A stretch of DNA of 64,000 bases, from the NCBI RefSeq assembly GCF_021532625.1, contig NZ_JAKGAR010000001.1:186001-250000 (forward strand), in the 5' to 3' direction. The first letter of the stretch is position 1, and every line of letters starts with the position of its first letter. Source of the DNA: Octadecabacter algicola. GTDB taxonomy: Bacteria; Pseudomonadota; Alphaproteobacteria; Rhodobacterales; Rhodobacteraceae. The notes under the pieces were generated by a model that saw nothing but the letters and a program-made list of their open reading frames with translations, did not search any database and was not told the DNA's origin. Of the stretch, positions 1 to 64,000 are shown one piece after another. Both the position numbers and the translations under genes were made by a program.

Positions 1-1013
1 TAGAAGTTTCCTACGAAGCACTGCCTGCGATCCCAGAAGTCGACTTCTCCGACATCAAATTGGAAAAGATGGTTGTTAAAGCGGACGAAGCATCTGTTGA
101 CGAAGCTTTGGCGTCTTTGGCTGAAACCGCACAGAACTTCGAGGACCGCAAAAAGGGTTCCAAAGCAAAAGACGGCGATCAGGTTGTATTTGACTTCCTT
201 GGTAAAGTTGACGGCGAAGCTTTTGAAGGCGGCGCGGCGGAAGGCCACACATTGGTTCTCGGTTCCGGTCAATTCATTCCTGGCTTTGAAGAAGGCCTTG
301 TTGGTGTGAAAGCTGGCGAAGAGAAAGACGTCGAAGTCACCTTCCCAGAAGACTACAATGCCGAGCACCTTGCTGGCAAAAAAGCTGTTTTCGAATGCAA
401 GATCCACAACGTTCTGGAGCCTAAAGCGGCTGAGTTGAACGACGAGATGGCAAAGCAGTTCGGTGCAGAAGATCTTGCTGGCCTGAAAGGTCAAATTTCC
501 GACAAACTGGAAGAAGAATATGCAGGCGCAGCACGTGCTGTGACCAAGCGTGGTCTTCTTGATGCACTGGACAAAAAGGTTTCCTTCGAGCTGCCACCAT
601 CCTTGGTTGAAGCTGAAGCTGGCCAGATTGCTCACCAGCTGTGGCACGAAGAAAACCCTGAAGTTGAAGGCCACGATCACCCTGAGATCGAGACCACAGA
701 AGAGCACACAAAACTTGCAGAACGCCGTGTAAAGCTGGGCCTATTGTTGGCTGAAATCGGTCAGAAAGCTGAAGTTCAGGTATCTGACGCGGAATTCACA
801 CAAGCTGTGATGAACCAAGCGCGCCAGTACGGAAACCAAGCGCGCCAGTTCTTTGAATTCGTTCAGCAAAACGCTCAGATGCAGCAGCAAATCCGCGCAC
901 CTTTGTTTGAAGACAAAGTTGTGGACCACGTTCTTGAAGGCGCATCGCTGAAAGAAAAAGAAGTGTCCAAGGACGACCTGCAAAAGGCAGTTGAAGCGCT
1001 CGAAGAAGCTTAA
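1..1013 (+). CDS. tig: Trigger factor, 5'-truncated by the window edge
   Basis: Ribosome-docked, ATP-independent chaperone and peptidyl-prolyl isomerase that meets nascent chains at the exit tunnel. The frame is open from base 3 to the TAA, giving about 336 visible residues of a protein normally near 440. The FKBP-type isomerase domain lies at roughly bases 160-420, with the patterns [14 protein letters not shown] and [16 protein letters not shown]. The helical substrate-binding domain rich in Glu, Lys and Gln follows. The N-terminal ribosome-binding tail is outside the window. A terminator begins about 20 bases after the stop, so this gene ends its transcription unit. Identification is firm from the FKBP pattern and the acidic helical C-terminus; only the start is missing. 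Confidence 0.95.
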
Positions 1014-1033
1014 GCTTCTCGCCAATATTAGTG

Positions 1034-1063
1034 AAAAGGCCGTCCATCTAGGGCGGCCTTTTT
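1034..1063 (+). terminator. Rho-independent terminator after tig
   Basis: GC-rich inverted repeat (AAGGCCGTCC with GGGCGGCCTT, a five-base loop) followed directly by a short T run. It sits about 20 bases after the tig stop codon. Confidence 0.85.
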
Positions 1064-1176
1064 GCGTTTGTAGGGGCGAACTACGGTAAACCTGACCTTT
1101 GCCGCATCCAGAAACGCTGTGAATTCTCCCGATATGAGGTTACCCTTACGTCACGCATTTAGAATTGGGGAGTAAC

Positions 1177-1638
1177 ATGAAATTTTTATTTGCTGTTTTC
1201 ATTACGTGCTTTGGTTTTGTTGGGACGGCTCAGGCGTGTCCCGATTACACACTTTGGGGAAATGAAGTGTATAACTCGACTGGGGGGCAGTTGTTTTCGC
1301 CCCGTCAATTCAATGTCGTCGCGGGTGGTGACAACAATCTCCAACGGTGTGGATTTGCGTCCGGCGTTGATGGGTTCGTAATTACGGAGCCGGATTTCTC
1401 GTTCGACCTGAGCGGCATGAATGGCTACCGCATCGTTATTGATGTCAAAAGCAATTGTGACTCGGTTTTGCTGGCCAATACAGCGGATACGCAGTGGTAT
1501 TACGATGACGACAGCAACGGGAATGCGGATCCACGTTTGGATATTGGCAATCCGGGTAATGGCGTTCTCGATGTTTGGGTCGGGACGTTTGATGGTCAGA
1601 CGTGTAACGCTGTTCTGACGCTTGAGACTTTCAACTAA
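1177..1638 (+). CDS. Secreted cysteine-containing protein of unknown function (paralog A)
   Basis: A 153-residue exported protein. A Sec signal peptide (MKFLFAVFITCFGFVGTAQA) precedes a mature protein starting at CPDYTLWG. The ATG at 1177 is chosen over an upstream in-frame TTG because GGGGAG lies just before it and the signal peptide then starts cleanly. The mature part has four cysteines, an Asp-rich stretch (YYDDDSNGNADP) and ends in LDVWVGTFDGQTC then LTLETF. This layout recalls the pre-peptidase C-terminal type of beta-sandwich (inference from pattern only). A second copy of the same architecture lies immediately downstream. I know related Roseobacter proteins, some labelled 'peptidase S1', but no catalytic triad is visible here, so no enzymatic function is claimed. 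Confidence 0.8.
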   Translation: MKFLFAVFITCFGFVGTAQACPDYTLWGNEVYNSTGGQLFSPRQFNVVAGGDNNLQRCGFASGVDGFVITEPDFSFDLSGMNGYRIVIDVKSNCDSVLLANTADTQWYYDDDSNGNADPRLDIGNPGNGVLDVWVGTFDGQTCNAVLTLETFN

Positions 1639-1660
1639 GGTGACCGGACCAAACGAACGC

Positions 1661-1695
1661 AAAGGGCCGCCTTCAATGTTGAGGGCGGCCCTTTT
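1661..1695 (+). terminator. Rho-independent terminator after paralog A
   Basis: AAAGGGCCGCC and GGGCGGCCCTTTT form a long GC stem around a loop of about ten bases, ending in a T run. It separates the two secreted paralogs into independent transcription units. Confidence 0.85.
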
Positions 1696-1802
1696 GCGTT
1701 GCTGAAGTGATGGGGGGCGCGAACGCTGGCCTCGCGATCGGTTAACCAAATTGTGTTCGTCCGGGATTCGACACCATCACGTTCGAATGTAGGATTGTCG
1801 GT

Positions 1803-2270
1803 ATGAAACATATCGCTGCATTTTTCGCTCTTTGCGCAGGCCCTGTTTTTGCAGATTGTCCTGACCCGTCCCTAGACGCCCCGTTCTTTGAGGCGTCTGG
1901 TCCCGATCTCATTGCCCCTCAAAGCTGGGATGTGCGCGCGACTGGTGAACATGTGGTGCCGTGCGGAGCGTGGGCTTTAAATGGGCTTAGCGATGATCGG
2001 GTAAAGGGGTTCTTGCCCTTGGCGGCGACTGCTCGGTTTGAGCTAGATACAATGGGGCCACATATTCTTATGGTCATGGCAGAGGCCGAATGTAGCCCAG
2101 TGTTGGCTGTGCAAGACAGTCGGGGCGTTTGGTATTTCGGTGATACTGCGAATGGCCGCGAAGAGGTGACCGTTTGGGGCGCAAGCGATGGCCCGTTACA
2201 TGTCTGGATCGGATCAACGGAGCAGACGGCGTGCGAGGGCACGCTAACGCTTGAGACGTTTGATCGATAG
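1803..2270 (+). CDS. Secreted cysteine-containing protein of unknown function (paralog B)
   Basis: A 155-residue exported protein with a signal peptide (MKHIAAFFALCAGPVFA) and a mature start at DCPDPSL. It shares the frame of its upstream neighbour: CPD near the mature N-terminus, a second Cys after about 40 residues, ECSPVLAVQDSRGVWYF opposite NCDSVLLANTADTQWYY, HVWIGS opposite DVWVGT, a last Cys, and the ending LTLETF. The Asp-rich loop of paralog A is largely lost (FGDTANGREE), so any metal binding there is probably weakened. Tandem duplication followed by divergence is the simplest reading. Function unknown. Confidence 0.8.
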   Translation: MKHIAAFFALCAGPVFADCPDPSLDAPFFEASGPDLIAPQSWDVRATGEHVVPCGAWALNGLSDDRVKGFLPLAATARFELDTMGPHILMVMAEAECSPVLAVQDSRGVWYFGDTANGREEVTVWGASDGPLHVWIGSTEQTACEGTLTLETFDR

Positions 2271-2273
2271 ATC

Positions 2274-2298
2274 GACCGCCCCAACAAGGGAGCGGCCA
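2274..2298. terminator. Possible terminator hairpin between convergent genes
   Basis: GACCGCCCC and GGAGCGGCC can pair with one or two G-U pairs across a six-base loop, between the convergent ends of paralog B and the phosphodiesterase gene. The T run is poor on both strands, so this is a weak call. Confidence 0.35.
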
Positions 2299-2315
2299 AG
2301 GTTTCGTAACCGGAG

Positions 2316-4274
2316 TTAGAGAGTTATGCGGAACAGAGAGAAGCCGCTGTCGCTTTGGCCTGCGGCCTCCATGGTCACGCCCGGAACGTCGGCGGCGTAG
2401 GCTTCGCCAGCGGGGCCGGTTTCAAACAAGACGGTGGTGCCGTCCATTGGGGCAAACGTCCAGTTGCCGTCGGCTTGTGGGCTCACGGTGCCCTGATCGA
2501 CGATGTAGCGCACAATGACGTCGCGATTGGTGTCTGGCCCTTCAAACACGGTTGTTTCCGCTGATGCACCGGGGAAACTACCGCCCCCACCGGCGCGGTA
2601 GTTGTTGGTGGCGATGATGAATTCAGCGGCCATGTCGATTGGTTGACCTTCAAACATCAAATTCACGATCCGATTTGCACCCTCATTGATCACAGCGCCG
2701 TCGCGGTCGAATTTGGACGGCTGGCTGAGGTCGATTTGGTAGGTAACACCGTCGATGACATCAAAATTGTAAGACGGAAACTCAGGGTTCAGCAGAATTG
2801 CGTCTTGTGCGCCTGCTTCGATCTGATTGAACATACCCGCAGAGCGTTCGAGCCAGTCTTTGACCTGCGCGCCTGTCACACGAACGGCGCGGGTCGTGTT
2901 TGGGTACAAGTAAAGGTCGGCGACGTTTTTAATCGCCACATCGCCGATCGCGACATCTGTGTAATATTCAGGTCCGCCACGCCCGCCTGCCTTGAACGGA
3001 GCGGCCGCAGAAAGGATCGGCAGGCCTTCGTGTTCGGTGCCGACCATCATCTGTTCAATGTACCACATCTGCGCGTTCGACACGATTTGGACGGACGGAT
3101 CATCGGCCACAAGCGCGAAGTAGCTGTGTAGCGGCGCATCCGTCTTGCCAACGGCGCGGCGCACGTATGCGAGGGTTTCTTCGTGGTCAGTCGCGACGGC
3201 ATCGAGGACCGGTTGAAAGTCTTCGACCAAGGCAGTCACAGAGCGGTCTTCGTTGCGCTGCGAAATTGGGCGAGCCTCGGACGTGTGGGATAGAACGCGC
3301 CAGCCAGATCCGTCCCGTTCCAACATCAAATCAATCAGGCCCATGTGGCTGCCCCAAAACCCGCCCATGACAGCTGGTTTGCCATGCAATGTACCAGCCT
3401 CAACATCAGCACCTGCAAAGTCGGCGTAGGTGGAGGACGGGAAGACGAGGTGGCTGTGGCCAGTCAAGATTGCGTCGATCCCGTCAACGGCAGCCAATGG
3501 CACAGAAGCATTTTCCATGCCGTCTTCTTCGTCGGCGCTGCCGATCCCCGAGTGGGAGAGGGCAATGACGATGTCACAGCCCGCTTCGCGCATTTGTGGT
3601 ACCCAAGCGCGGGCGGCCTGAAGAATGTCACGCGCTTGCACGTTGCCTTCGAGGTGGCGACGGTCCCAGTTCATAACCTGAGGCGGGACAAAGCCGATAA
3701 GGCCGATCTTGATGGGATGGGTTTCCCCTGATCCGTCTGTAAGGACCCGCTCAAGGATCACATAGGGAGGCAAAAGCGTATCGTCTTCGGTGGGGGAGGC
3801 GCCCAAGGATTTGGCGACGTTCGCGCAAACCACAGGGAAGCCAGCACCCGCGAGAGATTTTTCAAGGAAGCCGAGGCCATAGTTGAATTCGTGGTTGCCC
3901 AATGTGGAGGCGTCAAAGCCCAGAGTGTTCATCGCTGTGATTACAGGGTGGGTCACGTCGCCATCCATGCCACGTTCATAGGCGATGTAGTCACCCATCG
4001 GGTTCCCCTGAAGGAAGTCACCGTTGTCCAGGAGGATTGAGTTTGTTGATTCTGCGCGAACGTCCTGAATGATCGACGCCGTGCGGGCTAGGCCAACGGT
4101 GTCGATGGCACGATCCGAATAGTAGTCATACGGGTAGACGTGGACGTGCAAATCCGTTGTTTCCATGATGCGCAGGTGTGCTTGATTGGTTTGCGCACGT
4201 ACCGAGTAAGGATGCATGGCGATAAGGCCAGCGGTTCCAGAGAGGAATCCGCGACGAGAGAGTGTGAATGACAT
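2316..4274 (-). CDS. cpdB: 2',3'-cyclic-nucleotide 2'-phosphodiesterase / 3'-nucleotidase
   Basis: Periplasmic metallophosphoesterase that hydrolyses 2',3'-cyclic nucleotides and 3'-nucleotides to nucleosides, feeding purine, pyrimidine and phosphate scavenging. Length is 652 residues, usual for the family. The N-terminus carries a twin-arginine signal (SRRGFLSGTAG) ending near SVRAQ, so it is exported folded. The metallophosphoesterase domain follows (TTDLHVHVYPYDYY, LDNGDFLQGNPMGDY, LGNHEFNYG, ALSHSGIG, LTGHSHLVF). The C-terminal 5'-nucleotidase domain carries NNYRAGGGGSFPG. Single-gene unit, convergent with the secreted paralog and oriented away from rplI. Family call is firm; exact substrate is by homology. 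Confidence 0.92.
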   Translation of the reverse strand: MSFTLSRRGFLSGTAGLIAMHPYSVRAQTNQAHLRIMETTDLHVHVYPYDYYSDRAIDTVGLARTASIIQDVRAESTNSILLDNGDFLQGNPMGDYIAYERGMDGDVTHPVITAMNTLGFDASTLGNHEFNYGLGFLEKSLAGAGFPVVCANVAKSLGASPTEDDTLLPPYVILERVLTDGSGETHPIKIGLIGFVPPQVMNWDRRHLEGNVQARDILQAARAWVPQMREAGCDIVIALSHSGIGSADEEDGMENASVPLAAVDGIDAILTGHSHLVFPSSTYADFAGADVEAGTLHGKPAVMGGFWGSHMGLIDLMLERDGSGWRVLSHTSEARPISQRNEDRSVTALVEDFQPVLDAVATDHEETLAYVRRAVGKTDAPLHSYFALVADDPSVQIVSNAQMWYIEQMMVGTEHEGLPILSAAAPFKAGGRGGPEYYTDVAIGDVAIKNVADLYLYPNTTRAVRVTGAQVKDWLERSAGMFNQIEAGAQDAILLNPEFPSYNFDVIDGVTYQIDLSQPSKFDRDGAVINEGANRIVNLMFEGQPIDMAAEFIIATNNYRAGGGGSFPGASAETTVFEGPDTNRDVIVRYIVDQGTVSPQADGNWTFAPMDGTTVLFETGPAGEAYAADVPGVTMEAAGQSDSGFSLFRITL

Positions 4275-4377
4275 GATGTGCCCCTTTGAATGAAGTTGAA
4301 CCCAGTCTTAAGGTCGTTGTGCAACGAGACTGTAACAACATCCGTTGGGAGTCGAGAAACTTAAGCGTCCAACGACA

Positions 4378-4405
4378 AAGGCCGCCCCGAGATCGGAGCG
4401 GCCTT
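4378..4405 (-). terminator. Terminator of the rpsF-rpsR-rplI operon
   Basis: AAGGCCGC and GCGGCCTT arms with extra pairing inside, and TTTGTCG following on the minus strand. It lies about 25 bases past the rplI stop. Confidence 0.8.
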
Positions 4406-4428
4406 ATATGTTTTCAACGAAGGAAGAC

Positions 4429-5058
4429 TTAGTCTTCTTCGGAAGCTTCTTCAGCAGGTGCTTCTTCGGCGGCAGGTGCGTCGTCACCGAAGTCTTCCAT
4501 ACCGGCTGCGCCGATATCGTCGAACAGTTCCTGAATTTCAAATTCAGCGGCTGCTTCTTCTTCTGCAGCCAGTTCGGCTACGGATTTACCAGCGGCCTGA
4601 AGTTCAGCTTCTTCAGTGGAACGAGCAACGTTCAACTTGATCGTCGCATCAACCTCTGGGTGCAGTTTGACCAGCACATCGTGGATACCAAGCTCTTTGA
4701 TAGGCTCGATAAGTACGACTTGTTTACGATCAACTGTGAAACCAGCTTCGATTGCAGCGTCAGCCGCGTCGCGAGTTGTGACGGAGCCGTAAAGGTTGCC
4801 GCCGTCAGACGCAGAGCGAATCACGATGAAAGTTTCACCATCGAGTTTGGCCGCAAGTGCTTCGGCCTCTTTCTTGGTTTCGAGGTTGCGTGCTTCGAGC
4901 TGGGCTTTCTGTGCTTCGAACGCAGCCATGTTGGCTTCGTTGACGCGCAGGGCCTTGCCGTGTGGCAACAAGAAGTTGCGTGCGTAACCTGGTTTTACTG
5001 AGACAACTTCGCCCATCTGACCAAGCTTTGCGACGCGTTCTAGAAGGATAACATCCAT
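4429..5058 (-). CDS. rplI: 50S ribosomal protein L9 with a long acidic tail
   Basis: Large-subunit protein that binds 23S rRNA and projects from the L1 side of the ribosome. The start [19 protein letters not shown] and [10 protein letters not shown] are the family signature. At 209 residues it is about 60 longer than the E. coli form. The extra length is a low-complexity Ala/Glu/Asp tail after about residue 150 ([14 protein letters not shown] at the end). Such acidic tails are common in Rhodobacterales L9, so this is lineage-typical rather than a fusion. Last gene of the S6-S18-L9 operon, 12 bases after rpsR. Confidence 0.96.
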
Positions 5059-5070
5059 TGGAATTTTCCT

Positions 5071-5298
5071 TTACTTAACAGCGTAAGGCAGCAGGGCCAA
5101 AAACCGTGCGCGTTTGATTGCGCGTGCCAAAGCACGTTGGTTTTTTGCACCGACAGCGGTGATACGGGATGGAACGATCTTGCCGCGCTCAGAGATGTAG
5201 CGCTGAAGTGTCCGTGTGTCTTTGTAGTCGATCTTAGGAGCGTTGTCGCCCTCAAATGGATCGGACTTACGACGGCGGAAAAATGGTTTAGTAGCCAT
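5071..5298 (-). CDS. rpsR: 30S ribosomal protein S18
   Basis: Small-subunit protein that pairs with S6 on the platform of the 30S subunit. The 75 residues include [10 protein letters not shown] near the start, the core [19 protein letters not shown] and the basic end [18 protein letters not shown], all diagnostic. It lies between rpsF and rplI in the conserved order with short gaps (29 and 12 bases), so one transcript is expected. Confidence 0.97.
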
Positions 5299-5327
5299 GA
5301 CTTATGGTCCTTTCTTTATCTGGTGGA

Positions 5328-5681
5328 TTAGCGGCGTTCGCGGCGATCTGGTCGCTCGTCACGCTTTTGCATTTGCACTGAGGGACCTTCCTCGTGCTCG
5401 TCCACTTTGATGGTCAGAAGGCGCATAACGTCTTCGTGCAGGCGCATCAGGCGTTCCATTTCTTGGATCGCTGGGGCAGCTGCGTCAGAGCGCAAATAGG
5501 CATAGTGGCCTTTGCGGTTCTTGTTGATTTTGTAAGCCATCGTTTTGACGCCCCAGTATTCGCTTTCAACGACTTTACCGCCGTTGTCTGCAAGCACTGT
5601 GGAGAAGTGTTCGATGAGGCTTTCTGCTTGCGTGTTGGACAAGTCCTGACGCGCAATAAACACATGCTCATATAGTGGCAT
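5328..5681 (-). CDS. rpsF: 30S ribosomal protein S6
   Basis: Platform protein of the small subunit and partner of S18. The start at 5681 (MPLYEHVFIARQDLS) is chosen over an in-frame start nine codons upstream because bacterial S6 begins this way. The protein has 117 residues. The core WGVKTMAYKINKNRKGHY is typical, and the C-terminus is a charged tail ending in RPDRRERR. First gene of the rpsF-rpsR-rplI operon, so the promoter should lie in the roughly 300 bases upstream. Confidence 0.96.
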   Translation of the reverse strand: MPLYEHVFIARQDLSNTQAESLIEHFSTVLADNGGKVVESEYWGVKTMAYKINKNRKGHYAYLRSDAAAPAIQEMERLMRLHEDVMRLLTIKVDEHEEGPSVQMQKRDERPDRRERR

Positions 5682-5982
5682 GGTGACTCCGTTCTGTTCT
5701 CGGCGCATTTCAAAGGGCGAGGACTAAACATCCCACTCTCGCCCACGAGAGACTGCGCAGTTCATAAAAGCTGCGGGATGAAGGGGCCTTATACAAAGGT
5801 GCACTGTAGGATCAAGCGAAAGCTTTGCAGGTTGGGCGATCCAAGCACTTTTGGGGGCGGGCCTTGGCGAGCGGGCTGGCAAAATTTACCAAATAGTTAA
5901 CAAATCGTGTTTTCAACGTTTTGGGGACAATTTTCTGCCCTAGTTCGCGGTGAGGTTGTATTAAATTAAATTGGAGATACGT
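5682..5982. other. Intergenic region between rpsF and a membrane-protein gene
   Basis: A divergent spacer of about 300 bases. It must hold the rpsF operon promoter (minus) and the promoter of the downstream small membrane-protein gene (plus). The right end is AT-rich (TTAAATTAAATT just before the plus-strand ribosome binding site). No RNA gene or clear operator was seen. Confidence 0.5.
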
Positions 5983-6606
5983 ATGACTGCTACGCCTGAT
6001 CCGTGCCATTTTGTTGAATCCGCTGTTTCCCCGCAATCCAAGTCTTTCAGCCGACCACAAGTGTCCGAGGTCTACTGGGGCTATGAGGCGTCGTTAAACG
6101 AGCAGATCGTCGATCTTTCGATCCTTGCACGTGGTGCTGCAACCATTCTCTCGATTGCGGCGTTCATTGCTGCGGCCGCAGTTTGGATCATGCCCGCGAT
6201 GACGTTCACCGGAAGTGCGTTCTTGGCGAAGCTTTTGATTTCTTTAGGGGCGCTTGTTATAGGGGCGTTTACTGGGCGGCATGCTTTTCGGGGTACACGC
6301 ATCAGAGTTCAGATTGATACGAACGTTGGTGAGCTGCGCCAAGTCATTACGGGTGCAACCGGTGGAGAGATCACGCTCAGCCGACATGGCCTCGACACTG
6401 TTAAATCCGTCGACGTTGTTGCCTCCAAGATGGATGGTAGTTTTGGGCAGGTACAGGTCACGTTGAATAGCGGATTGGTTCTTGCTGTTGCAGATGGCGC
6501 GGTTGCGACGCTGTTTTCTTTGCGTGACCGCCTGGCTCATGATTGCGGGATCATGCAGGGAACCGCTGCACGGCCCGCTGTCTGGACTGGCCCATTGGCG
6601 GCATAG
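5983..6606 (+). CDS. Small two-helix inner-membrane protein, unknown function
   Basis: A 207-residue protein. The ATG at 5983 is preferred over an in-frame TTG 12 bases upstream because that stretch supplies the GGAG ribosome binding site. An N-terminal cytoplasmic part of about 50 residues is followed by two hydrophobic helices, roughly residues 53-73 (ILSIAAFIAAAAVWIMP) and 82-99 (LAKLLISLGALVIGAF). A soluble C-terminal domain of about 100 residues follows, with alternating beta-like segments (RIRVQIDTNVGELRQVI, VQVTLNSGLVLAVAD). I do not recognise a named family. Monocistronic, closed by a terminator. Confidence 0.75.
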   Translation: MTATPDPCHFVESAVSPQSKSFSRPQVSEVYWGYEASLNEQIVDLSILARGAATILSIAAFIAAAAVWIMPAMTFTGSAFLAKLLISLGALVIGAFTGRHAFRGTRIRVQIDTNVGELRQVITGATGGEITLSRHGLDTVKSVDVVASKMDGSFGQVQVTLNSGLVLAVADGAVATLFSLRDRLAHDCGIMQGTAARPAVWTGPLAA

Positions 6607-6633
6607 TCTCTCATCATTACTAGAAAATCGATT

Positions 6634-6660
6634 TAGCGGCCCTTCGTGGGCCGCTTTCGT
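6634..6660 (+). terminator. Rho-independent terminator before fabD
   Basis: GCGGCCC, loop TTCGT, GGGCCGC, then TTTCGTGTTTT. It isolates the membrane-protein gene from the fab cluster. Confidence 0.8.
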
Positions 6661-6743
6661 GTTTTGGGGGCTGCTGCTGATGTCTTGTGCGTGGGGCAGG
6701 GTCGCGCTAACGGTAGGGAAAGAAGAATAGTGAGGGGCACATC

Positions 6744-7682
6744 ATGAAATCATTCGTTTTTCCAGGGCAGGGCGCGCAGACGATCGGAATGGGGCAGGCT
6801 TTGGCCGAGGCTTATCCAGCGGCAAAGGCTGTTTTTGATGAAGTCGACGATGCATTGGGTGAAAAGCTGTCCGACCTGATTTGGTCCGGTGATATTGCTG
6901 ATTTGACGCTGACGCGAAACGCGCAACCTGCGTTGATGGCGACATCTTTGGCGGCAATGCGCGCGCTTGAGGCTGAGGGCGTTACTATTGAAGCTGCATC
7001 TTTCGTGGCAGGGCATTCGTTGGGCGAATATTCTGCGTTGGCAGCTGCTGGCGCATTGAGCGTGACAGACACCGCGCGGTTGTTGCGGACACGTGGTGAA
7101 GCCATGCAAGACGCTGTACCGGTTGGTATTGGCGCGATGGCTGTTTTGCTGGGCATGGATTTTGAAGCCGCGCAAGCGGTTGCGGCTGAAGCTGCACAAG
7201 GCGAGGTCTGTCAGGCCGCCAATGATAATGATCCGTCACAGGTTGTCGTTTCGGGCCATAAGGCCGCCGTGGAACGTGCGGTTGAGATCGCAAAAGCCAA
7301 TGGCGCAAAGCGGGCGATGTTGTTGCCAGTATCCGCGCCATTTCATTCATCCCTGATGGCACCTGCTGCTGAGGTGATGGAAGCGGCTTTGGCTGCGGTT
7401 ACGCTGAATGCACCGGCTGTGCCGTTGATTGCGAACGTGCGTGCCGAGGCTGTGAACGCGGATGAGATTAAGGCGCTCTTGGTTGAGCAGGTGACGGGGT
7501 CTGTGCGCTGGCGTGAAAGCGTTCAGTGGATGGCGGGCGCTGGTGTCACTGAGGTTTGGGAGATCGGTGCAGGCAAGGCTTTGTCTGGCATGGTGAAGCG
7601 GGTTGATCGTGGTATTGCAACCCGCGCTGTTGGGTCCCCCGATGATGTTGTTGCGGCAGCTGCTGCATTGAATGAAGGATAA
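6744..7682 (+). CDS. fabD: Malonyl-CoA:ACP transacylase
   Basis: Loads malonate from CoA onto acyl carrier protein, supplying the extender unit for fatty acid elongation in the cytoplasm. The 312 residues are standard. The N-terminal FPGQGAQTIGMG oxyanion region and the nucleophile motif GHSLGEYSAL (Ser92) are intact, and the later PVSAPFHSSLM supplies the catalytic His. It leads the fabD-fabG-acpP-fabF cluster; fabG begins three bases after its stop, so the two are co-translated. Confidence 0.96.
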   Translation: MKSFVFPGQGAQTIGMGQALAEAYPAAKAVFDEVDDALGEKLSDLIWSGDIADLTLTRNAQPALMATSLAAMRALEAEGVTIEAASFVAGHSLGEYSALAAAGALSVTDTARLLRTRGEAMQDAVPVGIGAMAVLLGMDFEAAQAVAAEAAQGEVCQAANDNDPSQVVVSGHKAAVERAVEIAKANGAKRAMLLPVSAPFHSSLMAPAAEVMEAALAAVTLNAPAVPLIANVRAEAVNADEIKALLVEQVTGSVRWRESVQWMAGAGVTEVWEIGAGKALSGMVKRVDRGIATRAVGSPDDVVAAAAALNEG

Positions 7683-7685
7683 AAC

Positions 7686-8423
7686 ATGTTTGATCTAACA
7701 GGTAAGAACGCCCTGATCACGGGTGCGTCTGGTGGTATTGGTGGCGAAATCGCCAAATCGTTGCACGCGGCAGGGGCCACTGTGGGCCTTTCCGGAACGC
7801 GGGTCGAACCGCTTGAGGCATTGGCCGCTGAGCTGGGCGATCGCGTTCATGTGTTGCCATGTAACCTGAGCGATAGCGCCGCGGTTGATGCCCTGCCAAA
7901 ACAGGCTGTGGAAGCGATGGGATCAGTCGATATTCTGGTGAACAACGCCGGCATTACGCGCGATCAGATTTTCATGCGGATGTCAGATGAAGAATGGTCC
8001 GATGTAATCAACGTGAACCTCACGTCGACAATGCGCCTGTGTAAGGGTGTTATTCGTGGCATGATGAAATCCCGTTGGGGCCGGATTGTGAACGTGTCTT
8101 CCATTGTTGGTGCGACAGGTAATCCGGGGCAGGCGAACTACGCTGCGAGTAAAGCTGGCATGGTCGGGATGTCCAAATCCATCGCTTATGAGGTCGCATC
8201 GCGCGGCATCACTGTGAACTGTATTGCGCCCGGTTTCATTGCGACAGCGATGACCGAAAAGCTGACGGACGATCAAAAAGAGAAAATCAACAGCCAGATC
8301 CCAGCCGGCCGTATGGGCACGCCAGAGGAAATTGCGGCAGCTGCACTGTACCTGTCGAGCGATCAGGCAGCATACGTCACGGGCACGACTTTGCATGTCA
8401 ATGGTGGTATGGCGATGTTGTAA
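7686..8423 (+). CDS. fabG: 3-oxoacyl-ACP reductase
   Basis: NADPH-dependent short-chain dehydrogenase that reduces 3-oxoacyl-ACP in each elongation cycle. The 245 residues show the Rossmann motif ITGASGGIGGEIA, the NNAG motif and the catalytic Tyr152/Lys156 pair in NYAASKAG. The C-terminus VTGTTLHVNGGMAML is the FabG signature that tells it from other reductases of this fold. Immediately downstream of fabD and about 190 bases before acpP. Confidence 0.96.
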   Translation: MFDLTGKNALITGASGGIGGEIAKSLHAAGATVGLSGTRVEPLEALAAELGDRVHVLPCNLSDSAAVDALPKQAVEAMGSVDILVNNAGITRDQIFMRMSDEEWSDVINVNLTSTMRLCKGVIRGMMKSRWGRIVNVSSIVGATGNPGQANYAASKAGMVGMSKSIAYEVASRGITVNCIAPGFIATAMTEKLTDDQKEKINSQIPAGRMGTPEEIAAAALYLSSDQAAYVTGTTLHVNGGMAML

Positions 8424-8615
8424 CCCCTATATGGGCTTCATTCGAAAGCGTTTGCCCTAGAGTGAAACTCTGCTATAGGCGGCGCAGAATTGGAAATCGT
8501 GACGTAGCGTCTGGTTTCTTCAAGGTCCGGTCACGGATCAAAAACCGCTCTTGCCTATAGTAGGTTTGGGTGAACAAAACGGGCCACTGGCCCCGAACTA
8601 TGTGAGGAATTTAAC

Positions 8616-8849
8616 ATGAGCGATGTCGCAGACCGCGTACGTAAGATCGTTGTAGAGCACCTTGGTGTTGAAGAAGACAAAGTTGTTGAAGGCGCGTCCT
8701 TCATCGACGATCTGGGCGCTGACAGCCTCGACACTGTTGAGCTCGTGATGGCGTTCGAAGAGGAATTCGGTATCGAAATCCCTGACGACGCTGCTGAAAC
8801 GATCCAGACTTTTGGCGATGCCACTAAGTTTATCTCTGAAGCGGCCTAA
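8616..8849 (+). CDS. acpP: Acyl carrier protein
   Basis: Carries growing acyl chains on a phosphopantetheine arm. The 77-residue acidic protein has the attachment motif [10 protein letters not shown] with Ser37 as the modified residue. It begins after a gap of about 190 bases from fabG, enough for its own promoter, which is usual because the protein is needed in excess. A strong ribosome binding site (GAGG) precedes the ATG, and a strong terminator follows. Confidence 0.97.
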
Positions 8850-8870
8850 GCCGTCTTTTAGATCTGATTG

Positions 8871-8903
8871 AAGGGGCGGTACCGAGAGGTGCCGCCCTTT
8901 TTC
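8871..8903 (+). terminator. Rho-independent terminator after acpP
   Basis: A stem of about ten pairs (GGGCGGTACC with GGTGCCGCCC, one G-U) around the loop GAGA, then a T run. It separates acpP from fabF. Confidence 0.88.
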
Positions 8904-9109
8904 GTTTCGGCGAAGTTCAGCCGCCCAAGAGCCATTGCGAGCGGCCACACATTGCCGATTATGCGATTTTCCACCTGACAGCAGTGGCCCATGCGTCCGA
9001 CAATTTCCGCGAGATGCGCTTGTTTGGTGGAATTGGCCATCGGCGCACTTGCCCCTTTGGTGCTGCACGCGGTATCACCTGCAAAAGCTATTAACGTGAG
9101 GGTTGAGCT

Positions 9110-10369
9110 ATGCGTCGCGTCGTTGTTACCGGACTGGGGTTGGTAACCCCGCTTGCTGATGGAGTCGAAAAGAGCTGGGAGCGTATCTTGGATGCGCAAT
9201 CTGGGGCTGGACCGATCACTCATTTTGACCCTGAGGGGTTTGGTACGACCTACGCCTGTGAGGTTCCCTATGGTGACGGCACGGATGGTACGTTCGATGC
9301 GGCCAAGTACATGGCACCTAAGGATCAGCGTAAGGTCGACACGTTCATTCTTTTCGCAATGGCTGCGGCACAGCAAGCTGTTGAAGACGCTGGCTGGACC
9401 CCGGAAAGTGATGAAGACCTTGAACGCACAGGTGTTCTTACTGGTTCAGGAATTGGTGGTCTGAATTCAATTGCTGAAACTGCGGTCATGATGAAAGAAA
9501 AGGGCCCGCGTCGCGTGTCGCCATTCTTCGTTCCGGGTGCATTGATCAACCTGATTTCTGGCCAAATTGCGATTAAATACGGTTTCAAAGGCCCCAACCA
9601 TGCGGTTGTGACGGCGTGTTCAACTGGTGCGCATGCGATCGGTGATGCAACACAGCTTATCAAGGCTGGCCGTGCGGATGTGATGATTGCAGGCGGCGCT
9701 GAGGCGACGATCTGTGAAATTGGCATTGCAGGCTTTAACGCTTGTAAAGCGCTGTCCACCAAACGCGCTGACGATCCGAAAGGCGCAAGCCGCCCGTATG
9801 ACGAGGACCGTGATGGGTTCGTCATGGGTGAGGGCGCAGGCATGGTTGTTCTGGAAGACTATGATCACGCTGTGGCGCGTGGTGCGAAGATTTACGCTGA
9901 AGTGTTGGGCTATGGTCTGACGGGCGACGCGTACCACATCACCGCGCCGTCCGAGGACGGGGAAGGCGGTGAGCGCTCAATGCGGATGGCGTTGAAGGAT
10001 GCAGGTCTTGAGCCTGCGGATATCGATTACATCAACGCGCACGGCACATCGACGATGGCGGATACGATCGAATTGGGCGCTGTTGAGCGCATGATGGGTG
10101 ATGCCGCATCCAAAGTGACAATGTCGTCCACTAAGTCCGCGACGGGTCACCTCTTGGGGGCTGCTGGCGCGATTGAGGCGATCTTTAGCATTCTGGCGAT
10201 CCGTGATCAGGTGGCTCCTCCGACGATCAACCTTGATAATCCTGCGGTCGAAACTGCGATCGATCTTGCCCCTAACGCAAAAGTTGAGCGCGAGATCAAT
10301 GTGGCGCTGTCCAATTCGTTCGGGTTTGGTGGCACCAATGCATCTGTCTTGTTCGGAAAGGTTTCCTAA
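9110..10369 (+). CDS. fabF: 3-oxoacyl-ACP synthase II
   Basis: Condensing enzyme that joins malonyl-ACP to acyl-ACP and elongates unsaturated as well as saturated chains. The 419 residues contain the Cys-His-His triad: Cys170 in TACSTGAHA, His311 in NAHGTST and His347 in SATGHLLGAAG. The N-terminus RRVVVTGLGLVTPL is typical of FabF. The mltG ATG follows the stop codon without a gap, so the two genes are translationally linked. Confidence 0.96.
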   Translation: MRRVVVTGLGLVTPLADGVEKSWERILDAQSGAGPITHFDPEGFGTTYACEVPYGDGTDGTFDAAKYMAPKDQRKVDTFILFAMAAAQQAVEDAGWTPESDEDLERTGVLTGSGIGGLNSIAETAVMMKEKGPRRVSPFFVPGALINLISGQIAIKYGFKGPNHAVVTACSTGAHAIGDATQLIKAGRADVMIAGGAEATICEIGIAGFNACKALSTKRADDPKGASRPYDEDRDGFVMGEGAGMVVLEDYDHAVARGAKIYAEVLGYGLTGDAYHITAPSEDGEGGERSMRMALKDAGLEPADIDYINAHGTSTMADTIELGAVERMMGDAASKVTMSSTKSATGHLLGAAGAIEAIFSILAIRDQVAPPTINLDNPAVETAIDLAPNAKVEREINVALSNSFGFGGTNASVLFGKVS

Positions 10370-11542
10370 ATGTGGAAACATATCGCGGCCAACGCGCTGA
10401 CGTTTTTCATCGTCGCGTTGTTCCTGTTTGCCGGTGTGATCGCTTGGGGAACCAACGAATACAGCGCTGAGGGCCCTTTGGAACAAGCGATCTGTTTGCA
10501 GGTTCGTTCAGGGTCCAACATGCGGATTGTGAGCGAGAGCCTTGCCGAACAAGATGCGATTTCGTCACCAGCGCTTTTTCGGATTGGCGTAGATTACGCG
10601 AACAAAGCATCGCAGCTGAAGGCGGGTAGTTTTCTGGTGCCCGTTGGGGCGTCCATGGAAGAGATCGTGGAAATCGTGACGCGCGGCGGGCCGAGTTCCT
10701 GTGGCACGCAGATCATCTATCGTGTTGGTATCAATCGGGTTTTGGCGGAAGTGCGTGAACTGGACCCTGCGTCTGGTGACTTCGTTCAACTGGCGCAGTT
10801 TAACCCTTCGGAAGAAGACGCACCGGCAGTATTTTCTGAAGCGCGGGAAGCAAGTGACACGCAATTCAACGTGGTGTTTGCCGAAGGCGTGACCAGCTGG
10901 CAGGTTGTGCAAGCCTTGAATTCACTGGACGTCATGGACGGCTCTGTGAATGAAATTCCAGCTGAGGGCATGTTGGCACCCGATTCATATCAGGTTCAAC
11001 CCGGAGATTCGGTCGCCGAATTGTTGGACAAGATGGAGGCGGCTCAAACGCGCGTTCTGGCAGACGCTTGGGAGTCGCGGGCCGATGGGTTGCCGTTGGC
11101 GTCCCCAGAAGAGGCCCTGATTCTTGCATCAATCATCGAAAAAGAGGCGTCGACCTCTGATGAGCGGTTTGACGTTGCATCAGTGTTTATCAACCGCTTG
11201 AACCAAGGCATGCGCCTGCAGACTGACCCGACGGTCATTTATGGTGTTACGCTGGGCGAAGGCGTCTTGGGGCGTGGCTTACGCCAAAGTGAGCTTCGGG
11301 CGGAAACACCTTGGAATACCTATGTAATCGAGGGTCTGCCACAGACGCCAATTGCCAACCCAGGACGTGGATCAATCGAGGCGGCGCTGAACCCGTCTGA
11401 CACGGATTTCATTTTCTTTGTGGCGAAAACCTTGAACCCGAGAGACGGGCACAACTTTGCTGTGACATTGGACGAACACAACGCAAACGTTGCGATCTAT
11501 CGCCGTCTTGAGGCTGAACGTGCCGCATCGGGGGACAACTAA
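10370..11542 (+). CDS. mltG: Endolytic peptidoglycan transglycosylase
   Basis: Inner-membrane lytic transglycosylase that cuts nascent glycan strands and sets their length. The 390 residues start with one membrane helix (residues about 8-27, LTFFIVALFLFAGVIAW). The periplasmic YceG domain has the motif ILASIIEKEAS, whose Glu257 matches the catalytic glutamate of E. coli MltG, and later ETPWNTYVIEGLPQTPIANP. It abuts fabF; fabF-mltG is a familiar pair in Rhodobacteraceae. A terminator lies about 100 bases downstream. Confidence 0.94.
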   Translation: MWKHIAANALTFFIVALFLFAGVIAWGTNEYSAEGPLEQAICLQVRSGSNMRIVSESLAEQDAISSPALFRIGVDYANKASQLKAGSFLVPVGASMEEIVEIVTRGGPSSCGTQIIYRVGINRVLAEVRELDPASGDFVQLAQFNPSEEDAPAVFSEAREASDTQFNVVFAEGVTSWQVVQALNSLDVMDGSVNEIPAEGMLAPDSYQVQPGDSVAELLDKMEAAQTRVLADAWESRADGLPLASPEEALILASIIEKEASTSDERFDVASVFINRLNQGMRLQTDPTVIYGVTLGEGVLGRGLRQSELRAETPWNTYVIEGLPQTPIANPGRGSIEAALNPSDTDFIFFVAKTLNPRDGHNFAVTLDEHNANVAIYRRLEAERAASGDN

Positions 11543-11643
11543 GGATTAACAAAGTGTTCCCGATGGGTGCGGTAACTATTTGGTAATGTTTGGAAAAAAT
11601 AGAAGCTTTGCGTAGTTTGTTGCTGCGCTGGTCGAAATTAAAG

Positions 11644-11676
11644 CGGGCGCTTGGGATCATTCCCAGCGCCCTTTTT
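11644..11676 (+). terminator. Terminator hairpin between mltG and the gene transfer agent operon
   Basis: GGGCGCTTGGGA and TCCCAGCGCCC pair with one bulged T around TCAT, followed by TTTTTCG. It is only about 40 bases before the first gene transfer agent gene, so it may also act in that operon's leader. Confidence 0.8.
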
Positions 11677-11717
11677 CGTTCTTATGGGCGGAGCAACCCG
11701 AGAGGGGAACTTCAATA

Positions 11718-12041
11718 ATGACAGACCAAAGCGGTGGTACTCCCACCGAACAGAAATCGGCTGCTGAACGTATCGAGGAGGCTAGGCAGCTATACGAAAC
11801 AATTGGTGAAACGCTGAGCGTCGTGTTGGACCTTGTGAAGGCAGGGGACTTTAAGGACATAGATCTGTTGCCCAAACAGATGTCCCGTCTAACCGATGCA
11901 ATTGCGGAAGCCCGAAAGAGAGAGGCAGACTTCAATGACAAATTCGGAGACGGGCTGGGAGAAGGGGACATCGACTTCACCGCCCTCAGACGTGAGATCG
12001 GGTGCCGCCTTGGTCGCATCCGCCGATGTTGCAGATCGTAA
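11718..12041 (+). CDS. Gene transfer agent g1, small terminase subunit
   Basis: A 107-residue helical protein in the g1 slot of RcGTA-type clusters, where the product serves as a small terminase subunit for headful DNA packaging. The first 90 residues are charged and helical (AAERIEEARQLYETIGETL). The C-terminus is basic and Cys/Arg-rich (GCRLGRIRRCCRS). AGAGGGG precedes the ATG. Its last 107 bases overlap the large terminase gene in another frame. Family assignment rests mostly on position and size; the sequence itself is poorly conserved. Confidence 0.8.
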   Translation: MTDQSGGTPTEQKSAAERIEEARQLYETIGETLSVVLDLVKAGDFKDIDLLPKQMSRLTDAIAEARKREADFNDKFGDGLGEGDIDFTALRREIGCRLGRIRRCCRS

Positions 12042-13335
12042 GCAGTTCTTGAGGAGCCTGACGGATGAGCAGGTTAGGGCGCTGCCTTACCTTTTCGACT
12101 TTTGGGCGTTGGACCATCAGTTGCCCCCTGAAGGGGATTGGCGGACGTGGGTTATTCTTGGTGGGCGCGGTGCAGGCAAGACACGCGCGGGCAGTGAATG
12201 GGTCAGGTCTATGGTTGAGGGGTCGCGTCCGCGCGACCCCGGTTTGGCGAAACGTGTCGGGCTTATCGGTGAAACGATGGAGCAGGCGCGCGAGGTTATG
12301 GTGTTTGGTGAAAGCGGCATATTGGCATGTTCGCCGCCGGATCGTCGTCCGCAGTGGATTTCTGGACGCCAGATGCTGGTTTGGCCGAACGGCGCCGAGG
12401 CGCGATTGTTTTCGGCATTTGATCCTGAACGGCTGCGAGGACCGCAGTTTGATGCCGTGTGGGCGGACGAATTGGCAAAATGGCCAAAGGCGCAGGATAC
12501 GTGGGATATGATGCAGTTTGGATTGCGTTTAGGCAAGAATCCACGCGCATGTGTTACCACGACGCCGCGAAATGTTGGAATATTGAAAGAGCTTTTGGAG
12601 CGGAGCAGCACGGTTCAGACCCATGCACCCACGGAAGCGAACCGTGCCTACCTTGCGGATAGTTTTCTAGCCGAAGTTCAAGAGCGCTATGCTGGTACGC
12701 GGTTGGGGCGTCAAGAATTGGACGGCGTTTTGCTGGCCGATGTCGATGGGGCGTTGTGGAGTTCTGCGACGATTGAGGCTGCACATGTAAAAGGGGTGCC
12801 TGCACTGGACCGCATTGTCGTTGCGGTTGACCCGCCCGCGGGGGCGAACGCGACATCTGATGCCTGCGGGATTGTTGTCGCTGGGATTGTGAGCCAAGGA
12901 CCGGTTTCCGATTGGAAGGTATTTGTTCTCGAAGATGCGAGCATCCAAGGGGCAAGCCCGAATGAGTGGGCGGCGGCGGCTATTGCCGCCATGGATCGCC
13001 ATGGGGCCGAACGGCTGGTGGCGGAAGTGAATCAAGGCGGGGCAATGGTCGAGACGATTGTGCGTTCGATTGATCCGACAGTGTCGTATCGCGGGGTTCA
13101 TGCGACGCGCGGCAAGTCCATGCGTGCCGAACCTGTTGCGGCTTTGTATGAACAGGGGCGTGTTCATCATGTTCAGGGCCTTGGGGCGCTGGAAGATGAG
13201 ATGTGCCAGATGACAGCGCAGGGGTTTACGGGACAGGGATCACCTGACCGCGTGGATGCTTTGGTTTGGGCGATTACGGACCTTTTCATCGAACCAGCGA
13301 AGCGGTGGCGGTCGCCGCAGGTTCGCACACTTTAG
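11935..13335 (+). CDS. Gene transfer agent g2, large terminase subunit
   Basis: Packaging motor ATPase and nuclease that fills gene transfer agent heads with host DNA. The start at 11935 (MTNSETGWEKG) has GAGAGAGG about ten bases upstream; a further in-frame start 39 bases earlier is less likely. Length is 466 residues. Walker A is LGGRGAGKT near residues 75-84 and Walker B is FDAVWADELAKW. A TTPRN coupling motif follows. The RNase H-like nuclease domain shows VAVDPPAGA, VAEVNQGG and a late Asp in RVDALVWAITDL. All motor and nuclease motifs look intact. Confidence 0.94.
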   Translation: MTNSETGWEKGTSTSPPSDVRSGAALVASADVADRKQFLRSLTDEQVRALPYLFDFWALDHQLPPEGDWRTWVILGGRGAGKTRAGSEWVRSMVEGSRPRDPGLAKRVGLIGETMEQAREVMVFGESGILACSPPDRRPQWISGRQMLVWPNGAEARLFSAFDPERLRGPQFDAVWADELAKWPKAQDTWDMMQFGLRLGKNPRACVTTTPRNVGILKELLERSSTVQTHAPTEANRAYLADSFLAEVQERYAGTRLGRQELDGVLLADVDGALWSSATIEAAHVKGVPALDRIVVAVDPPAGANATSDACGIVVAGIVSQGPVSDWKVFVLEDASIQGASPNEWAAAAIAAMDRHGAERLVAEVNQGGAMVETIVRSIDPTVSYRGVHATRGKSMRAEPVAALYEQGRVHHVQGLGALEDEMCQMTAQGFTGQGSPDRVDALVWAITDLFIEPAKRWRSPQVRTL

Positions 13336-13468
13336 CCTAATTATTAAAGCGTTATCGGGGTGTTGCGGAGGCAACGAACGGTGCCTTTAGCATTTCAAAG
13401 CAAATTTAGACGAAACTAGATCGTGTTGGATGAGACGCCATGAAGCGGCGGCACCAGAGGGGATTTGA
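13336..13468 (+). other. Short non-coding gap between terminase and portal genes
   Basis: 133 bases without a credible gene, one of only three sizeable gaps in an otherwise packed operon. It holds a small hairpin (GTTGC, loop GGAG, GCAAC near 13362-13375) without a T run. No promoter could be assigned. Confidence 0.4.
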
Positions 13469-14650
13469 ATGTTTGATTTTCTAAAGCGAGCGGATGGCGA
13501 ACAGCAGGCAGTGCCTGAGATGAAGGCATCTGCGACGGGGAAGATTGCTGCGTGGGGGGCTTCGGGGCGATCAGTTTGGGGCGCGCGCGATACAGCGTCG
13601 CTGACACGAGGCGGGTTTACGGCCAATCCGGTGGGGTTTCGTGCCGTGAAATTGATCGCAGAAGCAGCGGCTGCTTTGCCGTTGGTTTTGCAGGACAGTG
13701 AGCGTCGCTATGACACGCACCCCGTTCTGGAGTTGGTGGCACGTCCGAATGGGGCGCAGGGGCGGGCCGAGTTGTTTGAGGCTTTGTTTGGTCAATTGTT
13801 GCTGACGGGCGATGGGTATCTTGAGGCTGTGGGGGGCGAGGATGTTCCGCTTGAGCTGCATGTGTTGCGCTCTGATCGAATGACATTGGTCCCTGGTAAC
13901 GACGGCTGGCCTGTTGGATATGATTACACCGTTGGCGGGCGCAAACATCGCTTTTCGGTGGGACAGGGCCCAAGCCCAGTGTGTCACATCAAATCGTTCC
14001 ACCCGCAGGATGATCACTATGGGTTAAGCCCCATGCAGGCCGCGGCGCAGGCGCTCGATGTGCATAATGCGGCGAGCCGGTGGTCCAAGGCGTTGCTGGA
14101 CAACGCTGCGCGGCCAAGCGGTGCCATTGTTTACAAAGGTGCTGAGGGGCAAAGCCAGTTGAGTAGCGATCAGTATGATCGGTTGCTGAGTGAGATGGAG
14201 AGCCAACATCAAGGTGCGCGTAATGCGGGTCGTCCGATGTTGCTGGAGGGTGGTTTGGACTGGAAGCCAATGGGCTTTAGCCCATCGGACATGGAATTCC
14301 AGAAAACCAAGGAAGCCGCAGCGAGAGAGATCGCGATCGCTTTTGGGGTGCCGCCGATGCTGCTGGGGCTGACGGGAGACGCGACTTACGCGAACTATCA
14401 AGAGGCCAACCGTGCATTCTACCGATTGACGGTGCTGCCTTTGGTGACGCGCGTTGCAGGATCGATCGCACATTGGTTGGGTGATTTCACAGGCGAGAGT
14501 TTCCAGCTCAAGCCCGACTTGGATCAGGTTGCTGCATTATCGGACGAACGAGATGCCCAGTGGAGCCGGATCAGTAGCGCGCCGTTCCTGACAGATGCAG
14601 AAAAACGGAACCTATTGGGGTTGCCAGCGCTTGAGGTGGGCGATGGCTGA
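13469..14650 (+). CDS. Gene transfer agent g3, portal protein
   Basis: Forms the dodecameric ring at the head vertex through which DNA enters and leaves. The 393 residues belong to the HK97-type portal family: TANPVGFRAVKLIAEAAAALP near the start, GDGYLEAVGGEDVPLELHVL, HIKSFHPQDDHYGLSPMQAAA in the middle, and AFGVPPMLLGLTGDATYANYQEANRAFY near the end of the wing domain. It overlaps the next small gene by eight bases. Adjacent to the terminase, as in RcGTA. Confidence 0.93.
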   Translation: MFDFLKRADGEQQAVPEMKASATGKIAAWGASGRSVWGARDTASLTRGGFTANPVGFRAVKLIAEAAAALPLVLQDSERRYDTHPVLELVARPNGAQGRAELFEALFGQLLLTGDGYLEAVGGEDVPLELHVLRSDRMTLVPGNDGWPVGYDYTVGGRKHRFSVGQGPSPVCHIKSFHPQDDHYGLSPMQAAAQALDVHNAASRWSKALLDNAARPSGAIVYKGAEGQSQLSSDQYDRLLSEMESQHQGARNAGRPMLLEGGLDWKPMGFSPSDMEFQKTKEAAAREIAIAFGVPPMLLGLTGDATYANYQEANRAFYRLTVLPLVTRVAGSIAHWLGDFTGESFQLKPDLDQVAALSDERDAQWSRISSAPFLTDAEKRNLLGLPALEVGDG

Positions 14651-14861
14651 TTTACGCGAGACGTTCGAGTGCGGTCCATCATTGCGCATTGAGGCGCACG
14701 AAAGGGTCGCGGCGCTGCAATTTGCGCAGGTGAACACTCAACTGGGCAAGATCGAGGCGATGATGGAACGGCTGGAACGCCGTTTGTGGCTGACGGTTTA
14801 CGGAGTGGTTGGGGTGATTTTGGCACAGGCGGTTGAATCCATCCTGATTGCGGCACCCTGA
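14643..14861 (+). CDS. Gene transfer agent small gene between portal and protease (g3.5 position)
   Basis: A 72-residue protein starting MADLRETFECGPSLR. The ATG at 14643 overlaps the end of the portal gene; an earlier in-frame ATG lies deep inside the portal gene and is unlikely. The middle is a short coiled-coil-like helix (RVAALQFAQVNTQLGKIEAMM). The C-terminus is one hydrophobic helix (LWLTVYGVVGVILAQAVES), which suggests membrane association. RcGTA has a small gene in the same place; its role is not settled to my knowledge. Confidence 0.72.
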   Translation: MADLRETFECGPSLRIEAHERVAALQFAQVNTQLGKIEAMMERLERRLWLTVYGVVGVILAQAVESILIAAP

Positions 14862-14872
14862 GAGGAGACGAG

Positions 14873-15415
14873 ATGACTTTAGAACATAAATTTATAGCCC
14901 TTGGGGACAGTGTTGCTGTCGAAAACGGAATTGAGATCAGTGGCTATGCATCACTGTTCGGTAAGATTGACCAAGGTGGCGATGTGGTTGAGACCGGTGC
15001 TTATGCTGCGTCCCTCGACAAGCTGGCGGGCAAAGGCGGGCGCGTGAAGATGTTGTGGCAACATGATCCGGCCCAGCCGATTGGGGTATGGGACGAGGTC
15101 CGCGAGGATAAGGCCGGCCTATGGGTTAAGGGGCGTATTCTGCGAGATGTTGCCAAAGGCCGAGAAGCGGCGGCGCTGATTGAGGCGGGCGCGATTGACG
15201 GGCTTTCTATTGGTTACCGTACGGTGCGGGCCAAGAAGAATGACAAGGGCGGTCGCCTTTTGTCTGAGTTGGAACTTTGGGAGGTGTCTTTGGTCACGTT
15301 CCCGATGCTTCCGGATGCGCGGGTGGGGGCTAAGGGGGATGACCCTGCGGCTGATGCTCTGCGCGAATTGGCGGGGGTATTTGAGGATGCCCGCGCTGTG
15401 CTGGGCCACCGTTAG
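14873..15415 (+). CDS. Gene transfer agent g4, HK97-family prohead protease
   Basis: Self-assembling serine protease that removes the capsid protein's N-terminal scaffold segment before head maturation. The 180 residues show the fold landmarks GYASLFGKIDQGGDVVETGA, the catalytic His in LWQHDPAQPIG and the Ser in GAIDGLSIGYRTV. A ribosome binding site (GAGGAG) precedes the ATG. It sits directly before the capsid gene, the normal arrangement. Confidence 0.93.
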   Translation: MTLEHKFIALGDSVAVENGIEISGYASLFGKIDQGGDVVETGAYAASLDKLAGKGGRVKMLWQHDPAQPIGVWDEVREDKAGLWVKGRILRDVAKGREAAALIEAGAIDGLSIGYRTVRAKKNDKGGRLLSELELWEVSLVTFPMLPDARVGAKGDDPAADALRELAGVFEDARAVLGHR

Positions 15416-15454
15416 GACCGGCGTTTCCACCCATTGATCTGAAAGGATCCAAAT

Positions 15455-16654
15455 ATGACGAAACCTGAGTGCAAGGCTCGGGCCGGGGAAGATGCGTCTA
15501 ACGCGGCGCTTACCCCAGTCAACGAGTTGAAGACCGCGATGGCCGGTTTTGTGACCGATTTCAAAGACTTCACGACTGATATTCAAATAAAGCTGAAAGA
15601 GCAGGACGACCGAATGACAAAACTTGACCGTAAATCCATGATCTCTGGCGCACGCCCTGCGCTGGCCACTGCTGCTTCTGTTGAGGCGCCTCATCAGAAG
15701 GCGTTTGAGTCCTATCTGCGGTCCGGCGATGACGATGCGCTACGTAGCCTGGAGATTGAGGGCAAATCCATGTCCACGGCTGTTGCTGCGGATGGTGGTT
15801 ATCTGGTGGATCCGCAGACATCTGCGAATGTTCAATCCACGCTGTCTTCTACGGCGTCGCTGCGAGCAATTGCGAATGTGGTGAACGTTGAAGCAACGTC
15901 TTATGACGTCCTGATTGATCACACTGAAATGGGTGCGGGTTGGGCCACAGAAACAGACCCGACCGCCGAAACGGGCACGCCGCAGATTGATCGTATTACG
16001 ATCCCGCTGCATGAGCTGTCTGCACTGCCAAAGGCATCCCAACGTTTGTTGGATGACACGGCGTTCAACATTGACGAATGGCTTGCGGGTCGTATCGCTG
16101 ACAAGTTTGCACGTTCCGAAGCAGCAGCGTTTGTGTCTGGTGATGGCATCGACAAGCCGACTGGTTTCTTGACGGCGCCACAGGTTGATAATGACGTTTG
16201 GGTCTGGGGTAACCTTGGTTACGTCGTGACGGGCGCGGATGGTGATTTTAACGGTGCGGATGCGCTGGTTGATCTCGTCTATTCATTGGGTGCGGAATAC
16301 CGAGCGGGTGCGGCCTTTGTGATGAACTCAAAGACCGCTGGCCTAGTGCGGAAGCTGAAAGACAATGACGGCCGTTTCTTGTGGTCTGACGGTCTGGTTG
16401 CCGGTGAGCCTGCGCGTCTGTTGGGTTACCCAGTGCTGATTGCTGAAGACATGCCTGATGTGGCGTCTGACAGTACAGCAATCGCATTCGGCGACTTTGG
16501 CAATGGGTACACTGTTGCGGAACGTCCTGATCTGCGCGTGCTGCGTGACCCGTTCAGCGCTAAGCCACATGTCTTGTTCTATGCGACCAAGCGCGTTGGT
16601 GGTGCGATCAGCGATTACGCGGCGATCAAGCTCCTTAAGTTCGGCCTGTCCTAA
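15455..16654 (+). CDS. Gene transfer agent g5, major capsid protein
   Basis: Builds the small head. The 399 residues are of HK97 type. The N-terminal part of about 100 residues contains a helical segment (VTDFKDFTTDIQIKLKEQDD) expected to act as built-in scaffold and be cleaved by the upstream protease. The capsid core follows, with GGYLVDPQTSANVQSTLSS, LPKASQRLLDDTAFNIDEWL and RFLWSDGLVAGEPARLLGYPV, ending FYATKRVGGAISDYAAIKLL. It is followed by an unusually structured 166-base gap rather than the next gene. Confidence 0.94.
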   Translation: MTKPECKARAGEDASNAALTPVNELKTAMAGFVTDFKDFTTDIQIKLKEQDDRMTKLDRKSMISGARPALATAASVEAPHQKAFESYLRSGDDDALRSLEIEGKSMSTAVAADGGYLVDPQTSANVQSTLSSTASLRAIANVVNVEATSYDVLIDHTEMGAGWATETDPTAETGTPQIDRITIPLHELSALPKASQRLLDDTAFNIDEWLAGRIADKFARSEAAAFVSGDGIDKPTGFLTAPQVDNDVWVWGNLGYVVTGADGDFNGADALVDLVYSLGAEYRAGAAFVMNSKTAGLVRKLKDNDGRFLWSDGLVAGEPARLLGYPVLIAEDMPDVASDSTAIAFGDFGNGYTVAERPDLRVLRDPFSAKPHVLFYATKRVGGAISDYAAIKLLKFGLS

Positions 16655-16669
16655 GGCCCACGGAACGGG

Positions 16670-16781
16670 CGCGGGGGCAAGCCTTCGCGTTCGGTCCGGG
16701 CGTGTGCAGTGCGCGAGCGACCCTCGCGTTGTCCAGTTGCTTCCTTCCGTCCGAGCAATGTGGGGGGCACGCGCCCGGATT
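16670..16781 (+). ncRNA. Candidate structured RNA element between capsid gene and g6
   Basis: The gap after the capsid gene folds strongly on paper. A first hairpin at 16670-16689 has eight pairs (two G-U) and a four-base loop. A long stem pairs 16696-16707 with 16767-16778: twelve continuous pairs with one G-U, extendable by about three more. Inside it are a hairpin at 16712-16728 (CGCGAG, loop, CTCGCG) and a weaker one pairing TTGCT (16737-16741) with AGCAA (16754-16758), giving a three-way junction. There is no T run, so it is not an ordinary terminator. It could tune the capsid-to-connector expression ratio or mRNA processing. Pairing is seen directly; function is inference. Confidence 0.45.
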
Positions 16782-16820
16782 TAGGACGGTATTTAATTTG
16801 GCACTTTTCGGAGTAAACCC

Positions 16821-17420
16821 ATGATGTTGATCGAAGAAACCAGCGTGCCAACAGTGGCATTGCCGGTTGCACAGTTCAAAGACCACCTGCGCCTTGGATC
16901 GGGGTTTTCCGATGATAGCGTACAAGACGGATTGCTGGAAGGGTTCCTGCGATCTGCGCTCGCCGCGATCGAAGCGCGCACTGGCAAAGCGCTGATCGAG
17001 CGCGATTTTAGCTGGACGTTGACGCGGTGGCGCGATGTTTGCGCACAAGCACTGCCGATTGCGCCAGTTTCGGCGATTATTGATGTTGTCTTGATTGATC
17101 GGGCGGGCACTGAAACGGCGATTGATGCTGGTTCCTATCAGTTGCGTCCAGATATGCAGCGTCCAGCATTGGAAGCATTTTCGGGGTCCTTGCCGACGAT
17201 TGGCAACGGCGGATCAGTTAAGATCACGATGCTGGCCGGCTTTGGCCCAGAGTGGGGGGATTTACCGGCGGATCTGGCGCAAGCAGTGTTTTTGCTGGCG
17301 GCGCATTACTACGAATTTCGTCATGAAGTTCAGTATGACGGCGGCTGCATGCCGTTCGGAGTAAGCGCGTTGATTGAACGCTACCGAACCCTGCGCATTT
17401 TGGGCGGAGGTGCGTCCTAA
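16821..17420 (+). CDS. Gene transfer agent g6, head-tail connector (adaptor) protein
   Basis: Adaptor that docks on the portal and links it to the tail stopper. The 199 residues begin MMLIEETSVPTVALPVAQFK and contain LEGFLRSALAAIEARTGKAL and DLAQAVFLLAAHYYEFRHEV, the helical pattern of phage gp6-like connector proteins. The ATG at 16821 and the next codon are both possible starts. The stop overlaps the next gene's ATG by one base (TAATG). Confidence 0.85.
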   Translation: MMLIEETSVPTVALPVAQFKDHLRLGSGFSDDSVQDGLLEGFLRSALAAIEARTGKALIERDFSWTLTRWRDVCAQALPIAPVSAIIDVVLIDRAGTETAIDAGSYQLRPDMQRPALEAFSGSLPTIGNGGSVKITMLAGFGPEWGDLPADLAQAVFLLAAHYYEFRHEVQYDGGCMPFGVSALIERYRTLRILGGGAS

Positions 17421-17755
17421 TGGCCTATCGTTTGAATCGTCAACTGGTGCTGGAGGCCCCGCAACGTGTGCCCGATGGCGCGGGTGGTTTCAGCGAGAGC
17501 TGGGCCGCGCTGGGCATTGTCTGGGCCAACGTAAAGGCCCGTTCAGGACGCGAAAAAGCCGGGGTTGCAGCGCCGTTGAGTTTGGTTGCGTACAAGATCG
17601 TTGTGCGTGCGGCACCTGTTGGATCGGATGCGCGCCCTCAACCGGAGCAGCGGTTCCGCGAAGGCGAGCGTTACTACCGAATTTTGAGTGTGACCGAAGA
17701 TGACGTTGATGGACGTTACCTGATCTGCACCTCACAAGAGGAGACCGTGGCATGA
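17420..17755 (+). CDS. Gene transfer agent g7, head-tail adaptor (stopper)
   Basis: A 111-residue protein of the SPP1 gp16-like head closure type: LNRQLVLEAPQRVPDGAGGF, then SWAALGIVWANVKARSGREK, then RFREGERYYRILSVTEDD. It closes the DNA channel before the tail joins. Start and stop overlap both neighbours by one to four bases, consistent with coupled translation. Confidence 0.85.
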   Translation: MAYRLNRQLVLEAPQRVPDGAGGFSESWAALGIVWANVKARSGREKAGVAAPLSLVAYKIVVRAAPVGSDARPQPEQRFREGERYYRILSVTEDDVDGRYLICTSQEETVA

Positions 17756-18162
17756 GTTATGGTGTTTCAGCAGCATTGCAGGCGGCCATATACCAAGCGC
17801 TCTTTGCGGATGTGACGTTGGCGGGATTGGTCGGAACCGACATTTACGATGCTTTGCCATCCGGTGTTGTGCCGTCGCTTTATGTGGCGTTGGGACCGGA
17901 GCTTGCAAAGGATCGGTCTGACAAAACGGGTGGCGGTGCGGAACATGAGTTCACCGTGTCCGTGGTGACCGACAGTTCCGGTTTTGCGGTGGCCAAGAGT
18001 GCGGCGGCGGCCGTGTCGGACGTATTGGTGAATGCCGATCTGACGCTGTCTCGCGGGTCTTTGGTGTCGCTTAATTTTCATCGCGCCAAGGCGGTGCGAG
18101 TAGGTGCGGCTGACGAACGACGGATTGATCTGACGTTTCGGGCAAGAGTCCAGGATGACTGA
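17752..18162 (+). CDS. Gene transfer agent g8, tail terminator (DUF3168 family)
   Basis: A 136-residue protein with the DUF3168 pattern: LQAAIYQALFADVTLAGLVG near the start, IYDALPSGVVPSLYVALGPE and EHEFTVSVVTDSSG. In RcGTA this product caps the tail tube. It overlaps the previous gene by four bases (ATGA) and lies about 50 bases before the tail tube gene. Confidence 0.86.
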   Translation: MSYGVSAALQAAIYQALFADVTLAGLVGTDIYDALPSGVVPSLYVALGPELAKDRSDKTGGGAEHEFTVSVVTDSSGFAVAKSAAAAVSDVLVNADLTLSRGSLVSLNFHRAKAVRVGAADERRIDLTFRARVQDD

Positions 18163-18211
18163 CCGCCTGTCTTAAGGCGTATAATTTTCAAACACTTATG
18201 GAGTATTCGAT

Positions 18212-18628
18212 ATGGTAGCTCAGAACGGCAAGGATCTGTTGGTCAAGATCGATATGACTGGCGGAGGCCAGTTTGAAACGGCCGCGGGTTTGCGGGCCAC
18301 GCGGATCAATTTCAATGCAGAAACTGTTGATGTGACGTCTTTGGACAGCACGGGTGGGTGGCGCGAAGTGCTTGGGACGGCGGGTGTAAAATCTGCGTCG
18401 ATTAGCGGCTCGGGCGTGTTCAAGGATGAGGCCACCGACGAGCGGGTGCGTGAGATGTTCTTTGCGGGGGATACACCTAACTTTCAGGTGATCGTGCCAG
18501 ACTTTGGCACAATGGAGGGGCCGTTTTTGGTCAGCTCAATAGAGTATTCCGGTTCACATAACGGAGAGGCGACTTACGAGATGTCACTGACGTCGGCGGG
18601 TCAAATTACGTTCACGGCGTTCCCATAA
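18212..18628 (+). CDS. Gene transfer agent g9, major tail tube protein
   Basis: Tail tube subunit of the TP901-1 major tail protein family, 138 residues. Landmarks are NGKDLLVKIDMTGGGQFETA, TSLDSTGGWREVLGTAGVKS, SGSGVFKDEATDERVREMFF and the end YEMSLTSAGQITFTAF. A TATGGAG-like ribosome binding site precedes the ATG at 18212. The stop overlaps the next ATG by one base. Confidence 0.92.
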   Translation: MVAQNGKDLLVKIDMTGGGQFETAAGLRATRINFNAETVDVTSLDSTGGWREVLGTAGVKSASISGSGVFKDEATDERVREMFFAGDTPNFQVIVPDFGTMEGPFLVSSIEYSGSHNGEATYEMSLTSAGQITFTAFP

Positions 18629-18951
18629 TGCAGGACAGTCTGGCAAACCCGTGGCGCGGTGAGGTGTCCCTGTCGATTGATGGGGTGACCTACACCTGCA
18701 AGCTAACGCTTGGCGCGTTGGCGGAACTGGAGGCGAACCTTGGCACGGATACACTGGTCGGCTTGGTGAAACGCTTCGAGAGCGGCGGGTTTTCTACGCG
18801 CGATGTCTTGGCTTTGGTCGTCGCTGGATTGCGTGGCGGGGGCTGGTGCGGATCGGCGGCTGATTTGGTCAGTGCGCAGATCGAGGGCGGGATCGTGCGG
18901 GCAGCAGAGGCGGCTGCCGAGCTACTGGCACGTGCGTTTGCAACCTCATGA
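18628..18951 (+). CDS. Gene transfer agent g10, tail assembly chaperone-type protein
   Basis: A 107-residue protein starting MQDSLANPWRGEVSLSIDGV, with LGALAELEANLGTDTLVGLV in the middle and a C-terminal Ala-rich helix. It matches the GTA gp10 family found between tail tube and tape measure genes, which by position and size acts as a tail assembly chaperone. It overlaps the next gene by ATGA. Confidence 0.86.
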   Translation: MQDSLANPWRGEVSLSIDGVTYTCKLTLGALAELEANLGTDTLVGLVKRFESGGFSTRDVLALVVAGLRGGGWCGSAADLVSAQIEGGIVRAAEAAAELLARAFATS

Positions 18952-19169
18952 AAGGGTCTGATGGCGGCTTTGATTGGCCCGTGTTGCTGCGGGTTGCACT
19001 TAAGGGACTGGGGTTAAAGCCAGATGAGTTTTGGGCACTGACGCCCGCCGAATTCTGGTTGCTTTTGGGAGACGACGCAGGGGCGATGCCGATGGGGCGC
19101 AATCGTTTGGATGAATTGAGCCGAAGCTACCCTGACGGGGGAAGCGGCAAAGGAGAAGACGATGGATGA
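18948..19169 (+). CDS. Gene transfer agent g10.1, second tail assembly chaperone
   Basis: A 73-residue protein containing FDWPVLLRVALKGLGLKPDE and FWALTPAEFWLLLGDDAG, the pattern of the small family following gp10 in Rhodobacterales gene transfer agents. It is the likely counterpart of the frameshifted C-terminal half of phage G/GT chaperones, here a separate gene entered through an ATGA overlap. It also overlaps the tape measure gene start by eight bases. Confidence 0.85.
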   Translation: MKGSDGGFDWPVLLRVALKGLGLKPDEFWALTPAEFWLLLGDDAGAMPMGRNRLDELSRSYPDGGSGKGEDDG

Positions 19170-19821
19170 TATCGACGGGCTTGATGCCCTGGAAAGCGAA
19201 GCCAAGGCGCTTGAGACCACATTGGGGTCGGTCACAGTTATGACCGATGCCTTTGAGGGGCAACTGAGCCGGATGAAGGCTACGCTGGGGGATACCACGC
19301 GGGATCTGGGTAATTTGGAGCGCGGCTTTTCGGGGGGATTGCGCAAGGCGTTTGATGGTTTGGTCTTTGACGGCAATTCGTTGTCGGACGCTTTGGCGAC
19401 TGTTGGTCAGGCGATGTCGCGTACAGTCTATAACAATGCGATCTCTCCGGTGACGGACCATTTTGGCGGCATCCTTGCGGGGGGCGTCAATTCATTGGTG
19501 TCGAGCCTGATGCCGTTCGAAAAGGGTGGGGCGATCAGTCAGGGTCGCGTGACGCCCTTCGCAAAAGGCGGTGTGGTGTCGGGGGCGACGACTTTTGCGA
19601 TGCGTGGCGGCACGGGGTTGATGGGTGAAGCGGGGCCGGAGGCCATCATGCCATTGTCCCGAGGTGCTGATGGCAGCCTTGGCGTCAAAGCGCAGGGCGG
19701 GCAGGCCGTTAATGTCACCATGAATATCTCAACGCCAGACGTGGCTGGATTTCAACGAAGCCAGAGCCAGATTGCGGCTTCGCTTGGCCGCGCGTTGGGC
19801 CGTGCTCAACGTAATCGCTAG
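19162..19821 (+). CDS. Gene transfer agent g11, short tape measure protein
   Basis: A 219-residue protein with a helical N-terminal half (LDALESEAKALETTLGSVTV), a hydrophobic Ser/Ala/Gly middle, and the Gly-rich stretch GGTGLMGEAGPEAIMPLSRG, which is typical of tape measure C-termini. It sets tail length; its small size fits the short tail of gene transfer agents. It follows the two chaperone genes as in siphophages. Close to the length of the RcGTA homologue, so not truncated. Confidence 0.88.
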   Translation: MDDIDGLDALESEAKALETTLGSVTVMTDAFEGQLSRMKATLGDTTRDLGNLERGFSGGLRKAFDGLVFDGNSLSDALATVGQAMSRTVYNNAISPVTDHFGGILAGGVNSLVSSLMPFEKGGAISQGRVTPFAKGGVVSGATTFAMRGGTGLMGEAGPEAIMPLSRGADGSLGVKAQGGQAVNVTMNISTPDVAGFQRSQSQIAASLGRALGRAQRNR

Positions 19822-19836
19822 GACGGGAGTAAGAAC

Positions 19837-20469
19837 ATGAGTTTCCATGAGGTAAGGTTTCCGACAGATCTCAGTTTTGGGGCGCTTGGTGGACCGGAGC
19901 GGCGTACAGAGATTGTGACGTTGGCCAATGGGTTTGAAGAACGCAACACGCCGTGGGCGCATTCGCGCCGCCGTTTTGATGCGGGCATGGGGTTGCGGTC
20001 GCTTGATGATATCGAGGTATTGGTGGCGTTTTTTGAAGCGCGCCAGGGCCAGATGTACGGGTTTCGCTGGAAGGATTGGTCGGATTATCGATCCGCGAAA
20101 CCTAGTCGCGAAATCACTGGCGGCGACCAGTTGATCGGCTTGGGAGACGAGGTCGTTTCGGAGTTTCAGATTATTAAGAATTACGCGTCTGGTACAGCAA
20201 ATTATGCACGGCCGATTACCAAGCTTGTCGTGGGGACAGTGCAAATTTCTGTCAGTGGGGATCCGCAGACAGAAGGTGTGGATTACAGCGTTGATTTGAA
20301 CACGGGCATTGTGACGTTTGATCATCCGCCGGATGTGCAGGCCGAGATTACCGCAGGCTATGAGTTCGATGTGCCTGCGCGGTTTGATACGGACTCGATC
20401 ATCACGTCGATGGCAACGTTTCAGGCCGGTGAGGTCCCCGATGTACCCGTTATTGAGGTGCGGTTATGA
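19837..20469 (+). CDS. Gene transfer agent g12, distal tail protein (DUF2460 family)
   Basis: A 210-residue protein with the DUF2460 features: MSFHEVRFPTDLSFGALGGP at the start, GFEERNTPWAHSRRRFDAGM, FFEARQGQMYGFRWKDWSDY, and the end PARFDTDSIITSMATFQAGE. It forms the ring joining tail tube to hub. It overlaps the next gene by four bases. Confidence 0.92.
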   Translation: MSFHEVRFPTDLSFGALGGPERRTEIVTLANGFEERNTPWAHSRRRFDAGMGLRSLDDIEVLVAFFEARQGQMYGFRWKDWSDYRSAKPSREITGGDQLIGLGDEVVSEFQIIKNYASGTANYARPITKLVVGTVQISVSGDPQTEGVDYSVDLNTGIVTFDHPPDVQAEITAGYEFDVPARFDTDSIITSMATFQAGEVPDVPVIEVRL

Positions 20470-21356
20470 GTACGTTTCAGGACCATTTGGAAACCGGTGT
20501 CACCACGTTGGCACGATGCTGGGCTGTGACACGGCGGGATGGCACGGCCTATGGGTTCACGGACCATGATTGTACTTTGAGCTTTGACGGCGTGACGTTC
20601 AAAGCAGATGCAGGGATGACAGCGCGGGCGATCATGGCGGCGACGGGGCTGTCCGTTGATAATTCGGAGGCCATGGGCGCGCTGAGTGATGCTGCGATAA
20701 CCGAGGCAGACATTGAGGCAGGCCGATTTGACGGCGCCGAGGTTAAGGCGTGGTTGGTCAATTGGGCGGATTTGGACATGAGGGTTGTGCGGTTCGCCGG
20801 AACAATTGGCGAGCTGCGTCGCATGGGAGGCGCGTTTCATGCTGAATTGCGCGGCTTGACCGAGATCCTTAATCAGCCGCAAGGCCGTGTGTATCAAACG
20901 CCCTGTTCGGCGATCCTTGGGGATGGAAAATGTCAATTTGATCTGGCTGCGGATGGGTTTTCCACGGACGTCGCGGTCGAGGCCTTGGAAGACGATCGAA
21001 GGTTCAGGTTTGAGGCTATGAACGATTTTGAACCTGCATGGTTCGAACGTGGGCGCATTCGTGTTCTGAGCGGCGCGGCCGAAGGGCTTGTGGGCGTGAT
21101 CAAGCGTGATCGAATTGTTGGCAATGTACGGGAAGTTGAAATCTGGGAAGCTTTTCGAGCGTTGATAGAAGAGGGTGACATGATCCGGCTTGAAGCGGGG
21201 TGTGACAAACATGCGGCGACGTGCCGGACGAAATTCGACAACTTTCTTAATTTTCGCGGATTTCTCGATATTCCTGGCGATGATTGGTTGGTGAGCTCTC
21301 CGGTCAGTAGCATAGATAATGGTGGCGGCAGTTTGCGCCGTGACGACATCGTATGA
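20466..21356 (+). CDS. Gene transfer agent g13, hub protein (DUF2163 family)
   Basis: A 296-residue baseplate hub protein. The N-terminal DUF2163 half starts STFQDHLETGVTTLARCWAV, and the C-terminal half ends in FLNFRGFLDIPGDDW. Four cysteines are placed as two pairs (TPCSAILGDGKC and GCDKHAATC). From the published RcGTA structure I recall an iron-sulfur cluster bound by hub cysteines, and these four would fit; that is recollection, not shown here. Overlaps both neighbours by four bases. Confidence 0.92.
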   Translation: MSTFQDHLETGVTTLARCWAVTRRDGTAYGFTDHDCTLSFDGVTFKADAGMTARAIMAATGLSVDNSEAMGALSDAAITEADIEAGRFDGAEVKAWLVNWADLDMRVVRFAGTIGELRRMGGAFHAELRGLTEILNQPQGRVYQTPCSAILGDGKCQFDLAADGFSTDVAVEALEDDRRFRFEAMNDFEPAWFERGRIRVLSGAAEGLVGVIKRDRIVGNVREVEIWEAFRALIEEGDMIRLEAGCDKHAATCRTKFDNFLNFRGFLDIPGDDWLVSSPVSSIDNGGGSLRRDDIV

Positions 21357-21784
21357 GTGCACTTGTATCTGCAGCACGGGACTGGATTGGCACTCCGTAC
21401 GTGCATCAAGCTGCGCGGCGCGGTGCAGGGTGTGACTGCCTTGGTCTGTTGCGCGGTGTCTGGGCCGAAGTGAGTGGAACGCCTGTTTTGGCTGTTCCGC
21501 CCTACACGCCCGATTGGTCTGAACCACAAGGCGATGAAGTGTTGTGGCGCGGTGCTGTGAAACACCTGCGCCGCAAAGCTAAAACAGACGCCGCTGCAGG
21601 TGATGTTCTGTTGTTCCGGATGCGGCACGGGGCGGTCGCCAAACATGTCGGGATGCAGGCTGAGATCGGCCCGCGCCCAACTTTTATTCATGCGTATCAG
21701 GGACATGGAGTACGCGAAAGCGCGCTAACATCTCCGTGGGAACGGCGCCTTGTGGCACGGTTCGCTTTCCCTGATCGCCTATAA
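21353..21784 (+). CDS. Gene transfer agent g14, NlpC/P60 cell-wall peptidase
   Basis: A 143-residue tail-tip peptidase that opens peptidoglycan for DNA delivery. Near the start is WIGTPYVHQAARRGAGCDCL with the catalytic Cys29 in DCLG. The catalytic His lies in AVAKHVGM, with a polar residue downstream in FIHAYQGHG. The position between hub and megatron genes matches RcGTA, where the enzyme sits in the tail tip. Confidence 0.92.
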   Translation: MSALVSAARDWIGTPYVHQAARRGAGCDCLGLLRGVWAEVSGTPVLAVPPYTPDWSEPQGDEVLWRGAVKHLRRKAKTDAAAGDVLLFRMRHGAVAKHVGMQAEIGPRPTFIHAYQGHGVRESALTSPWERRLVARFAFPDRL

Positions 21785-21801
21785 CATAAGGTCTGTTTTT
21801 C

Positions 21802-24800
21802 ATGGCAACGATTGTACTTTCGGCGGCGGGCATGGCGCTTGGTGGATCTGTAGGCGGCACGGTATTGGGTCTTGGTATGGGCGCGATTGGGCGTGCGGCC
21901 GGGGCATCTTTGGGCAGCCTAATTGACCAACGGATATTGGGGGGAGGCGCGGATGCCGTTGAAACCGGACGCGTGGATCGTTTCCGGCTGACAGGCGCGA
22001 GCGAAGGCGCGGCGATGAACCACGTTTATGGGCGGATGCGCATTGCGGGACAGGTCATCTGGGCAACCCAGTTCGTGGAATCCAGCGTTACGAGCGGTGG
22101 TGGCAAAGGTGGTCGGAGTCGAGCTGCGACTAAAACGTACAGTTACAGCGTGTCGCTAGCGATTGCATTGTGTGAAGGCGAGATTTCGCGGGTCGGACGG
22201 ATCTGGGCGGATGGCGAAGAAATCGCCCGTGATGACCTAAATATGCGCATATACACGGGGTCTGAGGATCAACTGCCAGACCCAAAGATGGAAGCCGTCG
22301 AAGGGGCGGGGCTGGTGCCAGCCTACCGTGGGACTGCTTACGTGGTTTTAGAGGATCTGGACCTCGGACAATTTAGCAATCGTGTTCCACAGTTTTCCTT
22401 TGAAGTCATGCGGCCGGGGCCCGGCGATGCCGATATACATGACGACATGAACGAGCTTGTCACAGGCGTCGCTTTGGTGCCCGGAACGGGCGAATACGCA
22501 TTGGCAACAACGCCTGTGACCTTGTCCAAAGGGTTTGGCGTACGTGAGTCTACCAATGTGAACACGCCGGCAGGTAAAACCGATTATCTGGTGTCGATGG
22601 AGGCTTTGGAAGAAGAGTTGCCCAATTGCGGTTCCGTCACCATGGTCGTGTCTTGGTTTGGCAACGATCTGCGGTGCGGGGACTGTCAGGTCATACCGAA
22701 AGTCGAACAGACTGAAACGGACGGCAATGAAATGGCGTGGGCTGTGTCGGGTGTTTCGCGTGAGGGTGCTGATGTCGTGCCAAGCGACGCAGGACGACCC
22801 GTTTATGGCGGTACCCCTGCGGATGCGGCCGTTCTTGAGGCGCTTAAGGATATGGCTGAGCGTGGCAAACGGGCGGTCTTTTATCCATTCATTTTGATGG
22901 AACAGCAGGCAGGAAACACATTGCTTGACCCTTGGACCGGCGAAGAGGGGCAGCCTAGCTTACCGTGGCGCGGGCGGATTACCACATCACTGGCCCCGAC
23001 GGTTAATGGCACGCCAGATCAAACGGCAGTTGCGGATGCAGAGGTTGCGGCATTCTTTGGTCAAGCTGTGGCTACGGATTTCACGGTTTCGGGAGAAACT
23101 ATTGTCTATTCGGGTCCTGCGGAGTGGTCTTATCGCCGTTTCATACTTCATTACGCGCATTTATGCGCACTGGCAGGCGATGTGGATGCGTTTTGTATTG
23201 GATCTGAAATGCGGTCCCTGACCCAAATTCGGGGCGCAAATGGTTTTCCTGCGGTGAAGGCGATGATTGATCTGGCTGGCGATGTTCGCGAAATCTTGGG
23301 GCCGGATGTGAAGATCGGATATGCGTCTGATTGGTCCGAATACCACGGATATCAGCCCAGTGGCACGGCGGATAAACTGTTTCATCTTGACCCGTTGTGG
23401 GCGTGTGAAGATATCGATTTCATTGGAATTGATAACTACATGCCGCTGTCTGACTGGCGCGAGGGTGACGGTCATTTGGACGCCGAGTTCGAGTCGATAT
23501 ACAACCTTGAGTATCTTCGCGGGAACGTAGAGGGCGGCGAAGGCTATGACTGGTATTACCATTCTCCCGAGGCCATGGCCGCGCAGATCCGCACTCCGAT
23601 CACGGACGGAGACGGCGAACCTTGGGTTTGGCGGTATAAGGACCTTCGCAATTGGTGGCTGAATGCGCACCATGAACGTGTTGATGGCGTGCGTGCAACG
23701 CTACCGACAGTGTGGGCACCTGGTAGTAAGCCGATTTGGTTCACGGAAATCGGCTGCGCTGCGGTGGATAAGGCCACGAACGAACCCAACAAGTTTGTTG
23801 ACCCTAAATCGTCGGAATCTGCCTTGCCGCGTGCATCGAATGGAATTCGAGATGATTATATCCAGCTGCAATACCTGCGCGCTATTTACGGGCACTACAA
23901 CGACCCCGATCTAAATCCTGTGTCGGATGTCACAGGAGTTCGAATGGTGGACACAGACCGTATTCATGTTTGGGCATGGGATGCGCGACCGTTTCCGGCG
24001 TTCCCTGGTAATGGGGCGCTGTGGTCTGACAATGTGAACTATTCTCGGGGGCATTGGATCAATGGCAGGGCGTCGACACGGCCTTTGTCATCGGTCGTTG
24101 CCGAAATCTGTGAACGGGCTGGTGTGACGGACATTGATGTTACAGCGCTGCATGGCATTGTTCGCGGTTACTGTGTGGATGACGTGACAACCGCGCGATC
24201 CGCGCTGCAGCCATTGATGATGGCCTATGGGTTTGATGCGATCGAAAGGGATGGCGTCTTGGTGTTTCGTACGCGTGGCGCGCGGTTGGACGCAGAAGTA
24301 AGCGAAGATCAACTTGTCTATGAGTATGACGCTGAGGGCGCGATTGAATTAACCCGTGCTCAGGAACCTGAAATCGCGGGGCGTGTTCGTGTCGGTTTCG
24401 TTGAATCGGATGCAGATTACGAAGTGCGCACCTCTGAGGCGGTGTTCCCTGATGACCGCAGCCTCACGACGAGTGCGTCGGAACTTCCGTTGGTTCTGAC
24501 CAGTGCAGAAGGGCAACGTATCGCTGAACGTTGGTTGTTAGAAGCCCGCGTGGCGCGTGACACAGCGCGGCTGACCTTGCCGCCGTCCTTGATGCACGTC
24601 GGGGCTGGGGATGTCATCAGCCTGCCAGATGGCCACGGCGATGGGTTGTTTCGTGTAGATCAGTCCGAGCAAACGGATCGGCAAGCTCTGGACGTTGTCC
24701 GCATCGAACCTGCCGTCTATGAACCGCAAGACGTCCCAGAGCGCACGTTTAACTTGCGCAGCTTTGTGCCTCCGGTTCCGGTGGAGTTGATGTTGATGGA

Positions 24801-25704
24801 TTTGCCACTGCTGAGTGGCGATGAAGACCCTGTTGCGCCTTATGTGGCAACTTCTGGGGTGCCATGGCCCGGCTCAGTCGCTCTTTATTCAGCGACACAA
24901 GATGCTGGGTACGATGTAAACCGTCTGGTGACGTCTTCATCGGTGATGGGCGTTACGCAAACCGTGATGAACCATGCGCCAACAGGGCGTTATGATCGTG
25001 GCCCCGCGTTACAGGTGCAGCTCATTCGCGGTGATTTACAGTCGGTTTCGACGGATCAAATCCTTGGAGGAGCGAACGTGGCGGTGATTGGTGACGGGTC
25101 CGCTAATAACTGGGAGGTGTTTCAATTCGCAGAGGCTAATATCATCGACGAGAACACCTATGAGATTACGATGCGTTTGCGCGGACAAGCGGGCAGTGAT
25201 GGAATTGCGCCGGATGAATGGCCGGTCGGGTCGATCGTTTTGCTGCTCAACGGGGCACCCGAGCAAATCTCGTTGGCGTCCTCGGCGCGCGGGGTTGAGC
25301 AGCACTTCCGCTATGGTCCGGGGGCACGGCCGTTGAGTGACCCGAGCTATCAATACCGCACGGAAACATTTTCGGGCAACGGGTTGCGGCCATATCGTGT
25401 GGCCCATCTGCGCAAACAGGAAAACGGAGCAGACCTTGGCGTGACTTGGGTGCGGCGGACGCGAAAAGATGGCGACAGTTGGGATAGTGAAGATGTTCCC
25501 TTGTCCGAAGCATTTGAACGCTACGCGGTTCGGGTGTTCAAGGATGGTGTTCAGATGCGCGAAGTTTCTGTTTCCGATCCCAGCTGGACCTATACGTCGG
25601 CGATGCAAACAGCCGACGGGACGGGCGAAATCCGCATTGATGTCGCTCAGGTGTCTGACGTTTATGGTGAGGGCCCCGTTGCAACGACGACGTTTTCGAC
25701 CTGA
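21802..25704 (+). CDS. Gene transfer agent g15, baseplate megatron / host-contact protein
   Basis: A 1300-residue protein at the tail tip that contacts the recipient cell and guides DNA ejection. The N-terminus is Gly/Ala-rich and amphipathic (ALGGSVGGTVLGLGMGAIGR), resembling a membrane-penetrating segment. A glycoside hydrolase/TIM-barrel-like region follows in the middle third (DFIGIDNYMPLSDWREGDGH, IWFTEIGCAAVDKATNEPNK). The later part is the putative phage tail domain (RAQEPEIAGRVRVGFVESDA, PPSLMHVGAGDVISLPDGHG). Architecture is as in RcGTA g15. The stop overlaps the next ATG by one base. Confidence 0.94.
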   Translation: MATIVLSAAGMALGGSVGGTVLGLGMGAIGRAAGASLGSLIDQRILGGGADAVETGRVDRFRLTGASEGAAMNHVYGRMRIAGQVIWATQFVESSVTSGGGKGGRSRAATKTYSYSVSLAIALCEGEISRVGRIWADGEEIARDDLNMRIYTGSEDQLPDPKMEAVEGAGLVPAYRGTAYVVLEDLDLGQFSNRVPQFSFEVMRPGPGDADIHDDMNELVTGVALVPGTGEYALATTPVTLSKGFGVRESTNVNTPAGKTDYLVSMEALEEELPNCGSVTMVVSWFGNDLRCGDCQVIPKVEQTETDGNEMAWAVSGVSREGADVVPSDAGRPVYGGTPADAAVLEALKDMAERGKRAVFYPFILMEQQAGNTLLDPWTGEEGQPSLPWRGRITTSLAPTVNGTPDQTAVADAEVAAFFGQAVATDFTVSGETIVYSGPAEWSYRRFILHYAHLCALAGDVDAFCIGSEMRSLTQIRGANGFPAVKAMIDLAGDVREILGPDVKIGYASDWSEYHGYQPSGTADKLFHLDPLWACEDIDFIGIDNYMPLSDWREGDGHLDAEFESIYNLEYLRGNVEGGEGYDWYYHSPEAMAAQIRTPITDGDGEPWVWRYKDLRNWWLNAHHERVDGVRATLPTVWAPGSKPIWFTEIGCAAVDKATNEPNKFVDPKSSESALPRASNGIRDDYIQLQYLRAIYGHYNDPDLNPVSDVTGVRMVDTDRIHVWAWDARPFPAFPGNGALWSDNVNYSRGHWINGRASTRPLSSVVAEICERAGVTDIDVTALHGIVRGYCVDDVTTARSALQPLMMAYGFDAIERDGVLVFRTRGARLDAEVSEDQLVYEYDAEGAIELTRAQEPEIAGRVRVGFVESDADYEVRTSEAVFPDDRSLTTSASELPLVLTSAEGQRIAERWLLEARVARDTARLTLPPSLMHVGAGDVISLPDGHGDGLFRVDQSEQTDRQALDVVRIEPAVYEPQDVPERTFNLRSFVPPVPVELMLMDLPLLSGDEDPVAPYVATSGVPWPGSVALYSATQDAGYDVNRLVTSSSVMGVTQTVMNHAPTGRYDRGPALQVQLIRGDLQSVSTDQILGGANVAVIGDGSANNWEVFQFAEANIIDENTYEITMRLRGQAGSDGIAPDEWPVGSIVLLLNGAPEQISLASSARGVEQHFRYGPGARPLSDPSYQYRTETFSGNGLRPYRVAHLRKQENGADLGVTWVRRTRKDGDSWDSEDVPLSEAFERYAVRVFKDGVQMREVSVSDPSWTYTSAMQTADGTGEIRIDVAQVSDVYGEGPVATTTFST

Positions 25705-26012
25705 TGCGACAGGTCGGCCTAACTGATCTAGACCTTGCAGCCCGCGTGCTTTTGGCTGCTCCGCCGGAGGCATGGCCTGATCTTGCCTCAACACTTGTAG
25801 AGGATGCGCATGTCGCGGATTTATGGCGGAAACGCTACGCAACGGCGCATCCGAACGGTGGAACGGGGTCATTATACGCCCAAGCGGCTTTGTATCCTCG
25901 GTCGCGAATAGGTGGCTGTTCTAAGCCGTACTGCATGGCGATGGCTGCGGTTTTGGAGGCGCTGCAGGCATGGCGAAACCGTGTATCCAAAAGATCAAAT
26001 CACGAAAAGTGA
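25704..26012 (+). CDS. Small conserved protein at the end of the gene transfer agent operon
   Basis: A 102-residue soluble protein: RQVGLTDLDLAARVLLAAPP, then WPDLASTLVEDAHVADLWRK, then a Gly-rich middle (HPNGGTGSLYAQAALYP). The start overlaps the g15 stop by one base (TGATG), so it is translated with g15. I believe related small genes occur at this position in other Rhodobacteraceae (a DUF7742-like family), but that rests on memory. Function unknown. Confidence 0.75.
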   Translation: MRQVGLTDLDLAARVLLAAPPEAWPDLASTLVEDAHVADLWRKRYATAHPNGGTGSLYAQAALYPRSRIGGCSKPYCMAMAAVLEALQAWRNRVSKRSNHEK

Positions 26013-26087
26013 TCGATCTCTTCACGGGATTATTCTTGGAGTTCAGGCTCCATATGCGGTAGGACGAACCTGAAAGAGAGGTGCGCT

Positions 26088-26906
26088 ATGGCCCAGACCA
26101 ACCCAAAATTGACAACTGTCGATCCAGTTTGGCAGCGCATTTGCGACGAAGCCCAGGCTGCGATTCATGATGAACCGCTGATCGGCGGTTTCGTTCACGC
26201 ATCGGTTTTGCACCACACATCTTTGGAAAACGCGCTCGCCTATCGCATTTCGATGAAACTGTCCTCGCCGGATATGTCCGATCAGATGCTTCGCGAGATT
26301 GCGGATCGCGCCTATGCGGCGGAACCAGCCATCGTGGACAGTGCCCGCGCGGATATCGTGGCGATCTTTGATCGCGACCCCGCGTGCCTGCGTTTCCTGC
26401 AGCCTTTGTTGTTTTTTAAGGGCTTCCAAGCCGTTCAGGCGTTTCGTTTGGGGAACTTTCTTTGGAAAGAGGGCCGCAAAGATCTGGCCTATTTTGTGCA
26501 GATGCGCGTGTCCGAGATTTTCGGCGTGGATATTCACCCAGGCGCGACCATCGGCAAAGGTCTGATGATTGACCACGCCCATTCGATCGTGATCGGCGAA
26601 ACCGCCGTGGTCGGGGATAATGTTTCTATGCTGCACTCTGTCACGCTGGGCGGCACAGGCAAAGAAGAAGAAGACCGTCACCCCAAGATTGGCGACGGGG
26701 TTTTGATCGGCGCTGGCGCGCACGTCTTGGGCAATATCAAGATCGGCCATTGCAGCCGAATTGCGGCGGGTTCTGTTGTTCTTGCTGACGTGGAGCCAAA
26801 CAAAACCGTTGCAGGAGTCCCGGCGAAAATCGTCGGCGAAGCGGGTTGTTCACAGCCATCCGTATCCATGGATCAGCTTTTGGTTGGTTGCGGCGGCTGC
26901 AGCTAA
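26088..26906 (+). CDS. cysE: Serine O-acetyltransferase
   Basis: Acetylates L-serine with acetyl-CoA, the first step of cysteine synthesis. The 272 residues comprise a helical N-terminal domain and a left-handed beta-helix of hexapeptide repeats from about residue 155: GVDIHPGATIGKGLMIDHAH, then DNVSMLHSVTLGGTGKEEED, then GAGAHVLGNIKIGH and VAGVPAKIVG. Catalytic His residues lie in HPGATIG and DHAHSIVIG. Single gene downstream of the gene transfer agent operon and convergent with the AhpD-like gene. Confidence 0.95.
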   Translation: MAQTNPKLTTVDPVWQRICDEAQAAIHDEPLIGGFVHASVLHHTSLENALAYRISMKLSSPDMSDQMLREIADRAYAAEPAIVDSARADIVAIFDRDPACLRFLQPLLFFKGFQAVQAFRLGNFLWKEGRKDLAYFVQMRVSEIFGVDIHPGATIGKGLMIDHAHSIVIGETAVVGDNVSMLHSVTLGGTGKEEEDRHPKIGDGVLIGAGAHVLGNIKIGHCSRIAAGSVVLADVEPNKTVAGVPAKIVGEAGCSQPSVSMDQLLVGCGGCS

Positions 26907-26927
26907 GCCGCTAATGGGTTGACCAGC

Positions 26928-27260
26928 TTAACTAAGCTGGTCAAAGGCTTCCATTGCTTTGGCGCCATACATATAGCCCGGCCCACCATTCATCATGACC
27001 ACAACGTTGACGGTTTCGGCGATTTCGTCGCGAGTTGCACCTGCACGGATCGCAGCTTTGACGTGGAAACCTATGCAATCGTTGCACTGTTTGGAAATAC
27101 CAATCGCCAATGCGATGAGTTCCTTGTGTTTGGTGGACACAGTGCCTTCGGCAAGGGCTGCGTTGTGCAATGCGTGAAACCCTTTGGCGGTGCCTTCTTG
27201 CTCGGCGCGCATTGGCCCAAGAATGCTACCTGTGTGGGAGAGTGTCTTTTTCCAGTCCAT
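26928..27260 (-). CDS. Carboxymuconolactone decarboxylase / AhpD-like protein
   Basis: A 110-residue protein of the CMD/AhpD fold. The start at 27260 (MDWKKTLSHTGSILG) fits the usual domain length; an in-frame start 22 codons upstream adds an atypical tail. The family core is complete: KHKELIALAIGISKQCNDCI with the redox CxxC pair, then GFHVKAAIRAGATRDEIAET. The CxxC and following His suggest an alkylhydroperoxidase-type disulfide reductant rather than a decarboxylase. Divergent from the crotonase gene; a functional link is unproven. Confidence 0.85.
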   Translation of the reverse strand: MDWKKTLSHTGSILGPMRAEQEGTAKGFHALHNAALAEGTVSTKHKELIALAIGISKQCNDCIGFHVKAAIRAGATRDEIAETVNVVVMMNGGPGYMYGAKAMEAFDQLS

Positions 27261-27402
27261 TTTTGACGTCCTTTTAAATTGTCTTTTCAACGGCATAACG
27301 CCGCCCACAGGCCAGTACTTTGCCATAGATCAAATGGACGCTAGGTCAGTGTTGACGTTGACGTCTCGCATCTTTGGAATGGCGGCAACAAAGGGGACTG
27401 AG

Positions 27403-28203
27403 ATGACCGACCTTGTAACTGTGACAAACGCCGAAGGCCCAGTGGCCGACGTGCGGATCAATAGACCGGACAAAAAGAATGCGGTCACACTGGAACTGCT
27501 GGCTGATTTGGTCGCTGCGGGAGAAGCGCTCGCCCATCAATCGGGGCTGCGGGCCGTTGTTTTGTCCGGTGCGGACGGGAATTTTAGTTCTGGGATGGAC
27601 ACGTCAGTCTTTTTAAAGATGGCGGGCCAACTGGATCAGATCAAAGACCAGATGTTGAACCTGCCAGAAGGCCAGATCGCCAATGATTTCCAGCGACCCG
27701 CGCAGGTCTGGCAGGACTTGGGCGTCCCCGTCATTGCCGCGATTGAGGGCGTCTGTTTTGGCGCCGGGATCCAGATTGCGCTGGCGGCGGATTTCAGGAT
27801 CGCTGCGCCCGATGCCTCCTTGTCGATCCTCGAAGCGAAATGGGGCTTGGTGCCGGATATGGGGATATCACTGTCGCTGCCCAAATTGATGCCAGTGGAC
27901 CGTGCCAAGGCTCTGATTATGACAGGGCAGGTTCTATCAGGGACTGAGGCCTTGGCCGAAGGGCTTGTAACCCGTGTTGAGGACGACCCGATTGAAGCGG
28001 CACATGCCTTTGCCGATGAGCTTGCGCAGAAAAGCCCAGACGCCATTCGTTCTGCCAAAACCTTGGCGGATGCGATCTGGGCGGGGGACGCGGCCAAAGG
28101 TCTTAAGCTTGAGGCCCAGTTGCAGGCCGACCTGATGGGTAGCCCAAACCAAATCGAAACTGTTATGGCGCAGATGCAAAAGCGCGCGCCGAACTATTCC
28201 TGA
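27403..28203 (+). CDS. Enoyl-CoA hydratase/isomerase family (crotonase) protein
   Basis: A 266-residue crotonase-fold enzyme. The start MTDLVTVTNAEG at 27403 is preceded by AAGGGGAC; the open frame extends 73 codons further up but that part runs across the divergent promoter. Motifs: VRINRPDKKNAVTLELL, then LSGADGNFSSGMD (oxyanion hole), then IEGVCFGAGIQIALAADFRI and EAKWGLVPDMG. The acidic position in EAKWGLVPDM is compatible with isomerase or hydratase chemistry. The exact CoA substrate cannot be read from sequence. Confidence 0.88.
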   Translation: MTDLVTVTNAEGPVADVRINRPDKKNAVTLELLADLVAAGEALAHQSGLRAVVLSGADGNFSSGMDTSVFLKMAGQLDQIKDQMLNLPEGQIANDFQRPAQVWQDLGVPVIAAIEGVCFGAGIQIALAADFRIAAPDASLSILEAKWGLVPDMGISLSLPKLMPVDRAKALIMTGQVLSGTEALAEGLVTRVEDDPIEAAHAFADELAQKSPDAIRSAKTLADAIWAGDAAKGLKLEAQLQADLMGSPNQIETVMAQMQKRAPNYS

Positions 28204-28210
28204 CCCATAA

Positions 28211-28243
28211 AAAAACGCCGAGGGGTTTGATCCCCTCGGCGTT
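28211..28243. terminator. Bidirectional terminator between crotonase gene and pdhC
   Basis: A twelve-pair perfect stem (AACGCCGAGGGG with CCCCTCGGCGTT) around TTTGAT. It is flanked by an A run on the left and a modest T-rich stretch on the right, and serves the convergent crotonase and pyruvate dehydrogenase units. Confidence 0.9.
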
Positions 28244-28270
28244 CTTGATTTCTAAAGTGTCAGACGTGAC

Positions 28271-29569
28271 TTAGGCCAGCATACCCATCGGGTTCTCAAG
28301 GTTCGCCTTGATCGCGTTAAGCAAGTTCGCACCCAATGCGCCGTCAATCACGCGGTGATCTACGGACAACGTTGTGGACATAACTGTCGCAACTGCCAAT
28401 TCACCATCTGCGCCGACGACTGGTTTTTTCACACCAGCACCTACGGCCAAGATCGCACCGTGTGGCGGATTGATGATCGCATCGAAGTTGTCGATGCCGA
28501 ACATACCGAGGTTAGAAATCGCGAAGGATCCACCGACATACTCATGCGGGGCCAGTTTGCCATCACGCGCACGCCCAGCGAGGTCTTTCATCTGCGCAGA
28601 AAGCGCAGAAAGGGACTTCATTTCAGCATCTTGCAAGACAGGCGTGAACAAACCGCCGTCAACGGCTACCGCAACTGCGACATCGGATGCGGAGAACTTG
28701 AGCGTACGATCACCAGCCCATACTGCATTGGCTTCTGGGACTTCTTGCAACGCCAAGGCACAGGCCTTGATGATGAAGTCGTTGACCGACAGTTTCACGC
28801 CCTTTGGCTCCAAGGTCTTGTTGAGCTGGCTGCGGAACTTGAGCAGCGCATCCAGTTGGATGTCTTTGCGCAGGTAGAAGTGCGGCACGCTTTGCTTGGC
28901 TTCTGTCAGGCGGGCAGCAACAGTCTTGCGCATCCCGTTGAGAGAGACCTCTTCGAAGTCACGACCGTCATACATCTTGAGAACCTGATCTGTGGATGGA
29001 CCAGATGCCAACGCGCCACTTTTGGCCGCAGCTGGAGCGGCGGATGCAGCAGGAGCCGAAGCAGCAGTAGCAGGTTGTGCTGTCGCATTTTCGACGTCGG
29101 CTTTGATGATGCGTCCGTGTGGGCCGGAACCCTTAATCGCCGCAAGGTCGAGGCCTTTGTCAGCCGCGATGCGACGTGCAAGCGGTGTGGCAAACAAGCG
29201 TGAGCCGTCTTTAGCTGCAGGCGCCGCAGGGGCAGGGGCCGCAGCTGCGGTAGGCGCTGGAGTTGCCTCAGCTGCCGGAGCAGCAGCAGCAGGTGCCGCC
29301 GCGGGTGCAGCAGCGCTCATGTCTTCACCTTCTTCGCCAATAATGGCGATGGCGGTGTTCACTTTGACGCCTTCTGTGCCCTCAGGGACCAGAATTTTGC
29401 CCATGACACCTTCGTCGACCGCTTCAAATTCCATCGTCGCCTTGTCGGTTTCGATTTCGGCCAGAAGGTCGCCCGACTGAACGGTGTCGCCTTCCTTGAC
29501 CAGCCATTTCGCCAGCGTGCCTTCCTCCATTGTGGGGGACAGCGCGGGCATTAGGATTTCGGTAGCCAT
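28271..29569 (-). CDS. pdhC: Pyruvate dehydrogenase E2, dihydrolipoyllysine acetyltransferase
   Basis: Core of the pyruvate dehydrogenase complex; moves the acetyl group from lipoyl-lysine to CoA. The 432 residues start with a lipoyl domain whose lysine lies in [12 protein letters not shown]. An Ala/Pro linker follows, then the E1/E3-binding domain ([20 protein letters not shown]) and the catalytic domain ending [17 protein letters not shown] with the active-site His and Asp. Last gene of pdhA-pdhB-pdhC, 12 bases after pdhB. There is no E3 gene in the window. Confidence 0.95.
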
Positions 29570-29581
29570 TGTCTGTTCTCC

Positions 29582-30949
29582 TTAACGGTAGGTGACTTGT
29601 TTAACAGCTTCGATCACTTCTTCAGTTGTGATCAACGCGTGCTTTTCAAGGTTTGCGGCATAAGGCATCGGAACGTCTTTGCCTGTGCAGTTGATGACGG
29701 GTGCATCAAGGTAGTCAAACGCCTGCTGCATGATCGTCGCAGACAGGTGGTTGCCGATTGCACCGACGGGCCAACCTTCTTCGATTGTCACGCAACGGTT
29801 TGTTTTCTTTACGCTTTCAAGGATCGTCGCGTAGTCAATCGGGCGCAGTGTGCGCAAGTTGATCACCTCGGCAGAGATACCTTCTTCAGCCAGCTTTTCG
29901 GCCGCTTCGAATGCGTATTGCATGCCAATCCCAAAGGACACGAGCGTTACATCACTGCCCACAACCTCCACGCTGGCTTTGCCAAACGGGATGGTGAAAT
30001 CTTCAATCACCGGCACTTCGAACGAGCGACCATAAAGGATCTCGTTTTCAAGGAAGATGACAGGGTTGTTGTCACGAATGGCTGTTTTCATCAGGCCTTT
30101 TGCGTCGGCTGCAGAGTAAGGCATCACGACCTTCAGGCCAGGCACCTGTGCATACCAAGCGGCGTAACACTGGGAGTGCTGAGCCCCAACACGCGCCGCA
30201 GCGCCGTTGGCCCCGCGAAACACCATTGGCGCGCCCATCTGACCACCGGACATATACAATGTCTTAGCGGCAGAGTTGATGATTTGGTCAATCGCCTGCA
30301 TCGCGAAGTTGAACGTCATGAATTCAACGATCGGACGCAGGCCACCAAAGGCCGCTCCTACTGCGATACCGGTAAAGCCGTGCTCGGTGATTGGCGTGTC
30401 GATGACGCGCTTGGAACCGAACTTATCCAGCATGCCTTGGGAAATCTTATAGGCACCTTGGTATTCGGCGACTTCTTCACCCATCAAGAACACGTTTTCA
30501 TCGCGCTCCATCTCTTCGGTCATGGCTTCGTTGAGCGCCTCACGGACGGTCATTGATTTCATTTCCGTACCGGCAGGCCAGTCAGGGGAGGTGTCGGATG
30601 GCGCGTATTCGACAGCGGTTGCCGTGGAAACAGCAGGGGCAGCAACTTGATCCGTCGCAGCGGGTGCTTCTGCGGCCGCTGGCGCTGGGGCCGCGCTCAT
30701 GTCTTCGCCTTCTTCACCGATGATCGCGATTGGTGTGTTCACCTTCACGCCTTCAGTGCCTTCAGCAACCAGAAGCTTGCCAACGATACCTTCGTCGACC
30801 GCTTCGAATTCCATGGTCGCTTTGTCTGTTTCAATCTCGGCGATGATATCGCCAGATTTCACTTCGTCGCCTTCTTTGACGAGCCATTTAGCGAGTGTGC
30901 CTTCTTCCATCGTCGGGGAGAGGGCGGGCATCAAAAGTTCAGTAGCCAT
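29582..30949 (-). CDS. pdhB: Pyruvate dehydrogenase E1 beta with N-terminal lipoyl domain
   Basis: Beta chain of the thiamine-dependent decarboxylase. The start at 30949 ([17 protein letters not shown]) overlaps the pdhA stop by one base; an in-frame start 15 codons earlier lies within pdhA. The first 80 residues are a lipoyl domain nearly identical to that of E2 ([20 protein letters not shown]). A Pro/Ala linker follows, then the E1-beta domain ([37 protein letters not shown]). The lipoyl fusion is normal in alphaproteobacteria. Length 455 residues. Confidence 0.95.
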
Positions 30950-31962
30950 TATGCATTCTCCTGCGCTGGGTCGTCGGCGTAAATATCTGTCCAAAGCTCC
31001 GACAGGGCGGGTTCTGGGCTTTCCTTGGCGAACTCGGCGCTTTCGTTCACGATGGCTTTGATTTCTTTATCAATCGCCTTGAGATCGTCCTCAGACGCGT
31101 GCTTGCCTGTCAGTAGAGTGGCGCGGACCTGTTCAATTGGATCACGCTCTTCGCGCATCTTCTGAACTTCGTCGCGTGTCCGGTATTTGGCAGGGTCAGA
31201 CATAGAGTGGCCACGGTAACGGTATGTTTTAACTTCCAAAACATACGGACCTTTGCCAGCGCGGCAATGTGCGACAGCTTTCTCGGACGCTTCCTTGACG
31301 GCGAGAACGTTCATCCCGTCAACCAGCTCACCCTTGATGCCAAAGGCTTCGCCGCGTGTGTAAAGATCAGGTGTGGATGTGGAACGTTCTTGGCTCGTGC
31401 CCATGGCGTATTGGTTGTTCTCAATGACAAAGATCACCGGAAGGTCCCAAAGGGCGGCCATGTTGAATGTTTCATAGATCTGACCTTGGTTGGCAGCGCC
31501 GTCACCAAAGTAAGCAAAAGTGACGTTGTCGTTGCCTCGGTATTTGTCAGAGAACGCAAGGCCCGCACCAAGAGGCACCTGAGCGCCAACAATTCCGTGG
31601 CCGCCATAAAAATGCTTTTCAGCCGAGAACATGTGCATCGATCCGCCTTTACCAGCAGAATACCCACCTTCGCGACCCGTCAGTTCGGCCATTACGCCTT
31701 TAGGGTCCATGCCGCATGCCAGCATGTGGCCGTGGTCGCGATACGATGTGATCCGCTTGTCGCCTTCTTTGGTTGCGGCCTCTAGGCCTACAACAACGGC
31801 TTCTTGGCCGATATAAAGGTGACAGAACCCGCCGATGAGACCCATGCCGTATAATTGGCCGGCTTTTTCTTCGAATCGACGAATAAGAAGCATCTCTCGG
31901 TAGTAGCCGAGCAATTCTTCAGCAGAAACGTTTGGTTTCTTTGCACTTTTCTTAGCGGCCAT
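30949..31962 (-). CDS. pdhA: Pyruvate dehydrogenase E1 alpha
   Basis: Thiamine diphosphate-binding chain that decarboxylates pyruvate. The 337 residues contain the TPP motif [20 protein letters not shown] and the phosphorylation-loop-like region [17 protein letters not shown]. The start has the strong ribosome binding site GGGAGG. It leads the pdh operon; a 24-bp palindrome lies 25-48 bases upstream of its start codon and may be an operator. Confidence 0.95.
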
Positions 31963-31986
31963 GGGTCCTCCCTTGGGTGGCGAAAA

Positions 31987-32010
31987 AGATAGTTTAGCGT
32001 TAAACTATCT
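31987..32010 (-). promoter_or_regulatory. 24-bp palindrome upstream of pdhA, candidate operator
   Basis: Perfect ten-base arms AGATAGTTTA and TAAACTATCT around GCGT, just upstream of the pdhA ribosome binding site. The core GTTTAGCGTTAAAC has the look of a LacI-family operator. No regulator gene is adjacent. A repressor site is the natural guess because it would overlap the 5' untranslated region or promoter. Confidence 0.6.
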
Positions 32011-32115
32011 CCTACAGGACCGAAACGCAAAAATCGACTGCCAAAATGACCTTGGGGCAGGGTTCGCGTGATTTCCTGCCTTGCGTCCAGTGCATAGGAG
32101 CGACAGGATTAGGGC

Positions 32116-32607
32116 ATGAAATGGAATATCAGACAAGAAAAAGACGCAGACGTTGCCGCAATCGCGGAAGTCACACGAGCCGCCTTTGAGGGCAAAGCCT
32201 ACGCTGACGGCGACGAGGCTGAACTTCCCGCAAAGCTACGAGATGCTGGCGCGCTGGTGCTGTCCTTAGTTGCCGTTGAGGGCAAGACCGTGATCGGTCA
32301 TGTGGCCCTGTCCCCCGCCAAGATCGGGGATGAGAAGTGCCTTGGCCTTGGTCCAGTCTCTGTGCGGCCGGATCGGCAGGGGCAGGGTATTGGATCTGCT
32401 TTGGTGAACCACGCGGTTGCGATTGGCTCGGCTTATGGGCGCAGTGGCGTCGTTCTAATGGGCGATCCGGGTTTTTACGGGCGCCTTGGGTTTGTTGCTG
32501 AACAAGGGCCAACCGTTAAAGGTAAACCGTCAAAGCATTTGCAAATTATTGGTTTCGAGGATGTCCCAATTGGCGACGTATCGTTTCACCCGAAGTTCTA
32601 CGAATAG
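32116..32607 (+). CDS. GNAT-family N-acetyltransferase
   Basis: A 163-residue acetyltransferase starting MKWNIRQEKDADVAAIAEVT. The acetyl-CoA loop is VRPDRQGQGIGSALVNHAV, followed by GVVLMGDPGFYGRLGFV, the pattern of the YhbS-like subgroup. Substrate unknown. Single gene, divergent from the pdh operon. Confidence 0.85.
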   Translation: MKWNIRQEKDADVAAIAEVTRAAFEGKAYADGDEAELPAKLRDAGALVLSLVAVEGKTVIGHVALSPAKIGDEKCLGLGPVSVRPDRQGQGIGSALVNHAVAIGSAYGRSGVVLMGDPGFYGRLGFVAEQGPTVKGKPSKHLQIIGFEDVPIGDVSFHPKFYE

Positions 32608-32862
32608 GTGTTGAACGTCAGCTGACTTTGACTTCCACGTAATAAACTGACCCCAAATAGAAAAGTTAACCTTCTTGCGCGACGCGGCGAAGGCCTCTTT
32701 CAGCCTGTTCTAACGCAACGCTGTTTTCGGATGGCTGCTCAATACGATTGGCGTGACTGCCAATGTGCGGAGAACTGCCGACTGAAAAGTTAACGCGCCG
32801 ATAAAATTCAATCTATGGTAGAATGGTGCTGTTATGAAAACCAACTGTTTGAGGTAATTGTT

Positions 32863-33507
32863 ATGCACCGATCGTTGATTGTTTGGACGATGTGTTTGTG
32901 GGGCAGCACGAGTGTTGCTGCGCCAATCGGCACTCTGGATCTGGACCTAAAAGTAGAGTCTATCGGGTTTTCCAATGTCACCATTTACGGTGACACACCT
33001 GCGGATAACCTTGAGTTCGATTTTCTGGATTTGAGAAACGATATTTGGGGAATTACAAAGCCGCACACGCGGTTCAGCATTGGGGAAGAGATTTCTTTTA
33101 CTGCTGAATTTAACGAGCAAAGTGGGCAGCTTGATCCTTGCTCCATAGGCGGCTTTTCTTGCAGCAACGCATATGGACGCTTGGATAACGACGCATTTTC
33201 CTTCGGAGACGGAGCCGGCTTCACGTCTTGGGGCGATTTTAATATGGAAGGCGAGGCAACCGTCGGAAGTCTGGTATCGTTATCGACTTTTTCAGGGGGC
33301 CTGAACTATGAAACAGTGGAAGGAGGCGAATTCATATCTTGGGATATGTACGTCCATAATTTTTCGGTTCTAAGGAACAACCAGACACTTAATGTTGTCC
33401 CCGTACCGGCGTCCTTTCCTCTTCTTATAGCGGCGCTAACCAGCCTCGGCTTCATCAACCGCCGCAGGAGAACACGTGGCCTCGAAACCCCATGTTTGGA
33501 TGTCTAG
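32863..33507 (+). CDS. VPLPA-CTERM surface protein 1
   Basis: A 214-residue exported protein. The start at 32863 (MHRSLIVWTMCLWGSTSVAA) follows GAGG and begins a signal peptide; the upstream in-frame start adds 16 atypical residues. The mature part is beta-rich and acidic. The C-terminus is a sorting tripartite signal: VVPVPASFPLLIAALTSLGF then the Arg cluster NRRRR, that is VPLPA-type motif, membrane helix, basic tail. An exosortase of the XrtD type would process it; none is in the window. The tail after the Arg cluster is about 14 residues long, more than usual. Confidence 0.82.
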   Translation: MHRSLIVWTMCLWGSTSVAAPIGTLDLDLKVESIGFSNVTIYGDTPADNLEFDFLDLRNDIWGITKPHTRFSIGEEISFTAEFNEQSGQLDPCSIGGFSCSNAYGRLDNDAFSFGDGAGFTSWGDFNMEGEATVGSLVSLSTFSGGLNYETVEGGEFISWDMYVHNFSVLRNNQTLNVVPVPASFPLLIAALTSLGFINRRRRTRGLETPCLDV

Positions 33508-33717
33508 CGATCCATAGGAGTATCTGACTTCTTGAAATGGATTAGGCTTAATCTCGGTGATTGGTTCTCGTGGAGTTCCGACCACTGCAACCCAAATCAA
33601 TCGTTAAACTGAACGACACCTACGACGGCAAGGTGGCATAGCCAAACTTGAGCTCTGCTACCTTGCCATTATAACCGTTTGCACGCGCAGCGAACGTCAG
33701 CATTGAGCCCGAACCTA

Positions 33718-33948
33718 TTAGGTCTTTGCCTTTGCAAAGAGCTTTGAAAAGTAGTCGCCCACACCTTGTCGATTTGCATTGAGCATTACCTTTTTGGCGA
33801 TTTCTTCTTCTGCGATGTCCGCCATTATCATGCTCGGCACGTTGTGAACGACATCCGCAAATATACGTGCCTTTTTAAGGTTTTCTGTAGCCCGGATCTC
33901 GATCAATGCGATTTGTAGAACATATAAAACTCCAGAGTAGCCGTTCAT
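33718..33948 (-). CDS. Small hypothetical protein
   Basis: A 76-residue protein starting MNGYSGVLYVLQIALIEIRA, with ARIFADVVHNVPSMIMADI in the middle and a basic C-terminus. A GAGAGA ribosome binding site precedes the ATG. It looks helical and soluble. Not recognised with certainty. It stands alone within the accessory patch between pdhA and ftsB. Confidence 0.6.
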   Translation of the reverse strand: MNGYSGVLYVLQIALIEIRATENLKKARIFADVVHNVPSMIMADIAEEEIAKKVMLNANRQGVGDYFSKLFAKAKT

Positions 33949-34190
33949 GAAAATTCTCTCATCCTAACGTTTTTCATCCGTTTCGACCCTGTCGACTATA
34001 GGTAACAACGCTAGTAGCGCCGATGGCAAGAAAGTCCCGCATAGCAGAAATCGGTGCGCGGTTCTTTGAACGATGGCATTTGGTCTGAGATACTCTGCCT
34101 GAAGGTCCGCACTAACTGTTGTGGCACAGTTGTAGGGGTTAAGAAAACGAGTGGTATCGCGACGAATACGTGCGACGTTCGCCGGTAGTT

Positions 34191-34490
34191 TTAGCGAATA
34201 ACAATCTCGTCTGCGCGCACCATGCCCAGCATGTCGCGGGCCTGTTCGTCGAGCAAATCAAGATCAAGATATGTATCGCTGAGGCGACGGGTCAGGTTTT
34301 CCATCCGCGCAACATCTGCTTGAAGCACCGCAAGTTCAGCCGTCAACGCGCGGTTTTCTGCATTGATCTCTGCACGCTTGAAAATACCATAGTCGCCCTG
34401 CACGGCGGCAAAGGTGAAATACAAGCCGAGCATCAAAGTGCCTGCAAAATAGAGAAGGACGCCCATTGGCGCGCGTTTCGCTCGTAACAT
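34191..34490 (-). CDS. ftsB: Septum formation initiator FtsB/DivIC family protein
   Basis: Single-pass division protein that bridges FtsL and FtsQ in the divisome. The 99 residues show an N-terminal helix (MGVLLYFAGTLMLGLYFTFA), then a short coiled coil (INAENRALTAELAVLQADVA, MENLTRRLSDTYLDLDLLDE), and DLLDEQARDMLGMVRADE at the end. In relatives this gene usually sits next to pdhA; here about 2.2 kb of accessory genes lie between them. Confidence 0.85.
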   Translation of the reverse strand: MLRAKRAPMGVLLYFAGTLMLGLYFTFAAVQGDYGIFKRAEINAENRALTAELAVLQADVARMENLTRRLSDTYLDLDLLDEQARDMLGMVRADEIVIR

Positions 34491-34612
34491 GTCTCTGCCT
34501 CATTGCACCGGTTTCTTTTTGAACCGTGTATGGCAGAGAATCGCACATCTGATTCGTCTTGGGAATCCCCTTTATGTAGGGGATCCCATTATTTTCGGTA
34601 CTTTATCGGCAA

Positions 34613-35512
34613 TTACGCGATTGATGCGGCGTGAATGCTTTCGATCGTGCGGCCCAGCGTTGCGTTGAATTCGCCATCGTCTTGATGGGCGAACAGACCC
34701 TCGGTTAGTGCGCGGCTAAAGCTCGCCACGACGCCGCTGTTCTTGGCCAAGCGGTCGTTGGCCTCTTCGCGGGAATACCCACCAGACAACGCCACGACCT
34801 TGAGGCAGGCGGGGTGATCCACGAGGACCTGATACTGACCGGGCTTTTCAGGCAGGCTGAGTTTCAGCATGACCTGCTGGCCGTCGGGCAGGGCATCAAG
34901 GTGGCGCAGAATGGCGTCGCGCAACATGTCTTCGGCTTCTGCCTTGTCCGCGATGGTGATGTTGATCTCTGGTTCTAGGATCGGCATGAGGCCGTGGCCT
35001 GAAACCTGCGCACCCAATTCAAACTGTTGTGCCACGATAGCGTCGATGCCTGCCTGATTGGCTGCATGAATGACAGACCGTTCCTTGGTGCCAAATATGC
35101 CTTGGGCTTTTGCACGTTCCAGAAGGTGGTCAAGGTTTGGGATATCTTTCAGCATTTGTACGCCGTTTTCCTCTGCCTCAAGTCCCTTGTCAATCTTGAG
35201 GAAGGGCACGACGCCGTTGTCTTCCCAAAGGGCGGCGGCGGAGGGTTTGCCGGATATTTCACGGTCCATAGTCATTTCAAACAGGATCGCGCCGATGACT
35301 TTGTCGCCGCTAAACACAGGGGCGTTGACGATGCGGGCGCGCATAGCGTGGATCAGATCAAACATCTGGTCATCGTTTGAATAGGCATCCTCGGACACAC
35401 CGTAAGCTTTCAACGCTTTGGGCGTTGAACCACCCGATTGATCGAGCGCCGCAATAAAGCCTTGGCCCTTGCGGATTTGGTCTGTCATGGCTTGGTGTGT
35501 CGCGTCGGTCAT
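34613..35512 (-). CDS. Fructose-bisphosphate aldolase, class I
   Basis: Cleaves fructose 1,6-bisphosphate in glycolysis and forms it in gluconeogenesis. The start at 35512 (MTDATHQAMTDQIRKGQGFI) has AAGGGAC upstream; an in-frame start 20 codons higher is less likely. Length is 299 residues. The class I features are GFIAALDQSGGSTPKALKAY near the start, PILEPEINI and QVMLKLSLPEKPGQ with the probable Schiff-base lysine. It lies downstream of pgk on the same strand, with tandem 11-bp repeats in the gap. Confidence 0.92.
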   Translation of the reverse strand: MTDATHQAMTDQIRKGQGFIAALDQSGGSTPKALKAYGVSEDAYSNDDQMFDLIHAMRARIVNAPVFSGDKVIGAILFEMTMDREISGKPSAAALWEDNGVVPFLKIDKGLEAEENGVQMLKDIPNLDHLLERAKAQGIFGTKERSVIHAANQAGIDAIVAQQFELGAQVSGHGLMPILEPEINITIADKAEAEDMLRDAILRHLDALPDGQQVMLKLSLPEKPGQYQVLVDHPACLKVVALSGGYSREEANDRLAKNSGVVASFSRALTEGLFAHQDDGEFNATLGRTIESIHAASIA

Positions 35513-35577
35513 TTGGGTTGTCCCTTTTGGCTGCGTTACAACCGCCATAAGGGACGTCTGAGGGGCCTTCAATTCTG

Positions 35578-35600
35578 GTTACGCTAACGGTTGCGCTAAC
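35578..35600 (-). promoter_or_regulatory. Tandem 11-bp near-palindromic repeats upstream of the aldolase gene
   Basis: Two copies, GTTACGCTAAC and GTTGCGCTAAC, 12 bases apart and differing at one position. Each is a short palindrome about CGC. They lie 66-88 bases upstream of the aldolase start codon. On the minus strand they read GTTAGCGCAAC and GTTAGCGTAAC, close to the core of the pdhA palindrome. Likely a repressor or activator site; the regulator is unknown. Confidence 0.5.
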
Positions 35601-35628
35601 ATACTAGTATTTCAGCCCCTTGCGTTGA

Positions 35629-36807
35629 TTATCCGCCCAAAGCTGCAACACCAGGAAGGGTTTTGCCTTCCATCCATTCTAGGAATGCACCGCCAGCGGT
35701 TGAAATATATGTAAAGTCTTCACCGTGGCCGGACATATTAATCGCAGCGACGGTATCACCCCCTCCACCAACGGAAATCAAATCGCCGGCGTTTGTTTGA
35801 CGCGCAATTTCGTCCAACAGCTCGAACGTGCCTTTCTGGAACGGCTCAAGTTCAAACACGCCCAAAGGGCCATTCATAATCAGAGTTTTGGCGGATTGAA
35901 TGACGGCAGCGATGTTCTTGCTGGATTGCGGTCCGACATCAAAAATCATCTTGTCGGCAGGGCAGGCGTCTACAGGCAGGACTTCGTTAGCGGCATTCGC
36001 TTTGAATTCTGCAGCCACGACAATGTCGACCGGCAGGACAATCTGACAGCCAGCGGCCTCGGCCTTGGCCATGATATCGCGGGCCGTGTCCGCGAGGTCG
36101 TGTTCGCACAGGGACTTGCCGACATCGACACCTTGCGCGGCCAAGAATGTATTGGCCATGCCGCCGCCGATGATGATGGCGTCGACTTTTGAAATCAGAT
36201 TTCCGAGCAGATCGAGCTTGGTAGAGACTTTGGCCCCGCCAACCACTGCCACGACGGGGCGTTCCGGTGTTCCGAGCGCTTTTTCCAACGCGCCAAGTTC
36301 TTCCGCCATCAAGCGGCCTGCGCAGTTTGGCAGCAACTTAGCGACGCCTTCGGTTGAGGCATGGGCGCGGTGGGCGGCTGAAAACGCGTCGTTGCAGTAG
36401 ATATCGCCCAATGAGGCCAGGAAACCGGCCATTTTTGGATCATTGTCGGTTTCCATCGACGTAAACCGTGTGTTTTCAATTAGGATCACAGCATCCGAAG
36501 GGGCTGCGTCAATGGCAGCGCGATCTGGCTTTTCGATAAAGGTCACAGGACGTCCCAAAACCTTTTCCAAGGTTGGCACTGTTACGCGCAAAGACATCTC
36601 AGGAACATATTGACCTTTCGGGCGACCAAAATGGGCGAGCATGACTGCTTTTCCGCCTGCGGCTAGAATGGTGTCGATTGTCGGTTTGATCCGCTCAATG
36701 CGGGTTGCATCCGTGACTTTGCCGTCTTCAACGGGGACGTTGATGTCCACCCGCGTCAGCACAACTTTGCCTGCCAAATCCATGTCGTCGAGTGTGTTCC
36801 AGCCCAT
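35629..36807 (-). CDS. pgk: Phosphoglycerate kinase
   Basis: Transfers phosphate from 1,3-bisphosphoglycerate to ADP. The 392 residues are complete: [20 protein letters not shown] at the N-terminus, [17 protein letters not shown], then [20 protein letters not shown], and the nucleotide-binding end [20 protein letters not shown]. Single gene upstream of the aldolase; its stop lies about 115 bases before the aldolase start codon, so cotranscription is possible. Confidence 0.96.
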
Positions 36808-36931
36808 GATGCTCTCCTAGCTTTGTTGGCTTGTTCATGCGCAATCAGCGGCGAGGGGTCAACCGTGTCTTGGAATCCTCGCGCAGGCGCACTAGGTAAC
36901 TGCGCAACGCAATTCGTTAAGGAGCCGACAG

Positions 36932-37438
36932 ATGGCTGATATCAAAGACCCAGAAAACACGATCCTGATGGAACTGGCAGGCGGAACCGTACAGATTGAT
37001 CTGTTGCCAGACGTCGCGCCAAAGCACGTTGAACGCATGAAAGAGCTCGTGCGCGAAGGTGCATACGACAACGTTGCATTCCACCGTGTGATCGACGGCT
37101 TCATGGCGCAGACGGGCGACGTTGAGCACGGCAACATGGAAAACGACTTTAACATCGGTCGTGCTGGTACAGGCGGTTCCGACAAGCCTGATCTTCCAGC
37201 TGAATTCTCTAAGATCCCACATGCCCGTGGATCCCTTGGCGCTGCGCGTTCTGCGAACCCGAATTCTGCAAACAGCCAGTTCTTCATTAACTTCAAAGAC
37301 AATGACTTCTTGAACGGCCAATACACTGTTTACGGCATGGTTTCTTCCGGCATGGAACACGTCGACGCGATCGTTAAGGGGGAACCACCAATGTATCCTG
37401 ACCGCATGATCTCTGTGAAAGTTGCCGCAGATGTTTAA
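36932..37438 (+). CDS. Cytoplasmic cyclophilin peptidyl-prolyl isomerase
   Basis: A 168-residue cyclophilin without a signal peptide. Core motifs are VAFHRVIDGFMAQTGDVEHG, GSLGAARSANPNSANSQFFI and GQYTVYGMVSSGMEHVD. The active-site Arg (FHRV) and Gln/Phe (SQFFI) are present. AAGGAG precedes the ATG. The last eight bases overlap the start of a second, secreted cyclophilin, a sign of duplication. Confidence 0.93.
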   Translation: MADIKDPENTILMELAGGTVQIDLLPDVAPKHVERMKELVREGAYDNVAFHRVIDGFMAQTGDVEHGNMENDFNIGRAGTGGSDKPDLPAEFSKIPHARGSLGAARSANPNSANSQFFINFKDNDFLNGQYTVYGMVSSGMEHVDAIVKGEPPMYPDRMISVKVAADV

Positions 37439-37991
37439 GGGCGCAGTCATTGCATCCTTGCTGGCAGCTGGCGCGGCCCATGCGGGCGGGATCGAGATTG
37501 ATGTCGCTGGCGACGCCAATGGCACGATCGTTATCGATCTGTTCGAAGACATTGCACCGCTGCATGCTACGCAAATCACCGCGCTGGCGGCTGATGGCCA
37601 ATACGACGGCGTGGTGTTTCACCGCGTGATCGAAGGCTTCATGGCGCAAACGGGCGATGTTCAGTTTGGCGACAGCACCGCTGATGATTTCAACATGCAA
37701 CGGGCTGGCACAGGCGGGTCTGACCTTGACGATATCGCCCTTGAGGCAACGACAGAAAAATCGTTCACCCGTGGCATGGTCGGCATGGCGCGGTCCCAGA
37801 ACCCAAACAGCGCGAACAGCCAGTTCTTCATCATGTTCGAAGACGGCGCGTTCCTTGACGGTCAATACACGATTGTTGGCGAAGTGACGTCTGGCATGGA
37901 CGTTGTTGATCAGATCAAGTTGGGCCGCGGGTCCAACGGCGCTGTGATCGGCGAACCTGATCACATGGTTGCTGTGCGCGTTACCGAGTAA
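37431..37991 (+). CDS. Periplasmic cyclophilin peptidyl-prolyl isomerase
   Basis: A 186-residue cyclophilin beginning with a signal peptide (MFKGAVIASLLAAGAAHA). The ATG at 37431 lies within the end of the upstream cyclophilin gene and gives a clean signal peptide; an in-frame TTG nine bases earlier is less likely. Core motifs VVFHRVIEGFMAQTGDVQFG and SQNPNSANSQFFIMFEDGAF are intact. Together the pair provides proline isomerase activity on both sides of the inner membrane. Confidence 0.92.
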   Translation: MFKGAVIASLLAAGAAHAGGIEIDVAGDANGTIVIDLFEDIAPLHATQITALAADGQYDGVVFHRVIEGFMAQTGDVQFGDSTADDFNMQRAGTGGSDLDDIALEATTEKSFTRGMVGMARSQNPNSANSQFFIMFEDGAFLDGQYTIVGEVTSGMDVVDQIKLGRGSNGAVIGEPDHMVAVRVTE

Positions 37992-38076
37992 CCGCAGCAT
38001 CACATTCTTGTAGAGGGGCTATGCAGCGATGCGTGGCCCCTTTTACTTTGGGGGCACCCTAATAAGGAAAGCCGCC

Positions 38077-39036
38077 ATGTTCCGTCTCGCGTTTATCTTT
38101 ACGTTGATTGCCAATCTTGCCTCGGCTAGCCCTGAATTCTGGCGCCATGAATGGCCCAATACCAACTTTGACGTCACCAGCGTTGAGAGTTGGGTTGAAA
38201 TCCTGTCGGGAGGGCCGCCGCGTGACGGTATTCCGGCGCTGGATGATCCGTCCTTCGTTGATGTCTTTGATGAGGATCGCCTGATGGATCGCGAACCAGT
38301 AATCACATTGGAATTGCAGGGCGAAACACCTCGCGCATACCCGATCCGATATTTGATGTGGCATGAAATCGTGAACGATGATGTGCGCGGTTTGCCGATC
38401 GCGGTCACGTTCTGCCCACTGTGTAATTCTGGCATTACGTTTGATCGGCGTGTGAATGGGCAGGTGTTAACGTTTGGCGTGTCGGGCAAGTTGCGCAACT
38501 CGGATATGATCATGTTTGACCGCGAAACCGAAAGCTGGTGGCAGCAAGCCATCGGTGAGGCCATCGTTGGTGATCTAACTGGCACAGAACTTCAAACTCT
38601 GCCGTCTTGGATGGAAAGCTGGGGAGAGTTCAAAGAGAGAAACCGTGACGGCCTTGTGATGGATGAACCGAACCAGCGGCGCAATTACGGGGCCAATCCT
38701 TATGTGCAGTATGACAGTTCACATCGGCCGTTTCTATTTTCTGGTGAATTGCCGCCCCATGACATTCCGGCCCTTGCCCGCGTTGTACGCGTTGGCGATG
38801 CCGCATGGCCAATGACACGTATCGCGCAAGTGGGAGAGATCAAAGAGGGTGGCGTTGTGCTCAGCTGGACCGCTGGTCAAGCGTCGGCGCTGGATTCCCA
38901 AACAATCGGGGACGGGCGCGATGTCGGGACTGTGCGGGTGCGCGACACTGCGGGCAATGATCTGGCCCATGACGTGATGTTCGCCTTTGCCTTTCACGCA
39001 TTTTGGCCCGACGGCGACTGGAAGTTGGGCGAGTAA
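38077..39036 (+). CDS. DUF3179 domain-containing exported protein
   Basis: A 319-residue protein with a signal peptide (MFRLAFIFTLIANLASA). The start at 38077 follows AAGGAAA. The DUF3179 core is plain: YPIRYLMWHEIVNDDVRGLP, then VTFCPLCNSGITFDR with the CxxC pair, then GVSGKLRNSDMIMFDRETES and SWWQQAIGEAIVGDL. The family is widespread in marine bacteria with no agreed function; the CxxC suggests redox or metal chemistry. Convergent with selO. Confidence 0.87.
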   Translation: MFRLAFIFTLIANLASASPEFWRHEWPNTNFDVTSVESWVEILSGGPPRDGIPALDDPSFVDVFDEDRLMDREPVITLELQGETPRAYPIRYLMWHEIVNDDVRGLPIAVTFCPLCNSGITFDRRVNGQVLTFGVSGKLRNSDMIMFDRETESWWQQAIGEAIVGDLTGTELQTLPSWMESWGEFKERNRDGLVMDEPNQRRNYGANPYVQYDSSHRPFLFSGELPPHDIPALARVVRVGDAAWPMTRIAQVGEIKEGGVVLSWTAGQASALDSQTIGDGRDVGTVRVRDTAGNDLAHDVMFAFAFHAFWPDGDWKLGE

Positions 39037-39050
39037 TCCCGCCCGAATAC

Positions 39051-40427
39051 TCAGGTGCCGCAGAAGGTCTGACGAACTTTTTCGTCTTCCTCGGGCGGGG
39101 TCGCAAAGTCGGCGTTCGGCGTGAAAGGCGATTTGAGCGCGGCGAGCATCGTGTGGAACGGCGCAAAATCACCCGCCGTGGCTGCCGTGATGGCCTGTTC
39201 GATCTTGTGGGTGCGTGGGATCACCTGTGGGTTGGTGGCTTTCCACACATCATCATTCGGTCCTGCCGCGCGCCATTTGGCGTACCAGTCGGGGAATGTC
39301 TTTTCCGTTTGATCCAGCACGTTAAATGTATTGGTAAAGTCCGCGTTCGCCTCAGACATAAGGGACAGCAGCTCTTTCACCAGCGCCGTTGTTTCGTCAC
39401 TGGGCGCTAGCCCCAGTTTGGGTGCGAAAACCTTGGCCCATTCAGCCTCAAACAAATCGGGGAATGTGTTCAAAAGGGCTGTGAATTCTTCAATCGCCAA
39501 ATCGGTATCTGGCATAAGGGCCACCAAAGACGTCGCAAACTGCGCAAGGTTCCAATGGGTTAGGGGGCCTTGGTTGCTATAGGCATACCGCCCGCGACGG
39601 TCGATGGAACTGAACACCGTATCGGGGTGGTAGTTGTCCATAAAGGCACAGGGCCCATAGTCGATGGTTTCCCCTGCAACCGAAACGTTGTCCGTGTTCA
39701 TCACCCCGTGGATAAAGCCGACAGACATCCATTTGGCGACCAGTTCTATCTGACGCTGCATGACCTGTTTGATCAGGTCGGTCGGGCCAGTCGCTGTGGG
39801 GTAGTGGCGCTGGATCGTGTAGGTCATCAGGTCACGCAACCCGTCCACATCACTGCGTGCGGCGAAATACTGGAATGTCCCAACACGGATGTGAGAGGAC
39901 GCAACGCGGGTCAAAACAGCCCCAGGCAGCGGACCTTGTTCGCGCAAGACGGGATCGCCCGTCAGCACCGCTGCGAGTGCTTTTGTGGTCGGTATATCGA
40001 GGGCCTGCATAGCACAGCTCATCAAGTATTCGCGCAGCACTGGGCCAACCCATGCGCGTCCGTCACCGTTACGCGAATAAGGTGTCGGGCCTGATCCCTT
40101 TAGCTGGATATCAACGCGCCCCAACGGGCTATCGATTTCGCCTAGATGCAGCGCGCGACCGTCCCCGAGTTGCGGTGAGAAGCCGCCGAATTGATGGCCT
40201 GCATAGACCTGCGCAAACGGGGTCGATCCCGCAAGGGCTTCGTTACCCGAAAAGATATCGGCGGCGTCTTCGTCGCTCATATCGGACGTATCAATTCCTA
40301 ACTCAGCAGCGAGGTCATGGTTGAACACAATAAGAGATGGCGCGCTGACAGGTGTTGCGGCGTGCTTGGAATAAAACCGGTCCGGCAATGTCAGGTATGT
40401 GGTGTCAAACGGCAGGGTCAGGGACAT
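39051..40427 (-). CDS. selO: Protein adenylyltransferase SelO (YdiU family)
   Basis: Pseudokinase-fold enzyme that transfers AMP from ATP to protein hydroxyl groups and is linked to redox stress. The 458 residues are a little short for the family. Motifs include YAGHQFGGFSPQLGDGRALH, IQLKGSGPTPYSRNGDGRAW, MNTDNVSVAGETIDYGPCAF and SIDRRGRYAYSNQGPLTHWN. AAAGGTG precedes the ATG. It starts 14 bases after an acetyltransferase gene on the same strand, so the two are likely cotranscribed. The C-terminal Cys seen in many SelO proteins is present (FCGT at the end). Confidence 0.93.
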   Translation of the reverse strand: MSLTLPFDTTYLTLPDRFYSKHAATPVSAPSLIVFNHDLAAELGIDTSDMSDEDAADIFSGNEALAGSTPFAQVYAGHQFGGFSPQLGDGRALHLGEIDSPLGRVDIQLKGSGPTPYSRNGDGRAWVGPVLREYLMSCAMQALDIPTTKALAAVLTGDPVLREQGPLPGAVLTRVASSHIRVGTFQYFAARSDVDGLRDLMTYTIQRHYPTATGPTDLIKQVMQRQIELVAKWMSVGFIHGVMNTDNVSVAGETIDYGPCAFMDNYHPDTVFSSIDRRGRYAYSNQGPLTHWNLAQFATSLVALMPDTDLAIEEFTALLNTFPDLFEAEWAKVFAPKLGLAPSDETTALVKELLSLMSEANADFTNTFNVLDQTEKTFPDWYAKWRAAGPNDDVWKATNPQVIPRTHKIEQAITAATAGDFAPFHTMLAALKSPFTPNADFATPPEEDEKVRQTFCGT

Positions 40428-40441
40428 GTTAGCACCTTTGA

Positions 40442-40891
40442 TCAGAGGACGCGGGTCATCAGGGAATAGCGATCGCGCATTTTGAAATGGGCGCGGCTAT
40501 ACAGCCGCTGAGTGGCTTCGTCATCGCGATCTACTTCAAGGTGAAGCGCCGTTACACCGACGTCGCTTAGGCTTTTGGCGATTTCGGACAGAACCTCGGA
40601 GGCGATCCCGCGTTTTCGCACGTTGGGCCGGATGTAAAGCTCATCCACAAAGGCATCCATGCCGCCCATCTCCATGGACCAGCCAAACGTGATAATGATG
40701 TAGCCCGTGGGTGCTTTGGCGAGGCCAAACAGCCACGCAGCACCCAAGGGTGACCCCTGTAGCAGCGGCATTAATGCCGCTTCGCGTTGTTCATCCGTTC
40801 GGTCAATCCCGACCTCGGAGTGAAAGTCCCCGATCAGCTTGAGAAGGCGGGGCGCATCATCGGGCGCAGCAAGGTGGATCGCGGTGGTCAT
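40442..40891 (-). CDS. GNAT-family N-acetyltransferase
   Basis: A 149-residue acetyltransferase starting MTTAIHLAAPDDAPRLLKLI at 40891; the open frame runs 52 codons further but the family start is here. The acetyl-CoA binding segment is VDELYIRPNVRKRGIASEVL, followed by LHLEVDRDDEATQRLYSRAH. Substrate unknown. Located 14 bases upstream of selO on the same strand. Confidence 0.85.
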   Translation of the reverse strand: MTTAIHLAAPDDAPRLLKLIGDFHSEVGIDRTDEQREAALMPLLQGSPLGAAWLFGLAKAPTGYIIITFGWSMEMGGMDAFVDELYIRPNVRKRGIASEVLSEIAKSLSDVGVTALHLEVDRDDEATQRLYSRAHFKMRDRYSLMTRVL

Positions 40892-41124
40892 ATCGGCGCC
40901 TTTGTCTGTTCGAAACGTATCTAGTGCCTCACGGGGCAAATGGGTAGGGCCACACGCCGTTTGCCTAGGCCAAGCGGCGCTTATTTTTGCGCCACCGCAT
41001 TGCGAAATTGAGCCATCTAAAAGGATTCCAGGGCATGGCTGCGCCAATCTCCCTTGACGCGGTCAAAGACGTCGGAAACAAGCCCTTATAGACACTATTC
41101 CTCTTTCTTCGACTGGATACGTTC

Positions 41125-42009
41125 ATGAGCACCTACGCCCTTACTGTCACTTGCCAATCCACCCGTGGAATTGTTGCTGCTATCGCCAATTACCTTGCCG
41201 ATCAGGGCTGCAATATTACGGACTCAGCGCAGTATGATGACCAAGAGACTGGCAACTTCTTTATGCGCGTTAGTTTTGAAACGGGCGAGGGTGCTGATCT
41301 GGCCAAGATGGCAGCGGATTTTGCAAGCACCGCGACGCCGTTTGATATGACTTATGAATTCCACGACGAAGCCGTGAAGATGAAAGTGATCATCATGGTT
41401 TCACGCTTTGGTCACTGCCTGAACGATCTGTTGTATCGCTGGCGCATCGGCGCGTTGCCGATTGATATCGTTGCTGTGATTTCGAACCACATGGATTACC
41501 AAAAGGTCGTCGTAAACAACGACATCCCGTTCCACTGCATCAAAGTCACGAAAGAAAACAAGCCGGAGGCTGAAGCACGGATTATGTCTGTGGTTGAAGA
41601 CACCGAGGCCGACCTGATCGTTCTGGCCCGCTACATGCAAATCCTGTCAGATGACATGTGCCAGAAAATGTCCGGTAAAATTATCAACATCCACCACTCA
41701 TTCTTGCCAAGCTTCAAGGGTGCGAACCCATACAAACAGGCGTACGAGCGCGGCGTGAAACTGATTGGTGCGACATCACACTATGTGACGGCTGACTTGG
41801 ACGAGGGCCCAATCATCGAACAAGACATTGTGCGCGTGACCCATGCACAATCGCCAAATGATTACGTGTCACTGGGCCGCGATGTTGAAAGTTCGGTACT
41901 GGCGCGCGCCATTCACGCCCACATTCACCGCCGCGTGTTTATAAACGGCAGCAAAACGGTCGTGTTCCCCGCATCCCCGGGGTCTTTCGCGTCGGAACGG
42001 ATGGGTTAA
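41125..42009 (+). CDS. purU: Formyltetrahydrofolate deformylase
   Basis: Hydrolyses 10-formyltetrahydrofolate to formate and tetrahydrofolate, balancing one-carbon pools. The 294 residues have an N-terminal ACT domain (LTVTCQSTRGIVAAIANYLA) and a C-terminal formyl hydrolase domain with MVSRFGHCLNDLLYRWRIGA, the catalytic IINIHHSFLPSFKGANPY and ATSHYVTADLDEGPIIEQD. Convergent with the nucleoside hydrolase gene, overlapping it by four bases. Confidence 0.95.
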   Translation: MSTYALTVTCQSTRGIVAAIANYLADQGCNITDSAQYDDQETGNFFMRVSFETGEGADLAKMAADFASTATPFDMTYEFHDEAVKMKVIIMVSRFGHCLNDLLYRWRIGALPIDIVAVISNHMDYQKVVVNNDIPFHCIKVTKENKPEAEARIMSVVEDTEADLIVLARYMQILSDDMCQKMSGKIINIHHSFLPSFKGANPYKQAYERGVKLIGATSHYVTADLDEGPIIEQDIVRVTHAQSPNDYVSLGRDVESSVLARAIHAHIHRRVFINGSKTVVFPASPGSFASERMG

Positions 42010-42944
42010 CCCAACCGCGCCAAGCGTTCCGTTAGAAGATCAAAAAAGCCGTCCGCGTCCAGATCTCCCATAAAGGTGCAATTCGGGGCGCGGTCGCTGA
42101 CACGCCACCAGTCGGCAACTGTGGCGCCCATTGTCAGCTCAGACGTTGTTTCGATTTCGACATTGATATGTCGGCCGGTGAACAGGTCTGGTTTGATAAG
42201 GTAGGCGATGACCGTCGGGTCATGCAGCGGTGCGCCCTCAGAGCCATATTTTTCTTTGTCGAACCGTTCAAAGAAATCCGTCCACGCCGCGACCATATCG
42301 CCAACATGAGTACCCATTGATCGAAAGCCTGCGATGTGATCGGCCGTGGTCAGCGCTTTGTGGGTCACATCCAAAGGCATGACTGTTAGCGGAACGCCCG
42401 CGCGGAACACAATATCCGCCGCCTGTGGATCGACATAAATATTGAACTCTGCGGCAGGGGTGATGTTACCACCTTCGAAATAACCACCGCCCATAAGGAC
42501 GATTTCCTCAATCGCATTTATAATGTCTGGGGCCCGTTGCAACGCTGTCGCGATATTCGTCAACGGCCCAAGTGGGCAGAGCGTCACCGAATTGGCAGGC
42601 GCCGCGCGCAACGTCTCGATGATCCAATCCACGGCGTGCTGGTCCTGAAGCGGCATAACAGGATCATTTAGTTGCGGCCCATCAAGGCCGGTTTTTCCGT
42701 GCACATGTTCTGCGGTGACCAGCTTACGGCCCATGGGTGCATCACAACCCGCAAAGACCAGTGTTTCAGGTTTGCCCGCAAGTTCACAAACAATACGCGC
42801 GTTCTTTTGGGTCAAGGGCAACGGGACATTGCCTGCAACTGCCGTAATACCCAACACGTTCACTTCCGGTGAGGCAAACGCCAGCAGGATCGCGACCGCA
42901 TCGTCTTGGCCGGGGTCCGTGTCGATTATGATATTACGGGGCAT
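42006..42944 (-). CDS. Nucleoside hydrolase (IunH family)
   Basis: Cleaves the N-glycosidic bond of ribonucleosides for base salvage. The start at 42944 (MPRNIIIDTDPGQDDAVAIL) has AGGA upstream; in-frame starts 10 and 22 codons higher give atypical tails. Length is 312 residues. The calcium-binding motif DTDPGQDD lies at about residues 8-15, with LCPLGPLTNIATAL and NIYVDPQAADIVF later and the C-terminal HDPT motif. Base preference cannot be read with confidence. Confidence 0.92.
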   Translation of the reverse strand: MPRNIIIDTDPGQDDAVAILLAFASPEVNVLGITAVAGNVPLPLTQKNARIVCELAGKPETLVFAGCDAPMGRKLVTAEHVHGKTGLDGPQLNDPVMPLQDQHAVDWIIETLRAAPANSVTLCPLGPLTNIATALQRAPDIINAIEEIVLMGGGYFEGGNITPAAEFNIYVDPQAADIVFRAGVPLTVMPLDVTHKALTTADHIAGFRSMGTHVGDMVAAWTDFFERFDKEKYGSEGAPLHDPTVIAYLIKPDLFTGRHINVEIETTSELTMGATVADWWRVSDRAPNCTFMGDLDADGFFDLLTERLARLG

Positions 42945-43081
42945 ATTTGGTCCTGATCCATTGTTGTGACCCATACCTAAGCGGCGATTGCCAAAAGGAA
43001 AACCCGCCATCCCCTGTCATTGTTCCAAATACACTTCGGGGGAGCCCGCACGACGGGCGCTGGCTCCCAAACGCCTAAAAT

Positions 43082-43291
43082 CTAGACACGACCGTGCATT
43101 GCAAGACGGGCGTGAAGGTGGGGAGCATCCTTATGGCCCAGCTCAAGCGCAAAGACGTAGGCGTGGGTCAGGTAGAAACACGCACCATCAAGACTGACCG
43201 CTTCATCGGCGGCTTGTTCGTATAACGAAACCAGCGCAGCTTTGTCATCTTGCGCGTGCGCCGCCAGAAGCTGGGCGTCCAGTTTGCTCAT
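43082..43291 (-). CDS. Small conserved protein downstream of the Rieske oxygenase
   Basis: A 69-residue helical protein: DAQLLAAHAQDDKAALVSLY, then ACFYLTHAYVFALELGHKDA. Its start overlaps the oxygenase stop by four bases (ATGA), so it is translated with that gene. The pattern resembles a short TPR-like helical pair. I do not recognise a named family. Confidence 0.7.
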   Translation of the reverse strand: MSKLDAQLLAAHAQDDKAALVSLYEQAADEAVSLDGACFYLTHAYVFALELGHKDAPHLHARLAMHGRV

Positions 43292-44457
43292 CCGTCAGCA
43301 GTCGCGCCCATTTTCGCGGCGACCCAATCATGAAAACAATGGGTTGGGCCGTCCATTGCTGGAGAAAATCGTCCACCATCAAACCCAGGGGCTGCGCGGC
43401 CGCGTTGCATTCCTTCGACCACGCTGATGTCTTCTTCGAAAATCTCTTTCCACTGCGCGGTGTTGCGCATCCTTAGGTCGTCATCCGTTTGAGGAGATGC
43501 GTAGTAAAGGTGCACGTGCTCAATTGTGCGATCCCGCGCGATCGGTTCCAGAATGATCGCATAGGCATGTTCGCGCTGCGCTGCCAAAAGCACGTTGGGA
43601 TAAAGGCAGATGTATTCCGCGCCTTCATTCCATTTGTCGCTCAGGCCCTCAAAGTCAGGGAAGGTCGTGCCATCTTCCGCCGTTAGCTGGCGATAGACGA
43701 GCGTTCCCTGACCGCTAAACGCACCGCTTGATGTGTTGGCAATCGGCTTTTCGATATTGTAGTGATCTTCCAGCCGCGAGTAGCTGTTTAAACCGGGGTG
43801 GATCCACGGCAGGTGATAGCTTTCGGCGAAATTCTCGACAGCCAGTTTCCAGTTGCACTGAACGTCCAAAGCAAAGGCGCTGTCATCTCCGCCGTGATAT
43901 AAGGGTGCCGTGTTTTCGTGCCATCGGGCAATCAGGTCGGCGTTCACCACCTCAAAAGGTTCGGCTTGGCCGTCCAGATTGATAAAAACAACGTCCCGCC
44001 AGATGTGACTGCGCACTTCGATCAACCCGAGGTCTTCTTTGACGATGGCGTCGTGGGTATTATGTCCGGCCCCCCCCACATGGGGCGTCGACACGAGCGC
44101 GCCTTTGGTTGAATAACACCATGAATGATAGGGGCAGCGAATAGCGCCTTCGATTTTGCGCGCGGCATCAACAAGGATCATGCCACGATGGCGACAGATG
44201 TTTTGGAACACACGAACATCGCCGTCCTTGTCACGCAACAACAACAGCGGAATACCCAAAAACTCCATCGGTTTGGCGTCACCGTTCTCGGGCACATCCG
44301 CGCCGACAGCCAGCCCCGCCCATGAGCTATGCAGAACCGCTTTGGCTTCGGCGTCAAAGGTGGCCGGATCTGTGTAGTGTTCATTGGGAAGACCGTTTGC
44401 GGTGTCCACGTTGCGGCGCACTGCGTTTAAATCGTCTGTGGCGTGATCCTTGGCCAT
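43288..44457 (-). CDS. Rieske-type aromatic ring-hydroxylating / demethylating oxygenase, alpha subunit
   Basis: A 389-residue mononuclear iron oxygenase. The start at 44457 (MAKDHATDDLNAVRRNVDTA) has AGGAAAGGA upstream. The Rieske [2Fe-2S] motif is CRHRGMILVD followed by CPYHSWCYS. The catalytic domain holds the iron ligands in ENFAESYHLPWIHPG. The overall build suits ring-hydroxylating or amine-demethylating members; no reductase or substrate-specific neighbour is present, so the substrate is open. Confidence 0.9.
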   Translation of the reverse strand: MAKDHATDDLNAVRRNVDTANGLPNEHYTDPATFDAEAKAVLHSSWAGLAVGADVPENGDAKPMEFLGIPLLLLRDKDGDVRVFQNICRHRGMILVDAARKIEGAIRCPYHSWCYSTKGALVSTPHVGGAGHNTHDAIVKEDLGLIEVRSHIWRDVVFINLDGQAEPFEVVNADLIARWHENTAPLYHGGDDSAFALDVQCNWKLAVENFAESYHLPWIHPGLNSYSRLEDHYNIEKPIANTSSGAFSGQGTLVYRQLTAEDGTTFPDFEGLSDKWNEGAEYICLYPNVLLAAQREHAYAIILEPIARDRTIEHVHLYYASPQTDDDLRMRNTAQWKEIFEEDISVVEGMQRGRAAPGFDGGRFSPAMDGPTHCFHDWVAAKMGATADG

Positions 44458-44777
44458 GACATGTCCTTTCCTGATGAGATTAGTGTGAGCGCTATTTCTT
44501 GGAGAGTCGTGTGATTTGGCGACATTCACGTTTCTCACCGCGACACATAAGGGGCATCTGGGCGACGAATTGCCAGAACACACCTGCGACATCGGCTAGG
44601 AGATGCGCAGTGCTGCAATGCGGCGTTGGACCGCCGAAGCGAAACAGGAAAACACGCGCGGGTTCGCACAAATGGGCTCACACCAACCGCTGAGATCGCA
44701 TCACACTGAGGGCCTGATTACACCGATGGCACGGGACACGACCTTATGTGTTCCAACATGTCCAAAGGAGACACCAA
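44458..44777. other. Intergenic region between Rieske oxygenase and EF-hand genes
   Basis: About 320 bases between divergent genes. It should hold promoters for both. A small GC hairpin (GGCG, loop, CGCC) lies near 44620-44636. No convincing operator, RNA gene or small coding frame was seen. Confidence 0.45.
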
Positions 44778-45032
44778 ATGCTAAAACTGACCAAATCGAG
44801 TTCTGTAATTGCACTTGTCACCATTGTAGGCACATCTGCCTTCGCACAGGATGTTGATCCCAACATCGACGTGAACGGCGACGGCTTTTACAGCTTCCCC
44901 GAAGTGAGCACGATTTATCCCGACGTCACCGCAGAGTCCTTTACCGAGCTCGATACAACAGGCGATGGCCTCTTGGATATGGCCGAAGTGGAAGCTGCTC
45001 AGGGCGCGGGTCTGCTGCCCGTGATGGAATAG
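44778..45032 (+). CDS. Small exported EF-hand calcium-binding protein
   Basis: An 84-residue protein with a signal peptide (MLKLTKSSSVIALVTIVGTS ending AFAQ) and two EF-hand loops: DVNGDGFYSFPEV and DTTGDGLLDMAEV. The start at 44778 follows AAAGGAG; the longer frame upstream is not credible. Each loop has the Asp/Asn/Gly/Glu ligand spacing of a functional site. Periplasmic calcium buffering or signalling is an inference. Monocistronic. Confidence 0.85.
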   Translation: MLKLTKSSSVIALVTIVGTSAFAQDVDPNIDVNGDGFYSFPEVSTIYPDVTAESFTELDTTGDGLLDMAEVEAAQGAGLLPVME

Positions 45033-45230
45033 GGCACAGCTTACAACTCACCCTCCCTTATCCCTTTGCATCAGGCTATTTTGTCATGATGCGGCAGGTC
45101 ACGTCCCCCAAACGTGATGTGCACTTGCTCCTCGGCCCTGTGTGGTCGGGGGGCTTTTTTAATTGGGGGAGATTCGAAAACCAGCTGCTGGCGGGGGCCG
45201 CCAACAGTGTTGTTATCGGGGAAGGTGCCT

Positions 45231-45794
45231 TTATTTGCCGCCGCGCGACAGGGCGGCAACGCCGGTACGGGCCATTTCGACCAGCCCAATCGGGCGCATC
45301 AGCTCGGCGAAGGCATCGATCTTGCCCACGTCGCCTGTGATTTCAAACACAAAGCTGTCCAGCGTGGAATCCACGACATTTGCACGGAATACATCGGCCA
45401 GACGTAGGGCTTCGACGCGGTCATCGCCTTTGCCTTGGACCTTGAACAGGGCCAGTTCGCGCTCGACCGCTTTGCCTTCGACAGTCAAATCATGAACTTC
45501 ACGAACGGAAATGATGCGGCCCAATTGCGCAGTGATCTGGTTGATCGTCTGCGGGGTACCTGTGGTTACGACCGTGATGCGGGACAAATGTCCTGTGTGG
45601 TCGACTTCTGCGACAGTCAGGCTTTCGATGTTGTAGCCACGACCGGAAAACAAACCGATGACGCGGGCCAGAACACCTGGTTCGTTTTCGACCAGAACGG
45701 CCAGCGTGTGACGTTCTTCTACGTCTGAAAAGTTCGGGCGCAGGTTGTATGCCGAATGAGAGGTGGAACCTTTTTTGAGGTTTAGAGGGGACAT
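45231..45794 (-). CDS. ilvH: Acetolactate synthase small (regulatory) subunit
   Basis: Regulatory partner of acetolactate synthase; confers valine feedback. The start at 45794 (MSPLNLKKGSTSHSAYNLRP) matches the extended N-terminus typical of alphaproteobacteria; the frame runs 35 codons further but into the neighbouring lipoprotein gene. Length is 187 residues. The ACT domain shows HTLAVLVENEPGVLARVIGL and FSGRGYNIESLTVA. In this window two small genes separate it from ilvI. Confidence 0.95.
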   Translation of the reverse strand: MSPLNLKKGSTSHSAYNLRPNFSDVEERHTLAVLVENEPGVLARVIGLFSGRGYNIESLTVAEVDHTGHLSRITVVTTGTPQTINQITAQLGRIISVREVHDLTVEGKAVERELALFKVQGKGDDRVEALRLADVFRANVVDSTLDSFVFEITGDVGKIDAFAELMRPIGLVEMARTGVAALSRGGK

Positions 45795-45804
45795 GGTGAG
45801 ATCC

Positions 45805-46104
45805 TTATTCGGGGCATGCCATAGAGGCATAATAGGTGTTTGTGATACCGTCTTTGACGATGTCTTCGACGGTGCAACCGGTGACACGTTCTGCTGCAAG
45901 ACCTGCGTTGACGATCAATACGGCCGGATTGGTGCGGCCGGTTTCGAAGTTCTGCACAGTCACGCCGCGGTCGGTCTGGCTGACCGTAAAGGCGTTGCCG
46001 TTTACAGTGATGGCCTCACCGGGCATGGCGCTTGCGACGATCTCGCCGGAACAGGCTGAGAGGGTAAGGAATGCGAGAAGCGACAATGGCATTTGAACTT
46101 TCAT
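45805..46104 (-). CDS. Small predicted lipoprotein within the ilv operon
   Basis: A 99-residue protein with a lipoprotein signal (MKVQMPLSLLAFLTLSAC, lipobox LSAC). The mature part is short and beta-rich (FTVSQTDRGVTVQNF) with two further Cys residues near the end. GGGAGGA precedes the ATG, and the start overlaps the upstream gene by four bases. Ten bases before ilvH. Function unknown; no obvious link to branched-chain synthesis. Confidence 0.75.
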   Translation of the reverse strand: MKVQMPLSLLAFLTLSACSGEIVASAMPGEAITVNGNAFTVSQTDRGVTVQNFETGRTNPAVLIVNAGLAAERVTGCTVEDIVKDGITNTYYASMACPE

Positions 46105-46409
46105 GATGTCCTCCCATTCAGTTCAGTTTTGAGTTCAATGATGACCTGAGCTACGTGTTTGCGTTCGCTTTGTGAAAGCTCTGCCGAGTCTTTGAAGTTT
46201 TCAAGCAGGGCTAAGAAGCTAGCCAATGTGTCCAAAGACATTGTGTCAGCGTGAATTGCGCGAAGCCCGATCTCGTAAGGAAGAAAGACATCCTGCCACA
46301 GTGGGTCCGATTCGCATTGAGTTGGTTTCGCGAAGGTTCTGAGCTGGCCCATCATCGAGATGTTCCAACTTAGAGGGACGTCCAAATGAGACACTGAAAT
46401 CAGCCCCAT
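46101..46409 (-). CDS. Hypothetical protein within the ilv operon
   Basis: A 102-residue soluble protein starting MGLISVSHLDVPLSWNISMM, four bases after the ilvI stop. The C-terminal part is helical (LASFLALLENFKDSAEL, ERKHVAQVIIELKTEL). The ribosome binding site is weak, which suggests translation coupled to ilvI. Not recognised. Confidence 0.65.
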   Translation of the reverse strand: MGLISVSHLDVPLSWNISMMGQLRTFAKPTQCESDPLWQDVFLPYEIGLRAIHADTMSLDTLASFLALLENFKDSAELSQSERKHVAQVIIELKTELNGRTS

Positions 46410-46413
46410 GAGA

Positions 46414-48171
46414 TCATACCAACACCGAACCCTTAGCGTCGATCACGCCTTGGGTTTCCGCATCGCCCAGCAGCATATCGTTGTGGGCTTTGCCCGATGG
46501 GATCATCGGGAAGCAGTTTTCGTGTTTCTCAACGAGGCAGTCAAACAAGACGGGGCCGTCGTGGTTCAGCATTTCCATGATTGCATCGTCCAGATCGGCG
46601 GGATCGGAACACAGGATACCCTTGGCACCAAAGGCTTCTGCCAGCTTTACAAAGTCAGGCAGGCTTTCGGACCAGCTTGAGCTATAGCGCTCACCGTGCA
46701 GCAATTCCTGCCACTGGCGCACCATGCCCAATCGTTCGTTGTTCAGGATAAACTGTTTGACGGGCAGGCGGTACTGAACGGCTGTACCCATTTCCTGCAT
46801 GTTCATCAGCCAGCTTGCTTCACCGGCAATGTTGATAACCAGCGCATCAGGGTGCGCCATCTGCACACCGATAGACGCTGGATGGCCGTAGCCCATCGTT
46901 CCCAGACCACCAGACGTCATCCAATGGTTCGGTTCTTCAAAGCCCAAGTATTGCGCAGCCCACATCTGGTGCTGGCCAACTTCGGTGGTGATGTAGCGAT
47001 CCTTGCGGTCCTTTGTCAGGGCTTCAAGACGCGCCAACGCGTGCTGAGGTTTAATGGTCTCTTTTTCTTGCGTGTAGGCCAAGCAATTGATTTTCTGCCA
47101 AGTCTTAATCTGTTCCCACCACTTTGCGACGCTTTCTGCGTTGGTCTTACGACCGCGGGATTTCCAGACTTTCAGGATGTCTTCAAGAACATGGGCGACG
47201 TCGCCGATCACGGGAATGTCGGTGCGGATCACTTTGTTGATCGAACTTGGATCAATATCGATATGGGCTTTGATCGAATTCGGGCTGAATTTGTCGATCA
47301 CGCCGGTAATACGGTCATCAAAACGTGCGCCGATGTTGATCATCAGATCACAGTCATGCATCGCCATGTTGGCTTCGTATAGACCGTGCATACCCAGCAT
47401 ACCCAGCCAGTTGTCGCCAGATGCAGGATAAGCGCCCAGACCCATTAGTGTAGATGTAATCGGGAAGCCCGTTGCGCCAACCAGCTCGCGCAACAGCTGT
47501 GACGCCGCCGGACCAGAGTTGATGACGCCACCACCTGTGTAGAACAGCGGCTTCTTGGCTTTTTCCAAAGCGGCAACCAGATCGGTGATACCTTCGATGT
47601 CGCCCTTAACCTGTGGTTGGTAGTGGGACTGTTTCGGTGCCGGTTTGGAATACGTGCCAGATGCGAACTGAACATCTTTCGGGATGTCGATCAGCACAGG
47701 GCCGGGACGGCCGCTCGTGGCAACATGGAACGCTTCATGAATTGTTCCAGCCAAAGCGTCAGTTTCCTTCACCAGCCAGTTATGCTTGGTGCAGGGGCGG
47801 GTGATGCCAACGGTGTCGGCTTCCTGAAATGCATCGGACCCGATCATGAACGTCGGAACCTGACCCGTCAGAACGACGATTGGAATGGAGTCGAGCAGGG
47901 CATCCGTTAGGCCGGTAACCGCGTTCGTGGCACCGGGGCCAGACGTTACCAAAGCAACGCCCGGTTTTCCGGTTGAACGTGCATAGCCTTCGGCGGCGTG
48001 AACCGCACCTTGTTCATGGCGAACCAGAATGTGTTTGATCGAATTTTGCTGGAAAATCTCGTCATAGATCGGAAGGACAGCGCCGCCGGGATAGCCAAAG
48101 ACTGTGTCCACGCCCTGATCAATCAAAGCTTGAACCAACATTTTCGCACCGGTCATCGTCTTAGCTGACAT
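46414..48171 (-). CDS. ilvI: Acetolactate synthase large (catalytic) subunit
   Basis: Thiamine-dependent enzyme joining two pyruvates, or pyruvate and 2-oxobutyrate, at the start of valine, leucine and isoleucine synthesis. The 585 residues carry the TPP-activating Glu in VRHEQGAVHAAEGYARSTGK and the FAD-region features GYPGGAVLPIYDEIF and GPGATNAVTGLTDALLD. The TPP pocket GGLGTMGYGHPASIGVQ follows. It leads an operon controlled by a leader-peptide attenuator immediately upstream. Confidence 0.96.
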   Translation of the reverse strand: MSAKTMTGAKMLVQALIDQGVDTVFGYPGGAVLPIYDEIFQQNSIKHILVRHEQGAVHAAEGYARSTGKPGVALVTSGPGATNAVTGLTDALLDSIPIVVLTGQVPTFMIGSDAFQEADTVGITRPCTKHNWLVKETDALAGTIHEAFHVATSGRPGPVLIDIPKDVQFASGTYSKPAPKQSHYQPQVKGDIEGITDLVAALEKAKKPLFYTGGGVINSGPAASQLLRELVGATGFPITSTLMGLGAYPASGDNWLGMLGMHGLYEANMAMHDCDLMINIGARFDDRITGVIDKFSPNSIKAHIDIDPSSINKVIRTDIPVIGDVAHVLEDILKVWKSRGRKTNAESVAKWWEQIKTWQKINCLAYTQEKETIKPQHALARLEALTKDRKDRYITTEVGQHQMWAAQYLGFEEPNHWMTSGGLGTMGYGHPASIGVQMAHPDALVINIAGEASWLMNMQEMGTAVQYRLPVKQFILNNERLGMVRQWQELLHGERYSSSWSESLPDFVKLAEAFGAKGILCSDPADLDDAIMEMLNHDGPVLFDCLVEKHENCFPMIPSGKAHNDMLLGDAETQGVIDAKGSVLV

Positions 48172-48216
48172 TGTCTTTGTATCCTTGTTTCAGCGTCGTT
48201 CGTTATCATGTCGCAT

Positions 48217-48242
48217 AAAAAAGCCCCCGAAGTTTCGGAGGC
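48217..48242 (-). terminator. Attenuator terminator upstream of ilvI
   Basis: On the minus strand GCCTCCGAA and TTCGGGGGC form a GC-rich stem with a tight loop, followed by six T's. It lies between the leader peptide and ilvI. Its 5' arm is partly claimed by a competing antiterminator that pairs 48275-48283 with 48241-48249 (nine pairs, extendable by two after one mismatch). Confidence 0.85.
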
Positions 48243-48267
48243 GCATGGGAACCAATATGGTCTACCT

Positions 48268-48315
48268 TTACAGGCCCATGCGCGTCTCAATCACCACTAG
48301 AAGAATGCAAGGCAT
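48268..48315 (-). CDS. ilv leader peptide (attenuation sensor)
   Basis: A 15-residue leader peptide, MPCILLVVIETRMGL, ending in TAA. Residues 4-9 are six consecutive Ile, Leu and Val codons, the end products of the pathway. An excellent ribosome binding site (AAGGAGA) sits about five bases before the ATG. When charged tRNAs are scarce the ribosome should stall on these codons, leaving 48275-48283 free to form the antiterminator. When they are plentiful it reaches the stop codon, masks that arm and lets the terminator form. This is the classical proteobacterial mechanism read directly from sequence. Confidence 0.88.
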   Translation of the reverse strand: MPCILLVVIETRMGL

Positions 48316-48722
48316 TCGAGTCTCCTTTTGCGTTGATCGGTTTATGCCGTTGTGGCGCAGGGGCGTCAACAGTCGGAATCGCAAAAATGTCGTTTGAGGG
48401 TGGGTTTTTGTAATTTTGTTAAAGCGACTGATCTCAAGTAGGGCCAGAAAACGAAATTGTACTGACAAAAATGGGAGGGGGCTGGCGCGATATATTGGAA
48501 ACATCACAGCCGTTTGGGCATTGACGCTGATAGGGGAGGTTTGGCGTTTTACTGGACCGGTTCAGGAATTGGATTGTTTCGAATTGGGACGCAATGGAGT
48601 GTGAAGTCGTCCATTGTTGGAAATTAAAGATATTTTGACGTCCCACACCACTTCTAGGTTGTGCATCTGACTGGTTCCTGCACATCTTAATTCTGTTTTT
48701 TGTATCTGCCTTGGGGGGCATT
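48316..48722. other. Intergenic region between ilv leader and RTX gene
   Basis: About 400 bases between divergent units. The left end must hold the ilv promoter (minus strand), the right end the RTX gene promoter. Base composition is lower in GC than the flanking genes. No other gene, hairpin or repeat stood out. Confidence 0.45.
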
Positions 48723-49949
48723 ATGACGCCTTTTGACACCTATATTGCTGAACGTACTGCGCTGGGAACAATGGTGCAGACTGCCATTGTGACAGCACCA
48801 AGCGGGGAACTGGTTTTGTTCTTCGTTGATCCGACTGGGTACCCAAATTCAGAAACGGGCGTTCACCGTTTATATCGCGCGATCATTATAGATGATGAAG
48901 TCCTCATCGTGGGCGCTGGCCCCGGTGTCGCCGATGGGTCTCTGTTGAATGTCGCGCTGACTCCACAGGGCCCGGCGGTCGAGTACGAGTTCTATCGAGG
49001 CGGTGTTTTTCAAGTGACAGTGTTGCCGTCGTCTGGAGGGAGCTATCCAAGCTTCAACACAAACGAAGTAGAGGGCTATACCGTGGTTAACCCCGATGCT
49101 GGTCTGGCGATTTTCGGGGACGGGGGGCGCGATGATCTGATTGGAACTGACCTTGACGATGTGATGCGCGGCAATGGCAGCAAGGACACCATCGACGGTG
49201 GCGCTGGCGACGATTTAATTTATGGCGGTAACGGCGCGGACTTGTTGGATGGCGGGGACGGCGATGACAGCATTTTCGGTAACATTGGTGTTGACGTTAT
49301 CGAGGGCGGCAATGGTGATGACTACATCCACGGCGGGGACAATAGCGATGAAATATTTGGCGGCGCTGACGACGATCTGATTTTCGGCGGAAATGCCAAC
49401 GATCGAATTTGGGGCGGCACAGGCGACGACGATCTGCGCGGTGGTCAGGGCTCGGACTATATATCAGGCGGAGACGGGAACGACGTGATACGTGGCAACG
49501 CAGGTAGCGATATTATGATCGGGGGCAAAGGCAACGATTTGCTTCAAGGCGCTTCTGGAAACGACAAATTCTATGGGGGCGCCGGAAATGATACTCTGAA
49601 GGGGGGCTCGGGCGACGATACCTTAGAGGGACAAGCTGGGAATGACTTCATTTACGGCGGCAGCGGCAAGGATCTTCTATATGCTGCGAGTGGGGATGAT
49701 GTGCTCTCTGGTGGCGAAGGCGTGGATGAGTTTTACTTCAGTGGCGGTACTGACGTTCTTAAGGATTTTGAGGCTGACCTCGAAACGGTCTACCTGTCTG
49801 TGAACGGTGCAGAATCTTATACACCAAGCTTTTCACAAGTCGGTAGAGACGTCGTAATCTCCTATGAAAACTTCTCGCATGGTGCGTCAGAACTAACACT
49901 GGAAAACGTATTGCTGTCGGACCTTACAGACGAGAACATTCTTTACTAA
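48723..49949 (+). CDS. RTX (hemolysin-type calcium-binding repeat) protein
   Basis: A 408-residue acidic protein. The N-terminal domain of about 130 residues is of unrecognised type (MTPFDTYIAERTALGTMVQT). About 22 contiguous glycine- and aspartate-rich nonapeptides follow, encoded from about 49124 to 49720 (for example GGAGDDLIYGGNGADLLDGG), which fold as calcium-bound beta-rolls. The C-terminal 70 residues resemble a type I secretion cap. The start at 48723 has a G-rich Shine-Dalgarno; the in-frame start four codons upstream is an alternative. No type I secretion genes are in the window, so a secretion partner must lie elsewhere. Confidence 0.88.
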   Translation: MTPFDTYIAERTALGTMVQTAIVTAPSGELVLFFVDPTGYPNSETGVHRLYRAIIIDDEVLIVGAGPGVADGSLLNVALTPQGPAVEYEFYRGGVFQVTVLPSSGGSYPSFNTNEVEGYTVVNPDAGLAIFGDGGRDDLIGTDLDDVMRGNGSKDTIDGGAGDDLIYGGNGADLLDGGDGDDSIFGNIGVDVIEGGNGDDYIHGGDNSDEIFGGADDDLIFGGNANDRIWGGTGDDDLRGGQGSDYISGGDGNDVIRGNAGSDIMIGGKGNDLLQGASGNDKFYGGAGNDTLKGGSGDDTLEGQAGNDFIYGGSGKDLLYAASGDDVLSGGEGVDEFYFSGGTDVLKDFEADLETVYLSVNGAESYTPSFSQVGRDVVISYENFSHGASELTLENVLLSDLTDENILY

Positions 49950-49953
49950 TTCA

Positions 49954-50622
49954 TTAACCCAAACGACCAGTGCCTTGCAGAACGCCATGTTCCATTGCGT
50001 AGCGGGTCAGTCCTGCGGTGCTGCTGATGCCCAGTTTGCGTTTGATATTCTTGCGGTGGGTTTCCACCGTGCGCACGGAGATATGGAGCCCCTCGGCGAC
50101 GTCTTTGTTGGACTTGCCCTGCGCCAGTTCGAGCAGGATTTCTTGCTCGCGGGATGTCAGTGGTTCGCGGCCATCGGTCGTGCGTGGTTTGAGTGAGCCG
50201 CGCGCGCCAGTGCACAGGTACTCGCCGCCGCCTAGAACGGTATCGATCGCAGTCTTGATTTCTTCCGTCGGTACGTCTTTTAGGACGTAGCCCTTTGCGC
50301 CGTGGTTCAATGCGGTGGAAATGTATTCAGGGCTATCGTGCATAGACAGAATAAGGATGTGTGTCTGGGGTCTACGTTCAAGGATGATCTCAATCGCGGA
50401 AAGACCACTTACACCGGGCATGTTCAGGTCAAGCAACATCACGTCGGGCGACAGGTCCTGTACCTGGTCGATTGCGTCTTGACCGTTGCTGAGCACGCCA
50501 ACGATCTCCAGATCATCGTAGGTTTCAAGAATGGCTTGAATGCCCTCAGCGACCATGGGGTGATCATCAACGATCACAACGCGGGTCGGGGTGGTAAGGT
50601 CGGGCGATGAAAGCGCGGTCAT
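49954..50622 (-). CDS. NarL/LuxR-type response regulator
   Basis: A 222-residue regulator. The receiver domain has IVDDHPMVAEGIQAIL, the phosphoacceptor Asp in MLLDLNMPGVSGLSAI and the conserved Lys in KGYVLKDVP. The DNA-binding domain at the C-terminus is PLTSREQEILLELAQGKSNK with VRTVETHRKNIKRKLGISST. It overlaps the kinase stop-start by four bases, so the two are one unit. Divergent from a TRAP transporter, its probable target. Confidence 0.92.
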   Translation of the reverse strand: MTALSSPDLTTPTRVVIVDDHPMVAEGIQAILETYDDLEIVGVLSNGQDAIDQVQDLSPDVMLLDLNMPGVSGLSAIEIILERRPQTHILILSMHDSPEYISTALNHGAKGYVLKDVPTEEIKTAIDTVLGGGEYLCTGARGSLKPRTTDGREPLTSREQEILLELAQGKSNKDVAEGLHISVRTVETHRKNIKRKLGISSTAGLTRYAMEHGVLQGTGRLG

Positions 50623-52052
50623 GTCGGTGTCTGTCCTGTGTCTGTCGTGGTTGCTGTGGTGGGGCGCAACATGTGGCTAAGTGGTATCATAGCAAGGATC
50701 GTGGTCCCAGTGCGCGAAGATGTGATTTCCAAGGAGCCGTCCAGCTGTTCCATGCGTTCAGCCATATTGCGTAGGCCCAGTCCCGGATTGTTGCTGCGCC
50801 CTTGTGGTATGCCGCGACCATTGTCAGAAATGCGCATTACGGCCCCTTTGCGGCTTCCGGTCAGGGTGAGGGCGACTTCGCTGGCACCGGCGTGGCGCTC
50901 GATATTGGTCAGGGCTTCTTGTGCAACACGGTAAAGTGCAATGCGACCTTCTTCGTCCAAGCGGCCGCGAAACACGACTGTTTCAAAATCAACGGTTATC
51001 CCAGTTCGCGTGCTGAATTCACTGGTTAGCGACTGAAGCGCTGGGCCAAGCCCGAGGTCATCGAGCACACCAGGGCGCAAGTCCCGTGAGATGCGGCGCA
51101 CCTCTTGGATCGCGCCCCCAAGGCTATCGATCCCTTTATCAAGGCTTTCGCCCGCGCGATCATCGCCTTTTGTCAAACGACGGCGGGCCAGTTCAAGAGC
51201 ATAGCGCACGGACACAAGGATCTGGCTGATCCCGTCGTGAAGTTCACGGGCCACGCGGCTGCGTTCTTCTTCTTGGGTATCGATAATGCGCTCGGTCAGC
51301 TGTTTGAGTTTCGCATCCGCTAGGCGGCGTTCACGAATGTTGAACATCATCCCTGATCCAAAGACGATGATCAGCGCGGCAATCGTCACCAGCAGAATGT
51401 AAAAGGTGGTCTGTTGGATGCGGGCCTCAACGTCTGCACGTGCGGCAGCAACAGTTTCTAGAACATCGTCGATGAAAATCCCTGTGCCGATGGCCCACCG
51501 CCAATCTTGCAAGCCGCTGACGATAACAATCATCGGGGCTGCTTCGCCGGTGGAGGGCTTGAGCCAGTCGATTTCATGGTAGCCGCCCCCCGAACGTGCA
51601 AGGCGAACTATTTCATCGGTAATCATCACCCCGTTTCGATCCTGAAGCCCTGACCAGTTTTCACCGATCAGGTCTGTTTGGCGTGGTGCCACAAGGTTGT
51701 TGCCGTCGTAGTCGAACACGAAGAAATATCCGTCCTGTCCATAGATCATCGCGGACAAGATGCGGGTGACTTCAAGCTTGGCTTGTTCGTCATCAGGGGC
51801 GGCGCGCCCGTATATGTTCACAAAAGCGGTCCGTGCCAGTGACATATAGTTGCGAAGCTCTGCGCGTTTTGCGTCGATCAATTGGGTTTCGAGCGCGCGG
51901 ATTTCGCGTTCCGCCAACTGGCGCGATTGGCCTGCCACGATCAATGTGATGATGGTCACACAAAGCAACAACGGCACGGTCGCCAGCAAGAACAGCTTTT
52001 GGCCGTAGTTGGGCGAGAGGCGTTGGCGCAGGTTTGAAAACAGGGATCGCAT
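50619..52052 (-). CDS. Sensor histidine kinase with periplasmic cache domain
   Basis: A 477-residue membrane kinase. The start at 52052 (MRSLFSNLRQRLSPNYGQKL) is chosen because it precedes the first helix directly; its ribosome binding site is weak, and an in-frame start 29 codons higher exists. Two membrane helices (about residues 22-42 and 230-250) flank a single cache sensor domain (YGQDGYFFVFDYDGNNLVAP, DWRWAIGTGIFIDDVL). The HisKA_3 motif ARELHDGISQILVSVRYAL and the ATPase motifs ALTNIERHAGA and SDNGRGIPQG are intact. Cache domains of this type often bind small organic acids, which suits the adjacent TRAP uptake system (inference). Confidence 0.9.
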   Translation of the reverse strand: MRSLFSNLRQRLSPNYGQKLFLLATVPLLLCVTIITLIVAGQSRQLAEREIRALETQLIDAKRAELRNYMSLARTAFVNIYGRAAPDDEQAKLEVTRILSAMIYGQDGYFFVFDYDGNNLVAPRQTDLIGENWSGLQDRNGVMITDEIVRLARSGGGYHEIDWLKPSTGEAAPMIVIVSGLQDWRWAIGTGIFIDDVLETVAAARADVEARIQQTTFYILLVTIAALIIVFGSGMMFNIRERRLADAKLKQLTERIIDTQEEERSRVARELHDGISQILVSVRYALELARRRLTKGDDRAGESLDKGIDSLGGAIQEVRRISRDLRPGVLDDLGLGPALQSLTSEFSTRTGITVDFETVVFRGRLDEEGRIALYRVAQEALTNIERHAGASEVALTLTGSRKGAVMRISDNGRGIPQGRSNNPGLGLRNMAERMEQLDGSLEITSSRTGTTILAMIPLSHMLRPTTATTTDTGQTPT

Positions 52053-52297
52053 GGCGCGAATCGTTAACTTGCTTTGGCGGCACTTGGTAGGGCTGGTTGG
52101 CACGTATGGCCCCTCTAATGGGCCTGTTAGCGCAACCAAATGGCCGTAACTGGTCAGATTTGCTTACAATTTCAGCCGTTCTACGGGTCAGTGGGTATTT
52201 CGCATATCAAAATGAAAGAGTAACGTTCGAGGACTTGAAACGATCTGCCGACCCTTGGGAGAGGGAAGGCGCCTAATTCCATGGGAGGAAATAACAT

Positions 52298-53383
52298 ATG
52301 GATCGTCGTTCTTTTCTAAAGAATTCCGCACTTGGTGGCACAGCCGCCGCAGCGACAACTCTTGCTGCACCTGCGTACGCTCAAGGCAACCGCACACTGA
52401 CAATGGTAACAACGTGGGGCCGTGGCCTTGCGGGTGTTCACGATGCAGCGCAACGCGCAGCTGACACGATCACAGCAATGTCTGATGGCACTTTGACCAT
52501 CGACCTGAAAGCTGCTGGCGAACTTGTTGGCGCATTCGAAGTGTTTGACGCGGTTACATCCGGGCAAGCAGACATGTACCACGGCGCTGACTATTACTTC
52601 GTAGGTCAGCACCCTGCATATGCATTCTTCACATCCGTACCATTCGGCATGTCCCCACAGGAACTGATGAACTGGTACTACAACGGTGAAGGCCACGATC
52701 TGCACTCCGAGCTGGGTGAAATCTTTGGTCTGAAATCCTTCCTCGCAGGTAACACTGGCCCACAGGCTGGTGGTTGGTTCTCGAGCGAGATCACAGGCCC
52801 AGAAGACTTCCAAGGTCTGAAGTTCCGTATGCCTGGCCTCGGTGGTCAAGCTCTTGGTAACATGGGTGCTTCCATCCAGAACCTTCCAGGTGCTGAAGTG
52901 TACCAAGCCCTCGCATCCGGCGCCATCGACGGCACCGAGTGGATCGGCCCATGGGCTGATGAAAAGGCTGGTTTCCAAGAAATCACCAAGTTCTACTACA
53001 CAGCGGGTATGCACGAGCCGGGCGCAGGCCTGTCCTTGGCGACAAACCTTGACGTGTTCAACGAGCTGTCCCCAGCGCACCAGAAGATCGTCGAGATCGC
53101 ATCTGGCGAAGCACACCAGTGGAACCTTGCTCAGTTCATGAACAACAACGGTGCGGCGCTTGAGCGTCTGCAAGCCGGTGGTGTTAAGGTTCTGGAATTC
53201 CCTGACTCTGTTTGGGATGCGATGGGCGTTGCTGCTTCTGAAACTATGGACCAGTACGCTGGTGATGAACTGTATGACCGTGTTCGCGCGTCCTACAACG
53301 CTTCCATGGCTGCGTCTTCTTCCTGGATTTCCAAATCCGAAGGTGCGTACCGCACACAGCGTGACCGCGTAATGGGCGGCTAA
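52298..53383 (+). CDS. TRAP transporter substrate-binding protein (TakP/DctP family)
   Basis: Periplasmic receptor of a tripartite ATP-independent transporter. The 361 residues begin with a twin-arginine-like signal (MDRRSFLKNSALGGTAAAA). The mature domain has the family patterns GNTGPQAGGWFSSEI, GLKFRMPGLGGQAL and ASGAIDGTEWIGPWADEKAG. These closely recall TakP-type 2-oxo acid and related carboxylate receptors, so an organic acid ligand is likely but not certain. GGAGG precedes the ATG. A terminator-like hairpin follows before the permease genes. Confidence 0.9.
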   Translation: MDRRSFLKNSALGGTAAAATTLAAPAYAQGNRTLTMVTTWGRGLAGVHDAAQRAADTITAMSDGTLTIDLKAAGELVGAFEVFDAVTSGQADMYHGADYYFVGQHPAYAFFTSVPFGMSPQELMNWYYNGEGHDLHSELGEIFGLKSFLAGNTGPQAGGWFSSEITGPEDFQGLKFRMPGLGGQALGNMGASIQNLPGAEVYQALASGAIDGTEWIGPWADEKAGFQEITKFYYTAGMHEPGAGLSLATNLDVFNELSPAHQKIVEIASGEAHQWNLAQFMNNNGAALERLQAGGVKVLEFPDSVWDAMGVAASETMDQYAGDELYDRVRASYNASMAASSSWISKSEGAYRTQRDRVMGG

Positions 53384-53422
53384 GCCCGTGCGCTGGTCTA
53401 TTTGACCGGCAATAAGAAAAGG

Positions 53423-53450
53423 GGCCCCGCCGGAAACGGCGGGGCTTTCT
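53423..53450 (+). terminator. Terminator hairpin between TRAP receptor and permease genes
   Basis: GGCCCCGCCG, loop GAAA, CGGCGGGGCT, then TTTCT. Partial termination here would give more receptor than permease, a usual pattern in binding-protein-dependent transporters. Confidence 0.8.
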
Positions 53451-53506
53451 CCTCACTGGTTTGGGATCGGTGAGCATAATTCAAGACCACGAATGGGGGC
53501 AGGGAC

Positions 53507-54565
53507 ATGGAAGAAGACGCCGCGCAAGAGGGCTTCTGGGCATCCTACGAAAACGGATTTACGGTTTGGGTTGAACGGCTTCAGGGGAATGTCCCTGAAG
53601 GAGCGGACCCCATAGAACCCGCAGCGACAGTATTGGGCGCAATTTGGAACAGCCTTGTTTGGTTCTTCGCCAATATTCTTGAAGCATTTTACAACATTGC
53701 TTACGCAGTAACGCACCCCGCCGAATGGCTGGCATGGTTGCCTTATGTGAATGGCAATATGCCAGATGCGGCTGTGAAGGAATCGCTGATGCGGTTCATT
53801 TACTTTGGCGGTTCGGTTGAGTTGTTCTTTGCAGTATTCAGCATCTTCTTACTGGTGACGATCGCTGCGTTTTCATACCGCCCGTTTATGTGGGGTTGTG
53901 TGCGCGCGCTGGAGGGTTTTGCCAACACGGTCGGGCGTTTCTTTGCGTGGTCGGGTTTGTTGATGGTGCTGATCCAAGTGGTGATCATCTTCATGCAGCG
54001 CGTGTTCGCGGTGTCTGAGATTTCCATCGGGTTCGGCATGGCGATCACCCACGACGTAAGCTGGTGGGCCGAAAGCCTGAAGCTCTATAATGCTATGATT
54101 GTCTGCCTTTGTGTGACCTATACGTTCGTTCAAGGCAGCCACGTGCGGGTCGATTTGGTCTATTCCGCTGTCAGCCACCGTACGAAACGTGTGATCGATA
54201 TGATCGGGTCCATCATCTTTATGGTGCCTGCCGCAGTCCTGACGTGGATGTATGGCTGGTATTTCCTGTGGCGGCATATGGTGGTGCCGAACCCATCGGC
54301 CTCAGACAGCCTTGATCGCCTGATCACTAAGGCACGGGCTCTGCGTTGGAACATCGAAACAATCGGCTTCAGCCCGAACGGGTTTAACGCCTACTTCCTA
54401 TTTAAAATCTTGCTTGTGACCTTCACTGCGCTGGTCTTGCTGCAAGCGGTCGCGTTCTTCTACCGCTCCTATCTGGAACTGGTCGAAGGAGAAGGCAGCG
54501 TAGGTAAACACCTAGACCGTGATAGCCTTGGCGAAGGCCAAGAAGCATTTGAGGGGACACACTAA
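53507..54565 (+). CDS. TRAP transporter small permease subunit, enlarged form
   Basis: The 352-residue counterpart of DctQ, nearly twice the usual 160-200. The four-helix DctQ core is recognisable in the middle (FANTVGRFFAWSGLLMVLIQ, DVSWWAESLKLYNAMIVCLC, YTFVQGSHVRVDLVYSAVSH). The N-terminus adds about 130 residues including two helices before the core. The C-terminus is acidic and soluble. The stop overlaps the large permease start by one base (TAATG), so the subunits are coupled. Confidence 0.88.
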   Translation: MEEDAAQEGFWASYENGFTVWVERLQGNVPEGADPIEPAATVLGAIWNSLVWFFANILEAFYNIAYAVTHPAEWLAWLPYVNGNMPDAAVKESLMRFIYFGGSVELFFAVFSIFLLVTIAAFSYRPFMWGCVRALEGFANTVGRFFAWSGLLMVLIQVVIIFMQRVFAVSEISIGFGMAITHDVSWWAESLKLYNAMIVCLCVTYTFVQGSHVRVDLVYSAVSHRTKRVIDMIGSIIFMVPAAVLTWMYGWYFLWRHMVVPNPSASDSLDRLITKARALRWNIETIGFSPNGFNAYFLFKILLVTFTALVLLQAVAFFYRSYLELVEGEGSVGKHLDRDSLGEGQEAFEGTH

Positions 54566-56916
54566 TGCTCTTTGGTTTGGACGGGGTCGAAATTGGCCTT
54601 ATCATCGTATTCCTGTGCCTATTCGGCGGGATTTTGTCAGGTTTTCCAGTGGCGTTTGCCATTGGTGGCGCGGCGGTTATTTCATTCGCTATTATCGCGG
54701 CGCTGGATTCAGGCGGTTATCTGATCCACCAAGCGATTGATAAAGGGTCAGCTGAATACGCAGCCCTGATTGCAGATGGGGTGAGGGCGGACGCGATATC
54801 GACCTTCAGGTTCCCTGATTTACCGCGAATTGCAGAAAATGTTTTTGTGGGTGGTTGGGAAACGGCCTTGGACCGCAACCTGTCGTTTGTTGTGAACCGG
54901 ATGAACGAACGTGTTCTTGCGGGGCAGTCGATTGAAACGCTGCTAGCGGTTGTGATGTTCGTCCTGATGGGCATTACCTTGGAACGCTCCAAAATCGCCG
55001 ATGATCTGCTGACAACAATGTCGCGGGTGTTCGGTCCATTGCCGGGCGGTCTGGCTGTGTCGGTTGTTGTTGTGGGGGCGTTCTTGGCGGCCTCTACAGG
55101 GATTGTAGGCGCGACGGTTGTGACGATGGGCCTTTTGTCCCTGCCAACCATGTTGCGTGCCGGCTATTCAAAAGAACTCGCGACGGGTGTTATCGCTGCG
55201 TCCGGGACTTTGGGGCAGATCATTCCTCCATCTATTGTTATCGTGCTTCTGGGCACGTTGGCGGGTGACCTTTATTCGGCAGCCCAAGAAGAACGTGCGC
55301 AGTTGGTCGGGTGTTCTGATGCCTTGACCTATCTTGGTGAACCTGCGGTGGTTTCGGTTGGGACGTTGTTCCAAGCGGCGCTGTTGCCGGGTATATTGCT
55401 AGCGTTTCTTTATGCGGCTTACGCTTTCGGGTTTGCGATGTTGAACCCACACAAAGCACCTGCTGTTGATGTAGGTGGCGGTACGGGTGAACCCATCACA
55501 CGCAACGAAGGGCTGACATGGTTCCTTGCTGTGCCTGGTGGTCTGATCATTGCTCTGGTGTTCTTGATGAACCTCGGCGTTGTCGGCAGCCAGTCTGTGA
55601 TCGTCGATAGCTTTACCGATGCAGGTCAAACGGCCAGCTTGCGGACAGGCGTATCGGATGAATGTGCGGCGGCAATGCTTGAACTGCACGGCGAAGAAGC
55701 ATGGAGCGCTGCATTGGCTGAGCAAGCGGCAATCGACGACGCTGGTGGCGTCGCAGAAGCCCGTGCGCTAAGCGAAGAAGAACGCTCTGCGTTGATCGCC
55801 CAGAAGGTCGATGACGCGCCGGTTATCGGTACGGGCATCGCTGTTATGGCACTGCTGCTCGCGTTGATCCTGACAACTGCACGTGGGGTTGCACCTAGCG
55901 CTGATCCCACACCACTTCTGATTGGTGGTGTCGGAGTCGTGCTGATCTTGCTGGCTGATGTCGGGCTGATTAATCCGCTGACGACGCCAGGGGTGACGAC
56001 TTTGATTATCATCCTGCCGTTGTTGCTGGTGTGCTGGACATTGATTCCAGCCATGGGGCGCCTTGCCAAAAACGATCTGCTGCGCGTGGTCTTCCCACCG
56101 CTGGTTTTGATCGTGGCTGTGCTGGGGTCAATCCTTGGTGGGATCACCAACCCGACGCCTGCGGCTGCACTTGGTGCGGCAGGGGCGATCATGTTGGCGG
56201 CCTATCGCAAGCTTGCGGATGATGAAAAGTCGGGCAAGATCATCTTGCTGGCCACAGGCGCGATTGCGCTGTTGCTTATTGTCGGGGTGAACTTTGACAT
56301 GCGTATCGGCCAAGAGGACGTGGCATTTGAAGACTATATCGCCTTCCTCTTCGCGTTCTCGATGTTCTTGTTTGCGATGTTCGGTCTGCTTTATGCTTGT
56401 ACAGTGTTGTGGCTTGGCGGCATCCTGACGCCAGTTGTGCGCGAAACTGCAAAAGTGACGAGCATGGTGTTCACCATCCTCATCGGCTCTCAACTGTTGA
56501 ACTTGGTCGTGATCTCGTTCGGTGGCGAACATTACATCCAGCAGTTCCTGCGCAGCTTTGACGAAGAATGGACTGTGTTCTTGATCGTTATGCTGGTGCT
56601 CTTCGTGCTGGGCTTCGTTCTCGACTTCCTTGAGATCATCTACATCGTTATCCCAATCGTTGGACCTGTCATCTACGGCGGCACGTTCGATCCGAAATGG
56701 GTAACAATCATGATCGCGGTGAACTTGCAGACATCGTTCCTGACACCACCATTCGGGTTCGCCTTGTTCTACCTGCGCGGGGTCGCCCCGAAAGAGGTCA
56801 CAACTGGCCACATCTACCGCGGTGTCTTGCCATTCGTGCTGATCCAGGTCGGCGGCTTGCTGATCCTTGCACTGGTGCCAAGCATCGTGACGATCGTGCC
56901 AAACCTGCTGAACTGA
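54565..56916 (+). CDS. TRAP transporter large permease subunit, enlarged form
   Basis: The 783-residue transport subunit, about 350 longer than the usual DctM. The core features are GIVGATVVTMGLLSLPTMLR, IAASGTLGQIIPPSIVIVLL and the C-terminal NLQTSFLTPPFGFALFYLRG. Two soluble insertions interrupt it: about residues 50-125 after the first helix and about residues 350-425 (LELHGEEAWSAALAEQAAID, ARALSEEERSALIAQ). Extended subunits like these accompany TakP-type receptors in my knowledge of the family. Sodium-coupled uptake in the inner membrane. Confidence 0.9.
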   Translation: MLFGLDGVEIGLIIVFLCLFGGILSGFPVAFAIGGAAVISFAIIAALDSGGYLIHQAIDKGSAEYAALIADGVRADAISTFRFPDLPRIAENVFVGGWETALDRNLSFVVNRMNERVLAGQSIETLLAVVMFVLMGITLERSKIADDLLTTMSRVFGPLPGGLAVSVVVVGAFLAASTGIVGATVVTMGLLSLPTMLRAGYSKELATGVIAASGTLGQIIPPSIVIVLLGTLAGDLYSAAQEERAQLVGCSDALTYLGEPAVVSVGTLFQAALLPGILLAFLYAAYAFGFAMLNPHKAPAVDVGGGTGEPITRNEGLTWFLAVPGGLIIALVFLMNLGVVGSQSVIVDSFTDAGQTASLRTGVSDECAAAMLELHGEEAWSAALAEQAAIDDAGGVAEARALSEEERSALIAQKVDDAPVIGTGIAVMALLLALILTTARGVAPSADPTPLLIGGVGVVLILLADVGLINPLTTPGVTTLIIILPLLLVCWTLIPAMGRLAKNDLLRVVFPPLVLIVAVLGSILGGITNPTPAAALGAAGAIMLAAYRKLADDEKSGKIILLATGAIALLLIVGVNFDMRIGQEDVAFEDYIAFLFAFSMFLFAMFGLLYACTVLWLGGILTPVVRETAKVTSMVFTILIGSQLLNLVVISFGGEHYIQQFLRSFDEEWTVFLIVMLVLFVLGFVLDFLEIIYIVIPIVGPVIYGGTFDPKWVTIMIAVNLQTSFLTPPFGFALFYLRGVAPKEVTTGHIYRGVLPFVLIQVGGLLILALVPSIVTIVPNLLN

Positions 56917-57430
56917 TCTTAGGGTCATAGGATTAGAAGAGGGCGCCTTAGTCGGGCGCCCTTTTTTCGATCTGTGTCTTGGCTATCAAGAATAGGGCGC
57001 GCCCCCCAAGTGAGGCACACATGTTTCTCAACCGATGTCTGCTGTGGGCAACGGACTAGCTTTGACAACTGTGATGCCATGACTTTTTCAAAGCCAAACC
57101 TGATACTGGCGTCACTCGCAGAGACACACCGTTCGAGCCAAAATCATTTGCAATTTCAAGCCGTACTGTTGTCGGAGTTGCAGACGTTGGCGATGAAAAT
57201 TCACCAAAGTTGGATGGGCATGAGAGCATCAACTGGGACGGAAAATATGGAGTAATTACAGCCCCAATTATTAACCCTTTGTCGCCTCGCAACCTTGAGT
57301 TGCTTGAGGCGTGGCCGTTCAAATCATATAATAGCGTCTATAAATAGCTAATTTTTTAGTGCCAATTTCGGCAATTTCTGCACGACGACAAATATTTAAG
57401 TACGATTCGAAAATAGGGGATGAATAGATT
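56917..57430. other. Intergenic region downstream of the TRAP operon
   Basis: About 510 bases without a credible gene. The first 50 bases hold the TRAP terminator. A perfect GGGCGCGCCC palindrome lies near 56995-57005. The last 100 bases are clearly AT-rich and probably carry the promoter of the next gene. Confidence 0.45.
56941..56967 (+). terminator. Rho-independent terminator after the TRAP operon
   Basis: GGGCGCC, a seven-base loop, GGCGCCC, then six T's. About 25 bases past the large permease stop. Confidence 0.88.
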
Positions 57431-58090
57431 ATGTTTGGTAAAATTCGCGCACTGGTTGTGGCCTCCGTTTTAACTTCGGGGCTGGCAACAACCGCAACAG
57501 CCGCAACGATGACCTTCACAAATGCTGAAACGACGCCGTCAATGACGATGGTTGTTGATGACACTATTTCAGCGGGCAACTTGCGCTTTAGCCTTTCGAC
57601 AACAGTTGGAACGGCAGACTTCTTAGGGCTTGCATTTAATTTCTCGGGGACGTCACTCAGTCAAAGCGATATATCTTTCGTTAGCGCGACAAGAGCGGAC
57701 GACACCGCTAGCGTAATCGACCTAGAGCTGTTTGGCGACAACACCATGAGCCAAAACACCTGTGGCGGGGGCTGTAACTTTAATGGAGCCGGCAGCGCCA
57801 CCTTGTTTGATTACATCATTCGCATTGGCGAAAACGGTGGCGGCGGACAGGGGGGTATCAATTTCGTGAAATCTGTCGTGTTTGATATTTCAACGACAGC
57901 TACCCTCGCAAACAGCCCGTTTTCAGGTTTTGCTGTGCGGGCGCAGAGCACCACCAATCCAGGTGGTAGTATTAAGACAAATTTGGTTCCCGACATTCCC
58001 GTAGTGCCAGTGCCTGCTAGTTTACCGCTGTTGGCGTTCGGATTAGTTGGAGCTGGTCTTTTGGCCCGCCGTCGAAAGGCGCGTTCCTGA
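57431..58090 (+). CDS. VPLPA-CTERM surface protein 2
   Basis: A 219-residue exported protein. The signal peptide (MFGKIRALVVASVLTSGLAT ending TATAA) is followed by a Ser/Thr/Asn-rich beta-type domain with one CxxxC-like pair (CGGGCNFNG). The C-terminus is a canonical sorting signal: VPVVPVPASLPLLAFGLVGA then ARRRKARS. An XrtD-type exosortase encoded elsewhere should process it. Independent unit with its own terminator. Confidence 0.88.
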   Translation: MFGKIRALVVASVLTSGLATTATAATMTFTNAETTPSMTMVVDDTISAGNLRFSLSTTVGTADFLGLAFNFSGTSLSQSDISFVSATRADDTASVIDLELFGDNTMSQNTCGGGCNFNGAGSATLFDYIIRIGENGGGGQGGINFVKSVVFDISTTATLANSPFSGFAVRAQSTTNPGGSIKTNLVPDIPVVPVPASLPLLAFGLVGAGLLARRRKARS

Positions 58091-58118
58091 CCAAAGTTGT
58101 GACCGTGAAAAATCGATC

Positions 58119-58143
58119 AAAGCGCCTTTTCAGGCGCTTTTTT
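58119..58143 (+). terminator. Rho-independent terminator after VPLPA-CTERM gene 2
   Basis: AAGCGCCT, loop TTTC, AGGCGCTT, then a run of T's. Confidence 0.88.
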
Positions 58144-58247
58144 CTTGCGTGGCATTCAATCAAGCGATCTCCAATTTACTATCGGGTCCGATGCAGTATT
58201 TCCCACCGAGGCCGATATTGAATGTGCCCAAGGATACTTGCCACATG

Positions 58248-58270
58248 ATGGGCCGAGTTAAACGGCCCAT
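58248..58270. terminator. Possible hairpin downstream of the SDR gene
   Basis: Eight-base perfect arms ATGGGCCG and CGGCCCAT around AGTTAAA. It lies about 55 bases past the SDR stop (minus strand). No T run follows on the minus strand; a weak one exists on the plus strand. Function uncertain. Confidence 0.35.
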
Positions 58271-58323
58271 CGTTGTGTTTTCGGTTGCGGACCCGTCGTG
58301 GGCTGTGTGTCCGGTTCGGTTCG

Positions 58324-59274
58324 TTAAAGTTTCCACTCGAACCCTGTTGCCTCTTCCGAAACGCTCCAAAGCCGTTCGATGACTGGTTTGTCATAGGCGT
58401 GGGGATGCAGGGTGCCTTTGCCGACAGGGCCAACAAATTCCGCGCGGCCAGTGGGGCCGTATAGTGCGCGCTGTTCCAAACCTTCCTCGGTGGCGCACAT
58501 GACCTCTGGCCATGATCCTTTTTCGGCCGATTGTGTGATTGGCAATTTGGTCATGATCCAGAACATGAACCGCGTAAGCCCGTTGCCACTATTCGTGATC
58601 AACGAGGTCCGCGATGAACCGGGGTGGCAGACATAGACCTTAACGTCTGTCTTGCCCGCCGCTGCCAGCTTGTCCTGCAGTTCGTAAGCAAACATCATCT
58701 GGGCCAGCTTGCTTTGAGAATAGGTTTTGTTCTGGTGGTAGTTCTTGTCCCAGTTCATGTCGTCAAACTGGATGGTTTTGATCCCCATATTATAGCCAAG
58801 GCTGCTGACGACGACGATGCGGCCTTTGGTTTCTTCGATCCGCTCAAACAACAGCCCGGCCAACAGAAAGTGGCCATAATGGTTGGTGCCAAGCATGCTT
58901 TCAAAACCATCGACAGTATGCTGTTGGGTCGGAACTTGTGCGATGGCGGCGTTGCACATCAGGGCGTCGATCCGCGGGACTGTCTTCAAGACCTCAGCAG
59001 CGGCTTCGCGCACGCTTGTCAATGAGGCAAGGTCCATCCGTATGAAGCTCACCGCAGCACCTTGGCCGAATTCGTTCTTAAGTTCGGCGATGGCCGTTTG
59101 CGACTTCTCGGACGAGCGGTTGAGCATCACAACCGATGCGTTTTTCTTTAGAAGCGTGCGCGCTGCCTGAAAGCCGGCTCCGCCGTTGGCGCCGGTGATG
59201 AGAAAGGTCTTGCCCTTGAGATCGCCGAGGCGCTCTGGGGTCCAGCCGTTTGGCCCGAATGTTTTGTCAGCCAT
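58324..59274 (-). CDS. Short-chain dehydrogenase/reductase, retinol-dehydrogenase-like
   Basis: A 316-residue SDR. The cofactor motif is LITGANGGAGFQAARTLLKK, followed by CNAAIAQVP (variant of NNAG), VVVSSLGYN and the catalytic Tyr-Lys pair in KTYSQSKLAQMMFAYEL. The length and TYSQSK spacing suit the retinol dehydrogenase/WWOX-like branch. Substrate unknown. Divergent from an AraC regulator, a common local control pair. Confidence 0.9.
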   Translation of the reverse strand: MADKTFGPNGWTPERLGDLKGKTFLITGANGGAGFQAARTLLKKNASVVMLNRSSEKSQTAIAELKNEFGQGAAVSFIRMDLASLTSVREAAAEVLKTVPRIDALMCNAAIAQVPTQQHTVDGFESMLGTNHYGHFLLAGLLFERIEETKGRIVVVSSLGYNMGIKTIQFDDMNWDKNYHQNKTYSQSKLAQMMFAYELQDKLAAAGKTDVKVYVCHPGSSRTSLITNSGNGLTRFMFWIMTKLPITQSAEKGSWPEVMCATEEGLEQRALYGPTGRAEFVGPVGKGTLHPHAYDKPVIERLWSVSEEATGFEWKL

Positions 59275-59431
59275 CTTGATACTCCTTCCGGCAATTTCTG
59301 TATCGTTGAGTTCATCTTAAGAAAGTAAGTAACTCTCGATGCGGGTCCAAAATAGGCGGGATTGTCGCGAATACTTGCCCGATTGTCTCAGCACTATTGA
59401 GCGTTTCGATTTTCCATGCCAGCTTAGCGCT

Positions 59432-60322
59432 ATGAGCAGTAAGCAGATTAAAACATTAATCGAACGCCACCTTCCAGAGGCCGGCTTGGTGGATACCGCT
59501 TTGAAAGGCGTGCAACTTTATCGGGTCACCGACGCAATGCCTTGTGCGCCTGCCGTCTATGAACCCACAGTTGTTGCAATTGTCAGCGGAGTGAAAGAAG
59601 CCGTTCTCGACGGTGAACGGCATGTCTATGACAGTAGCCGATACATGTGCTGCCCGATGACCATGCCGGTCGAGGCGGGCGCACCGCAGGCATCGCCAGA
59701 GGACCCGTTGATCGGCGCGCTGATCGCGCTCGACGGACGGGTTATGACTGAGCTTTCTATCGAGATCGAGACCTCGACCAGTTCTATCCGCAAGCCAGAC
59801 GGGGCGGCCCCGCAGGGGCTCACGCTGGCACGGTGGGATGCGGACTTCACTCAGGCGCTCCTCAGGCTTTTGGAATTGCTAGACAGCCCGACGGACGCGG
59901 CGGTACTTGGGCCGGGGCGGCTTCGCGAGCTTTATTATGCCGTGCTGAAGGGCGAGGCGGGGGGCGCAGCGAAGCGGGCCTTTGGTGTTGGCAACGAGAT
60001 AGCGCGGACCATCGACTACCTCTCCAATCGATTGAACGAGCCTGTCACAATCGACGAGATGGCTTCTCAGGTCGGGATGAGCCGCGCCGTGTTTCACCGC
60101 AGGTTCAAAGAGGCAACGAAGATGTCACCGATCCAATTCATGAAGTCGATGAAGCTGAACAATGCAGCGATGAAGATCGCTGGCGGCATGACAGTGAACG
60201 AGGCGGCCTTGGACGTGGGATACGTAAGTTCTTCGCAGTTCAGCAGGGAGTTCAAACGCATGTATGGTAAGTCGCCACGCCAATGGAGCCACACAGCGCA
60301 GATCCCAGTTGGCGTCATGTAA
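59432..60322 (+). CDS. AraC-family transcriptional regulator
   Basis: A 296-residue regulator starting MSSKQIKTLIERHLPEAGLV at 59432; the frame runs 31 codons further up but without a good site. The N-terminal AraC-type sensor domain covers about residues 25-190 (VYEPTVVAIVSGVKEAVLDG). The C-terminal double helix-turn-helix is clear (VTIDEMASQVGMSRAVFHRR, and DVGYVSSSQFSREFKRMYGK). Divergent from the SDR gene, which it probably controls. Confidence 0.9.
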   Translation: MSSKQIKTLIERHLPEAGLVDTALKGVQLYRVTDAMPCAPAVYEPTVVAIVSGVKEAVLDGERHVYDSSRYMCCPMTMPVEAGAPQASPEDPLIGALIALDGRVMTELSIEIETSTSSIRKPDGAAPQGLTLARWDADFTQALLRLLELLDSPTDAAVLGPGRLRELYYAVLKGEAGGAAKRAFGVGNEIARTIDYLSNRLNEPVTIDEMASQVGMSRAVFHRRFKEATKMSPIQFMKSMKLNNAAMKIAGGMTVNEAALDVGYVSSSQFSREFKRMYGKSPRQWSHTAQIPVGVM

Positions 60323-60476
60323 GGGAGGCCCGGGGTTGAACCGCCAGCAACACCTGCACGGAAAGTAAGAATAGGCTCTTTGTGGTGCGCTTTCTTGGCT
60401 CGAGCAAGTGGCGGTGAAAGAGCAGTATCGGAATGGCAGTTCATTGCGGTTACTGGTGACCGCTTCGCTGATGAAG

Positions 60477-61415
60477 TTAGCTGTCATCTGAGGTAAGGAG
60501 CTTCCGCAATTCGGCAGAATATAGTTCCTTCCAACCCTTTTGTGGCGTGCGCATAAACCAACTTCCCTTGAGGTTCCAAGACGTGTTTACAGCCTCGCTC
60601 GAAACGTCGCCAACAAGAGGTAAGTACCCCGCCATGTTGTAGATCGTGAGTTCGCTGAACCACAGTTTATGGCCGTCCGAAAGGATATCCACCCGCATGT
60701 GATCAAAATGGCGACCAATTTGGCGTGCGATTTTTAGTGCTTCCTTGGTGTTCTCCGGCAAAGGCCGGTTTGCTCGTTTGGCTACCGCAGCGGCGCCCTC
60801 AAAAAGCACCCAATTCCCTTGGCCATCAGGCAGCCAGACATCAGCAACATCATCACTGAAACGGTCGTAAATGATAACAAGTCGCTCGATACGTTCCCCA
60901 AACGTGTAGACCTTGAATTCAGTGGTGATGTTAGGAATGAGCGTTTCAATCATGATCTTGCGAGCTATCCCGAAGTAGGCCCACTCCAACCTTTTTCGCC
61001 CTTGCGGCTTTCGCAGATAACGGCGCATCCGCCGATTAAAGGCTGCGCGATTTTGGGGGGCATCGTGCAATATTATGTTCGTACCGCTGCCGTGGTTCGC
61101 TTTCGCGACAACACCTTTTGCCAAGAGATCGTCTGGGATTTTGGTGGGGTCTGTTCCCGTCCAAACAACGGGTGGTGAGTCGATTTCGATCTGGTTCTTC
61201 GCCAACCAATCCCGAACGCGCAACTTGTCTGAAATCTCGGTGAATTCGGGACTACGGTCAAATATTTTCCGCCAGAAGTACTTCTCATTCATCGTTCGTG
61301 GTCTGGCCGGATTAGGCAGCCTATGTGATCGATCAACTTTATAATACCAGTACGCCAGGCGTGGGTGTCGCAACAAGACGGCCCATCGAACAGCGCTGAT
61401 TACCCAAGTTGACAT
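60477..61415 (-). CDS. TupA-like ATP-grasp family protein
   Basis: An ATP-grasp protein of the TupA-like group, often found in teichuronopeptide or cell-surface polysaccharide loci. The start at 61415 (MSTWVISAVRWAVLLRHPRL) gives 312 residues; an in-frame TTG 26 codons higher is an alternative, and neither has a strong ribosome binding site. Family features are RTMNEKYFWRKIFDRSPEFT, SDKLRVRDWLAKNQIEIDSP, then VAKANHGSGTNIIL and the late DHMRVDILSDG with WFSELTIYNMAGY. No glycosyltransferases lie nearby, so the context is not informative. Single gene, convergent with the AraC gene. Confidence 0.8.
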   Translation of the reverse strand: MSTWVISAVRWAVLLRHPRLAYWYYKVDRSHRLPNPARPRTMNEKYFWRKIFDRSPEFTEISDKLRVRDWLAKNQIEIDSPPVVWTGTDPTKIPDDLLAKGVVAKANHGSGTNIILHDAPQNRAAFNRRMRRYLRKPQGRKRLEWAYFGIARKIMIETLIPNITTEFKVYTFGERIERLVIIYDRFSDDVADVWLPDGQGNWVLFEGAAAVAKRANRPLPENTKEALKIARQIGRHFDHMRVDILSDGHKLWFSELTIYNMAGYLPLVGDVSSEAVNTSWNLKGSWFMRTPQKGWKELYSAELRKLLTSDDS

Positions 61416-61644
61416 GGGTTCAGCGTACAGTGTCTGATAACCATTGGTCAATTTACGGATGTGGTCATAATTGCACCATAAGCCCCGCCTCAAACTTAAG
61501 ACGTTATTGAAGGTTCTTGCCTGACTGGCGGGTAACAGTCATCCGTTTTCAGCAGCAGTCTTCGCTTTGGGTTCGATGCAGACGTTGGATGATTGTGGCT
61601 GGCAAGCCTGTCACGCAGAATTTGAGCGAACTGGCGCGGCGTCT

Positions 61645-62475
61645 TCAGCTTTGCTGATCGGGCAGGGCAATCCGCGAGACTTGCTCTGCAATCGGTTCAA
61701 TAGACATCGGGTTCAATTCGTTGGAATAGTCTTCGGGGTCTTGAAGGGGTTCCCATTCGCCTTTGCGAAACACTTCGACACCTTTGAATTTCGCCTTGTA
61801 GCCCATCTTTTCCGAGCCGGGGACCCAATAGCCAAGATAGATATAAGGTAGGCCAAGTTCCTGCGCGATCTTTATGTGATCTAGGATCAGATAAGTCCCA
61901 AGTGAGTTCTTCATCAGTTCGGGGGCAAAGAAGGAATAGACCATCGATAGCCCGTCATCCAAGATATCCGTTAGGCACACTGCACGCAGGGCCTCATAGC
62001 GATCATCTGCAAGCGCGGCGGGGTCTTTGTATTCTATCAGGCGGGTGCGGATCGGGGTTTCTTCGACCATGGCCGCAAATTCAAACAGGTCCATATCAGC
62101 CATGCCACCAGAGGCATGGCGGCTTTCCAGATAGTCACTGAACAAAGTGTATTGGGCTTCTGTCGCCCAAGGGGACGAGGCCGATCTTTCCAGCGCGCTA
62201 TTGCGCTTTGTAACGCGTTTCTGGCTTTTGGAAGGGGCGAAGTCAGCAATCCTGATGCGCGCGGACAGACAGGCGCTACATTCCGAACAGGACGGGCGGT
62301 ACAGCACATTCTGCGACCGTCGAAACCCTTGTTTGGATAAGCTGTTGTTGAGGGTTTCCGCACCGCCGCCTTGCAATGCCGTGAACAATTTGCGTTCCAT
62401 CCGGCCATCCAAATAGGGACAGGGTTGCGGCGCAGTTACGTAGAACTGCGGGGCTATGGGAAGGCTATGACGCAT
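61645..62475 (-). CDS. bpt: Aspartate/glutamate leucyltransferase (arginyltransferase family)
   Basis: Adds leucine from tRNA to proteins with N-terminal Asp or Glu, marking them for ClpS/ClpAP degradation. The start at 62475 ([20 protein letters not shown]) is the family start; the ATG two codons upstream is possible. Length is 276 residues. The N-terminal Cys cluster [18 protein letters not shown] and the C-terminal [20 protein letters not shown] are diagnostic. Confidence 0.92.
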
Positions 62476-62605
62476 GCACACTCAATTCAACATTGGATAG
62501 CTTAAGCCTAACAAACCCAACGGCTGGGCGGCAAGTCGCGATTTTGCGCCAATTGGCTAAGGCCTGACGGGGCCAGTTTGTGAATTGGGAGACGTTCAGA
62601 AATGG

Positions 62606-62673
62606 GGCAAAGGCTGGCGAGTCTTGGGGGCATGGATGGGACGTCCATGTTTGAGGGATCGCCAGCCTTTGCC
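62606..62673. repeat. Nested 68-nt stem-loop downstream of the DUF2852 genes
   Basis: Perfect 15-base inverted arms at 62606-62620 and 62659-62673 enclose a second hairpin (CATGGA with TCCATG). There is only a weak T-rich stretch beyond either arm. It could be a terminator or processing site for the minus-strand DUF2852 unit, or the fold of a small RNA. Confidence 0.55.
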
Positions 62674-62712
62674 TTCAATGCGTCAGGGGACTGGGCGCAT
62701 CGAAGTGGGGTG

Positions 62713-63147
62713 TTAGTCGTCTAAAGCTGCCGCACGTTGATCCAAAAACGCGTCAAACTCTGACTGGTCTTTGGCATGGCGCAGGCGGGACAGGAAACCT
62801 TCAAAGTTCTCTTGCTCGACTTCTAAACGTTCAATCATATCATGGCGGTAGGCATCAAAGCTTGCGTTGCCGCTGCTGCGTTGTGCGGTGGTTGGCATCA
62901 ACGATTTCATCGCTTCGTCCATGTCGCGCGGGGCGGGCGATGGGCGGCCTGTCGGGGCAAACCCGCCGCGCCATGCAAGGATCACGGCAATCAGGATGCC
63001 AGCAGGCCAGAATACGTTAAGAGCTACGATTGTGACTGGGATCGCAAAGGCGGCGAACAGGATGGTTGAAAGAACTTGGACGGCGACAGGCATCGGGTCA
63101 GAATGCGCGTGGTTGGTTTTAAAATCGAAATCGGTGGAAATGGTCAT
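62713..63147 (-). CDS. DUF2852 family membrane protein (copy 2)
   Basis: A 144-residue protein. The N-terminal half has two hydrophobic segments (VQVLSTILFAAFAIPVTIVA and FWPAGILIAVILAWR). A C-terminal helical tail reads NASFDAYRHDMIERLEVEQE, then FEGFLSRLRHAKDQSEFDAF. This tail matches the upstream copy closely. Function unknown. Second gene of the tandem, 58 bases after the first. Confidence 0.85.
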   Translation of the reverse strand: MTISTDFDFKTNHAHSDPMPVAVQVLSTILFAAFAIPVTIVALNVFWPAGILIAVILAWRGGFAPTGRPSPAPRDMDEAMKSLMPTTAQRSSGNASFDAYRHDMIERLEVEQENFEGFLSRLRHAKDQSEFDAFLDQRAAALDD

Positions 63148-63175
63148 CTAAAGTGTCCCTTTGAGTTGGTGGGAA

Positions 63176-63196
63176 GGCGCCCCAGTGAGGGGCGCC
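63176..63196 (-). terminator. Hairpin between the two DUF2852 genes
   Basis: Perfect eight-base arms GGCGCCCC and GGGGCGCC around AGTGA, with TTCCC after it on the minus strand. The T run is short, so partial termination or mRNA stabilisation between the paralogs is more likely than a full stop. Confidence 0.55.
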
Positions 63197-63205
63197 CGTG
63201 TTGGT

Positions 63206-63679
63206 TTAAGCAGGCTTTGCATCGTCTTCTGCGACGTCATCTTGCGTGGTGCGGGTCGCACGATCGTCCATGAACTGGTCGAATTCGGCTTTGTCTTTTG
63301 CGTCACGCAAGCGCTTGAGGAACTCTTCAAAGTTGGCTTGCTCTTCTTCGAGGCGGTTCAGCGTGTCAGCCTTATAAGCGTCAAAAGCGGCGTTACCTGA
63401 AGAGGACATAGCGGACCTCATGGCGTGGTGACGTTGGTGACGGTGATGGCGCTTTGCGGCGCAGTTTCCAGAAAACATGCGTTTACTCCAGATCATGTAG
63501 GCAAGAAGGGCGAGGCCGACAGGCCAGACGAAGATAAAGCCGAGAACCATGGTAGCGATCCATGCGCCCTTACCACGTTCATCAAGCCAACGTTCGGACC
63601 GTTGGAACCAGTTACCGCCCTCGCGCATTGGCCGCGCATAAGGGGCGTCATAATCAATATTTGTGGACGAGGTGGTCAT
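63206..63679 (-). CDS. DUF2852 family membrane protein (copy 1)
   Basis: A 157-residue protein. An N-terminal soluble stretch is followed by one long hydrophobic segment (WIATMVLGFIFVWPVGLALL, then AYMIW), a His/Arg/Lys-rich patch (RHHRHQRHHAMR), and the DUF2852 helical tail (NAAFDAYKADTLNRLEEEQA, then FEEFLKRLRDAKDKAEFDQF). The His-rich patch is absent from copy 2. Two related 19-bp palindromes lie upstream. Function unknown. Confidence 0.85.
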   Translation of the reverse strand: MTTSSTNIDYDAPYARPMREGGNWFQRSERWLDERGKGAWIATMVLGFIFVWPVGLALLAYMIWSKRMFSGNCAAKRHHRHQRHHAMRSAMSSSGNAAFDAYKADTLNRLEEEQANFEEFLKRLRDAKDKAEFDQFMDDRATRTTQDDVAEDDAKPA

Positions 63680-63709
63680 TTCGGGTGCTCCGTTCTTGGT
63701 TTGCGTTTG

Positions 63710-63728
63710 ATGTGAATGCTTTTCACAT
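63710..63728 (-). promoter_or_regulatory. 19-bp palindrome, proximal copy, upstream of DUF2852 gene
   Basis: ATGTGAA and TTCACAT around TGCTT, 31 bases upstream of the start codon. It matches the second copy at 16 of 19 positions, so it is likely a binding site for a dimeric regulator. Its location close to the start suggests repression. Confidence 0.6.
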
Positions 63729-63767
63729 TACCAAGATGGGGCGGTAAGTCGGTTGGCGCAAGGTATA

Positions 63768-63786
63768 ATGTAAATGTTTTTTACAT
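63768..63786 (-). promoter_or_regulatory. 19-bp palindrome, distal copy, upstream of DUF2852 gene
   Basis: ATGTAAA and TTTACAT around TGTTT, extendable to eight-base arms. Centre-to-centre distance to the proximal copy is 58 bases, about five and a half turns. Same candidate regulator as the proximal copy. Confidence 0.6.
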
Positions 63787-63838
63787 TTACTTTGTAAGGC
63801 TTTGTTTTTCAGTTGTAAAAAATCAATTTGAGAAGGGT

Positions 63839-64000
63839 TTACTCGGTCAAGCAGCGCCCGTTAGGCAAGATTTCCGCTGGGCCAGCCCCAGTCAACTCTC
63901 GCGATGTGTCTGCATCCCAGAACTCCATTAGGACACCCTGAACGGCAAGTGAGTTATATCTGGGGGGCAGGCGATCTGGATGAGATTCAAACATCATCGG
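63839..64000 (-). CDS. 3' end of an unidentified gene
   Basis: A minus-strand frame is open from the window edge to a TAA at 63839-63841, giving 53 visible residues (for example LAVQGVLMEFWDADTSREL). Codon use looks coding. It may continue beyond the window or start at one of the two Met codons at its very beginning. Not recognised. Confidence 0.5.
   Translation of the reverse strand, partial: PMMFESHPDRLPPRYNSLAVQGVLMEFWDADTSRELTGAGPAEILPNGRCLTE

Follow-up and report, generated by a model that had tools for sequence, protein, structure and literature searches.

The window analysed here, a 64,000-nt stretch of Octadecabacter algicola DNA (NZ_JAKGAR010000001.1), carries an RcGTA-type gene transfer agent (GTA) cluster. 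PHROGs assignments gave the gene order terminase, portal, protease, capsid, head-tail adaptor, head closure, tail terminator and major tail protein, with further tail genes in the same cluster. Between the capsid stop and the ATG of the adaptor gene (g6) lie 166 untranslated nt (16655-16820), hereafter the capsid-g6 gap (Table 1). An earlier note on this DNA had described a 166-base gap separating capsid and connector genes, and the open reading frames and PHROGs matches confirmed both its coordinates and the gene identities. No tRNA-like gene was found at the gap. A DNA search showed that the gap is present as a single copy in its own genome, as is its larger structured part (Module B, below) by covariance model at E ≤ 10, which excludes an interspersed, many-copy repeat of the REP/BIME type.

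Table 1. Features of the capsid-g6 region, in window coordinates.
Feature	Position	Strand	Basis
GTA major capsid gene (g5-type), 399 aa	15455..16654	+	PHROGs phrog_10 major head protein, 1.9e-64; translation
Module A hairpin just 3' of capsid stop, 12 pairs (16666-16677 with 16682-16693)	16666..16693	+	fold
Module B closing stem P1, 5' strand	16696..16707	+	12/12 pairs with double compensatory changes
Clade-specific small hairpin P2 (UGC-GCGA-GCG, GNRA loop)	16710..16719	+	constrained folds, 15 relatives
Module B inner stem P3, 5' strand (consensus pairs from 16723)	16721..16732	+	double changes in 7/10 pairs, one-sided in other 3
Module B conserved apical loop CCAGUUGCUUCCUUCCGUCCGA	16733..16754	+	many positions 93-100% conserved (71 non-redundant sequences)
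Module B inner stem P3, 3' strand	16755..16766	+	covariation, constrained folds
Module B closing stem P1, 3' strand	16767..16778	+	alignment consensus, covariation
Adaptor-gene Shine-Dalgarno GGAG	16810..16813	+	sequence
Head-tail adaptor gene (g6-type), 199 aa	16821..17420	+	PHROGs phrog_442 head-tail adaptor, 1.5e-20

Folding and covariation of the gap

Folded alone, the Octadecabacter gap reached -71.8 kcal/mol (z = -1.40), and 20 of 200 shuffled sequences folded equally well. This single-sequence fold is strong but not exceptional, and being so modest it leaves the case for an RNA to family comparison; although its z is only -1.4, the covariation of the family rules chance folding out. The eight-pair hairpin that the earlier note had placed at 16670-16689 is present there and forms the core of a hairpin of about 12 pairs (16666-16693), designated Module A. 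The unbroken twelve-pair stem that it had drawn between 16696-16707 and 16767-16778 proved exact as well as conserved, and closes Module B. The three-way junction above this stem held only in part: it is possible in the Octadecabacter clade, where P2 lies between the helices, but it is not the family structure, most relatives forming one long bent hairpin. Octadecabacter and its kin carry an extra small hairpin within the 5' strand of the internal loop, usually GNRA-capped (GUGA, GCGA, GAGA), and for most of 15 relatives folds constrained to P1 and P3 with P2 were optimal or nearly so. In an MFE alternative of the Octadecabacter sequence, which differs by <1 kcal/mol, the P3 5' strand pairs upstream. 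Since P2 is confined to this clade, the junction is a lineage-specific addition, and the junction of the single-sequence MFE does not represent the family.

We compared the gap across 80 capsid loci of Rhodobacteraceae and relatives, together with loci of the Octadecabacter genus. A gap of similar size, as the earlier note had expected, was kept in essentially all of them, mostly at 140-190 nt and at 91-117 nt in a few. Capsid-g6 gaps of 66 Rhodobacteraceae were then aligned (alignment A1), and loop conservation was taken from 71 non-redundant sequences. The aligned gaps share a core containing a strongly conserved segment. This core, Module B, is a stem-loop of about 82 nt with two helices below a 22-nt loop. 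Its consensus comprises P1 (CCGGGCGYGYGC/GCRCGCGCCCGG), an asymmetric internal loop, P3 (NNYCGYGUUG/CRAYGCGRNN) and the loop CYAGCUGCUYCCYUCCGUCCGA, in which many positions are 93-100% conserved.

The results showed double compensatory changes in 19 of the 22 Module B pairs across the 66 sequences, among them every pair of the twelve-pair closing stem, so that the compensation looked for there runs along its whole length. Paired cells made up 94.1% in Module B compared to 85.5% after shuffling, and the covariation score was 0.427 against 0.254 ± 0.008 in shuffled alignments. Sliding the pair partners abolished the covariation signal, and the top pairs of a model-free mutual-information ranking were mostly those of the Module B structure. 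All of these tests, like the comparison of G-U with A-C cells below, allow for shared ancestry only in part. Averaged over the 66 species, folding z was -3.0 for the Module B core and -2.2 for the 5' hairpin (Module A). In a second alignment (A2), loop columns 41 and 61 hold A-C in most sequences and G-U in four; the exchange is an isosteric wobble, a hint that P3 may extend by one more, non-canonical pair.

Within Module B, G-U and U-G cells numbered 371 compared to 29 A-C and C-A cells; G-U is tolerated and A-C avoided, indicating that the element acts as RNA of the coding (sense) strand. A small open reading frame within the gap is disfavoured by indels that are not multiples of three together with the G-U covariation. 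The same excess favours RNA over a DNA-level site, which, with a structural or assembly RNA resembling packaging or scaffold RNAs, would suit a location between head genes and a loop conserved beyond the needs of simple regulation. The single sense-strand position within the operon and the absence of the element from many GTA-bearing relatives also speak against either, and we regard both as very improbable. Taken together, the capsid-g6 RNA is almost certainly real, conserved, and under selection for both its structure and its loop sequence.

Two modules and their distribution

Every one of the 66 aligned species has Module A, a hairpin of 9-21 pairs that is constant in shape although its sequences are unrelated; it starts at a median of about 8 nt 3' of the capsid stop. 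In 38 relatives without Module B in the genome scan, the 55 nt after the stop had a mean z of -2.36, compared to -0.48 in a control stretch inside the capsid coding sequence; some of these 38 gaps still contain a diverged Module B core. The presence of the hairpin in these relatives too makes it the general rule, with the loop-bearing stem as an added module. Two Roseovarius-group gaps (L022 and L050) have a plain hairpin in place of the loop at the same site, e.g. CCGGUC-AUCCCCUCC-GACCGG, which looks as if the recognition loop had decayed and the stem been retained.

The covariance model of Module B gave exactly one match per genome in 76 of 150 Rhodobacteraceae genomes, and all 76 matches lay 38-87 nt 3' of the GTA capsid gene on the same contig and strand. 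Across a class-wide sample of 289 genomes, matches occurred only in the own genome and two others of Rhodobacteraceae; the roughly 284 sampled genomes from outside this family gave none, and no Module B match at E ≤ 1 came from 28 capsid loci belonging to other families. The genome scans were run with Infernal's stricter filters, so weak matches may escape them, and with the filters off a diverged Module B was detected at E < 0.01 in four further genomes. Many GTA-bearing Rhodobacteraceae have no recognisable Module B, which is thus dispensable in some lineages. At one locus of another family (L420, capsid 51% identical), the first 60 nt after the stop hold a hairpin, CCGCGCGCG...CGCGCGCGG, with the C-rich loop UCCCCUCCCUCCC; the model does not match it, and it could be a distant version of Module B or a chance likeness.

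An extra open reading frame of roughly 100 aa stands between capsid and g6 at five loci (L143, L147, L164, L169 and L176) from genomes without a clear RNA. At L176, this frame separates g6 from a diverged element that remains at the capsid end, which speaks for an element coupled to the capsid message and not to the ribosome-binding site of g6. The unfiltered E value of the L176 element is 0.2, and homology there therefore rests on loop motif, position and fold.

Searching IMG/VR with the loop pattern returned at least 120 contigs (L181-L300). Among the matches listed, a capsid gene lay 64-109 nt upstream in 118 of 120, with the remaining two truncated at a contig end, and g6 lay downstream in 119 of 120. 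Because nearly all show the GTA capsid-g6 pair, these carriers are probably GTA clusters filed as viruses, not phages. An origin in known phages was rejected: the nearest capsid in a phage record is only about 44% identical, so that known phages yielded no carrier. When presence and absence of Module B were placed on a capsid tree with 138 rows, 18 changes were required, compared to about 37 after shuffling. We read this as a single old gain followed by repeated loss or decay, a history that the tree does not force.

Known RNA families and alternative roles

Rfam 15 gave no match at the gathering score over the whole 64-kb window and none on the element at E ≤ 10, while five relatives searched at E ≤ 5 returned one match only, unrelated and sub-threshold. 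No known RNA family thus fits the element or those relatives, and the earlier suggestion of an undescribed RNA stands. The texts searched on small RNAs of Ruegeria and Paracoccus and on GTA regulation made no mention of a capsid-g6 RNA.

CcsR/cuckoo small RNAs are hairpins with C-rich, anti-Shine-Dalgarno-like loops, a likeness that Module B shares. The element might accordingly be a small RNA released from the mRNA and acting in trans through its accessible, strongly conserved loop, much as RNase E matures the CcsR RNAs from a protein-sRNA transcript in Rhodobacter sphaeroides (PMC10253847). However, CcsR/cuckoo RNAs lie beside DUF1127 genes, in tandem in R. sphaeroides, whereas the capsid-g6 RNA is a single intercistronic element flanked by the GTA capsid and head-tail adaptor genes with no DUF1127 neighbour, and we rejected membership of that group. 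It also has no promoter or terminator of its own, is present once per genome and, among the matches listed, was never seen away from the capsid-g6 junction, all of which makes a trans-acting role improbable.

The earlier observation that the gap lacks a T run was upheld: 16500-16900 contains no terminator-like site, there is no U-tract, and the 3' flank of P1 reads AUUUAGGACGG. This weighs against a transcriptional element, that is, a non-canonical (e.g. Rho-linked) attenuator 3' of the capsid gene or a read-through RNA of the put or EAR kind. Untranslated stretches within long operons are places for Rho action, making the 166-nt stretch a possible Rho site, and the functional terminator behind capsid gene 10 of T7 offers a precedent. 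EAR (epsC motif, RF01735) and HK022 put resemble the capsid-g6 RNA as structured RNAs working inside long operons, but they are unrelated to it in sequence and architecture, and no Rfam model matches it, including that of EAR, which we take to belong to the library used; anti-termination here is only hypothetical. In Caulobacter, control of the GTA cluster lies with terGTA and the anti-terminator GafZ, and there is support for CcGTA anti-termination involving NusA, NusG and NusE (PMC11150451). With terminators and an anti-terminator inside that cluster, a transcriptional role is conceivable for the capsid-g6 RNA, which is likewise a GC-rich inverted-repeat element inside a GTA cluster with possible control of downstream transcription. 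Identity with terGTA, the partner of GafYZ anti-termination, was nevertheless rejected, as terGTA consists of three 150-bp direct repeats after the first GTA gene and terminates transcription (PMC11150451), whereas the capsid-g6 RNA is a single copy after the capsid gene without a U-tract. We consider a transcriptional element rather unlikely overall.

The loop motifs CUCC and UCCG, C-rich and anti-Shine-Dalgarno-like, also suggest a translational operator, working either by a pseudoknot between UCCG and the adaptor Shine-Dalgarno (CGGA) or by a GTA protein that would bind the loop and shut off g6 translation, as the MS2 coat protein does through the replicase operator. The distance between the loop and the g6 start varies little (62-75 nt for the middle half of the matches listed), and the duplex of the loop with the downstream segment averaged -14.95 kcal/mol compared to -13.05 ± 0.32 kcal/mol with shuffled downstream sequence. 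However, partners swapped between species gave equal energy (-15.02 ± 0.24), so loop and downstream segment do not co-vary, and we rejected the loop-to-Shine-Dalgarno pseudoknot. Several close relatives of the Octadecabacter sequence reached only -7 to -8 kcal/mol, and some diverged relatives change the CUCC part of the loop yet keep UCCGUCCGA. Predicted accessibility of the g6 Shine-Dalgarno was 0.36 with the element, 0.355 with it removed and 0.33 with it shuffled; simple sequestration is unsupported, since the site is equally accessible with or without the element. A translational operator is, on this balance, unlikely.

A probable cis-acting element of the GTA message

With no U-tract, no support for Shine-Dalgarno sequestration and no co-variation between loop and downstream segment, a cis-acting intercistronic mRNA element is favoured, and the capsid-g6 RNA probably acts in cis on the GTA message. 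Far more capsid than connector subunits are needed. Judged from its position, the universal post-capsid hairpin and this subunit need, differential expression of capsid and the genes that follow would be the most economical reading: through the element, one operon could supply capsid subunits in large numbers and connector and tail proteins in small ones. The model that we prefer, to which we give a probability of about 0.5, is a two-module element in which hairpin A would stop 3'-to-5' decay or mark a processing end, so that the capsid part of the message would outlast the remainder, and loop B would be recognised by a factor, either protein or RNA, that tunes how the message of the downstream genes is processed, read through or translated. 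A set capsid/connector ratio and mRNA processing, which the earlier note had put forward as candidate roles, agree with where the element lies and with the hairpin-after-capsid arrangement.

Among the closest parallels is the puf operon, which belongs to this bacterial family too. Its protein stoichiometry is set by ribonucleases and RNA-stabilising elements through segmental mRNA stability (PMC11354728), with strong hairpins separating highly expressed upstream from less expressed downstream cistrons of one operon (pufBA-pufLMX). A strong hairpin directly after the upstream stop of a polycistronic operon is equally the rule at the GTA gap, both in 66/66 aligned species (9-21 pairs) and in the 38 relatives without a clear Module B. 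Unlike puf, the GTA gap also holds Module B, whose stem covaries and whose loop is nearly invariant; the operon is that of a domesticated phage, and the stabilising effect is only putative.

It counts against the preferred stabiliser-plus-factor model that a nearly invariant loop is superfluous for a mere stabilising hairpin and that many GTA-bearing Rhodobacteraceae do without a recognisable Module B. Tentatively, the loop may be the binding site of a dedicated factor, such as the capsid protein, the adaptor or a host RNA-binding protein, and could form an autogenous, MS2-operator-like switch that times or doses head assembly and is kept in roseobacter domesticated phages.

GTA regulation has so far been studied chiefly at promoters (CtrA, GafA, GafYZ/IHF). 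A conserved RNA in the GTA structural operon would constitute a layer of control after initiation, its nearly invariant loop offers a bait for the discovery of binding factors, and the covariance model provides a marker for roseobacter GTA clusters.
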